From Runella sp. (GTDB lineage: Bacteria > Bacteroidota > Bacteroidia > Cytophagales > Spirosomataceae), in assembly GCF_027484545.1 (NCBI RefSeq), contig NZ_JAIXST010000105.1, forward strand, positions 1 to 36,496: a stretch of 36,496 bases of DNA, given 5' to 3'. Position 1 is the stretch's first letter; each line of letters starts with the position of its first letter. Below the pieces are notes generated by a model that ran no database searches, was not told the DNA's origin, and saw only the letters and a program-made list of their open reading frames with translations. Shown here in pieces: positions 1 through 36,496 of the stretch. A program made the position numbers and the translations under genes.

Positions 1-2
1 CC

Positions 3-530
3 AAAAAGCTGAATTCTTTTGTCGGTAAAATGATGCTTGACAACCGGCAAGAGAATATTGCCGAAGAATACGGACTGCTTCCCTTTGAAGTGAAGGTTCT
101 GGAACCTATCCGGACGCTCTGTGAAAAAATAATGAGTCTTGTCCGTTTCTCCTATGCAGAGAATCCAATCAGCGACTTGAAAAAGAAAATCAGACACACC
201 TACGATTTACATCAGCTGCTGCGACAGGAAGAGTACGCTACGTTCTTCCACTCACCTGCATTTGATGAAATGCTTTTAAAAGTAGGTCAGGATGATGTCA
301 TCAGCTTCAAAAATAACAACCAATGGTTGGCCTTTCACCCGAAAGATGCCTTGATTTTTTCGGGCACGGAAAATGTCTGGAATGAGTTAAAAGGAATCTA
401 TAATGGTGAATTTAAAAATTTAGTGTACGGAACTTTGCCAAACGACACGCTGGTATCAGAGACCTTAAAAAAGATTGCAAAAAGACTTTCGGAAGTTGAT
501 TGGAATATTGAGTTACCCGATAAAACATGA
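3..530 (+). CDS. AbiEii-type nucleotidyltransferase toxin, C-terminal part (5' end outside window)
   Basis: The reading frame is open from the left window edge, so this is the C-terminal part (about 175 residues) of a longer protein; the ATG at 30 is internal. The stretch IAEEYGLLPFEV, followed by CEKIMSLVRFSY and a KIRHxYDLHxLL segment, matches the corresponding part of the complete AbiEii toxin at 11174-12157 at roughly half of positions, over the whole length and to the same C-terminus. AbiEii proteins are nucleotidyltransferase-fold toxins of type IV toxin-antitoxin systems. The catalytic GGT(S/A) and RFSEDID motifs would lie upstream, so activity cannot be judged. It converges on the AbiE remnant that follows. 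Confidence 0.85.
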   Translation, partial: KKLNSFVGKMMLDNRQENIAEEYGLLPFEVKVLEPIRTLCEKIMSLVRFSYAENPISDLKKKIRHTYDLHQLLRQEEYATFFHSPAFDEMLLKVGQDDVISFKNNNQWLAFHPKDALIFSGTENVWNELKGIYNGEFKNLVYGTLPNDTLVSETLKKIAKRLSEVDWNIELPDKT

Positions 531-549
531 TTTTACGAGCAAATCAAGA

Positions 550-783
550 TTATTTCGCTCCTAAGAAATAGGGTAGTTCATTTAGACATTTCAGAAACGC
601 ACCTTCTGCAGTGTCCCCAAATTCCATGATTGATATTGTTTCGTTATCATTCATCAGGAAACACTGCTCCCGAACAAACAGATTAATGGCTGTTCCTCCG
701 TGTAAGGCAAAACACCCTGCCTCTTTGACAAAAGGAATAACTTGAATAAGAAGTCGGACTTTCTTTCGGTATATTTCAAACAT
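550..783 (-). pseudogene. AbiEii toxin remnant with internal deletion
   Basis: A 77-codon frame starts with an AbiEii-like N-terminus: an MFEIYRKKVRLL helix, then CFALHGGTAINLFVRE, which carries the GGT nucleotidyltransferase motif at residues 29-31. In intact members the second catalytic block (SxDID) and about 200 more residues follow. Here the protein passes directly into an unrelated-looking tail and stops. It overlaps the 3' end of the upstream antitoxin gene by 8 bases, the usual abiEi-abiEii coupling. The sequence shows the short length; the internal deletion is my inference. The product is unlikely to be an active toxin. Confidence 0.6.
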
Positions 784-1534
784 AATCTGCTAATTCTTTC
801 GGAATACTGATTTGGTATTGGGCATTATAAACCCCCTTCGCTACGATACTGCGGTCACCTGTACCGAGATTGATTTTCTCTTTATCTAAGTATTGCACTA
901 CAGGCAAATTGGCTTTGTCAGCCATATACAAAAACAATCTTTTAACCCGCACCGAGCTACAGGCAACCAAGAGTTGCTGCATGAGATCGGGTCTCAATGT
1001 GAGCTGCCCTTCCAATAGCTGATAACATTCCAGCAAGTCAAACTCTTTCGGGCTGAGATGTAAGCACTCTAAAATTGCCCTCTCGGGAGCAGATATCTTT
1101 AGCTGAACATTATGATGCCTGTAAGTTCCGATACCCAATGCCTTCGGAAGTAGGGAGGTTCTCACATGGTGGATGGGGTTATCCCAATCAAAATCGGTAA
1201 ACCACTTGGGGAGTCTCTCATTGAGAGGTGAAAACAGAAAGATATTTTCTTTTCCCAAACGAACATAATGAGAGGTTCCCTTAATAGAAAAAGCGGTTGG
1301 ACCACCCACATGCACTTCCAATGAAAGTTGCTGTACCCCCCCAGGCCATTCTATGGATTCTTTCAGCCTTTTATACGCCCCTACTCCTACAGCTTCCAGC
1401 CAGCCACTTTGTTGATAACGCCGGGTCAGCTGTCGAGATATGCCCATTTTGTTGAGCCATACCGACGTGGCCACCTGACCCGTTGGCCAGTTTTCCAGCA
1501 GATGCTGTATTTTTATGTTATTTTGTAAACTCAT
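776..1534 (-). CDS. abiEi: AbiEi family antitoxin / transcriptional regulator
   Basis: This 252-residue protein has the layout of AbiEi_3-type antitoxins: an N-terminal winged-helix region (about residues 1-60, with WLNKMGISRQLTRRY followed by SGWLEAVGVGAYKR) and a C-terminal antitoxin domain (ISAPERAILECLHLSP near the middle, then an LLVACSSVRVKRLFLYMAD segment). AbiEi proteins repress their own promoter and neutralise the cognate AbiEii. The next gene is the shortened toxin at 550-783, so the antitoxin survives while its toxin appears broken. A perfect dyad covers the start codon (see 1525-1541). No Shine-Dalgarno sequence is visible, as is usual in Bacteroidota. Confidence 0.8.
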   Translation of the reverse strand: MSLQNNIKIQHLLENWPTGQVATSVWLNKMGISRQLTRRYQQSGWLEAVGVGAYKRLKESIEWPGGVQQLSLEVHVGGPTAFSIKGTSHYVRLGKENIFLFSPLNERLPKWFTDFDWDNPIHHVRTSLLPKALGIGTYRHHNVQLKISAPERAILECLHLSPKEFDLLECYQLLEGQLTLRPDLMQQLLVACSSVRVKRLFLYMADKANLPVVQYLDKEKINLGTGDRSIVAKGVYNAQYQISIPKELADYV

Positions 1535-1541
1535 AGTTTAC
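1525..1541 (-). promoter_or_regulatory. Perfect dyad centred on the abiEi start codon
   Basis: The arms GTAAACT and AGTTTAC (7 bp each, perfect) are separated only by the ATG start codon of the antitoxin gene. It could be a DNA operator for AbiEi autorepression, or an RNA hairpin with the AUG in its loop. AbiEi proteins are known to bind inverted repeats at their own promoters, but the usual position is upstream of the start. Confidence 0.5.
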
Positions 1542-1615
1542 TTATATCATTATTTTTAATGAAAAGTGTAAGAAATACTTGAATTGATTACGATTGAAAC
1601 GAAATATTATGCTAA

Positions 1616-1756
1616 GTGCCTCCAAAGACTGTTAATGTCCGTATAACCTATGCGTTATATGTCATCTTTCTACACTCAATTGGAGAAGACACCATTTTTA
1701 AAGGCGGCACCGCATTATCCAAATGCTTTAGCATGATAGGCCGTTTTTCTAAAGAT
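1616..1756 (+). pseudogene. AbiEii toxin N-terminal scrap
   Basis: The translated frame contains a core of TIFKGGTALSKCFSMIGRFS, which matches the catalytic region of complete AbiEii proteins (compare FTVFKGGTALAKCFSFISRFSEDID in the 11174-12157 gene). The SEDID aspartates that should follow are lost: the frame reads SKDTG and then diverges. There is no antitoxin partner, and the 3' part runs into the convergent gene at 1772-2734. This is a decayed fragment, separate from the toxin piece at 3-530 because the order of N- and C-terminal parts is reversed. Confidence 0.7.
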
Positions 1757-1771
1757 ACAGGAGCACAACTC

Positions 1772-2734
1772 TTACTCCAAGCTTTTAAGCTCATTCCTCA
1801 AACATTCTAAATCATTCTGTGTCCCTGAATATACTTTTGTATTGTATTTTTTAGGCAAGCCTAATTCATTAATTTCATGTTTCCGCTTTTTGTCTGTCAA
1901 AAAAATGTCAGAAATTGAAAAACCATTTGATATACGCATAATATCTATTTGGTCATTTTTATCTTCTTTTTTACCGTAAGATGTGATTAGCCCCGTCAGG
2001 AAAAAACGTATGTCTAAAGTAGGAATATTGCTGAAACCATATTTTTCAAATTCGCTAATTAATAAAACGACTTCCTTATCTGTAAATTTATGCTTTCCTA
2101 AAAGCTGATGAATGATTAAATCAATCCAGTTAGGAACCTGTACAGTCCCTAAATTATCACCTCGAATAGTAATTCCTTTTTCCTTCCTTAGCTCCTTTAA
2201 TCTACCAATAAAATTCTGAATCTCTTTCTGTCGACCCAAATTAATCAGCAGGTCTTTGTATTGAGAAACTGTTTTGGCATCATTTTTAAATAATCCCCTG
2301 AGTTCATTCACCTCAGTTAAGCTGCCTGTAATTATCTCTTTAAAGTTTTCGTTTTTCTCTTTGAAATGGGTGTGAACATATTTATTATCAATGGGCTTAG
2401 TATTATTATGATACATATATGTATTAAGTGTTATTTTATTGTTCCTTATTCTTGAAGAGATCAATTGAGAAGTAATAAATAATTCTGGCTTGATACAATA
2501 GCCATCGGACAGCAATCGTAAGAACGTATCGTGTTCATTTGAGGCCTCAAAATCTTTGGCAGATGTTTCAAAATAATGTTCAATAGAAGCAGGGCAGAAG
2601 ATTTTATTTTGCTGATGTAAAATTTGGAGAAGCTCCTTGATCTCAAACCAAAGTTCACCTTCTTTACTGTCCAGCATCTCACTAACAGCATATTGATCTA
2701 AATAAATGCAAATCTTTTTTTGTAGGTTAGACAT
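1772..2734 (-). CDS. Hypothetical protein, possible PIN-like nuclease
   Basis: About 320 residues, starting at the ATG at 2734 (MSNLQKK). An in-frame start further upstream would add only a hydrophobic, AT-rich stretch and looks spurious. The N-terminus reads ICIYLDQYAVSEML, a beta strand ending in Asp (residue 13), followed by a helix and an acidic segment (IEHYFETS). The C-terminal third has DQIDIMRISNGF and then ISDIFLTD. This spacing of Asp, Glu, Asp-x-x-Arg and a final strand Asp recalls PIN-like RNases, but I do not recognise a named family. It sits among AbiE remnants, so a defence or toxin role is possible but not shown. Confidence 0.6.
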   Translation of the reverse strand: MSNLQKKICIYLDQYAVSEMLDSKEGELWFEIKELLQILHQQNKIFCPASIEHYFETSAKDFEASNEHDTFLRLLSDGYCIKPELFITSQLISSRIRNNKITLNTYMYHNNTKPIDNKYVHTHFKEKNENFKEIITGSLTEVNELRGLFKNDAKTVSQYKDLLINLGRQKEIQNFIGRLKELRKEKGITIRGDNLGTVQVPNWIDLIIHQLLGKHKFTDKEVVLLISEFEKYGFSNIPTLDIRFFLTGLITSYGKKEDKNDQIDIMRISNGFSISDIFLTDKKRKHEINELGLPKKYNTKVYSGTQNDLECLRNELKSLE

Positions 2735-2936
2735 TGTGTTATTAAAACTATAGTTAAAAACAGCTATGATAAAAAGTGCTGCAAATAACTGTATTCTCAA
2801 TTATAATTTCGTGTTTTTTCCTAAAATATCATTCATGGGCTCCTATAATACTCATGCTTTTTTAAGCCGATTACTATTTGGAATTGCCACACGGAAACGA
2901 TTTCAGGACAGTGAAATTAATATAATAGCCTGCATT

Positions 2937-3149
2937 TCACTCTTCTTGAGTATTCCGGGGAATGATTGCTCCTGTTATCGGATGTTGTTTCTGCACAAAA
3001 TATGGAATACGTCTTAAAATAACGTGAGTTATCGCCTTCCCTAAATAAAGTTAGTTTTTAAGTCTATTTTGTTGTTCTTCGCTTAAATAAGGTAGGCCAA
3101 TTTCCGAGAACTGCTTACTGTAAATTATTTGATTGATTGCACTTTGAAT
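2937..3149 (-). pseudogene. Possible decayed gene (one frame with an internal stop)
   Basis: The only interpretable content of the 460-base gap between neighbouring coding regions. One minus-strand frame reads as protein-like sequence through a stretch ending EIGLPYLSEEQQNRLKN, a TAA (3051-3053), and then continues in the same frame as LGKAITHVILRRIPYF and PITGAIIPRNTQEE before TGA (2937-2939). No start codon is present at its 5' end. The composition looks more coding than the opposite strand, but no family is recognised. It could be the 3' part of a gene broken by recombination. Bases 2735-2936 show nothing further. Confidence 0.3.
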
Positions 3150-3173
3150 TATCTATGTTACTTCTTATATTTG
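3143..3173 (+). promoter_or_regulatory. Consensus Bacteroidota promoter upstream of a 54-residue ORF
   Basis: TTTG (3143-3146), 19 bases, then TATATTTG (3166-3173). This matches the Bacteroidota primary sigma consensus TTTG-N19-TAnnTTTG exactly. The expected transcription start is near 3178-3182, just before the ATG at 3196. Confidence 0.65.
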
Positions 3174-3195
3174 ATAAAGCTAAACATCGACTAAC

Positions 3196-3360
3196 ATGAA
3201 AACACTCAAAAGTAACCATGATGCTGTTTCCTTACTAAAGGAACTTCATCAAGATAGAGCTGAATTGCTTCTCAACAAAATCAGAAGCCTGCATACACCT
3301 GACTCCTCCTGTACAAGTTACCATTGTAACGGTCACAGTCAAACCTCAACACACAAATAA
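3196..3360 (+). CDS. Small protein, 54 residues, unknown; Cys/Ser/Thr-rich tail
   Basis: ATG at 3196, TAA at 3358-3360. The N-terminal half is charged and probably helical (MKTLKSNHDAVSLLKELHQD, then RAELLLNKIRSL). The last 20 or so residues change character and are rich in Ser, Thr, Cys and His (SSCTSYHCNGHSQTS). A helical leader followed by a Cys/Ser/Thr-rich core is the general look of modified-peptide precursors, but no modifying enzyme lies next to it; a radical SAM enzyme is about 4.3 kb away. The exact-consensus promoter just upstream argues that this ORF is transcribed. No family recognised. Confidence 0.5.
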   Translation: MKTLKSNHDAVSLLKELHQDRAELLLNKIRSLHTPDSSCTSYHCNGHSQTSTHK

Positions 3361-3365
3361 ATCCT

Positions 3366-3403
3366 GATGAACAGACTGTACTATTATATATAGCCTGTTC
3401 ATC
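3366..3403. repeat. Inverted repeat between the small ORF and the next gene
   Basis: GATGAACAG (3366-3374) and CTGTTCATC (3395-3403) are perfect 9-base arms around a 20-base AT-rich spacer. It lies 5 bases after the stop of the 54-residue ORF and 45 bases before the next start. It could act as a processing or attenuation hairpin; a clear T-tract is missing. Confidence 0.45.
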
Positions 3404-3447
3404 TATTAATTTTAAGCACTGATGCGGATATAAATGTAAATAAATCT

Positions 3448-4266
3448 GTGGCTAAAAGTGAGCAATATATTAACGGCAATAAGCTTAAAAATTATTTTAA
3501 TGATGTAAAATATAAGTCCATTATATTTTCATCCAAAGTTGCCTCTGATCCAACAACAGCATTAGAAAAAATTGAGGCATTTTACGGCCAAAAGCCAACT
3601 GTTGATGGCTCTAATATACAACATATAAAAGAAATACGTGACTTTGTCGTCCAAAAAGTTTCCGATAAAAAATGGCTAAGGGGTCTGACTATTATGGCTC
3701 CGCATACTCATTGGGATACTCTACAGCCGACCATTTATAACTACCAAAATGATAAGTATATAATAGGACCTCATAAAGTTTTAGATCAACAACTATATAC
3801 GCCGGTCTCATTCGTATTCTCAATAGATGGTCCTATTCCATATGAATGGACAGACCAATCAGTTTTAATCGAGAAGAGAGATTGGAATATATGCTATGAT
3901 TTAATATATCAAGTAAATGACGAACTAAAGCTTTATAACATTCCTTTGGGACTAACTATAGACTTTAGATTTAAGAATAGTCTTTTTGAAATTGGCGATT
4001 CTTCGCTGGAAGTTCCTATAGAAGAATTGAATAATGAATTTTACGGCTTTTCACGTATAGAATCCGGTCATCCCATTCTTAAAAAGAATAATCAGATGAC
4101 CACTGAGCAAGTTTCCTGGCATGCACTGTCTGATTTAATTTATGATTTTACAAGTGAGGAGTTATTGCTATTGGAGAAATTAAATTCTGTGATTTCGGCT
4201 ATTGGCGATCCTGAGGAAAAGAGAGATTTTATTAAAAAATTAGAAGCCGGTATAAGAAAAGATTAG
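3448..4266 (+). CDS. Hypothetical protein, 272 residues
   Basis: GTG start at 3448; the frame is open a little further upstream (to about 3394) without an ATG. I do not recognise the family. There is no signal peptide or membrane segment. Visible landmarks are an N-terminal helical region, a hydrophobic LRGLTIMAPHTHWDTL segment near residue 80, a Trp/Tyr-rich middle (YEWTD, KRDWNICYDLIYQV), a strand-like LGLTIDFRFKNSLFEIG, and a charged coiled C-terminus ending KRDFIKKLEAGIRKD. It is AT-rich. Its stop overlaps the stop of the opposing gene by 3-4 bases, so the two genes converge tightly. Function unknown. Confidence 0.6.
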   Translation: MAKSEQYINGNKLKNYFNDVKYKSIIFSSKVASDPTTALEKIEAFYGQKPTVDGSNIQHIKEIRDFVVQKVSDKKWLRGLTIMAPHTHWDTLQPTIYNYQNDKYIIGPHKVLDQQLYTPVSFVFSIDGPIPYEWTDQSVLIEKRDWNICYDLIYQVNDELKLYNIPLGLTIDFRFKNSLFEIGDSSLEVPIEELNNEFYGFSRIESGHPILKKNNQMTTEQVSWHALSDLIYDFTSEELLLLEKLNSVISAIGDPEEKRDFIKKLEAGIRKD

Positions 4267-4691
4267 TGACAGCATAGTTTTAATATACGATCAATATCCG
4301 ATATAGGGTCAAACTCCAAATCATGACCTTGTAAAACGTGAAAATTTTCCCCTAAAGCTTTATTGATTGCCAATCTATCTGTTTCTGCAAGACGAGACGG
4401 ATGTAAAAGCATAACAGGAGTGTTATTAAAAATTCTACGAAGCGATTTTAAAAAAGATGGCAATTCTTTTGTTTTGTAGCCATTAATTTCCGAACTGATT
4501 ATAATAGTATCTATAGAACTATCCGGATTTATTTTTTTTATTTTATTTATGAGCTCCTTATTATTTAGATGACCTTCTATAACCTGCAAACTTCTGCTTT
4601 TTATCTCAATATATTTTTTTAGGAAAATAACATGCGATGGATCACGTAATAATGCTAAAAAGTTACAGTTTTTGAAACATTCACTACCCAT
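4263..4691 (-). CDS. Hypothetical alpha/beta protein, 142 residues
   Basis: A small soluble protein starting at an ATG (MGSECFKNCNFLALLRD). The pattern of strands and helices (HVIFLKKYIE, SIDTIIISSEING, NNTPVMLLHPSR, ENFHVLQGHDLEF, SDIDRILKL) suggests a Rossmann-like or receiver-like alpha/beta fold. The phospho-acceptor and lysine positions of true receivers are not convincing. It is Cys-containing at both ends (residues 5, 9 and near 140). It converges on the 3448-4266 gene with a 4-base overlap. No family recognised. Confidence 0.5.
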   Translation of the reverse strand: MGSECFKNCNFLALLRDPSHVIFLKKYIEIKSRSLQVIEGHLNNKELINKIKKINPDSSIDTIIISSEINGYKTKELPSFLKSLRRIFNNTPVMLLHPSRLAETDRLAINKALGENFHVLQGHDLEFDPISDIDRILKLCCH

Positions 4692-4791
4692 TTCTGATCT
4701 CCAAAATCTATGCCCGCTTAATAAATCATATTAGTAGGAAACTAATAAATAATTAAAGTTTACAAAACGTAGATTTGGCCTGATTCACAAG

Positions 4792-5298
4792 TTACTTCAA
4801 ACTCTTTTCATCGGTCATGTGCCTGGAAAACCATTCGAGGCTTCTCTTTAGGGTGAACCTATTCTCATAAATGTCCCGATAGTCCACTTTTAAAGTAATT
4901 GAAGAAAGTTGTTTTCGAATAGATTCTATTTCTTCCAGTGAATGGCTTTCAATATTTTTCTCGAACACTACCAAATAGGCATTCGGCAATATGATCTTTT
5001 TCGCCGTATTACTGAGCAAGATGTGCCAATAAGATTTAGGGTCTAGACTCAAACAATCGCTAATGGCAAAATAGTGATGGCCCTGATTGATAAATGTAAG
5101 CGTATCAATGAGCATGGGACCCAATCCGTTATTTTGGATATGAATATAAAGACGCTTTTTTTGATCTCCCAAATCAACCTGCCCCAAAGGCTTGAGTGAC
5201 TTTTCATTATGAATCCGTTGCAAATACAATTGATAAAACGTAGCCAGTAATGCCAACACCGAAATGATAATCGCCAAGAAACACCTGCCCGTTTTCAA
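4792..5298 (-). CDS. Small membrane-anchored protein, copy 1 of 2
   Basis: 168 residues with one N-terminal membrane segment (about residues 7-24, FLAIIISVLALLATFYQLY) followed by a soluble domain with an NNGLGPMLIDTLTF motif, probably a beta-sandwich on the outer face of the membrane. The start is a TTG at 5298. I chose it because the paralogue at 7092-7619 has ATG at the aligned position and no ATG lies nearby. About 50 consecutive residues (from ISVLALLATF to NNGLGPM) are identical to the paralogue, with many silent base differences. It lies downstream of an intact AbiE toxin gene. Function unknown. Confidence 0.7.
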   Translation of the reverse strand: MKTGRCFLAIIISVLALLATFYQLYLQRIHNEKSLKPLGQVDLGDQKKRLYIHIQNNGLGPMLIDTLTFINQGHHYFAISDCLSLDPKSYWHILLSNTAKKIILPNAYLVVFEKNIESHSLEEIESIRKQLSSITLKVDYRDIYENRFTLKRSLEWFSRHMTDEKSLK

Positions 5299-5396
5299 GA
5301 AAAAATAGCTCTGACGATCTCAGAATTTTCCCGCATCTTAATCGTTGCTTTGTTAACAGCGGGTAAATCTGCCAGAGAAAATGAGGAAATTAATAC

Positions 5397-6353
5397 TTAC
5401 AGTTGTTCAACAGAAGCCAGAATTTTATCCAACAGACTGTCAAAATCGGGTTGCCCCTTGTAATACAACGAAGCCGTTTCTTTATATCTCTTTCGGAATT
5501 GCGCTCTTAACGCAGGGTCTCTCAATAAAAAAGCTTCATTTTCCCTGATCGGAATTTCTTTGTCCTTGGCAGGAAACCGCTCGTTTTTGTGGGCGTGGTA
5601 GGCGGGTGTTCCGATAAATTCCTGCACGTCGGGGTGGTCTAACAAACGCGCAACATCGTAATATTGCCTCATTAAATTCGGACGTATCCCTGCCCCGTTT
5701 TGCATCTGACGAAACTTCGTCGCAATCGTTTGAAGCTTTTCGACAAAAGTGTAACCGAGGTGATAACAAGGAATATCAACGGCACGGTTATCCAAAATCT
5801 CAATCGCAGGATTTCCCTTAACTCTTTCATAGGCCCACGAACTTATCACACGTTTATGGTTTGGAGTCACCGTATCGAAACCCGCTTCCAACAGAATTCC
5901 TTCCTTTACTCCGCTCACAGCGTCGGTTTGGCTTTGGTAGTACAAGCGTATGCCGCCGCTGCGGTAATAATCTGTATCGTCAAAGGCATGATCCCGCTCA
6001 ACGGAAACAATCCCCTCTATCTGAATGGTCTCGGCCAGCCAATCATAAAATTTCTTTCGCGCTTGGGCAGTCTTCGGGTTCGTGTTTTTGGGGTTCTCGT
6101 TGATGTTGAATTCTCTCGGAGGAGTGATATGAATGTCGATATCCTCCGAAAATCGGTCAATGATGCCATAGCCCTTCGATAAGGACGTGCCACCTTTCAA
6201 CTCAAAATCAAATCCCTGTTTTTTCAGCCCGTTTAAAACGTGCATGATCCAATAATCTTTTTCAATCAGGCCTGCCAGGATTTGGGTTTCCTCTTCCAAA
6301 ATCCGTAACAGTCCTGAAAAACCGTTGTGTTGATGCAGATAGGGAAGCGACAT
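5397..6353 (-). CDS. abiEii: AbiEii family nucleotidyltransferase toxin
   Basis: 318 residues, full length for the family. An N-terminal EKDYW (31-35) precedes the nucleotidyltransferase signature GGTSLSK (54-60) and the metal-binding RFSEDIDIH (67-75). The C-terminal half carries the helical HxYDxARL-like region (QYYDVARLLDHPDV). AbiEii toxins transfer nucleotides and are bacteriostatic; the pair gives abortive phage defence and stabilises mobile DNA. It is translated 6 bases after its antitoxin gene in the same transcript. All key catalytic residues are present, so it should be active. Confidence 0.9.
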   Translation of the reverse strand: MSLPYLHQHNGFSGLLRILEEETQILAGLIEKDYWIMHVLNGLKKQGFDFELKGGTSLSKGYGIIDRFSEDIDIHITPPREFNINENPKNTNPKTAQARKKFYDWLAETIQIEGIVSVERDHAFDDTDYYRSGGIRLYYQSQTDAVSGVKEGILLEAGFDTVTPNHKRVISSWAYERVKGNPAIEILDNRAVDIPCYHLGYTFVEKLQTIATKFRQMQNGAGIRPNLMRQYYDVARLLDHPDVQEFIGTPAYHAHKNERFPAKDKEIPIRENEAFLLRDPALRAQFRKRYKETASLYYKGQPDFDSLLDKILASVEQL

Positions 6354-6359
6354 AGGGGG

Positions 6360-6941
6360 TTATATCTCCGTTTGCTGTATGAAGGGAGCCAGTAACTTTT
6401 GGGTTTTCACGTTGCCATATTCCGCGATGGCCTCCCGCAGTTTTTCTTCATCCATGGTCATGGCTTTAGAAAAGATACGTTTGAGAACGGCTTTTTGATC
6501 TTCGGCCAGCGTATCCAGATTGTTGACCAGATCCACCAGTAAAAATTCTTCGGTTACTTTTTTTGGAAAGTGAGGTTTGATGCGAAAATCAAAGTTGCGA
6601 TTACCCAATTTAAACTGCCCGTGGCGTTTATGATTATAGACGGTGCGTTGGTTATAGAGCTGCGTCGTACCAACCCCTAAACGGTTATAGGCGTTGGGGG
6701 ACGTGACCAAAAAACGATCATCTTTCAGAAAGCTGCGGATCAGGATTTCTTCGTTGGGCGGTAGTTGCCCAAATACGGTTTGCTCCGGAGCATAGTATAA
6801 TCCTTGGGAGAGTTTTTGCAGCGTTCCCTCTTCCAATAGTATATCTAAATGGCGGTCAACGGACTTAGACCATCGGGTCAAATCACTTCGGCGGTACACC
6901 TTGCCCGTCTCCAAATGTTGTTTTAATTCATCCAGTTTCAT
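6360..6941 (-). CDS. AbiEi-like antitoxin (DUF6088 type)
   Basis: 193 residues. The N-terminal winged helix (about 1-55) includes YRRSDLTRWSKSVDRHLDIL and the wing QKLSQGLYYAPEQTVFG; then come LPPNEEILIRSFL and the RLGVGTTQLYNQRTVYNHKR segment typical of antitoxins paired with AbiEii-type toxins. It should bind its own promoter and neutralise the toxin at 5397-6353. It is unusual in having a strong Shine-Dalgarno (GGAGGGG at 6948-6954) in a genome that mostly lacks them, suggesting recent acquisition. A dyad at 6992-7010 is a candidate operator. Confidence 0.85.
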   Translation of the reverse strand: MKLDELKQHLETGKVYRRSDLTRWSKSVDRHLDILLEEGTLQKLSQGLYYAPEQTVFGQLPPNEEILIRSFLKDDRFLVTSPNAYNRLGVGTTQLYNQRTVYNHKRHGQFKLGNRNFDFRIKPHFPKKVTEEFLLVDLVNNLDTLAEDQKAVLKRIFSKAMTMDEEKLREAIAEYGNVKTQKLLAPFIQQTEI

Positions 6942-6947
6942 CTTGTT

Positions 6948-7016
6948 CCCCTCCGTAGATTGATACTATCACTCTTTATTGACAAATGCAAGAATTTTCA
7001 TTTAAAATTCATGCAA
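6948..7016 (-). promoter_or_regulatory. abiEi leader: Shine-Dalgarno and dyad operator candidate
   Basis: GGAGGGG (6948-6954 on the minus strand) lies 6 bases before the antitoxin ATG. Upstream, GAATTTT (6992-6998) and AAAATTC (7004-7010) form an inverted repeat, itself bracketed by direct ATGCAA copies. The location fits an AbiEi autorepression site. Confidence 0.4.
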
Positions 7017-7091
7017 ATTTACGATGATAATCTTTACTTATCAATGCTGTAAATTACAAAATACACCAAAAAGGTAGTGAAGAATTCTTCT

Positions 7092-7619
7092 TTACCCTTG
7101 GAATTGGGCTGAGTGCTGATTTTCTCTGTCGGTCTTGTGTCTGGCGAACCATTCCAAGTTTCGCTCCAAGGTGAAGGTATTATCGTAGATGTCCCGATAA
7201 TCTACCTTCAAACCGATACAGACAAGCTGTTTTCGGATTGGTTCGATTTCTTCCTGTGAATAATTTTCGATGTTTTTCTCAAACACGACCAAATGGGTAT
7301 TCGGCAAAATGACCTTTTTCACCGTGTCACTGAGCAATATATGCCAGTAGGATTTAGGATCTAAATTTAAACAATCACTGATGGCACTATAGTGATACCC
7401 CTGTTTGGTAAAGGTGAGCTTATCAATCATCATCGGGCCTAATCCATTATTTTGGATATGGATATAAAGACGCTTTTTTTGATCTCCCAAGTCAACCTGC
7501 CCCAGCGGTTTAAGTGATTTTTCGTTATGAATTCGTTGCAGATATAGTTGATAAAACGTGGCCAACAACGCTAAGACGGAAATACAGAGGGACAACAAAA
7601 CACACCTGCCTTTGCGCAT
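7092..7619 (-). CDS. Small membrane-anchored protein, copy 2 of 2
   Basis: 175 residues from the ATG at 7619. Same build as the 4792-5298 product: a short basic N-terminus (MRKGRC), one membrane helix (about 7-25), then a soluble domain with NNGLGPMMIDKLTF, the DPKSYWHILLSDTVKKVILP segment and a KVDYRDIY(D/E)N block. Overall identity to copy 1 is about three quarters. It follows the radical SAM gene on the same strand, but an intrinsic terminator (7638-7670) separates them, so it may receive only read-through. Possible roles are a membrane partner of the radical SAM product or an immunity-like protein; neither is shown. Confidence 0.75.
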   Translation of the reverse strand: MRKGRCVLLSLCISVLALLATFYQLYLQRIHNEKSLKPLGQVDLGDQKKRLYIHIQNNGLGPMMIDKLTFTKQGYHYSAISDCLNLDPKSYWHILLSDTVKKVILPNTHLVVFEKNIENYSQEEIEPIRKQLVCIGLKVDYRDIYDNTFTLERNLEWFARHKTDRENQHSAQFQG

Positions 7620-7637
7620 CAAAAATCAGGAAAAGAA

Positions 7638-7670
7638 AAAACACTCCCTGAATCATTCAGAAAGTGTTTT
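7638..7670 (-). terminator. Rho-independent terminator after the radical SAM gene
   Basis: AAAACACT (7638-7645) pairs with AGTGTTTT (7663-7670), with an inner stem CTGAAT / ATTCAG around a single C. Read on the minus strand, the hairpin starts 5 bases after the radical SAM stop and runs into a T-rich tract (TTTCTTTTCC). Confidence 0.8.
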
Positions 7671-7675
7671 GAGGC

Positions 7676-9076
7676 TTATATCATTTCGTAATCCCGTAGC
7701 AATTTCAAGCGTTCTCTGGCCTGAAGCTCATAGATTTGGGGAATAAAAGTATGGTAGAGACTGCATTGAGGGTCTTTGCCATTGACTCGGTAGATGGGAC
7801 AGCCACTGGTACAAACAGACTTGTATTTGCATAAGGAACAGTCCTTTGACTTTTGGTCTTCGTAATGACTGCCCTGCTCAATCATGTCCACCAGATCCAA
7901 TCCTTCATCGAAAATGGAAAAAGAAGGTTGTGAACTATCCCCCGCATGAACGTGGCAATAATTCAATGTCCCGTCCACATAGATGGCCCCGCCCGAAAAC
8001 CCCGACGCACAGGTTTGGAAGCCCAAAGCATTAAGTTTCAAATCGCAGAACTGATGACGACGCGAAAATTGCCAACCCCTTTGAATAGCTTCCCGCATGA
8101 TCGTATATGACTCCGACAGGTATTTTTCCAGTCGCTCCGCGTCAATGTCTTCTCCTTTAACAATCGAATAGCGGAACGGGATATCCAGCGCAATCAGGTA
8201 ACGTGTCAAATCGGGCAACCCTTCCAAGTTTTGGTTAGTCACCACCGTATTGACTGATACGGACAAACCATCAGCCAATAATCGCCGAAGGTTTTCATCA
8301 ACGATTTTGAAAGAACCAATACCATTCCGAAACGTCCGAGTGGCATCATGAGTGGCTTCCAAACCGTCCAAGGAAATGCCATAGCTGATGCCCTGCTCCT
8401 TAGAAAAAGTGATGATTTCATCCGTCAGGATGGTCAGATTGGTAATAAAAGAGATGTCCAGTTGGCAACCTAACGATTTTAACACTTCCTTGGCTTGAGG
8501 GATAAAGCTTTTCCAAGACTTGAACTGCGTCAATGGTTCTCCTCCTGCCAACCGAAATTTGACGTGGCGAATCTTTCTTTGTTGGACGGTTTGTACCAGC
8601 TTGTTAAGCAGTTGCTGTTTTACCTCTTCCGACATTCCCCCTGTGGTGTTTAGCGTCGAGATATAGCAATAACTACAGGAGAGATTGCAGCGATTGGTGG
8701 TGTGAATCCAAAAGTTGAGTGAAATGGGGGTAGCAGGACGCTCGGGCTGACTGAAATCTGTATCAAATCGAACAATCTCAGTAGCCGACAACCTTTGCAG
8801 GAATGCTTCGAGTGTATCGGAGGGAATACCCAACCGATGGGCTAACGTTTTGGTATCGGTCTGACCGTCAACGGCAGCCAAGACGTTATATTGGCTCCTA
8901 TTCAGAATCCGCAGAGAATTCGGATAGGCACAATTAACGACGTAGAAATGCTCCTCGTCAAGCGGACGTAAGAGCAGTTGAGGGGAGTTGATGGGAATCA
9001 CGGTCGTTTCGATTTGAGGGATCAATATATCCAGTGCAATCGCAATCGGTGGCCGGCGAGGAATAAACGTATTCAT
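7676..9076 (-). CDS. Radical SAM/SPASM protein with N-terminal PqqD-like (RRE) domain
   Basis: 466 residues. Residues about 34-105 (LLLRPLDEEHFYVVN, SQYNVLAAVDGQTDTKTLA) resemble PqqD-like winged-helix RiPP recognition domains. The radical SAM core has the CxxxCxxC cluster motif at Cys130, 134 and 137 and GGEP at 178-181. The SPASM region has Cys356, Cys374 and the cluster-type CxxC-x5-CxxxC at 413-426 plus Cys438, for two auxiliary Fe-S clusters. Proteins of this build modify ribosomal peptides or mature sulfatase-type proteins; the PqqD-like domain favours a peptide substrate. The ATG at 9076 is the only credible start because the frame is closed ten codons upstream. A terminator follows at once. 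Confidence 0.88.
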   Translation of the reverse strand: MNTFIPRRPPIAIALDILIPQIETTVIPINSPQLLLRPLDEEHFYVVNCAYPNSLRILNRSQYNVLAAVDGQTDTKTLAHRLGIPSDTLEAFLQRLSATEIVRFDTDFSQPERPATPISLNFWIHTTNRCNLSCSYCYISTLNTTGGMSEEVKQQLLNKLVQTVQQRKIRHVKFRLAGGEPLTQFKSWKSFIPQAKEVLKSLGCQLDISFITNLTILTDEIITFSKEQGISYGISLDGLEATHDATRTFRNGIGSFKIVDENLRRLLADGLSVSVNTVVTNQNLEGLPDLTRYLIALDIPFRYSIVKGEDIDAERLEKYLSESYTIMREAIQRGWQFSRRHQFCDLKLNALGFQTCASGFSGGAIYVDGTLNYCHVHAGDSSQPSFSIFDEGLDLVDMIEQGSHYEDQKSKDCSLCKYKSVCTSGCPIYRVNGKDPQCSLYHTFIPQIYELQARERLKLLRDYEMI

Positions 9077-9146
9077 CAGTGCCCATGCCTTGAGTCAAAA
9101 CGGAAATATCATCGAAGAGAAGGTCATTTTCAGAGAAGGAAATCAT
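8958..9146 (-). CDS. Candidate small leader-like ORF before the radical SAM gene
   Basis: A 62-codon frame starts at an ATG 70 bases before the radical SAM start and overlaps its first 119 bases in another frame. The part outside the overlap (MISFSENDLLFDDISVL) is acidic and amphipathic, like a RiPP leader; the overlapping part contains a Cys-x-Cys (ATDCDCTG). The large overlap makes chance quite likely. I list it only because a PqqD-domain radical SAM enzyme should have a peptide substrate and this is the nearest candidate. Confidence 0.2.
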   Translation of the reverse strand: MISFSENDLLFDDISVLTQGMGTDEYVYSSPATDCDCTGYIDPSNRNDRDSHQLPSTALTSA

Positions 9147-9177
9147 AGTAGATAAAAGTTATGTTGAATGGATTCAT

Positions 9178-9816
9178 TTATTTTAAACGGTTCATCAGGG
9201 TATAGACAGTACTGGGATGCCAGCGGCCAGCCCCGCGAAAAGTCGGAATACCGCGCTTATTCAGTTCCTGAGAAACGGAACGCACGGAGGTAATTCCCTT
9301 ATTTTTAAGCCGTTTCAGAAGCGGCGACAATTTTTGAGCAAATTCTTCGGCGGCTTTTTTATTGGCGATGGCAAGCATTGTTCCATTTTTCCCCAGGATC
9401 ACCCCTCGTCGTTTGGCCGCACTCAGCGCATCTTTCGTATTTTCGCTGATGCGCTGCCGTTGGTCTTCCGCTACCGCTGCCAGAATATGAATGGTGAATC
9501 GGTTGGCGTGTGGATTATCGGTTACGACAATTTCCACATTCGATTTAACGATTCCGGCAATTTGCTCTACGTCACGCCCCAGCCGATCAAGCCTTGCCAC
9601 TACCAATATTGCATTCATCTGCCTGCACAGTTCAAGTGCCTGTAACAGGCCAACCCTGCATTTACGGGTTGATTTTACTTCCATGACTTCACGGATGAGC
9701 TCATATTCGCTGAGCTTACAGTAGCTTTTCACGGCAATTTGTTGTGCTTCGAGTCCAAGACCACTTTTTCCCTGTCGGTGCGTTGAAACCCGATAATACG
9801 CAACTGCCTGTTTCAT
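9178..9816 (-). CDS. Serine recombinase (resolvase/invertase family)
   Basis: 212 residues. The N-terminal catalytic domain begins AVAYYRVSTHRQ with the nucleophile Ser11, followed by LGLEAQ, ARLDRLGRDV and the AEDQRQRISENTKDAL long helix. A short C-terminal segment (about 170-212) has GITSVRSVSQELNKRGIPTFRG and WHPSTVYTLMNRL, a recombinase-type helix-turn-helix. The family cuts and rejoins DNA at short crossover sites through a Ser-DNA link. It lies within the mobile part of the island, and inverted repeats just upstream (9848-9994) could be its sites. It ends 32 bases before the small ORF that precedes the radical SAM gene. Confidence 0.9.
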   Translation of the reverse strand: MKQAVAYYRVSTHRQGKSGLGLEAQQIAVKSYCKLSEYELIREVMEVKSTRKCRVGLLQALELCRQMNAILVVARLDRLGRDVEQIAGIVKSNVEIVVTDNPHANRFTIHILAAVAEDQRQRISENTKDALSAAKRRGVILGKNGTMLAIANKKAAEEFAQKLSPLLKRLKNKGITSVRSVSQELNKRGIPTFRGAGRWHPSTVYTLMNRLK

Positions 9817-9847
9817 AATCCATTACATCCGATTTTGTCCGCAGGTT

Positions 9848-9859
9848 AACCATCGTTTA
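9848..9859. repeat. 12-base inverted copy of the downstream hairpin core
   Basis: AACCATCGTTTA is the exact reverse complement of TAAACGATGGTT at 9969-9980. The two copies lie 110 bases apart directly upstream of the serine recombinase gene. They may be recombinase half-sites. Confidence 0.4.
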
Positions 9860-9956
9860 TATTTGAACAGATTTGTTTTAAAATCCGGTTAGTCGTGCTG
9901 AGAAGAGATTGAAATACAGGGCGTTGCGAAAGAGGAGGAAGCTAAAAAAGAAAAGT

Positions 9957-9994
9957 TTTGTCTATGGGTAAACGATGGTTTACTCATAGACAAA
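9957..9994 (-). terminator. Long hairpin, probable terminator for the 10104-10415 gene
   Basis: Arms of 16 bases (9957-9972 and 9979-9994; one G-T mismatch, a G-U wobble in one RNA strand) close a 6-base loop CGATGG. On the minus strand it is followed by CTTTTCTTTTTT, as expected of an intrinsic terminator. Its inner part is shared with the repeat at 9848-9859, so a recombinase site is an alternative. Confidence 0.55.
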
Positions 9995-10103
9995 TTATTC
10001 AGAAGAAATATTTTCGGAACCTATTTCGTTGCTTCACTCGTGCCAACTTAAAACTAAATGTTAGTTTTTTATAGCTACAATAAATTGTTCGCAACCCGAA
10101 AAA

Positions 10104-10415
10104 TCACTCAAAAAGACTCAACTGTGCGATGGACTTTTCATGAATAAGAAAATCAACGGTTTCCTTTTCCCGTTCATAGAGTTTGCTTAATCGGCGCGGC
10201 ATACCGTAATAGGTATCATTGATATTGTAAGCCGGCCATTTGGAACCGGGCTGCCATTGGCCTTCATCATTCCATTGGTATTCCGTGCAGAGACGCTTTC
10301 GGTCTTCTTCCAAGTCTCTCTGCGTCGCACATTCTTTAATCACCAACCGCCATAGCGTTTTTCCTATTTTTATCGGCTGACTTGTATAGCGGATTTGCTG
10401 ACTGATTGTTTCCAT
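10104..10415 (-). CDS. Hypothetical protein, 103 residues
   Basis: I chose the ATG at 10415 (METISQQIRYTSQPIKIG) over a longer frame that extends into the GC-rich leader, because a Shine-Dalgarno AGGAGA (10421-10426) stands 5 bases before it. The protein is charged and soluble, with ECATQRDLEEDRKRL, an aromatic middle (WPAYNINDTYYGMPRRL) and a C-terminus ending IAQLSLFE. I do not recognise the family. The setting between a recombinase and a DUF2958 gene, plus the GC-rich leader, suggests a mobile-element cargo or maintenance gene. Confidence 0.6.
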   Translation of the reverse strand: METISQQIRYTSQPIKIGKTLWRLVIKECATQRDLEEDRKRLCTEYQWNDEGQWQPGSKWPAYNINDTYYGMPRRLSKLYEREKETVDFLIHEKSIAQLSLFE

Positions 10416-10620
10416 TACTATCTCCTTTTGGGAATGGGTTGCACAGATGCAACCTTGGCTCCCGCCGAGGGTGGGGGTAGCAAACGCAGGGGCGGCCAAG
10501 GCCGAGGGGAATCACCCGACCTGCACGAAACACCGTGAAGGAAGGTGGGGGATACGGCCCGGGCCGTTTATCGATGACCCTTGCGGCGCGAGGGGGAAGT
10601 CCCTTAGTCGAGTTTATTTC
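10416..10620 (-). promoter_or_regulatory. GC-rich structured leader / possible RNA element
   Basis: About 170 bases of very GC-rich sequence stand out sharply from the flanks. It contains several strong hairpins: GGTTGCA (10437-10443) with TGCAACC (10448-10454) immediately before the Shine-Dalgarno; CTTGGC/GCCGAG around 10454-10469; and the perfect palindrome ACGGCCCGGGCCGT at 10553-10566. No convincing protein reads through it on either strand. It is most likely a structured 5' leader or cis-acting element for the 10104-10415 gene, or an origin-type site of a mobile element. Confidence 0.45.
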
Positions 10621-10709
10621 TTATTAATCAAACACCTTTTATTTCACCCGTTTTACAAATTCGATTTATGCTGAAATTCAGCTTCTTCCTCTGACAAAGG
10701 TAATTCCGC

Positions 10710-11135
10710 ATGTCCCGACTTATTCCTGCCGAACTCCGCGAAAAAATGATCGAAAACGCACGTGATATGCTCAAAGGTCGGGAGAATGACCACCCACCCA
10801 TTGTTAAATTGTTTTCCATTGCTGGCAGTGCTATCTGGTTGCTGAGCGAATTGAATCCATTTGAGCCTACTATTGCCTATGGATTGTGTGACTTGGGGAT
10901 GGGTTCTCCTGAATTAGGATATGTGTCTTTGGAAGAGCTTGAAAGTATTCAGCACCCTTCTCTTCCCATTCCTCTGATTGTACGGGACGAGCATTTTGAT
11001 GCGGAGTACCTGATGAGTGTCTATGTAGAAGCAGCACGTCAGTATCAGTCTATCACTGAAAATCCGGTCCATTTGCAGCAAGCGCATCAAAAATTGCTCA
11101 GTCAGCAGGCAAAATCTAAATATGTACCTTCCTGA
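10710..11135 (+). CDS. DUF2958 family protein
   Basis: 141 residues. The opening LIPAELREKMIENAR, then PPIVKLFSIAGSAIWLLSELNP and the core IAYGLCDLGMGSPELGYVSL are the hallmarks of DUF2958, a family carried mainly by plasmids and integrative elements. No enzymatic motif is visible and the function is unknown. It is divergent from the GC-rich leader region and converges on the AbiE pair. The usual family length is about 100-140 residues, so it appears complete. Confidence 0.85.
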   Translation: MSRLIPAELREKMIENARDMLKGRENDHPPIVKLFSIAGSAIWLLSELNPFEPTIAYGLCDLGMGSPELGYVSLEELESIQHPSLPIPLIVRDEHFDAEYLMSVYVEAARQYQSITENPVHLQQAHQKLLSQQAKSKYVPS

Positions 11136-11173
11136 TGGATGGATAAGGTCTTTTGGAAGAGTTATTCAAAGGA

Positions 11174-12157
11174 CTAATCATTTTGTACCAATTCCCACTT
11201 TATGGAGGCCAATCTCTGCCTGATCCGTTTCAATGTTTGTACTACGGCTTCTTCACGGGGTAACTCACCGAAAACCAGAGTCTTGAATGAACCTTGGTAC
11301 GTAACCCTTAACTCCAGCCATACACGGTCTAAATCACTAAAAATTAAAGCCTGTACCGGAGGATTATACAGCCAGTCTTTATTCGTTCTGAAACTCAATT
11401 CATCGTCTTTGGCGACTTTGTACAGCATTCCATCAAATTCACCGGAATCAAAAAAATCGCTGATGTTTCGTTGCGCCAACAGCAGGTGCAAATCATAAAC
11501 GTGGCGTATTTTATTTTTCAAATCAATGATTGGCGTTTCGGTATACGAAAACCGAACCAGACTCATGATTTTCTCACACACAGTTCGTGTCGGTGCCAGG
11601 ATGGGTACTTCAAAAGGCAAAAGTCCATATTCCTCCGCTATTCCCTCCTGCCCTTTTGCCTGCATCATCTGATACACAAAAGAACTGACTTTGCCTTTAA
11701 TCAAAGGCTCAGAGGAACCCAGCCAACTTGATTCTACGATAATCAGATCCCTCACCTGCCCAAATTCTCCGTCAAACATTTTGGAATAAGAATGGGCTGT
11801 TTTTCGTATCATCCCTTTTTTGTTGGTAATTCCGTCCACTTCCAGTTCAGGCAAGAATTCTGAAACGGCATTGCTGATCCGTTTCAGGCGTTCCTTTAAT
11901 TGATTGGCGGAAAGATTCGGGTCTTTCAACAACACCAAATCAATATCTTCCGAAAATCTGCTGATAAAGGAAAAGCATTTGGCCAGGGCTGTACCACCTT
12001 TAAAAACGGTAAATTCCGACAAAGGGCTCGTAAAAATACGTTGCAGAGTAAACGTGACCCAATAATCTTTTTCCACGTAAATCTCGGGCAAATTCAAATA
12101 CTCTGCCGTAATTGAGATCGCATCTGTAAACAGGTCCGGGTTTTCGTGTAATTTCAT
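11174..12157 (-). CDS. abiEii: AbiEii family nucleotidyltransferase toxin
   Basis: 327 residues, complete. VEKDYW (28-33), FKGGTALAK (52-60) and RFSEDIDLV (67-75) form the nucleotidyltransferase site. The IAEEYGLLPFEV and CEKIMSLVRFSY blocks follow, and a KIRHVYDLHLLL helix ends the conserved part. It should add nucleotides to an RNA acceptor and halt growth when the antitoxin is lost. The start overlaps the antitoxin stop by 4 bases (ATGA type), giving translational coupling. The fragment at 3-530 is a relative of the same subfamily, at roughly half identity. Confidence 0.92.
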   Translation of the reverse strand: MKLHENPDLFTDAISITAEYLNLPEIYVEKDYWVTFTLQRIFTSPLSEFTVFKGGTALAKCFSFISRFSEDIDLVLLKDPNLSANQLKERLKRISNAVSEFLPELEVDGITNKKGMIRKTAHSYSKMFDGEFGQVRDLIIVESSWLGSSEPLIKGKVSSFVYQMMQAKGQEGIAEEYGLLPFEVPILAPTRTVCEKIMSLVRFSYTETPIIDLKNKIRHVYDLHLLLAQRNISDFFDSGEFDGMLYKVAKDDELSFRTNKDWLYNPPVQALIFSDLDRVWLELRVTYQGSFKTLVFGELPREEAVVQTLKRIRQRLASIKWELVQND

Positions 12158-12882
12158 TGAATGTTCCAGTTGGAGGCCGTTTTCAGCAGAGACTTATTGA
12201 ATCCCAGGGTAAACTTAGTAAAAGGATTAAGGCTTTCTTTGAGCGGGGTCAAATCCAACCCGCTTTGAATTTCTTCCAAAACGGCTCCCAATAATGCCCT
12301 TACCCGTGGCGGATATAACAGGGCATAGGTGATCATTTGGCTTTGCCGTTCGTTGCTCAATGCCTTAATGCGAGTTTTGAAAATGGTCAGTGCCGACCGT
12401 ATATCCAGATCCGGGATTTGTTTTAGGTCCTTCATGGCATCCAGAAAACCCAGCATTTGATAATTATCTTCGGATACATCGGCGTAGCTTTTGACGGAAC
12501 TGACTTTGATGAAGCTGATTCCGCTCAGATTACGACGGGACCGACCGGCGATTTGAATATCGGATGGCACCTGAGTGGTCAGTCCCAGTTGATTATAGAG
12601 CCTTGTACCTGTGATGTAGGCTGTGCGCTGCTCCTTTTGGTACAGGTAAGGTTTAAGTAACTCCGCCTCATTGGGTCGTTTTCGACCAAAAACGGTCATT
12701 TTGGGCTTATAAAAGCGCCCTTTAGAGACCCTGCTGACCAATCCTTTCTTCTGCAACCGTTCCAGCGCCTTGGCCGCCGACGCAAACTCTTCCCGGCCAA
12801 TGGATAACCGGTCATACCCAAAGATTACATCCTCGGGCATATTCTTTATCGTTTGGGCTATTTTTTCAGCGACACTTATCAT
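12154..12882 (-). CDS. AbiEi-like antitoxin (DUF6088 type)
   Basis: 242 residues. A winged helix (about 1-60) contains IGREEFASAAKALERLQKKG and the wing VSRVSKGRFYKPKMTVFG. A conserved middle follows (RPNEAELLKPYLYQKEQRTAYITGTRLYNQLGL), then an all-helical C-terminal half that probably binds the toxin. It should repress its own operon at the TGTCAA dyads upstream. First gene of a two-gene operon with the toxin at 11174-12157. The ATG at 12882 lies only 4 bases after a TATATTTG box, so the message may be almost leaderless. Confidence 0.88.
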   Translation of the reverse strand: MISVAEKIAQTIKNMPEDVIFGYDRLSIGREEFASAAKALERLQKKGLVSRVSKGRFYKPKMTVFGRKRPNEAELLKPYLYQKEQRTAYITGTRLYNQLGLTTQVPSDIQIAGRSRRNLSGISFIKVSSVKSYADVSEDNYQMLGFLDAMKDLKQIPDLDIRSALTIFKTRIKALSNERQSQMITYALLYPPRVRALLGAVLEEIQSGLDLTPLKESLNPFTKFTLGFNKSLLKTASNWNIQ

Positions 12883-12886
12883 TCTG

Positions 12887-12957
12887 CAAATATAGCATAT
12901 GTGCCAAAATATGTCAAGTTTTGTGTTTTATTTACTTGACAGCATAAAATATGTCAA
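12887..12957 (-). promoter_or_regulatory. abiE promoter with TGTCAA operator half-sites
   Basis: On the minus strand the -7 box TATATTTG is at 12887-12894, with a TTG element 20 bases upstream inside an ACTTGACA site. Three half-sites are visible: TGTCAAGT (12912-12919), its inverse ACTTGACA (12934-12941), and TGTCAA (12952-12957). The first two form an 8-bp dyad with a 14-base spacer and overlap the promoter, as expected for AbiEi autorepression. Confidence 0.65.
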
Positions 12958-13106
12958 CGCTTATCTCCCTGGGCTACTTTACCACTTGATAAATATATGA
13001 CGATTTATTTGCAGGCTTACTGAAACTCCATTACTTTCCAATCATAATAACTTTAACTGTTTTACATTGGATTTTATGTGCCACTAAGCTTTCTTATATT
13101 TTTATA

Positions 13107-14168
13107 ATGACGCCAGAACAACTGACACCTGCAAAATATTTAGAAGGAAAAATATTACCCAATTATTGGATTGTACAAGAACCCATAACTAAACATCCAA
13201 ATGGATCGGGAGGCAATTTTTCGTATTCATACAATGTCCTAAATCAGAATACGGGTCAGCAAGCTTTTTTGAAAGCATTAGACTTTTCAAGGGCTTTAAG
13301 TGCGGCTGATCCTTTAAAGGCTATGTCTATTTTGACTAATTTGGTCAATTATGAGCAAAATCTATTAGAGATTTGTCGCAGTAAAAGACTAAGCAGAATT
13401 GTTTCTCTTATTGATTCAGGAAACTATCCCGCCTCAAATGGCGGCATAATTCCAGTTCCTTACTTTATTATGGAACTGGCTTCAGGGGATATTTACAACC
13501 AACTGGACTTCTCTCAAAAGATAGACCATTTATTAAATCTCCAAATTCTGCACAGTATTTCGGCCGCACTATTTCAACTACATTATAATGGGATAGCTCA
13601 TCAAGACTTGAAACCTTCTAATATATTAATTATCGAAAAAAGTCCTCATAAGTTAGGAGACTTAGGAAGAGCCGATTTAAGGAGTCAGCCCCCGCCTTAT
13701 GCAATAATGGATTTTGCCGGTGATCCGTCTTATGCGCCTCCGGAAGCTCTATATAAATCTGTACATCAAGATTGGATATTTCGTCGAATTGCGAGCGATG
13801 CTTATCAACTGGGCAGTATGATCGTTTTCCTTTATACACAGCTTAATATGACTGCTGTAATGAAAAATCATATATCTCCGAAGCATGATTGGAATAATTG
13901 GACGCAAACTTATAGGGAAGTTCTTCCGTATTTATACGTTGCCTTAGAAAAATCAGTTGATTTTTTTAAAGATCAAGTGGACGATAAAGAATTAGCCAAA
14001 GATTTAAGTGATATTATATTTCAACTTTGCGATCCTGATCCGACTAAACGAGGACATCCAAAATCAATCAATAAACGATTGAGTACGATAAGTTTAGAAA
14101 GGTACATTACAATTTTTGATCGATTGTTAAAAAACTATAGGGTAAAGAATTTTAGAACAAAAATTTAA
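13107..14168 (+). CDS. Serine/threonine protein kinase
   Basis: 353 residues, soluble, kinase domain only. Landmarks in order: a glycine-rich loop GSGGNFS (33-39), the ATP-binding Lys56 in AFLKAL, a hinge FIMELASGD (about 120-128), a catalytic loop AHQDLKPSNIL (164-174; HQD in place of HRD), GDLG (184-187; DLG in place of DFG) and APPE (210-213). The Asp, Lys and Asn needed for catalysis are present, so it is probably active but a non-RD kinase. Its stop is one base before the start of a TPR protein gene, so the two are surely co-expressed. The defence-island setting suggests a phage-triggered kinase; targets are unknown. Confidence 0.88.
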   Translation: MTPEQLTPAKYLEGKILPNYWIVQEPITKHPNGSGGNFSYSYNVLNQNTGQQAFLKALDFSRALSAADPLKAMSILTNLVNYEQNLLEICRSKRLSRIVSLIDSGNYPASNGGIIPVPYFIMELASGDIYNQLDFSQKIDHLLNLQILHSISAALFQLHYNGIAHQDLKPSNILIIEKSPHKLGDLGRADLRSQPPPYAIMDFAGDPSYAPPEALYKSVHQDWIFRRIASDAYQLGSMIVFLYTQLNMTAVMKNHISPKHDWNNWTQTYREVLPYLYVALEKSVDFFKDQVDDKELAKDLSDIIFQLCDPDPTKRGHPKSINKRLSTISLERYITIFDRLLKNYRVKNFRTKI

Positions 14169-14169
14169 G

Positions 14170-15711
14170 ATGGCTGGCTGGATTGCAGATGACAAAAAAA
14201 GAAATGTTATTCCAAGATGGAGAGATTTTACTCAAACTCTTAAATTGGGGGAACTTAGCCCAATCCATACTCTTGGATCTAAGCACTCCGATTTTATACA
14301 TTCGGAATTCCACAAAAAGAAAATTATAGATTGGCAAACGGAACGAACAATCAAAAATGCGATTGAACTCTTAAATTCGTCCTATGTAGTAGATGATTTA
14401 GAGCAATCTCATGAAGCAGCACTTTATCTTAATAATCAAAAAAAAATAACTTCCCCTTCAGTTGGGATATTAGCAGAGCGTATATTAGAACCTTATATCG
14501 TTGAAAATTCACTTTCCCAACCAAGTAACTTTAAAGATTTAGATTCTGTTCTTAGGCCACTGGTTAAGGATTTGAGGATATCTATTAATAATAACCTAAA
14601 TAATTCTATCAGTTGGGTTGAACTTGCACGTTTATATCTTATCTTAGGTAAAGAAAGAGCTGCTGAGAGATGCATATTAGTCGCTACTCAACTTTCACCT
14701 GATAATAGATATATAAGCAGAATAGCATCAAGATTTTTTACTCATACCGGTGATTATAAAAAGGCAAAACAAATTTTAAAGTCAAATATTGCCTTTAATG
14801 TAGATCCTTGGCTACTTGGGGCTGATATCGGTATCTCTTCACTCCAAAGAAAAAGTTCATTTCATATAAAAAAAGCAAGGGAACTGATTTTGTCTAAAAA
14901 TTACTCTCCCTTCGAATTGAACGAGCTATTATCAGCTTTAGCTACGGTAGAGCTAAATGCAGGCAGTATTAAAAATTCAAGAAAGCTATTCAATCAATCC
15001 TTGGTAACACCCAACGATAATTCTGTCGCTCAAGCAGTATGGGCTATGAACCATATAAATAATCTTAATTTTTCTAATTCTGCCTTGGATGAAATTCCTA
15101 ATATATATGAAGCTAAAGCTTATCATTATTTTAATGCTAAGCAATGGGAATCAACAATGTCAAATACATTGCAATGGTTTGTTGATCAACCATTTTCAAG
15201 AGACCCTGCGGGTTTTGGATCTTTCATAGCATCCTCTATTTTAGAGAAATATGATGATGCAGTAAAGCTATGTACATATGGCTTAAAAGCAACACCCAAT
15301 GATTTTACGTTATTGAATAATTTGGCTTTCTCATTACTAAAAATGAATAATGTAAAGGATGCCGGTACAGTCATCCATAAAATACATATAGGAACATTGG
15401 ATGAAAAACAAAAAGCTGTTTATCTGGCTACAAAAGGGTTATTTATGTACAAGAACGGCTTTTCAGACCAGGGAGCAAATTTGTATAAAGAGTCCAGTGG
15501 ACTCGCGGGGAAAATAAAAAACAAAAAACTGCAATTGCTTTCAGATTTTCACCATTTATCTATTCAACTGGAAATTGACGGATTTCCGGACGATAAAGTC
15601 GCGAAAGTTGATCAACTTGCAAAGCAGTTGGCAACCCTTGATGAGATTTATTTAGTAGATTTAGTCAATAATTTAAAAAGGCGTATTGAGGACTATAGAA
15701 CTAAACTTTGA
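14170..15711 (+). CDS. TPR-repeat protein paired with the kinase
   Basis: 513 residues, all helical, no signal peptide. TPR-like helix pairs are seen at ISWVELARLYLILGKERAAERCI, FTHTGDYKKAKQILKSNI, ELLSALATVELNAGSIKNSRKLF, and FTLLNNLAFSLLKMNNVKDAG. The first 110 residues are a separate region with a basic start (WIADDKKRNVIPRWRDF). TPR domains bind partner proteins or peptides, so this is likely a sensor, scaffold or substrate for the kinase encoded one base upstream. Its last 11 bases overlap the convergent protease gene. AT-rich like the kinase gene, unlike the flanking AbiE genes. Confidence 0.75.
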   Translation: MAGWIADDKKRNVIPRWRDFTQTLKLGELSPIHTLGSKHSDFIHSEFHKKKIIDWQTERTIKNAIELLNSSYVVDDLEQSHEAALYLNNQKKITSPSVGILAERILEPYIVENSLSQPSNFKDLDSVLRPLVKDLRISINNNLNNSISWVELARLYLILGKERAAERCILVATQLSPDNRYISRIASRFFTHTGDYKKAKQILKSNIAFNVDPWLLGADIGISSLQRKSSFHIKKARELILSKNYSPFELNELLSALATVELNAGSIKNSRKLFNQSLVTPNDNSVAQAVWAMNHINNLNFSNSALDEIPNIYEAKAYHYFNAKQWESTMSNTLQWFVDQPFSRDPAGFGSFIASSILEKYDDAVKLCTYGLKATPNDFTLLNNLAFSLLKMNNVKDAGTVIHKIHIGTLDEKQKAVYLATKGLFMYKNGFSDQGANLYKESSGLAGKIKNKKLQLLSDFHHLSIQLEIDGFPDDKVAKVDQLAKQLATLDEIYLVDLVNNLKRRIEDYRTKL

Positions 15712-16585
15712 GATAAATATTGGTTTTTGAACGGATCATCTCTCCTTTAGGAACTATTAAAACAAAAATGTTATAGGTATTGTCAAAGTAATAATAATTA
15801 CAATCTACGGACTTCATATCTTGGGAGAGAATTTGTATTTCACTTTTATAATGTTTTCGGCCAATTAAATAATCCAGTACAAAAGGTACTTCAATACCAA
15901 GTTCACTTCCCCAGGCTATCGTTCCCCAATCTTTGGTAAAAGAGTTAGATTGGAAAGAGTTTCGAACATACAATTTTGGCAAATTAAAGGTTTTGTCCTC
16001 ATCTTTTTTTAAAACTAATAAAGCGCACCTTTTTGGATTTTTTTCAACATATCTTCTTAAGGTAGAGTGGACAGAAGCCCCAAAAGTCTTTGAAAGCAAA
16101 ATTGCGGAATTCATTTCCAGTGGAAGTTCTGCCATTTTATCACTGAATATTCCGAGTTGAAAAAGTGAAGCAGAAGCAAATAAGTTTGCTTCTGCTTCAA
16201 ATAATTCATTAATATCAGGATCCAGTGTTTCGTCATCATCCAAACAGTTCTGTAATTTTTCCTGCCAAGGACAGAGCTCATGACCGGCTTCGTGTAGTTT
16301 GACAAACGTTTTTCTTACACCAAGCTGTGTTAAATCAAGGTATACTGTTTTCTCTTTACGGTCCAATACACCTCTAAGTTTTATCATTCCTCTTCTGACC
16401 TGCATATCGGCTTTATTGAAAAATGAATTATTTATTTTGCTTAAATCCACCCCTGAACTGACTTTCAAATTGGCATAGGCAAGTATCTTATCAACAGGAG
16501 TTGGAAAAATCCCCAATGCTTTACTGCCGGATAAAGTGTCCAAAGCAATATTTTCAACTGCCTTGATTTTGTGTTCACTTAGCAT
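15701..16585 (-). CDS. ImmA/IrrE family metallo-endopeptidase (CapP-like)
   Basis: 294 residues. The zinc protease motif HEAGH is at 98-102, with a downstream acidic ligand in EAEANLFASASLF (about 130-142), as in COG2856 proteases. The N-terminal helix resembles DNA-repressor-associated peptidases, and the C-terminal third (about 190-294) is a separate domain that could sense a ligand. Such enzymes cleave a partner XRE repressor. The gene overlaps that partner by 11 bases. CapP, the CBASS-associated relative, responds to single-stranded DNA; similar sensing here is inference. Confidence 0.87.
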   Translation of the reverse strand: MLSEHKIKAVENIALDTLSGSKALGIFPTPVDKILAYANLKVSSGVDLSKINNSFFNKADMQVRRGMIKLRGVLDRKEKTVYLDLTQLGVRKTFVKLHEAGHELCPWQEKLQNCLDDDETLDPDINELFEAEANLFASASLFQLGIFSDKMAELPLEMNSAILLSKTFGASVHSTLRRYVEKNPKRCALLVLKKDEDKTFNLPKLYVRNSFQSNSFTKDWGTIAWGSELGIEVPFVLDYLIGRKHYKSEIQILSQDMKSVDCNYYYFDNTYNIFVLIVPKGEMIRSKTNIYLKV

Positions 16586-16913
16586 CTCTGAAACGCATAT
16601 ACTTTAAAAAATTTAACAGTTCCTCTTCTTCTTCCGTTGTCAGATTTTCGGAGGATAGTGCAAAGTGTCTTTCCAGCTTGGTGGAATCTTTCTTTTTCTC
16701 GACTATGCCTGCCATAACCATCAAATCATCAAAACTGATGTTGAAAAGTTCTGACAACTTGTACAAGGTGTTCGCAGACGGTTTTTTGATTTTATCGTTT
16801 TCTAACTGGCTTAAATAAGCGTTAGAGATGCCGGATTGTATTTCTACTTCTCTTAATGTAAGTCTTTTAAGTTCACGGGCTTCCCGTATCACTTTTCCTA
16901 CGGTCTTTTCCAT
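16575..16913 (-). CDS. XRE family transcriptional repressor (CapH-like)
   Basis: 112 residues from the ATG at 16913; an in-frame TTG at 16937 would add eight residues but is a poorer start. The helix-turn-helix spans about 5-60 (VIREARELKRLTLREVEIQSGISNAYLSQLE, then KPSANTLYKLSELFNI), and the linear C-terminus (SSENLTTEEEEELLNFLKYMRF) is a likely protease-sensitive dimerisation tail. It is co-transcribed with the metalloprotease and divergent from the ubiquitin-like operon, with dyad operators between. It probably represses both directions until cleaved. Confidence 0.88.
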   Translation of the reverse strand: MEKTVGKVIREARELKRLTLREVEIQSGISNAYLSQLENDKIKKPSANTLYKLSELFNISFDDLMVMAGIVEKKKDSTKLERHFALSSENLTTEEEEELLNFLKYMRFRDAK

Positions 16914-16953
16914 GGTAGTATTGATTTTTTTACACAAAGTAAATAAATCTAAA

Positions 16954-16977
16954 TTTACAAAGCAAGCGCTAAGTAAA
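16954..16977. promoter_or_regulatory. Dyad operator candidate for the XRE repressor
   Basis: The 24-base element has the symmetric pattern TTTAC-N2-AGC-N4-GCT-N2-GTAAA. It lies about 40 bases upstream of the repressor start, in the position of its promoter (a TACTTTG-like box on the minus strand lies between), so binding would shut off the repressor and protease genes. Confidence 0.55.
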
Positions 16978-17058
16978 TATTTGATGTATCAAAAATTTGC
17001 TTAATACAAATCTTTGATTGTTAATCTCTTGCTAAATATACGAAAAAATAATTTAGAT

Positions 17059-17095
17059 TTTGCTTGCTTCACCAAGCAAAACGTCATTACCTTTG
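17059..17095 (+). promoter_or_regulatory. Promoter of the ubiquitin-like operon with overlapping dyad
   Basis: TACCTTTG (17088-17095) matches the TAnnTTTG -7 box, with TTG at 17064-17066 giving a 21-base spacing. A perfect 8-bp dyad, TTTGCTTG (17059-17066) and CAAGCAAA (17073-17080), covers the upstream element. Related half-sites occur at 16996-17003 (TTTGCTTA) and 17029-17036 (TTGCTAAA). The expected start of transcription is near 17100, about 20 bases before the ATG at 17123. Confidence 0.6.
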
Positions 17096-17122
17096 CATCG
17101 AAACAATTTCATTTAATACACT

Positions 17123-17794
17123 ATGAAACCAAACACAAATGCGGGAGTTGACACAGGAGTTGCCACCCCGCTTCCAGTAACCTTCCAAGATCAAAAATTT
17201 ACTTGGGGTGGTCAGTATGCAAATGGTAAAGAGCTTAAGAAGCTTTTCGGAGTTCCTGTCGATCAAGCGTTGTTTTTATCTCTTGTAGACCCATGGGATG
17301 ACCAATTGATCACTGATGAAATGATCATTGACTTGGCACGTCCAGGTGTCGAAAAGTTCTATGTTCGCCTGCCGCTGGAATACCAACTGGATGACAAGAA
17401 GCTTTCATGGGATAAACCGTTCATTACAGGGCTTGAACTCCGTCAAATTGGTGGAGTGGAAGTTGAGGATGAAATCTGGTTGAAGATTCCAAAGCCCTAT
17501 TCGGACGAATTAGTAAAAAATGAGATTCGTATCGACTTGACTCGTCCCGAAGTCGAACAATTTTACGTCGTTAAGGCTGAGGTAGTAATTACGATTAACG
17601 CTATTGAGCACAAGGTAAAACGAGGCACCTACAGCGTAGCTCAACTCAAAAAAGTTGGTAATATTAAAGCTACTGACGAGTTAGATCAGATAAAATCAGG
17701 GCATGTACTGGTTCCTTTGGAAGATGATGCTTCTGTCGAAATCAAGGGTTGTGAGCAGTTTGTTTCTCATAAAAGAGACGGATCTTCCTCGTAA
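17123..17794 (+). CDS. Multi-ubiquitin protein (tandem ubiquitin-like domains)
   Basis: 223 residues with three beta-grasp repeats. Repeats 1 (about 20-85) and 2 (about 86-152) share an ITG-ELxxxxG-V-xDxxLWL pattern and end in matching segments: DLARPGVEKFYV and DLTRPEVEQFYV. Repeat 3 (about 153-215) is shorter and more divergent (VVITINAIEHKVKRGTYSVAQL) and ends CEQFVSHKRDGSSS. This is the multiubiquitin family that heads prokaryotic ubiquitin-like operons. A single Gly followed by SSS at the C-terminus suggests the JAB domain encoded two genes on trims the tail to expose Gly for E1 activation. First gene of the operon, just after the regulated promoter. Confidence 0.88.
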   Translation: MKPNTNAGVDTGVATPLPVTFQDQKFTWGGQYANGKELKKLFGVPVDQALFLSLVDPWDDQLITDEMIIDLARPGVEKFYVRLPLEYQLDDKKLSWDKPFITGLELRQIGGVEVEDEIWLKIPKPYSDELVKNEIRIDLTRPEVEQFYVVKAEVVITINAIEHKVKRGTYSVAQLKKVGNIKATDELDQIKSGHVLVPLEDDASVEIKGCEQFVSHKRDGSSS

Positions 17795-17809
17795 AATATC
17801 GTTTGCGTA

Positions 17810-18151
17810 ATGGCGTTTCCTGATAATCAAATCGCCGGATTAAAGCTTATAGCCCCTTCGTTGAGCACTGCCGACGAAGGAGGCTATACCTATATCCGAA
17901 TAGAAAATCTCCGGCTACCGAAGGGGTGTCAGCCGGAGCTCGTAGATGCTTTACTGTGCCCTACCCCCAGAGAAGGTTACAACTCACGCCTTTTCTTTGC
18001 ACAGCCAATCACCGGTGGCCCTTCCCGTAATTGGAATGGAAATATCCGGGTACTGAACCAAAACTGGTATGCGATTTCTTGGCAAACCGAGCTGGGAAAG
18101 AGCTTGGCAGAAATACTTTTAGTTCACTTAGATGCTTTTCGAACAAGATGA
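17810..18151 (+). CDS. Prokaryotic E2-like protein (Prok-E2_E type)
   Basis: 113 residues. Signature segments are LPKGCQPELVDALLCPTP (about 37-53), GYNSRLFFAQ (57-66), NWN (74-76) and a C-terminal ISWQT...ILLVHLDAFR. These fit the prokaryotic E2 family E, small ubiquitin-conjugating proteins found between multi-ubiquitin and E1 genes. Cys40 and Cys50 are the candidate acceptor cysteines; which of them, if either, carries the thioester cannot be told from sequence. It starts 15 bases after the multi-ubiquitin stop, and its stop overlaps the E1 start (ATGA). Confidence 0.8.
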   Translation: MAFPDNQIAGLKLIAPSLSTADEGGYTYIRIENLRLPKGCQPELVDALLCPTPREGYNSRLFFAQPITGGPSRNWNGNIRVLNQNWYAISWQTELGKSLAEILLVHLDAFRTR

Positions 18152-19476
18152 AGAAAAATGATATTCATTTTCGTATTCCGCAAAGGTTGCATCAACAAAT
18201 GCTTGATGACTTGCGGCGACCACACCCGTTCGCTTTTGAGAGAGTAGGTTTCTTGTATACTACCTCTGTGGAAATGCCTGATAAAACAATTTTGATTATT
18301 GCGACCGAATACACTCCGGTTGAAGATACTCATTACATTAATGATTATTCTGTCGGAGCAAAAATTAATTCCGACGCTATCAGGACTGCCATGCAAAGAT
18401 CACTTAAAAATCAAACCGGGTGTTTTCATGTCCATATACATGACCATCGAGGTATACCTACACCAAGCCGCACGGATATCAAGAGCTTATCTGGCGTAGT
18501 AGAAAGCTTGAGTAATGTTGCTCCCAATGAGGCCAACGGCTATTTGATTCTAAGCCGTGACTCCTTTTATGCAGCCGTAAAAGTAAAGGGTATTGTTAGT
18601 TTACAAATGCCGAAAATTATTTCGGCTATTGGAAAACCAATGTTGTTTTCATTTGAAAATACATACTTACCTGTGAAAGCCATATACAATCGCCAATCCT
18701 TTCTCGGCCCTGCTTCCCCTTTAATTTTTGATACAATTAAAGTTGGTATTGTAGGCTATGGCGGTGGCGGCTCTCACATAGGGCAACTGTTGGCTCATAT
18801 TGGTATAAAAAATATAGTGGTATTTGACGGAGATATTGTTGAAGAAACTAACTTAAATCGATTAATCGGAGCTTGGCCGCCAGATGCTGTAAATAAAGCG
18901 GCTAAGACAAAAATTGCCAAAAGGACAATTAAGAAAATAAATCCGAAAGCTAATGTAGTAATCTGTAGCGAACGATGGCAACAGCGTCCGGAACTTATTC
19001 ATTCTTGTGATGTAATGTTTGGAGGAGTTGATTCCTATGGCGAACGAGATCAGTTGGAAGCGGAATGTCGTCGTTACTTGATACCTTTACTTGATATAGG
19101 AATGGATGTTCATCAATCGGAAGATTCTCCGTTTTCAATGTCAGGTCAAGTTATTCTTTCAATGCCTGGATCTGCCTGTATGCGTTGTTTTCAGTTTTTA
19201 ACGGAAAAGAAACTTGCATTGGAAGCGGCAAAGTATGGGAAAGTAGGCGGTCGCCCTCAAGTAGTATGGCCCAATGGAGTATTAGCTTCTACCGCAGTGG
19301 GTTTATTTGTAAATCTTGTAACCAATTGGGCAGAGGATCAAACCGGTCCTGCCTATTTGGAATATGACGGTAATACTGGCTTAATTCGGGAACACATTAG
19401 AGCGAGTTTTACAAAGGGCGATTGCTCGCACTATCCGTTAGAAGCAGTGGGCAAGCCTAAATTTATAGCTTTGTAA
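18148..19476 (+). CDS. JAB deubiquitinase - ThiF-type E1 fusion
   Basis: 442 residues from the ATG at 18148, which overlaps the E2 stop as ATGA; a longer in-frame ORF upstream lies wholly inside the E2 gene. Residues about 1-165 form a JAB/JAMM metalloprotease with Glu31, the HxH (94-98) and Ser107-xx-Asp110 of the zinc site. Residues about 190-440 form an E1: the nucleotide loop GYGGGGS (203-209), VFDGDIVEETNLNR, and a CMRC cysteine pair plus a C-terminal GDCSHYP for thioester or zinc binding. One protein thus processes (or removes) and activates the ubiquitin-like protein. Related fusions are known in prokaryotic ubiquitin-like operons. Confidence 0.88.
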   Translation: MKKNDIHFRIPQRLHQQMLDDLRRPHPFAFERVGFLYTTSVEMPDKTILIIATEYTPVEDTHYINDYSVGAKINSDAIRTAMQRSLKNQTGCFHVHIHDHRGIPTPSRTDIKSLSGVVESLSNVAPNEANGYLILSRDSFYAAVKVKGIVSLQMPKIISAIGKPMLFSFENTYLPVKAIYNRQSFLGPASPLIFDTIKVGIVGYGGGGSHIGQLLAHIGIKNIVVFDGDIVEETNLNRLIGAWPPDAVNKAAKTKIAKRTIKKINPKANVVICSERWQQRPELIHSCDVMFGGVDSYGERDQLEAECRRYLIPLLDIGMDVHQSEDSPFSMSGQVILSMPGSACMRCFQFLTEKKLALEAAKYGKVGGRPQVVWPNGVLASTAVGLFVNLVTNWAEDQTGPAYLEYDGNTGLIREHIRASFTKGDCSHYPLEAVGKPKFIAL

Positions 19477-19529
19477 GTTGAAAAAGCGGATTCAACAAAA
19501 TAGTTCTGAATCCAAGATTGCCGCGATGC

Positions 19530-19564
19530 ACTATTCGTAAACATCCGAAATGTTTACGAATAGT
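19530..19564. terminator. Perfect 15-bp hairpin after the ubiquitin-like operon
   Basis: ACTATTCGTAAACAT (19530-19544) and ATGTTTACGAATAGT (19550-19564) surround the loop CCGAA. It begins 53 bases after the E1 stop. Only a short T run follows on the plus strand, so it may be a weak terminator or an mRNA-stabilising end. Confidence 0.55.
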
Positions 19565-19577
19565 TTACCAAAGAAAA

Positions 19578-19608
19578 AGGCAGTTACAACTTTTGGTCGT
19601 AACTGCCT
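19578..19608 (-). terminator. Terminator downstream of tRNA-Phe
   Basis: AGGCAGTTAC (19578-19587) pairs with GTAACTGCCT (19599-19608). Read on the minus strand it lies 10 bases beyond the tRNA 3' end and is followed by TTTTTCTTTGG. Confidence 0.7.
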
Positions 19609-19618
19609 GATTTTGAGG

Positions 19619-19691
19619 TGGTGATGGACGGAATCGAACCGCCGACACAAGGATTTTCAGTCCTTTGCTCTACCGACTGAGCTACATCACC
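19619..19691 (-). tRNA. tRNA-Phe (anticodon GAA)
   Basis: A complete cloverleaf can be drawn: acceptor GGTGATG / CATCACC, D arm GCTC...GAGC, anticodon arm AAGGA-CTGAAAA-TCCTT with anticodon GAA, and T arm GGCGG-TTCGATT-CCGTC. It is 73 bases with discriminator A. CCA is not encoded. Its 3' end faces the defence island. Confidence 0.95.
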
Positions 19692-19896
19692 ATCGTTGTC
19701 GGTACTTCCCGTGATTTGGGAGTGCAAAAATGGGAGTTTCGATTTTAAAACGCAACTATTTTCTAAAAATTTATTGCAAAAATAATTGCTTAAAACGACG
19801 GTGGAGTACTTAGTGGCTTGTTTATCAAGGGATTTAGTAGTGTATTTTTCTTGAAAATTTTTTGCGATTTATTGTAAACAGTCGACCAATTATGAT

Positions 19897-22251
19897 CTAT
19901 TGACCTATAAAATCCCGATAGGTGCTGCATTCTTCAATCACTTCGCGGGTGTATTGGGTAGTGGGATATTTGCTTTTTAAGAGCCCAAAGTAAGCACCAA
20001 GCCTTTTTTTAGACTCTGCATTCATGCGGGCCATGAAGGCGGCTTGCTCATTTTCGGAATAACCCACATTACGGCCTTCGGCAGCCTCGAACAATTTAAA
20101 GGCATTTCGTTCGCACATGGAGGCTCCAAAGGCGGCTTTGGCGGCTATTTCGGAATTTTTGGTGAGTTGAAGGGCTTTTTCAAAATAGGTCTTGGCTTGC
20201 GTAGCAGCAAAATAGTCTTCTCCTGACAAATCACGCGGTGGGTACATGTATTGGTATTCTGCACTGCTCCATTGTCGTTGGGAAAGTATCCAGCTATTTC
20301 CCCAATAGCCCGTATTGTAAGCACCGCAACCGAGTAAATAAGCGGCTTCTGCATCTCCTGCTTTCATTTTCTTTTCCAATTCCGTCATTCGCTTGGCAAA
20401 GGTGGCGGGAGTGACGGTTTCTTCCGCATTTTGGCCGTTGTCGGGGTTGATATAAAAAGGATTGCTGTCAAGGTAAGTGGCAAAGGGCTCCTGCTTCCAA
20501 GTTTGAGGGGATACTTTCCCAAAAGCCTCGGCGGCTTCGGCATAGTGATGTTGGCTGAGGTATTTTCGTCCCAATACAATGTACATGTAGTTAGCGTCAA
20601 TTCCTGAGAGTTTAACTAAACGTTTGTCGAAATCCCCCAATGTGGGCTGCTGAATGTATTTCAATACTTCCTGAACGGATTCCGCCGAAGCACTGTCTTC
20701 TACGGCGTAGCGGTCGGTATTGGTGGCAAAAGCGGAGGCGTAGCCGTCGGCGTTTTGGGGGCGAGATTGCCAACTGGCTGCTGATTCTAATAAAAAGGCT
20801 TTGGCTAAATGGATTCCGCCGGCATTCTCCTGTTTTTTAGAACTGCACCCAGATAACCATCCACCCGATTTCTTATCGTCCAAGGGTTGTCCACGGTACA
20901 TTTTAGCCAAGAGGCCACAGGCGCGGGTATAGGCATTGACCACGCGGAAATTGTCCGATTTTCTAAACTGTTCCAACATTCCAATCGCCTGATTTTCAAA
21001 TTCAGGGGTAATCTTATCTTGTTTGGCAATCAATAACAGCATTTGCTGAATGGACATTTGCTGTTTTAGGTACGAATTTTGAGTGGAGGCCGCCTGTGCT
21101 TTGGTCAGGTAATCACCTGACTTATCGTAGTTTTTGTTCACATAAGCAATGTAAGAGGCGGCCGTATACCAAAAAGCAGGATTGCCCAGGCTTTTATTTT
21201 CGGCATTATTGGCATTGAATTCACCGAGTTGCTCAAAATACGTAGAGGACTCAGCACGGCGATTTTCAAAAGCGGCGGTATCTTCTACGTAAGGAATTTC
21301 ACCGAGTGAATAATATTCATTTTTGTTGATTTCCCGGGCTGTAATGAGCTCAATGAGCTTATTTTTAGGATTGAGTTCTACAATTTTTTTCAACATGGGT
21401 AAACCATCTTCCAGCGGTTGAATGGCACAAAGGGCATAAACAGCTGCCTTCTCGGCGTCATTTTGACAATAACTCAGCGCTTTTTCCTGAAACTTGATTC
21501 CTTTGGAGCGCAGGCTCAAATCCGCTTCGCGGCGGCGAGAGGGGCAACGTTCAAAAACCAAGGCAAACTCGTAAATGGCTTTGGCGGTATCACCCAAAGA
21601 TAATGTGGCTCCTGCTTTGCGCGCAAAAGCCCAATCGCTGATAAAAGTCTTGGTTTTGAGGGGTTGGATGAATGTCTCATATATTTCAAGGCAGTCTTCG
21701 GGCTGATAATTCATCATCGCTAACTTCACCGCTTGAAAAGCGTAGCGTTCTTTTAAAAATACATCTGTGGTGGTGCTCGCCAACTGCCGCGCTGTCTGAA
21801 AAGACTCCACTAAGACCAAGGAATCTTTGTAACTTTCTTCCCATGAATGAACGGCAGGTTGATAGGCTTTTTCAACAGCTTTAGCAAATTGAAGATAGCT
21901 AACGGCAGCTTTGTTGCCTTTGAGCATCAGCCGATTGGGAAGGGTATTGTTTGCAGTTTCTGTATAAAAGTAGTTGTAAGCAACGGCTTCGCTGACACCG
22001 GCATAATTGGCCCAGGCTTGGGCGTTGGTATTTTCACCCAGTTGAAGTGAATCGCTGTATTCGTCCAAATATAAAAACTGCTGGGTGTAGTGATACCGCC
22101 CGTCACCTTCCTGAACTGTAGCACTTTCAGGAAGGAAATAGCTGGTAAATTCGTTCAAATCGGCGGGGCCACTCGCACAGGCAAGTAAAATCAGAACGGC
22201 AACAGTTTTAGTGGAATGTTTGAAATACCTGTTGAAGGGAATCTTTTTCAT
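19897..22251 (-). CDS. Large TPR-type lipoprotein
   Basis: About 784 residues from the ATG at 22251; thirteen further in-frame codons upstream are less likely because the signal peptide begins at MKKIPFNRYF. A lipobox LLAC puts the lipidated Cys at residue 25, so it is exported and membrane-anchored. The rest is a solenoid of helical repeats, for example KAIYEFALVFERCP, YAEAAEAFGKVSPQ and AKTYFEKALQLTKNSEIA. It begins inside the 3' end of the upstream membrane-protein gene (44-base overlap), implying one transcript. The family is common next to large membrane proteins in Bacteroidota; function unknown. Confidence 0.75.
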   Translation of the reverse strand: MKKIPFNRYFKHSTKTVAVLILLACASGPADLNEFTSYFLPESATVQEGDGRYHYTQQFLYLDEYSDSLQLGENTNAQAWANYAGVSEAVAYNYFYTETANNTLPNRLMLKGNKAAVSYLQFAKAVEKAYQPAVHSWEESYKDSLVLVESFQTARQLASTTTDVFLKERYAFQAVKLAMMNYQPEDCLEIYETFIQPLKTKTFISDWAFARKAGATLSLGDTAKAIYEFALVFERCPSRRREADLSLRSKGIKFQEKALSYCQNDAEKAAVYALCAIQPLEDGLPMLKKIVELNPKNKLIELITAREINKNEYYSLGEIPYVEDTAAFENRRAESSTYFEQLGEFNANNAENKSLGNPAFWYTAASYIAYVNKNYDKSGDYLTKAQAASTQNSYLKQQMSIQQMLLLIAKQDKITPEFENQAIGMLEQFRKSDNFRVVNAYTRACGLLAKMYRGQPLDDKKSGGWLSGCSSKKQENAGGIHLAKAFLLESAASWQSRPQNADGYASAFATNTDRYAVEDSASAESVQEVLKYIQQPTLGDFDKRLVKLSGIDANYMYIVLGRKYLSQHHYAEAAEAFGKVSPQTWKQEPFATYLDSNPFYINPDNGQNAEETVTPATFAKRMTELEKKMKAGDAEAAYLLGCGAYNTGYWGNSWILSQRQWSSAEYQYMYPPRDLSGEDYFAATQAKTYFEKALQLTKNSEIAAKAAFGASMCERNAFKLFEAAEGRNVGYSENEQAAFMARMNAESKKRLGAYFGLLKSKYPTTQYTREVIEECSTYRDFIGQ

Positions 22252-24706
22252 AATAGGTAAAATTGAGCGAATCCAGATGATATAATGCAAATGTAACTTT
22301 TGTATTTTGAATTTCTTGGGCTAAAGTTTGGCCGCTTATTTTAAGGTTTTCAACGGTACTTTCTTCGATTCTGAAACGGTCTCCGCGACGGATGGAAAGT
22401 CCTCGAAAAAGCGTGTCGCGCAGGGCAATGTATTGATTGATTTGGAGCGCTTTTTTGAAGGTTTGGTTTTGTTCTAAGTCTTTGTGATTCAAATGGTTGA
22501 TGAATGCAACAAACCTGCCATTACGATAAAGGATGGCCCAATTAAAGATGGGTAAAACAACATCCAAAGGCAAAGGATAGTCGGAGATATAATCTGCATA
22601 ACGTCCGGCTACCGTTAAATCCAAAATAGAGTTTTGAGTACGGATATTTTTCCAGTCATCCATGTTGTAATACATCAGCATTCCGCGCTGGACGGGAGGA
22701 ATGCCCGTGGTGCGATAAAACTTGATTTGATGCAATCGAATGGTGGCGGATAGACGCGTAGCAGAGGGTAGTGCTTGTTTGATTTGGGCTAATAATCGGA
22801 AGTATTTGGCGCGAGTGGAAAGGGTCCAATCGCAATCAAATTGCACCTCATCCCCAGGTGGAAAAGAAGAGGGTTGGATTAGACTTATCTTTTGTACAAT
22901 TTTCGTTGCCAATTCATCCACTCCACCCCATGAAAGTTTTTCCAACGTTCGGTTGGTGATAAATACGGTGGGTACGAACTCCAAAGGAGGATTTTCTTTG
23001 AAATGAATAACTGCTTTGGGAATGGCCTGACGCGTGGCGACATCCCAATCCACGTCAAAAAATTTGATGTAGAGACGTGTTGCTCCGTATTTTTTGAGGG
23101 CTTCTTTTTCGTAATCGGAAAGTTCAAAAGTGGATTTCCAGTAATAAAAAGCCCGCGTGATTTGCTTGGGTTTTTGTGGGAGTTTTGGCGCGAAATAGCG
23201 GAGGTACCACGAATTGGCTTTGCCCAGATACTGAGCCACTACATCAAATTCTCCCCAATGATAACGGCTTAAATAATGAATAGGGTAGGGGGTGAAATCA
23301 GTGATTTTTTTATCAACAATGGCAGTGTAAGGTTGTTTGGTCAACCATCGTAAATGATGTTTTAGAGGGAGTAAACAACAAATAAACAAGAAACTCCCCA
23401 TCACAATGTTGGTATAAATGCCTGTGATTTTGAGAGAGTTCAACCCCTTCCCAATACCCCAACACAGTACCAATGTAGCAGGTAAACTTGCTCGACGTGC
23501 CAAGTCGTTGAAATGCCCATAACGATATAGCGCCAGCCCCAAAAGCACAATCAGTGCAGCTAAAGAAAGCTTGAAATCTTCCTTTGAAATGGCATTTTTT
23601 TTCTTCAGAAACCACATTACAACACCCCAAAAACCGATTTCAATCATCAAAAAAGTGGCCAGCAAAACATATTCATGGGGCGTTTTCAGGAAGCTCGACC
23701 ACCAACCCTGTACGTCGTGCAGCGGTACGTGTCCAGCGTAGAAAATAAGGGCAGGGAGAGAAATGAAAAGGAGTAGTGAGTAGCGAGTAGTGAGTAATGA
23801 GTAGTGAAAGTGTTGTTTTTCGCTACTGGAATTACCTGAATGATCACGCCTGAAATAATCAAAAACAATAAATGGCAATAACCCCACAGCCACCAACGGC
23901 GACCAATACAATAAGACAGTAAACAGTAAACAGTAAACAGTAAACCCTTTCCTACCTCGACACTCTAAATTCTGCACTTGACACTCATTACGACACTCCA
24001 AAAACACTCCCGTTGCCAGCCAAGCGGGAAGGGCGTGCTGGGGAGCTGCCGTAAACGATTCTACGTGACTCGGAAACATCAAACCGCCGGGCGTTTGTAT
24101 TAACTCAATCGTATGGTCGTTGGTCCATAAATCAGCGAGTGTGTAGCCGATGGTGTGTGGGGATTTGAAGGCTTCGTAAATCAATAAAATGGCTTCGGGA
24201 CTGTTGAAGAAAATAAACAATATTACTAATGTCCACCCGCCAATTCGGTGGAGTAATTGGAAAAGCAGAGTCAGCCCCAACCATGTCCACCCAAAAACAT
24301 AAAAGTGAACAGCACTGATACCGCCCAGCCATTTAGCGAGCAGTGCAGGAGGGAGATAATAAGCAGGATAATAGCACAAATAAGTGCCATCCGAATAGCG
24401 AACGGGCCACTCATAACGGACCAAGTTGTTGACAATCAGGTTGTGCTTAAAATAATCAAAATGTTGGGGGCGAAAGCCGCCTACGCCCGCTAAGTAGGTC
24501 CAAACGAAGGCAAGAGCGAAACAAATAAGGAGCGAATAATAAGGTAGTTGAGGAGGGGAGATTGGTTTCTCAAGACCAATTACTTTCCAAAAAAACGCAG
24601 CCAATGCTACCGTACAGGGCAAAGCTACCCACCAATCAAACCAACCCCACCAAAATAAGAGGAGGGGGAAAGAAATATAAACGAGTACAGCAGTCGTAGT
24701 TTTCAT
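22208..24706 (-). CDS. Large polytopic membrane protein, possibly GT-C-like
   Basis: 832 residues. The N-terminal half has about ten membrane segments (from TAVLVYISFPLLLFWWGWF on) with a conserved-looking external patch, HFDYFKHNLIVNNLVRYEWP, then YYPAYYLPPAL. The C-terminal 370 residues are soluble and strand-rich. The topology recalls GT-C-type glycosyltransferases, but no catalytic motif can be named with confidence. The gene contains two heptanucleotide tandem repeats (23771-23805 and 23917-23944) inside the membrane part, where they encode HYSLLTTRYSLLLF and FTVYCLLFTVLLYW. A change of one unit would shift the frame. Co-transcribed with the lipoprotein downstream. Confidence 0.7.
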   Translation of the reverse strand: MKTTTAVLVYISFPLLLFWWGWFDWWVALPCTVALAAFFWKVIGLEKPISPPQLPYYSLLICFALAFVWTYLAGVGGFRPQHFDYFKHNLIVNNLVRYEWPVRYSDGTYLCYYPAYYLPPALLAKWLGGISAVHFYVFGWTWLGLTLLFQLLHRIGGWTLVILFIFFNSPEAILLIYEAFKSPHTIGYTLADLWTNDHTIELIQTPGGLMFPSHVESFTAAPQHALPAWLATGVFLECRNECQVQNLECRGRKGFTVYCLLFTVLLYWSPLVAVGLLPFIVFDYFRRDHSGNSSSEKQHFHYSLLTTRYSLLLFISLPALIFYAGHVPLHDVQGWWSSFLKTPHEYVLLATFLMIEIGFWGVVMWFLKKKNAISKEDFKLSLAALIVLLGLALYRYGHFNDLARRASLPATLVLCWGIGKGLNSLKITGIYTNIVMGSFLFICCLLPLKHHLRWLTKQPYTAIVDKKITDFTPYPIHYLSRYHWGEFDVVAQYLGKANSWYLRYFAPKLPQKPKQITRAFYYWKSTFELSDYEKEALKKYGATRLYIKFFDVDWDVATRQAIPKAVIHFKENPPLEFVPTVFITNRTLEKLSWGGVDELATKIVQKISLIQPSSFPPGDEVQFDCDWTLSTRAKYFRLLAQIKQALPSATRLSATIRLHQIKFYRTTGIPPVQRGMLMYYNMDDWKNIRTQNSILDLTVAGRYADYISDYPLPLDVVLPIFNWAILYRNGRFVAFINHLNHKDLEQNQTFKKALQINQYIALRDTLFRGLSIRRGDRFRIEESTVENLKISGQTLAQEIQNTKVTFALYHLDSLNFTYYEKDSLQQVFQTFH
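23771..23805. repeat. Heptanucleotide tandem repeat, 5 units
   Basis: Five consecutive 7-mers GAGTAGT, GAGTAGC, GAGTAGT, GAGTAAT, GAGTAGT lie inside the 832-residue membrane protein gene. Seven is not a multiple of three, so loss or gain of a unit disrupts the frame. Confidence 0.9.
23917..23944. repeat. Heptanucleotide tandem repeat, 4 perfect units
   Basis: Four perfect copies of CAGTAAA lie 111 bases from the other heptamer array in the same gene. Scattered GACACTC copies (23959-23965, 23980-23986, 23992-23998) follow and look like a decayed third array. Confidence 0.9.
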
Positions 24707-24774
24707 AAAGGCAACTTCGCAAAACTACAAAATAAGCCCTGTTTTTGCAGGTGTTTTGTTTTTGAAAACAGGTT

Positions 24775-24798
24775 CGTTATTTTCGTAAAAAAATAACG
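24775..24798 (+). promoter_or_regulatory. Hairpin directly upstream of the cysteine desulfurase start
   Basis: CGTTATTTT (24775-24783) and AAAATAACG (24790-24798) are perfect 9-bp arms ending 6 bases before the ATG. It may be an operator or a translation-control hairpin. Confidence 0.4.
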
Positions 24799-24804
24799 AC
24801 TTTC

Positions 24805-25959
24805 ATGCGTTTGCCTGTTTATTTGGATTACAATGCAACAACCCCCGTTGACCAGCGCGTGCTTACTGCGATGTTGCCTTGGTTTACGGAACAATTTGGT
24901 AATGCAGCGAGCCGCACCCATTTATACGGTTGGACAGCGGAAGAAGCCGTTGCGCAAGCGCGTAAACAGGTAGCTAAATTGCTAAATGCCAATCCTAAAG
25001 AGATTGTTTTTACGAGCGGAGCGACAGAGGCTAACAATTTGGCTATCAAAGGGGTATTTGAAAAATTGAGTTATAAAGGACGCCATATTGTTACCGTAGC
25101 CACGGAGCACAAAGCTGTTTTGGATACCTGTCATCATTTAGAACAATTGGGGGCGGAAGTTACTTACTTAACACCTTCTGCTGACGGACTGATCACGCCT
25201 GAACAGCTGGCGGAGGCTCTGCGGAAAGAGACCATTTTGGTGTCGGTCATGTATGCCAACAATGAGATTGGAGTGATTCAGCCGATTCGTGAACTGGCAG
25301 CGGTTACGCATCAGGCAGGAGCCTTGTTTCATACCGACGCCACCCAAGCCGTGGGTAAATTGCCCCTTGATGTACAAGCCGAAGGGATTGATTTACTGAG
25401 TCTTTCGGCGCACAAACTGTATGGGCCGAAAGGAATTGGAGCGTTGTACGTTCGGCAGGGAATTGAGGTTGTTTCGCAGATGGACGGGGGCGGTCACGAG
25501 CGAGGAAGGCGTTCGGGAACCCTCAATGTACCTGCTATTGTAGGGCTGGGAAAAGCCTGCGAATTGGCACAGAAAGAGATGAAAACCGAGTCTGAAAGAC
25601 TGCGCCAACTGCGTGACCGATTGGAAAGTGCTGTTTTGGAAAACGTACCGGATACGTTCGTAAACGGGAGCGCAACTCACCGACTGTCTCATCTCACCAA
25701 TATTTGTTTTGAACACATTGACGGTGAAAATCTGCTTCTCAACTTGAAAGACATCGCCGTTTCTACGGGGTCGGCCTGCACGTCGGCTTCCGTTTTGCCC
25801 TCGTATGTACTTAAAATGCTTGGACTTAGCGATGATCAGGCGTATGCTTCCCTTCGTTTCAGTTTGGGCCGTTTTACGACGGACGAAGAAATCGACTTTG
25901 CCATTCAGCACATTGGCGAGGTGGTGAGAAAAATGCGAATGGATGTAAGTTACTCGTAA
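24805..25959 (+). CDS. Cysteine desulfurase, IscS/NifS family
   Basis: 384 residues, the normal length. PLP enzyme that removes sulfur from cysteine for Fe-S clusters and other thio-cofactors. Visible are the N-terminal YLDYNATTPVD, the SGATEANN phosphate-binding region (71-78), HTDATQAVGK (176-185), the PLP Lys204 in SLSAHKLYGPKG, and the catalytic Cys325 in STGSACTSASVLPSYVL. The short Cys loop and SACTSAS sequence place it in the IscS-like class I rather than SufS. It stands alone, divergent from the membrane-protein operon, and converges on a VOC gene. Confidence 0.93.
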   Translation: MRLPVYLDYNATTPVDQRVLTAMLPWFTEQFGNAASRTHLYGWTAEEAVAQARKQVAKLLNANPKEIVFTSGATEANNLAIKGVFEKLSYKGRHIVTVATEHKAVLDTCHHLEQLGAEVTYLTPSADGLITPEQLAEALRKETILVSVMYANNEIGVIQPIRELAAVTHQAGALFHTDATQAVGKLPLDVQAEGIDLLSLSAHKLYGPKGIGALYVRQGIEVVSQMDGGGHERGRRSGTLNVPAIVGLGKACELAQKEMKTESERLRQLRDRLESAVLENVPDTFVNGSATHRLSHLTNICFEHIDGENLLLNLKDIAVSTGSACTSASVLPSYVLKMLGLSDDQAYASLRFSLGRFTTDEEIDFAIQHIGEVVRKMRMDVSYS

Positions 25960-25966
25960 ACAGCCT

Positions 25967-26359
25967 CTACGCGGTTGGTCCTATCAAATCCCATAAATTG
26001 CCGTACAAATCTTCAAATACCGCTACCGTTCCATAGATTTCTTCGGAAGGTGGACGAACAAACCGTACTTCCTTAGCTACCAATTGATGATAATCGTGCC
26101 AAAAATCGTCGGTGTGTAAAAACAGGAATACGCGTCCTCCTGTCTGATTTCCGACGCGGCTGAGTTGTTCTTCTCCCACGGCTTTGGCCAGCAACAACCG
26201 GCATTCGGTTGAACCCGGCGGAGCCACCAAAACCCAGCGTTTAGTCTCGCTCAAAGGAGTATCTTCCAGGAGGCGAAAGCTCAGTTTTTCGGTATAAAAT
26301 TGGATGGCTTCGTCGTAATCTGCTACGACCAAGGCGATATGTGCTATTTGTTGTTTCAT
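25967..26359 (-). CDS. VOC family (glyoxalase/bleomycin-resistance-like) protein
   Basis: 130 residues, one VOC module pair. It begins with IAHIALVVADYDEAIQFYTEKLSF and ends AVFEDLYGNLWDLIGP, the usual metal-binding strand with Glu before LYGN. The His in IAHIALV and the terminal acidic residue are candidate metal ligands. Substrate unknown; relatives include glyoxalases and dioxygenases. Its start shares one base with the stop of the upstream YdeI-like gene (TAATG), so the two are co-translated. Confidence 0.88.
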   Translation of the reverse strand: MKQQIAHIALVVADYDEAIQFYTEKLSFRLLEDTPLSETKRWVLVAPPGSTECRLLLAKAVGEEQLSRVGNQTGGRVFLFLHTDDFWHDYHQLVAKEVRFVRPPSEEIYGTVAVFEDLYGNLWDLIGPTA

Positions 26360-26937
26360 TAAAACCGGTTAGGTTTCTGTTTCAGAGCAGCCAATTTTGC
26401 TATTTCTCTAATGCGTTTCTGTCGGGTTTCGGGTTGTTTGGCAAGGACCAGCCGTTGTAGCATCGCTTTCCTGACCGACTTGCTTAAACTTAGAAAAAAG
26501 TCTTTAGAACCAGGTTGGGTGTTAAATTCAATTTCCAAGTCGTGGGGCAGTATCAATTCTTCTACCTCGTCTAAAATCGTCCACGAGCCGTTTTGTTTTG
26601 CGGTTTCAATACTTTCCAACCCCGCCTGTGTCATGAGTCCGGCCTCTATCAGTTGTCTGATTTTTTCTTTGTTTACTCTTGACCATGTTCCGTTGGGTTT
26701 TCTTTTGCTGAAAAACTGTACGAACGTTTCACTATCCAGCGTTTTTCGGACGCTGTCTATCCAGCCAAAACAAAGTGCTTCGTCCACGGCTTCGCTCCAG
26801 GAGATGGTGGGCACGCCGGACTTCTTTTTATAATGCACAAGCCAAACAGCTTGTTTTGAACGATGGTTTTCTTCTAACCATTGTCGCCATTGCTGTTTGC
26901 TTGTCGGGCAAAAAGTTTCTATTTCTTTTTTCTCCAT
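26359..26937 (-). CDS. YdeI/OmdA family protein
   Basis: 192 residues. The start FCPTSKQQWRQWLEENHRSKQAVWLVHYKKKSG, then SWSEAVDEALCFGWIDS and RKPNGTWSRVNKEKI, are family hallmarks; the C-terminal VRKAMLQRLVLAKQPETRQKRI helical tail completes the OmdA domain. Members are small soluble bacterial proteins with poorly defined roles in stress or peptide resistance. First gene of a pair with the VOC protein. A truncated WYL-type regulator lies just upstream on the same strand. Confidence 0.88.
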   Translation of the reverse strand: MEKKEIETFCPTSKQQWRQWLEENHRSKQAVWLVHYKKKSGVPTISWSEAVDEALCFGWIDSVRKTLDSETFVQFFSKRKPNGTWSRVNKEKIRQLIEAGLMTQAGLESIETAKQNGSWTILDEVEELILPHDLEIEFNTQPGSKDFFLSLSKSVRKAMLQRLVLAKQPETRQKRIREIAKLAALKQKPNRF

Positions 26938-26959
26938 TTTTCTTATTTCATCAAAAAAA

Positions 26960-27070
26960 CTACGCCGAAAATTTGTTGGCCAATTCCGTAGCTGTCAACA
27001 GTCGTTTTGTTTGAAATTGGGTTAAGATGGCAATCAGCCGCGAAAGTCGTTTGGTATCATTGTCATTCAT
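26960..27070 (-). pseudogene. Truncated HTH/WYL-type (YafY-like) regulator
   Basis: From the ATG at 27070, 36 codons read MNDNDTKRLSRLIAILTQFQ, then KRLLTATELANKFS, before TAG. This is the first helix and start of the HTH of YafY/WYL regulators (normally followed by VSxRTIYRDI and about 250 more residues). The rest is missing, and the YdeI-like gene begins about 20 bases later, so a deletion probably removed it. Confidence 0.6.
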
Positions 27071-27119
27071 TCGTCCAATTTTTCAGAGGAGGGTTTTGGT
27101 CAGCGGCCATTAGGATGAG

Positions 27120-27144
27120 GTCGTTGGTGTTTTTCACCGACGAC
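27120..27144. repeat. Hairpin after the restriction-modification genes
   Basis: GTCGTTGGTG (27120-27129) pairs with CACCGACGAC (27135-27144), one mismatch, around TTTTT. It lies 26 bases beyond the end of the 27170-27868 gene. No T-tract follows on the minus strand, so it is a weak terminator or an intergenic repeat. Confidence 0.45.
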
Positions 27145-27169
27145 GGCGCTAAAAATTGGTGCTATCGTT

Positions 27170-27868
27170 TTATTCGGCATCATCAAGTTCTTCTGTTTCA
27201 GTATAGTTAAACTCTACCTTACTTTGAGCAATAATTTCGTTGAGAATATTATTCAAGTAACCTAATTTGATGGTTTCACCAAAACGCTGATTTAAGATTG
27301 GAATATTGATTACTTCTTCAATGCAAGCCATATACTTTTCAATGATAGCAGTTACTAAATAAATTTTGTTGGCATTAGCTTTTATTTTGCCCAAGAGGCT
27401 TTCAATAGCTTCGTCTGATTTAATGACGAATGTTATCGGGAACTTTTGAATTTTATCTATGTCAAGAAAGTATTTTTTAAAATCAAGGGTTTCTGTTACT
27501 TGAAAGAAACGCCCTAATGGTTGCATAACAAAATCAATTCTGCCATCATTGGCATTTGTTCTTCCTGTCTTGAAAAGTTTTAAATTGTCTTTCCTGAGAT
27601 TATCAATTTTATAGCCCCAAAATATGTGTTGGTCGTGATAATAGAATTTCAAAATTGAATAGCTGACAATTTCAAAAAGTCTTGCGTCAACATTGGGTGC
27701 AAGTAAGCCGCTGATAAATTCAATAACCTGTTCTGGTTTTGAACTTTCAACTTCTTGCATTTCTACACAAGCTGTGATGAACCGTTGAAAAGAATCTTGC
27801 TTTGTCTTTGCATATTCGTTTATAATTTCAATGTATAGCAGAGGCGGTATTATAAACCTTTTCTCCAA
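27170..27868 (-). CDS. Probable restriction endonuclease, C-terminal part (frameshifted)
   Basis: The frame opens at a TTG at 27868, inside the end of the preceding gene, and gives 232 residues with no convincing start of its own. Text such as IPPLLYIEIINEYAKTKQDSFQRFITACVEM continues naturally from the preceding product. Near residues 80-125 the segment WGYKIDNLRKDNLKLFKTGRTNANDGRIDFVMQPLGRFFQVTETLDF holds acidic, Lys and Gln residues in an order compatible with a PD-(D/E)xK-like core, though I cannot prove it. Position after a methyltransferase supports a restriction role. Probably the second half of a single enzyme interrupted by a +1 frameshift near 27,858. Confidence 0.6.
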   Translation of the reverse strand: MEKRFIIPPLLYIEIINEYAKTKQDSFQRFITACVEMQEVESSKPEQVIEFISGLLAPNVDARLFEIVSYSILKFYYHDQHIFWGYKIDNLRKDNLKLFKTGRTNANDGRIDFVMQPLGRFFQVTETLDFKKYFLDIDKIQKFPITFVIKSDEAIESLLGKIKANANKIYLVTAIIEKYMACIEEVINIPILNQRFGETIKLGYLNNILNEIIAQSKVEFNYTETEELDDAE

Positions 27869-28289
27869 TTTTTATTTTGAGTAAATTCTCATTTATCCAA
27901 TACCTTTTATTTATGTTTTGTATTATTGGGATTTCGTTATGGTATTTATTATTAAATTCTTTATTAACCCTATTATTAAATGAATGATTTTGAGTTTTTC
28001 CTCCAAAAGGAAGTTCTCTTGCACGAGTTAATAAGGACGAAAATATTGCTCCTTCATAATCTGCATATTTCCCCTCGCTATCAAATTTTTTGGTAAGGTA
28101 ATCTTCAATTATTACATACATCGAATATAATGTCCCAAAGCTACCTCTGGATTTAGAGCCTTTGTTTGCTGAACGAGTTTTTTCATTTATGTATTGAAGT
28201 AATTGGCTCTTTTCGTAAATATCTTCTGCATCGCTTCCAAACTTGTTGTCTAATATTGCTTTTATACTAGCCGTGAATGTATGTTCCAT
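27828..28289 (-). CDS. Probable restriction endonuclease, N-terminal part (frameshifted)
   Basis: 153 residues from the ATG at 28289, 4 bases after the methyltransferase stop; a TTG at 28301 would overlap it. Features are AILDNKFGSDAEDIYEKSQLLQYINEK, RSANKGSKSRGSFGTLYSMYVIIEDYL and a basic tail. The frame closes (TGA) after KIGEKVYNTASAIH, where the next frame reads KRFIIPPLLY. Removing one A from the run in GGAGAAAAGG (about 27,853-27,862) would join the two frames into a protein of about 370 residues. It may be a true mutation, a sequence error or a slip-prone site. Confidence 0.6.
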   Translation of the reverse strand: MEHTFTASIKAILDNKFGSDAEDIYEKSQLLQYINEKTRSANKGSKSRGSFGTLYSMYVIIEDYLTKKFDSEGKYADYEGAIFSSLLTRARELPFGGKTQNHSFNNRVNKEFNNKYHNEIPIIQNINKRYWINENLLKIKIGEKVYNTASAIH

Positions 28290-28293
28290 TGGG

Positions 28294-29157
28294 TTATTCA
28301 AATAATTTTAAGTTTTGGACGGTTGCTATTTTTTCGGTTTCAAAGGTTCGTATTTCTTTTTGAAGTTTCTCCCCTTTATATTCTTTGGCTAATTGCAATC
28401 TTCGTAGTCCGATTTTAACATATTCGTCTTGCATTTCAATTCCAATACATTTCCTGTTCAGTTCTTTTGCAACTGCACAGGTTGTAAAAGTGCCTGAAAA
28501 GGGGTCTAAGACCAAATCTCCTTCTTTAGAACTTGCTTTTATTATTCTTTCAAGTAATGCAATCGGTTTTTGTGTTGGATGATTTTCGTATTCGTCCATA
28601 CGATAACGAACTCTTGCGAAATCCCAAACATTGCCTGGAACTTTCTCTGTATTATAAATTGTCGGTACAGCTTTACGATAGTCTATTAGCTTTCTTTTTG
28701 AACCTGTTTTTGCTTCAACTAAGATATCGTTTGCATTGAAAGTGTAATTGTCTTTATCCTTTACACAATACAAAATTGGCTCGTACATTGAGCCAAAATA
28801 TTTTTTAGTCTGCACTCCGGAACTGTCGTAACTCCAAACAATTCTTGATAAAACAGATAGTTTTTTGCGAAGGAATATGTCAAAATATGGCATAAACTGT
28901 GTTGCAGTCATTACATAAAAACTACCGTTGGGTTTAAGTTTTTTTATGCAGAGGTCAAGCCATTCATAGCACCATTCTAAATAGGCTTCTTCAGTCGGCC
29001 ATTTTTCTATGTGGCCATTAAAATTTTTGCCAATGTTGTAGGGTGGGTCAGCAAAAAACAAGTCAACAGAATTGTCAGCAACTTGTGTCCTTAAAGCTTC
29101 TAAAGCGTCACCGTGAATTATTTTATGAGTGTCTGTTCCAAATATTTCCATTCTCAA
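28294..29157 (-). CDS. Adenine-specific DNA methyltransferase, YhdJ-like
   Basis: 287 residues. The catalytic motif DPPYNIGKNF is at 37-46 and the AdoMet-binding DPFSGTFTTCAVA lies near 220, giving the beta-class order (DPPY before FxG). Segments such as SRIVWSYDSSGVQ, YGSMYEPIL, NYTFN, ILVEAKTGS, KVPGNVWDF and MDEYENHPTQKP agree closely with E. coli YhdJ as I remember it. YhdJ makes N6-methyladenine in ATGCAT, so the same target is likely. It precedes the broken restriction-like gene with a 4-base gap, forming a type II restriction-modification operon. Confidence 0.9.
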   Translation of the reverse strand: MRMEIFGTDTHKIIHGDALEALRTQVADNSVDLFFADPPYNIGKNFNGHIEKWPTEEAYLEWCYEWLDLCIKKLKPNGSFYVMTATQFMPYFDIFLRKKLSVLSRIVWSYDSSGVQTKKYFGSMYEPILYCVKDKDNYTFNANDILVEAKTGSKRKLIDYRKAVPTIYNTEKVPGNVWDFARVRYRMDEYENHPTQKPIALLERIIKASSKEGDLVLDPFSGTFTTCAVAKELNRKCIGIEMQDEYVKIGLRRLQLAKEYKGEKLQKEIRTFETEKIATVQNLKLFE

Positions 29158-29274
29158 ACGATTATGCTAATAAATTCAGGTAAAATTAATAAAAATGATC
29201 AGGATACTTGCAATATTAGAGTATCTCAAAAAATGACGTATTGCACGTAGATTGACTCATGTTTTCTGCAACTT

Positions 29275-31056
29275 TTACACCTCCTCACCCTGCAACTGCT
29301 TTTCGTACAGTTCTTTGTAGATGCCGTTTTGTTCAATTAATTCATTGTGCGTGCCTTGTTCCACTACCTGTCCTTCGTCCAATACCAGGATAAAATCAGC
29401 CAATTTAGCCGATGATACGCGGTGGGAGATAATGACCGACGTGCGGTCTTGCATGATGCGTTGGAGATTGGTCAAAATCGTGTTTTCGGTTTGGGTATCT
29501 ACCGCCGAGAGGCAGTCGTCCAGAATCAGAATTTTGGGGTTGCGGGCAATGGCGCGGGCAATGGAAAGCCGTTGTTTTTGTCCGCCCGAAAGCGTAATGC
29601 CGCGCTCGCCCACGCGGGTTTCAAATCCTTCGGGAAAATCTTTGATGTTGGCGTAAAGGTCAGCGTCTTTGGTGGCCTGTTCAATGCGCTCAAAAGACAT
29701 ATTGGTCGCGCCAAAGGCCACATTTTGCGCGATGGAATCTGAAAACAAAAAGACATCCTGCGGCACGTAACCCATTTGTCCGCGAAGGGACTGAATATTG
29801 TAATCTTTCAGCTCAATGCCGTCAATCAAAATCGCGCCTTCTGTGGGGTCATAGAGGCGCGTAAGCAGATTGGCAACGGTGCTTTTTCCTGAACCCGTTG
29901 TTCCCAAAATAGCCACCGTTTCCCCCGCTTTTACGGTGAGGTTGAAGTGTTTGAGGGCGTTGATACCCGTATCGGGGTAAATGAAAGAAACGTCTTTAAA
30001 ACTGATTTCTCCCTGAATATCGTGTTGAAGATTTTTCTTGGAAACCAAATCCGTTTTGGTGTGCAAAAACTCGTTGATACGCACCTGCGAGGCCGCTGCG
30101 CGTTGGATTTGGCTAGTGGTCCAGCCCAAGGCCATCACAGGCCACGTAAGCATACTCACGTACAAAATAAACTCGGTAATGTTGCCGGGAGTTAGTCGCC
30201 CGGCCATGATTTCGTGACCACCCACGTACACAATCAGTACGTTGCTGAGTCCTACCAAAATCACGATAAAGGGATAAAACAACGAGTCAACCAGAGTCAG
30301 ACTCAGCGATTTATTGCGGTAATCGTTGCTTTGGGTGACGAAATTGCGGATTTGTTCCCGCTCACGCACAAATGCTTTGATAACCCGAATACCCGAAAAC
30401 GATTCCTGTACGTAGGTAGAAACGCTGGAAAGCTGCGCCTGTAACGCTTCCGACCGTTTCATGATAATGCTGTTGACGTAATAAATACTGATGGACAGAA
30501 TGGGAAGCGGAAGCAACACGTAAAACGAAAGCTTGGCATTGACCGAAACCATGTAGCTAATCACCAAAATAAACAGCGTAATGAGGTTGATGCCGTACAT
30601 AATCGAAGGCCCGACGTACATCCGCACTTTGTTGACATCTTCCGAAATCCGCGCCATTAAGTCACCCGTGTTATTGCGGCGGTAAAAACTCAACGGCAGC
30701 GTTTGGTAGTGCGCATAAATCTCGTTTTTGAGGTCAAACTCAATGTGCCGCGACATGACGATGAGTGTTTGCCGTACCAAAAACAAGAAGACGCCTTTCA
30801 ACAAGGCCATGACCAAAATCAAAATCCCGAACAACAGAATCGTAAACGCAAATACGTCGTAAAGGTCGGGTTGTAGGGCGGAGCCTTTGAACAAAAAATA
30901 CACGTCGAGCGTATCTTTCACCAAATCAAGGGCATAGCGTACCAATTGCGCAGGAAGAATCCCGAAAAGATTGGAGATAATGGTAAAAAGCGTACCCAAA
31001 ATCAGGTACCACTTGTATTTGACCAGGTATTTGTTGAGGTGAGCAAGTGCTTTCAA
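29275..31056 (-). CDS. ABC transporter, fused permease and ATPase (MsbA-like exporter)
   Basis: 593 residues. The N-terminal half (about 1-320) has six membrane segments. The C-terminal ATPase has Walker A GTTGSGKST, a Q-loop MGYVPQDVFLFS, the signature LSGGQKQR, Walker B ILILDDCLSAVDTQTE and the switch His in SVIISHR. The Walker B reads DDCLSAVD, so the catalytic glutamate is replaced by Asp. This is a homodimeric or paired lipid/drug exporter half-transporter. It is followed at a distance by nothing in operon; a GNAT gene lies upstream on the same strand. Substrate unknown. Confidence 0.92.
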   Translation of the reverse strand: MKALAHLNKYLVKYKWYLILGTLFTIISNLFGILPAQLVRYALDLVKDTLDVYFLFKGSALQPDLYDVFAFTILLFGILILVMALLKGVFLFLVRQTLIVMSRHIEFDLKNEIYAHYQTLPLSFYRRNNTGDLMARISEDVNKVRMYVGPSIMYGINLITLFILVISYMVSVNAKLSFYVLLPLPILSISIYYVNSIIMKRSEALQAQLSSVSTYVQESFSGIRVIKAFVREREQIRNFVTQSNDYRNKSLSLTLVDSLFYPFIVILVGLSNVLIVYVGGHEIMAGRLTPGNITEFILYVSMLTWPVMALGWTTSQIQRAAASQVRINEFLHTKTDLVSKKNLQHDIQGEISFKDVSFIYPDTGINALKHFNLTVKAGETVAILGTTGSGKSTVANLLTRLYDPTEGAILIDGIELKDYNIQSLRGQMGYVPQDVFLFSDSIAQNVAFGATNMSFERIEQATKDADLYANIKDFPEGFETRVGERGITLSGGQKQRLSIARAIARNPKILILDDCLSAVDTQTENTILTNLQRIMQDRTSVIISHRVSSAKLADFILVLDEGQVVEQGTHNELIEQNGIYKELYEKQLQGEEV

Positions 31057-31147
31057 AGGCGAGGAGGATTCGTTGGTGGTTGTCGGTAATTAGCTTTTGG
31101 TTTAACACTATTTTTTTTGAAAACGTTTGCAGGGTGTCTTCATTCCC

Positions 31148-31633
31148 TCACAAAATCAACTCGAACTGCACTTCCCGCACGGGGCGTCCCCATTCGGAAT
31201 GAAACCGTTCGCCCGTAAACTGAAACCCAAATGTTTCGTACAAATGCAGGGCGGCCAACAGCTCGTCAAAGGTTTCAAGGTTGATTTTTTGGTAACCCAC
31301 TTTACGACAAAAATCTACGGCCTCCTGCATTAATTTCCGCCCCAAACCGCGTCCGCGAACCGAAGGGTGCAAAATAAGGGTTCGCAAATGGGCAATTTCG
31401 GGTTTTTCCTGAAAAATGATGATGGTTTCTACCATTTGCCGATCCATTTCCGCTATCCAAATCCGTTCTTTTTCATGGTTTTGATGTTGGACAAAATGGA
31501 CTAAAAACTCGGCCATTTCAATGTCATTAAGGAGGCCCATACCATACTCACGGGCATAAATATCGCCAATTAGATAGATGATGTAGCCCATGTCGCCGGG
31601 GCGAAAGTCGTTGCGGATAGTAATTTCAGACAT
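31148..31633 (-). CDS. GNAT family N-acetyltransferase
   Basis: 161 residues. The acetyl-CoA-binding motif A reads LRTLILHPSVRGRGLGRKLMQEAVDFCR, with the R-G-x-G-x-G/K loop, followed by the YQKINLETF strand and LYETFGFQFTGERF. The start FRPGDMGYIIYLIGDIYAREYG resembles GNAT domains often fused to MarR regulators, here standing alone. It acetylates an amine on an unknown substrate. Separate from the ABC gene by 91 bases, same strand. Confidence 0.9.
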   Translation of the reverse strand: MSEITIRNDFRPGDMGYIIYLIGDIYAREYGMGLLNDIEMAEFLVHFVQHQNHEKERIWIAEMDRQMVETIIIFQEKPEIAHLRTLILHPSVRGRGLGRKLMQEAVDFCRKVGYQKINLETFDELLAALHLYETFGFQFTGERFHSEWGRPVREVQFELIL

Positions 31634-31709
31634 AAGGTCTCATTAGTAGTGGGTTTGGTAATTTTAAGCTTCGGATAACTATTACTGGAAAATATTATTT
31701 GGTGAGCCC

Positions 31710-31810
31710 GTTACTTTTCTTGCTTGCCCAAGAAAAGTAACCAAAAGAAGGGCACTTTTTGCCAACGCTTCCTCGCACAGCCTGCGCGCGCCCCGCGGCA
31801 AAAAGGAGCC
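31710..31810. repeat. REP-like intergenic element with two hairpins
   Basis: A perfect 13-bp hairpin GTTACTTTTCTTG / CAAGAAAAGTAAC (31710-31741, loop CTTGCC) is followed by a second inverted pair, GGGCACTTTTTGCC (31750-31763) and GGCAAAAAGGAGCC (31797-31810), around a GC-rich middle. The AAGAAAAGTAAC-CAAAAGAAGGGC sequence recalls repeats dispersed in many bacterial genomes. It fills the gap between the GNAT and DoxX-like genes. Confidence 0.6.
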
Positions 31811-31857
31811 AACTGCACAAGGATTTTGTTTTTAATTATTTTAAGATTGGCGAACTC

Positions 31858-33144
31858 TTAAGGAACACTTTCCAGTAACCAATCAAAGGGTTTGTCGGCT
31901 AATGGAAATGGATGTTTTCGTCGTTTTAATACTACCCGTAAAGAGTCGTTTTGGACTTTTCCTTTCAGCAATACGGTGTTGGAATCGGGCAAAGAACACT
32001 GCAACGTAAACAGCGAAAGGCTATCGGTGGTGCGCTTTTTAAACGAAATGTTTTGCTTCAACGAATCGAGGCTATAGGCAAAATAAGCACGATTATAGCG
32101 GATTCGAAAAAGGGTATCAGAGGTTTGCACACTCCCGCCTGTGTATTCGTCAAACACGACATCCTTCCACCGCAGGCTATCATTCGCCATGCGTCCGTTG
32201 GTTTCAAAAGTCGTTACGTCAAAAATTCCCGTCGTGAGGAGTTCTTTCTTTGGAGTTGAATTGAACGGCTTGAGCGTACTTTCATACGAACTGTAAAAAG
32301 GTATAATAATGAACAGAATGACAAACGCCACTTTCAGCAAAAGACGCCCGTTTTGCATCCATTTTTTAGGCAGTTGATACGTGGAGGCCGGAGCAGTGGC
32401 TCGGTTCAACACGAAAAAATCAAGCAGCCGTTGGGCATCTGAAACGAGCAAAATCGTACTGTAAACAAAAAGGTGAATGGAAAACAGCTTGACGGGAATA
32501 TTGTAGGAAAGATTGAGCATCATCACATTCATAAAAACAGCGGCTGCAATGAATGCTCCCAACGTACTTGTTCGACGGTAAATCAATAAAAATCCCGCCA
32601 AACATTCGGCCGCTCCCGAAAAAACCTCGTATGGTGTGGAATACCCAATAAAAAACCACGACAGGCGCATGGGTGAAAAATCGCCAAGGGGAGTTGCCAA
32701 TTGGCTCAAACTTGGAAAGGTCATTTGCAGGGCAAAAAGCTTAATGATACCGTACAGGAAAGCCACCATAGCCACGTAGTATCGAAGGACGATAAGGAGC
32801 CAATAATAACCTTGTTCGTAGTTTTTGCGGCGCATATCAAGCAACGTCCATACAACCGTTCCTACTCCGGCAATGAGGGTAATTAGGCAAAGATAGGCGT
32901 AGACATACGAAGTATCGCCGCTGCCCGCGGGGGAAATCAATACGTCTTTGACGTGAAAAATGTATTGGTTGGCCAGCTCTACCCCCCATTTTTCGATTTG
33001 ACCGTACCATTCACCTAAGATATTAATGATGGGTAGTTGGCCCACCCATTGCAAAGGAAAAGTGTAAAAGAAGGTATAGATGACGATAAAACGAAAGATA
33101 ACCTTCCGCCAAAGCGGCCATTGGGTAGAGGAGAATGAGGGCAT
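31858..33144 (-). CDS. DoxX-like membrane protein
   Basis: 428 residues. Eight or so membrane segments occupy the first 290 residues, including WRKVIFRFIVIYTFFYTFPLQW, YYVAMVAFLYGIIKLF and the ECLAGFLLIYRRTSTLGAFIAAAVFMNVMMLN region typical of DoxX-type proteins. The C-terminal 140 residues form a soluble domain, probably periplasmic, rich in strands (DSLRWKDVVFDEYTGG, LFRIRYNRAYF). Role unknown; DoxX relatives are linked to quinones, thiols or redox stress. Divergent from the regulator gene at 33286. Confidence 0.75.
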   Translation of the reverse strand: MPSFSSTQWPLWRKVIFRFIVIYTFFYTFPLQWVGQLPIINILGEWYGQIEKWGVELANQYIFHVKDVLISPAGSGDTSYVYAYLCLITLIAGVGTVVWTLLDMRRKNYEQGYYWLLIVLRYYVAMVAFLYGIIKLFALQMTFPSLSQLATPLGDFSPMRLSWFFIGYSTPYEVFSGAAECLAGFLLIYRRTSTLGAFIAAAVFMNVMMLNLSYNIPVKLFSIHLFVYSTILLVSDAQRLLDFFVLNRATAPASTYQLPKKWMQNGRLLLKVAFVILFIIIPFYSSYESTLKPFNSTPKKELLTTGIFDVTTFETNGRMANDSLRWKDVVFDEYTGGSVQTSDTLFRIRYNRAYFAYSLDSLKQNISFKKRTTDSLSLFTLQCSLPDSNTVLLKGKVQNDSLRVVLKRRKHPFPLADKPFDWLLESVP

Positions 33145-33285
33145 AGAGTTTAGGATTTGGGGATGGTTAACGCGTAGATTTACGAAAAAATGGCTAAATT
33201 TTGACCATCTTTCTAAGCCATCGTTATAAAACCTGCAAAAAGGTACCAGAACGTGTTTTTGAAAAGAGAAAAAGACGCTAACGGG

Positions 33286-34533
33286 ATGAAGTTATTTGTA
33301 CTGCATGTGTTATTTCTGCTGATAGGGAATTGGGCCGGTGCCCAAATTTTAATCAATTACCGTGATACTCCGCCTGATATTGATGCGGACGCTCGTGATT
33401 GGAATTCTCCATTATATACGTTTAAGCAAAAAGCACAATTTGTTAAATCTCCTAATGAAGTCCGCTATGCTTTCGGTTTTGATGAAACGAATCTATACGG
33501 AATTTTCAAGGTAAAAGATAAGCATCTCACGGACCTTGCTCAGGATAAAAGCGGCAGTCCCAGAATTATGTACAATGATGCGATAGAGTTCTACATAGAT
33601 ACCCAAAATAATAGCAGTGTCTTTATGAATGATGATGATTTTCAGTTGATTATGGACTGTACAGGTCATTTGACGGTGTTTCGGGGCGGAGATAAATTTC
33701 TGATGAAAGTGGAAAGGTCTCGCGTACCTAAAGATACCGTTACCGCCCATTTTGTCATGGATTATAAAGCAAAACTTCGGGGCAGTGTCAACGATAATTC
33801 GGATGTGGATGAAGGCTATATGATAGAATTTCAGGTAGCTTGGGCGGCATTAGGCGTACGACCTAAACCGAATGAATGCTTTAAAATAGACGTTTGTCTC
33901 AACGATGCGGACGAGTTTGTAGACATTCGGCCTTTGTCAGATGAAGCTGCCATTCCTTTCTACGCATTTCAAAGTATGGAGGGAAACAACGATTTTGGGT
34001 TCCCCAACAAATGGCCGAAAGCTATTTTACACGGACAGGCCTCGGTTTGGAAAAAAATCTGGTTAGCGTTGGGGAATGCCGTTTGGGGACTCCTTGGGTT
34101 TTTTTTGGTAGAAGCAAGTTGGATGATAGTTCGATTGCAGAGAAGCAAGCCCCTTGTCATTCGGGAAAAAGTGGTTCAGGTAGTGGGACAAAAGGAGGTT
34201 AATGTGAACAAAATTTTTGTTTCAAAAGCGACACTTTTTGTTTCTGAAAATCTTCAAAAAGACCTTTTGCCCTCCGACCTTGCGGCATATTTCAACGTAA
34301 GCCTTCGCCAGCTTCAACGACAGTTCAGGGAAGAAGCCGATACTACTCCGACTGATTTAATTCGAAAAATAAAACTGGAAAAAGCGGCACAGTTGCTCAT
34401 GACATCTTCTAAAAATATTGCTGAAATTGCGTACGAATTGGGTTTTTCTGATCCTACTTATTTTTCCCGTCTTTTTAAGAAACACTTTGGAGAAACCCCC
34501 TCCAAATTTCAGGATAATGCCCGAGCAACGTAG
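33286..34533 (+). CDS. Membrane-spanning regulator: CBM9-like sensor plus AraC-type HTH
   Basis: 415 residues from the ATG at 33286 (MKLFVLHVLFLLIGNWAGAQ, a signal-like start); a GTG 33 bases upstream is less likely. Residues about 20-250 form a periplasmic CBM9-like domain (DTPPDIDADARDWNSP, NDAIEFYIDTQNN, MIEFQVAWAALG). A membrane helix follows (ALGNAVWGLLGFFLVEASWMIV), and the last 100 residues are an AraC HTH (DLLPSDLAAYFNVSLRQLQRQF, then IAEIAYELGFSDPTYFSRLFKKHFG). It thus couples sugar binding outside to DNA binding inside. The pectate lyase gene follows on the same strand and is the likely target. Confidence 0.85.
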   Translation: MKLFVLHVLFLLIGNWAGAQILINYRDTPPDIDADARDWNSPLYTFKQKAQFVKSPNEVRYAFGFDETNLYGIFKVKDKHLTDLAQDKSGSPRIMYNDAIEFYIDTQNNSSVFMNDDDFQLIMDCTGHLTVFRGGDKFLMKVERSRVPKDTVTAHFVMDYKAKLRGSVNDNSDVDEGYMIEFQVAWAALGVRPKPNECFKIDVCLNDADEFVDIRPLSDEAAIPFYAFQSMEGNNDFGFPNKWPKAILHGQASVWKKIWLALGNAVWGLLGFFLVEASWMIVRLQRSKPLVIREKVVQVVGQKEVNVNKIFVSKATLFVSENLQKDLLPSDLAAYFNVSLRQLQRQFREEADTTPTDLIRKIKLEKAAQLLMTSSKNIAEIAYELGFSDPTYFSRLFKKHFGETPSKFQDNARAT

Positions 34534-34577
34534 CTTGGCGCGATTATACCAGTTTTTGTCGTTTTTGTAACAGTCTT

Positions 34578-34608
34578 TTTGCCGCCAAAATCGGAGATTT
34601 GTACTTTG
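34578..34608 (+). promoter_or_regulatory. Candidate promoter of the pectate lyase gene
   Basis: TTTG (34578-34581), 20 bases, then TACTTTG (34602-34608), one base short of the TAnnTTTG consensus. It lies 18 bases before the ATG at 34627, between the regulator and lyase genes. Confidence 0.4.
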
Positions 34609-34626
34609 CTTATCCTCCTTCAAGTT

Positions 34627-36360
34627 ATGATACGTCAAGGCTTTTTACTGATGACTTTTTATTTTGTTTATGGGCTGATTATAGCCCAAACACTTCCTGC
34701 TTTTCCGGGTGCGGAAGGTTTTGGCGCACTGGTTGCGGGCGGGCGCGGCGGTACTGTTTACTACGTTACAAATCTCAATTGTTCGGGGCCGGGCTCTCTG
34801 CAAAATGGGCTTAATCAGGCAGGTGCTAAGTATATTTTGTTCAAAGTAAGCGGTATTATCCCCTGCGCCGCCGAAGTTTTTAAAGGAGATGTGACTATCG
34901 CCGGACAAACTTCTCCGGGAGGGATTATAGTGCGAGGAATTATTTTAGACGAAATCTACGAGCAAAATACCGTTTCCCGTAACGTCATTATTCGACACTT
35001 GCGCTCGCGCCCGAAACCCGGACAGACATTACCTAACCAAGGATACGTTTTGGACGATGGCCTGCGCCTTGATGGCGCTTCTAATGTGATGGTTGACCAT
35101 TGTTCGTTTGCTAATGCGATTGATGAATGTGTGCAAATTTCGCATTCCCGCAACATCACTATCCAAAACTGTATGCTTTCCGAAACGCTGGGAGAGCATT
35201 TCAATCTGGGGGGAATGCTCATTAACTATTCCCGTTCTGACTACCCGCAAGATAACATCAGTATTCACCATAATGTTTGGAATCGAATTGGAGGGCGGTT
35301 TCCCGAAATTTCCTGCGAGTCGCCGTATTGCAGTTCGGCACCGCTAAATATTGAAATTACGTCTAACCTTTTTTGGGACCAACAGATTCAGACGTGGTAT
35401 AACTCCTGTACTTCGGGAGGAAGCGACTGCACCAATTTCCGTTTGAATATGAATTTTACGAATAACTATGCTGTGGTGCGCAATTCGTACAATGGGCCGC
35501 TGGCATCCACTGATTTTCTGTCGAATGCCAATAATCGCCTGTTTGTGTCGGGCAATCGCCTGAGTCGTTATGCGCAATATTCAGATTATCAGTTATTTTA
35601 TTGCTGCGACGATTTCAATGCCAATGCCCCTAACACCAATTTAGGCGCGGCGCAACGATTGATGGCTCGGAATAATTTCCCGTTGATTTCACCGACACCC
35701 GCAACGGACATGCCCGATTACGCAGCTAAATATGTAGGCGCTTTTCCCCGCGACCCGATGGATAGACGCCTGCTTTCGCCGATTTCTCAAAAAAGCATTG
35801 CTCCGCAAGCCATCAACGGTTCCGATTTTTTTAATGATGCTTTTTTACTCGACTTTACCACGCCTCCTGTTCCCCCTATTGATACAGACAACGACGGGAT
35901 CCCCAATGAGTGGGAAACGGCGAACGGCCTCAATCCGAATGTACAAGACCACAACGGAATACAACTTTCTAAGAAATTTACGGGCGCGCAGGGATATACC
36001 AATTTGGAATGTTATCTCAACGAATTGTCTGATAAATTGGTGGGACAAAACGGTGTGATTGTTACGCCCCCAAGTACGACTATCACGGGTATCGAACTTA
36101 TCTCCGGCGAACGTGTATCAGTGATTATTAGTCCCAATCCTACCGAAACGGGTATTTCGGTGAAAGTGACGGGTCAAACGATTTCGCCTTGGCGATTTGA
36201 GATGATAGACAGTTTGGGAAGAATAGTAATGCAGGAAAACAACATCATAACATTAGAAAAATCGACGCTTTTGCCACGCCTGTTGCCTGGTGGTACGTAC
36301 ATTATACGGATTTACTTAGACGGGCAGACACTCTCCAAAAGGATTGTGGTCTTAAAATAA
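34627..36360 (+). CDS. Secreted pectate lyase-like protein with T9SS sorting tail
   Basis: 577 residues from the ATG at 34627 (MIRQGFLLMTFYFVYGLIIA signal peptide). The catalytic part is a parallel beta-helix of the polysaccharide lyase family 1 type: AFPGAEGFGALVAGGRGG, NVIIRHLRSRPKPG, DDGLRLDGASNVMVDHCSFAN and DECVQISHSRNITIQNC. A calcium-binding DTDNDGIPNEWE motif follows (thrombospondin-3-like). The last 80 residues (ISPNPTETGISVKV to YLDGQTLSKRIVVLK) are a type IX secretion C-terminal sorting domain. It probably cuts pectin at or beyond the cell surface, controlled by the CBM9/AraC regulator upstream. Confidence 0.9.
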   Translation: MIRQGFLLMTFYFVYGLIIAQTLPAFPGAEGFGALVAGGRGGTVYYVTNLNCSGPGSLQNGLNQAGAKYILFKVSGIIPCAAEVFKGDVTIAGQTSPGGIIVRGIILDEIYEQNTVSRNVIIRHLRSRPKPGQTLPNQGYVLDDGLRLDGASNVMVDHCSFANAIDECVQISHSRNITIQNCMLSETLGEHFNLGGMLINYSRSDYPQDNISIHHNVWNRIGGRFPEISCESPYCSSAPLNIEITSNLFWDQQIQTWYNSCTSGGSDCTNFRLNMNFTNNYAVVRNSYNGPLASTDFLSNANNRLFVSGNRLSRYAQYSDYQLFYCCDDFNANAPNTNLGAAQRLMARNNFPLISPTPATDMPDYAAKYVGAFPRDPMDRRLLSPISQKSIAPQAINGSDFFNDAFLLDFTTPPVPPIDTDNDGIPNEWETANGLNPNVQDHNGIQLSKKFTGAQGYTNLECYLNELSDKLVGQNGVIVTPPSTTITGIELISGERVSVIISPNPTETGISVKVTGQTISPWRFEMIDSLGRIVMQENNIITLEKSTLLPRLLPGGTYIIRIYLDGQTLSKRIVVLK

Positions 36361-36396
36361 ATGGGCTAACTTGCATAAGGGTGTAGGACAAGTTTA

Positions 36397-36495
36397 TTAA
36401 GCCGCCATTTTTATTAAATCGGTTACTTTATTGCACTGATTGTTTTTAAAAGCGACCCTAATATTAGCTACTTGTTGCAAACCTGTTTTAGTCCA
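36397..36495 (-). CDS. C-terminal end of an unrecognised protein (runs off right edge)
   Basis: A minus-strand frame is open from the right window edge to TAA at 36397-36399 and ends VTDLIKMAA; the visible 32 residues (WTKTGLQQVANIRVAFKN...) look like coding sequence. It is oriented toward the pectate lyase gene. Too short to assign. Confidence 0.4.
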   Translation of the reverse strand, partial: WTKTGLQQVANIRVAFKNNQCNKVTDLIKMAA

Positions 36496-36496
36496 C

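Follow-up and report, generated by a model that had tools for sequence, protein, structure and literature searches.

A Bub-type ubiquitin-like operon of Runella, likely under the control of a CapH/CapP-like repressor and protease

Bub operons, as described from Citrobacter (BubA/BubB/BubCD; PDB 9ea4, 9ea8, 9eae and 9eav), encode a multi-ubiquitin-like (multi-Ubl) protein, a UBC-fold E2 and a JAB deubiquitinase-like domain fused to an E1, and their conjugation is oxyester-based. The multi-ubiquitin proteins of PDB 9cd2, 9d59 and 9d5b are grouped with Bub among the closest known systems. On the regulatory side, CapH/CapP (CapP, PDB 7t5t), which are of CBASS origin, comprise an XRE repressor and an overlapping M78 protease divergent from their operon. 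DdrO/PprI (IrrE) and ImmR/ImmA are likewise pairs of a repressor and an M78 protease; what they regulate is a radiation regulon or an integrative element and not a ubiquitin-like operon. In the sections of the literature that bear on activation, CapP is activated by single-stranded DNA (ssDNA) and cleaves CapH (PMC13373217), and PprI is an ssDNA sensor that cleaves DdrO (PMC10904395). CapW or CapH plus CapP is recorded at 219 of 544 Bub operons in the relevant portion of Chambers et al. (EMBO J 2026; PMC13373217), which also states that Bub has not been demonstrated to protect against phage. Earlier still, the passage of Iyer, Burroughs and Aravind (2006; PMC1779556) on PolyUbl operons (row 6e) set out operons in which two to three Ub-like domains in tandem are accompanied by an E2/RWD-like protein, described as inactive, and by a JAB fused to an E1.

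The locus compared with these systems here lies in a stretch of 36,496 nucleotides from Runella sp. (contig NZ_JAIXST010000105.1), referred to below as the window. By sequence comparison and predicted fold, its three-gene operon belongs with Bub (BubA/BubB/BubCD). The features are collected in Table 1. A first-pass annotation of the same DNA had noted a 15-base gap between the multi-Ubl and E2 genes, an ATGA overlap (18148-18151) between the E2 and JAB-E1 genes, and divergence of the three-gene operon from an XRE gene that overlaps an HEAGH metalloprotease gene; the gene positions bear out all of these, the last overlap being 11 bases long (16575-16585). Its range for the whole, 16575-19476, does take in the Ubl operon and the XRE gene but leaves most of the protease gene outside.

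Table 1. Coordinates of the features discussed, as positions in the window.
Feature	Coordinates	Strand	Remarks
Kinase + TPR gene pair, PDC-M71A/B candidate defence genes	13107-15711		
CapP-like M78 (ImmA/IrrE, COG2856-type) metalloprotease	15701..16585	-	294 aa; HEAGH and downstream Glu; C-terminal region beyond protease core
CapH-like XRE repressor	16575..16913	-	ATG at 16913; upstream TTG at 16937 possible
Candidate operator TTTTGCTTG-N6-CAAGCAAAA	17058..17081	.	9-base perfect arms; across operon promoter
Candidate Bacteroidota -7 element TACCTTTG (TAnnTTTG)	17088..17095	+	sole TAnnTTTG in 16915-17122, both strands
Multi-ubiquitin-like protein, BubA-like	17123..17794	+	223 aa; C-terminus ...RDGSSS; Pfam Multi_ubiq E 6e-17
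UBC-fold E2, BubB-like	17810..18151	+	113 aa; assigned by alignment and Foldseek on predicted structure
JAB deubiquitinase-like domain fused to E1, BubCD-like	18148..19476	+	442 aa; ThiF E 5e-28

The multi-Ubl protein probably holds three beta-grasp domains, judging from its sequence, as the first-pass annotation had claimed. Pfam Multi_ubiq covers two stretches of it and gives the third, C-terminal domain no match. That third domain is backed by a relative of 108 aa (L017) with space for one domain (E 2e-5), and by a profile comparison (83%, E 9e-6), spanning 35 columns only, in which the C-terminal parts were set against repeats 1-2. The protein matches PDB 9cd2 (E 4e-8) and also BilA of the type II Bil systems (8u38, E 5e-4); the E2 and JAB-E1 match Bub first.

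For the E2, the earlier label of Prok-E2_E was not confirmed: at E 0.1 the protein has no match among the models of Pfam, NCBIfam or PADLOC, and its profile found nothing convincing in the PDB (best E 0.046, unrelated). The predicted structure (mean pLDDT 86.6) returned Citrobacter BubB as the top Foldseek hit (9eae_C, TMq 0.77, E 6e-3), the next standing at E 0.97. Cys50 is invariant in all five aligned relatives (alignment A1). The E2 subfamily occurs in 4 of 222 genomes of the family, the window genome counted, and in 2 of 395 of the phylum, namely the window genome and one chance match full of stop codons; phage records gave no match. The analysis singles out an operon subfamily whose E2 none of these model collections names.

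The JAB-E1 fusion stands as first described. Besides its ThiF match, the protein carries the motif H-x-H-x8-S-x-x-D, present in all four aligned JABs; PADLOC recognizes the JAB part at E 0.012 only. BubCD (PDB 9ea4) is matched at E 1e-9 over residues 194-326, which are part of the E1, and the first eight Foldseek hits of the predicted structure are all BubCD (471-496 columns, E 4e-17 to 3e-14), from a model that is weak (pLDDT 63.5) and superposes poorly on BubCD (TM 0.37, rmsd about 17).

The window operon also differs from the described operons. Fold alignments put identity to Citrobacter Bub at 12% for the E2 and 16-18% for the JAB-E1. The window operon lacks the trailing DUF6527 gene that is frequent in Bub operons: none lies near it, no plus-strand ORF of at least 60 aa occurs between 19477 and the tRNA at 19617, and the other members of the window subfamily are without it too (the stretch around L033 stops short of its E1); it is present at 23 of 26 other multi-ubiquitin loci. 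The PolyUbl operons of row 6e resemble the window operon in domain content, but the portion of PMC1779556 that treats them calls their E2-like protein inactive, in contrast to the invariant Cys of the window E2 and its aligned relatives, and their metal-binding gene Y is absent from the window. JAB and E1 are separate genes in L015, L016 and L017 and in the Alphaproteobacteria L035-L039. The tRNA-Phe was considered as an attachment site and set aside, there being no exact 14-30-base repeat of 19601-19700 elsewhere in the window.

The regulator pair resembles CapH/CapP in kind and arrangement. The XRE protein matches HTH_3 (E 9e-13) and, in PADLOC, HTH_VI first (E 1e-13) and capH second (E 3e-12); its identity to the XRE of L036 is 38% and to that of L038 42%, and SNAYLSQ in the HTH is common to all three. 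The protease matches PADLOC capP at E 2e-11, its match to Pfam Peptidase_M78 (E 0.002) falling under the cut-off. A profile of 16 such proteases finds CapP 7t5t at the top (E 9e-30), followed by IrrE orthologues, and H98, E99, H102 and E130 are invariant in the alignment. The window protease is nonetheless a divergent CapP, with 30-38% identity to its nearest kin, and in the M78 tree it falls in a clade of ten rows (support 99/97), each of which has an XRE partner and adjoins a multi-ubiquitin or ThiF operon. The target also differs from that of CapH/CapP, being Bub and not CBASS; the first-pass statement to that effect fits, because no CD-NTase model is among the PADLOC matches listed for the nine genes in 11174-19476 (the best 25 matches for three of the nine).

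Fold and sequence comparison relate this locus to Bub and to CapH/CapP, and we consider it likely that a Bub-type operon is held off here by a CapH-like repressor until cleavage of the latter by a CapP-like protease turns the operon on. By analogy with characterized relatives, the XRE protein would bind the 209-base divergent region (16914-17122) between its gene and the multi-Ubl gene, repressing both the tagging operon and itself; ssDNA from damage or phage replication would activate the protease, which would cut the repressor and allow the operon to be expressed. The E1 would adenylate the C-terminal Ubl domain, with the JAB trimming the Ubl first or removing it later, and activated Ubl would pass from E1 to E2 and on to targets. 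The first-pass proposal of CapH/CapP-like control over a Ubl operon is partly supported, sound but not new. What is added is independent computed confirmation, by enrichment, reverse search and tree, that Ubl-tagging operons adjoin damage-switch proteases in several phyla.

Within the divergent region, the candidate operator is statistically not striking, its arm length being matched by 27 of 400 simulated sequences, and imperfect palindromes at 16988-17018 and 16923-16949 score at least as high in the same stretch. TAnnTTTG is the Bacteroidota -7 consensus, and the region's one instance makes a candidate promoter element. An operator common to the window, L036 and L038 was looked for, and none was convincing.

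The same switch could answer to something other than DNA damage, either another ligand of the protease's C-terminal region or basal tuning only, and this we regard as fairly improbable. The divergence of the window protease and its C-terminal region without a characterized ligand leave room for it, as does PprI, for which the part of PMC10904395 on activation describes a GAF-like domain needed for the ssDNA response and discusses other ligands. Both characterized proteases, CapP and PprI, are however ssDNA-responsive, and Bub operons elsewhere associate with CapW and CapK/CapS, which are DNA-damage-responsive, according to the relevant section of PMC13373217.

The linkage of M78 proteases with multi-ubiquitin operons is real. 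Of 27 multi-ubiquitin loci in 25 genomes, 16 have an M78 protease of any partner no more than 3 kb away, where uniform density predicts 0.05, an enrichment of about 300 times; the count takes in separate, HTH-fused and sigma-like-gene-adjacent proteases, and chance adjacency would exceed the uniform expectation because mobile and defence regions are gathering places of M78 proteases as well as of Bub operons. Adding the window locus, whose protease is sub-threshold in Pfam, gives 17 of 27: three with separate XRE and M78 genes (window included), six XRE-M78 fusions, seven of the sigma kind and one other, so that nine of the 27 carry an XRE with an M78. Two of the 27 (G214 and G224) came from the E2 search and not the multi-ubiquitin search; left out were an E1 fragment (L018), another without upstream genes (L083), two loci on the same plasmid as L033 (L034 and L042) and short search loci repeating longer ones. 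No M78 is nearby at the remaining 10, one of which is a second multi-ubiquitin operon of the window genome itself (L019), with AAA and S8-protease genes upstream. Within the window subfamily, M78 occurs at 11 of 15 loci (six with XRE, five with a sigma cassette) and is missing from L017, L035, L039 and L080. L039, from Sphingobium, is preceded on its own strand by a possible CapK/CapS pair (HATPase_c E 7e-4, MarR E 1e-4, STAS-like E 0.02, all weak and below cut-off); CapK/CapS differ in using kinase-repressor chemistry, not proteolysis.

A lack of conserved linkage in other genomes between the regulator pair and the Ubl operon had been named beforehand as a refuting outcome; such linkage was looked for and found, leaving the proposal unrefuted. 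XRE and M78 genes stand divergent to multi-ubiquitin operons in Alphaproteobacteria, in the upstream cluster of a gammaproteobacterium, in a cyanobacterium and in other Bacteroidota; a Deinococcus has them next to a ThiF operon. In reverse, protease searches led to nine plasmid neighbourhoods (eight window-protease matches and one match of the L038 protease, its record being matched by the window protease as well). Seven of them showed an XRE and a divergent ThiF operon, six with an annotated multiubiquitin protein and the seventh (L085) with two unnamed small genes in its place; the other two did not show this arrangement.

Another reading takes the two regulators for an XRE-ImmA module of the ImmR/ImmA type that maintains a plasmid or prophage and is aimed at a mobile element, with the adjacent Ubl promoter unregulated. 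Many relatives are plasmid-borne, the PDB matches of the XRE profile include DdrO and the Xre regulator of ICEBs1, and two protease relatives (L090 and L092) have an XRE with no ThiF operon beside it; against this stands the window clade of ten in the M78 tree, in which every protease has both an XRE partner and a neighbouring multi-ubiquitin or ThiF operon, and we find the module reading distinctly unlikely. Control of the kinase-TPR pair, or of the regulators alone, with Ubl adjacency due to island shuffling, seems very improbable to us: the protease and TPR genes do end tail-to-tail with an 11-base overlap, in a defence island with AbiE pairs, but the kinase and TPR genes, which converge on the protease gene, possess a start of their own, XRE/M78 pairs stand divergent to multi-ubiquitin operons in several phyla, and none of the three other kinase/TPR copies has an annotated XRE or M78 within 4 kb (a small test, because the TPR gene occurs in 1 of 222 family genomes, the window's only; three copies are few, and the plasmid gene tables are incomplete).

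Likely control by repressor cleavage in the window may be one form of a more general switch. In the nearest kin of the window operon (62-64% E1 identity), the corresponding divergent position is taken by a sigma-70-like gene together with a small gene and a gene for a CapP-like protease, and this sigma-type cassette is also found beside a Pycsar operon. Examples of the sigma form are L033, on plasmid pSLIN02 of Spirosoma linguale, and L024; the operons from Runella and Spirosoma are closely related. The cassette suggests regulator swapping and a putative protease/anti-sigma form of the switch. Taken jointly, the data would fit a CapP-type protease serving as the constant damage sensor of many Bub operons, and at least one Pycsar operon, with its partner swapped: in the window arm an XRE repressor would be cut, and in the second arm an anti-sigma small protein would be acted on, freeing a dedicated sigma-70-like factor for operon transcription. 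On this reading, one arm would have been traded for the other at the window locus, because its E1 is nested among sigma-type members (support 100/99) and its protease sits in the XRE clade. We weigh belief and doubt in this joint reading about equally; no description of a protease/anti-sigma arm was found in the literature that could be searched. The small protein was also considered as a CapH tail, and a weak PADLOC capH match (L022, E 0.0035) was not upheld (profile probability 0.2%). If the sigma-factor form is real, one protease would serve two opposite logics, repressor removal and activator release, at the same operon.

The regulator and the ubiquitin-like operon form a real and recurrent unit. 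The genes and layout claimed by the first-pass annotation are present, with the 15-base gap, the ATGA overlap and the divergent, overlapping XRE/HEAGH protease genes confirmed (see table), and the conserved linkage that it had named as a check is borne out. An M78 (ImmA/IrrE-type) protease gene lies within 3 kb of 16 of 27 multi-ubiquitin loci, versus 0.05 expected at uniform density from the 46 M78 matches in the 25 genomes carrying them, a lenient expectation because M78 and multi-ubiquitin genes both gather in islands. M78 was counted whatever its partner; the number is 17/27 with the window's own M78, which falls below the Pfam cut-off, and 14/25 (15 with the window) without G214 and G224, two loci that entered via the E2 search. 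Regulators at the 17 loci comprise three separate XRE+M78 pairs, six XRE-M78 fusions, seven of the sigma kind (a sigma-70-like gene, a small gene and a CapP-like M78 gene replacing XRE+M78) and one other (L076; L numbers denote loci used for comparison). The ten loci without M78 have AAA+S8 (three), WYL (one) or other or unknown neighbors (six). Within the window's operon subfamily (15 loci), six carry XRE+M78, five the sigma cassette and four no M78.

Genes of the window, regulators of its operon subfamily and positions of sigma cassettes
Feature	Position or locus	Strand	Remark
Multi-ubiquitin-like protein, 223 aa	17123-17794	+	
E2, 113 aa	17810-18151	+	15-base gap after multi-ubiquitin-like gene
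JAB-E1 fusion, 442 aa	18148-19476	+	ATGA overlap with E2 gene
XRE protein	ATG at 16913, stop at 16575	-	divergent from operon
HEAGH metalloprotease, 294 aa	16585-15701	-	11-base overlap with XRE gene
Kinase/TPR pair	13107-15711		tail to tail with protease gene; PADLOC candidate PDC-M71A/B
tRNA-Phe gene	19617-19691		3' of operon
Subfamily, XRE+M78	window; L036 Bradyrhizobium; L037 Methylocystis; L038 Methylovirgula; L040, L081 Rhizobium leguminosarum		L040, L081: two plasmids
Subfamily, sigma cassette	L015, L016, L024, L033, L041		
Subfamily, without M78	L017; L035, L080; L039		L017 XRE only, short contig; L035, L080 RES-domain toxin-antitoxin type; L039 CapK/CapS-like
Cassette divergent from multi-ubiquitin operon	L024:9722-11614; L041:7170-9129; L033:1853-3815; L015:5057-6850		sigma identity weak or putative in some
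Cassette divergent from multi-ubiquitin operon	L022:8458-10275; L027:7712-9568; L068:8128-9917; L097:3990-5786		sigma identity weak or putative in some
Cassette divergent from Pycsar operon	L098:3880-5696		

Other multi-ubiquitin operons also have XRE+M78, in Oscillatoria, in Methylomagnum (with two extra genes between) and in Bacteroidota loci L069 and L070. Searched against plasmids, the window protease found 25 records; in nine inspected neighborhoods, mostly the best-ranked of two match lists, XRE with a divergent ThiF operon is found in seven (L085-L089, L091, L093) and absent from two (L090, L092). Six of the seven have an annotated multiubiquitin protein; L085 has two unnamed small genes instead. 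An AAA ATPase and S8 subtilase pair, possibly a further Bub component, lies beside multi-ubiquitin operons in L019 (contig C343 of the window genome), L025 and L074 and downstream in L036 and L038, replacing or adjoining the damage switch.

The operon itself is of the Bub kind (bacterial ubiquitination-like operons, with BubA multi-ubiquitin-like, BubB E2 and BubCD JAB-E1). Pfam Multi_ubiq matches two stretches of the first protein (E 6e-17), whose PDB matches are the multi-ubiquitin proteins 9cd2 (E 4e-8) and 9d59 (E 5e-5) and BilA 8u38 (E 5e-4); a third domain is backed by a 108-aa relative in L017 (E 2e-5) and by a comparison of profiles that reaches 83% (E 9e-6) over 35 columns. Glycine stands fourth from the C-terminal end in the window protein and all 12 relatives, and because G-x-S-[SA] ends all 13 (17780-17794 in the window), this C-terminus suggests that the protein would be trimmed before conjugation. 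The E2 matches no family model in Pfam, NCBIfam or PADLOC, and the best PDB match of its profile is unrelated (E 0.046); its predicted structure (pLDDT 86.6) has Citrobacter BubB as top fold match (TMq 0.77, E 6e-3; runner-up E 0.97), and Cys50 is invariant in five of five aligned relatives. The JAB-E1 sequence matches BubCD over part of the E1 only (E 1e-9). The top eight fold matches to its model are all BubCD (471-496 columns); because the model is weak (pLDDT 63.5) and superposition poor (TM 0.37, rmsd about 17), they support the predicted architecture, not its details.

PolyUbl operons appear as row 6e of a 2006 survey (PMC1779556). JAB-E1 is a single fused gene in the window, L024 and L041, and L015, L016, L017 and L035-L039 have separate, overlapping JAB and E1 genes; on the circular Spirosoma linguale plasmid, E1 comes after a Tn3 transposase gene, ~47 kb from E2 and multi-ubiquitin. 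The Tyr-Gly of the window E1 (AAKYGKVGG) is kept in 8/8 aligned subfamily members and a BubCD PDB entry carries Y370F; a tyrosine-based step may be common to both. A DUF6527 gene, present in 23/26 multi-ubiquitin loci outside the subfamily, was not found 3' of the window operon.

The XRE protein and protease are of the CapH/CapP kind. PADLOC capH matches the former (E 3e-12, second to HTH_VI) and capP the latter (E 2e-11), on which Pfam M78 is weak and below cut-off (E 0.002). When 16 proteases of loci like this one are combined into a profile, its best match is CapP 7t5t (E 9e-30), followed by IrrE/PprI; all 16 share HExxH and, downstream of it, a Glu. The XRE profile has 16 matches, which include DdrO, the Xre regulator of ICEBs1 and 7t5u. 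The M78 tree, with some long branches outside this clade, places the window protease among ten rows, all XRE-partnered (support 99/97). Its near isolation within its own family (12/222 genomes match; E 4e-148, next best E 8e-8) suggests import.

Bub operons with a CapH/CapP-type switch are already in print as a kind, according to Chambers et al. (EMBO J 2026, PMC13373217), who count 219 of 544 Bub operons with CapW or CapH+CapP and do not regard phage protection by Bub as demonstrated; the window unit belongs to this kind, described in June 2026. Our analysis shows composition, relation, arrangement and recurrence; for function, the repressor-protease mechanism proposed earlier is the best candidate available, with phage defense as a putative benefit. 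The XRE protein would repress the divergent promoter, single-stranded DNA would activate the protease, as PMC13373217 and PMC10904395 describe for CapP and PprI, and cleavage would free operon expression. One candidate operator is a palindrome at 17058-17081, placed over a promoter of the TAnnTTTG type (17088-17095); 27/400 simulated sequences equal it, and other palindromes accompany it within the divergent-promoter stretch.

Most worth pursuing is the sigma arm that close relatives carry. In the nearest kin of the window operon (L024, L041 and S. linguale L033/L034; JAB-E1 62-64% identical), in L015 (Verrucomicrobiota) and in L016 (Acidobacteriota), the position divergent from the operon is taken by a sigma-70-like gene (about 200 aa; in L016 putative), a small gene (120-180 aa) and M78. 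Cassette M78 proteins match capP far better than the window's does (L024 E 4e-52, L022 E 1e-66). Further multi-ubiquitin operons have this layout next to them (L022, L027, L068 and Pontibacter L097, its first gene putative), as does a Pycsar operon on Chryseobacterium plasmid L098, where the first gene is annotated sigma-70. In L072 (1861-4103) a 543-aa fusion of small protein and M78 (E 3e-9 and 7e-11) adjoins a sigma-like gene; L078 has sigma and small genes without M78. The C-terminal part of the L072 fusion matches the antitoxin DarG model below cut-off (E 2e-6).

NCBIfam sigma models match five of seven scanned first genes: L078 over cut-off (TIGR02937, E 8e-13) and, below curated cut-offs, L027 (3e-8), L024 (2e-7), L068 (2e-6) and L015 (2e-6); those of L022 and L072 are unmatched. 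The Pfam sigma region is over cut-off in L078 only, below it in L027 and not found in L015, L022, L024, L033, L068 or L072; a joint sigma-like profile leads to ECF SigL (E 0.003). Because the small gene overlaps or abuts the protease gene, as XRE does in the window, we infer that its product would be the protease substrate, and perhaps an anti-sigma factor. Its likeness to the tail of CapH was not upheld by profile comparison.

The E1 tree (several long branches; eleven rows not trimmed to E1) nests the window among sigma-type members (support 100/99), although it carries an XRE regulator; on this tree the regulator type of the 29 rows needs seven changes, three to four forced by well-supported branches. 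This unexpected pattern suggests that regulators have been swapped. In PMC13373217 the phrase "RNA polymerase sigma" is absent and "sigma factor" occurs 12 times, the examined occurrences concerning anti-sigma factors. By title, none of the literature matches listed places an M78 protease and sigma factor beside immune operons, in a search with most subscription papers and all preprints outside its scope. On Pontibacter plasmid L097, umuD and a Y-family polymerase (5952-7672) directly 3' of the cassette M78 gene hint at a damage response.

In the window, the kinase/TPR pair matches PDC-M71A/B (PADLOC, E 2e-122 and 5e-151), with three plasmid relatives found for the TPR gene, and PADLOC calls an AbiEi/AbiEii pair beyond it (11174-12882). 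AbiE-like genes occur three times in this island, the others (30-530 and 5397-6941) recognized by likeness of translations and the 11174-12882 pair alone by model scan; AbiEii genes are also annotated close to the operon in L036, L038 and L091.
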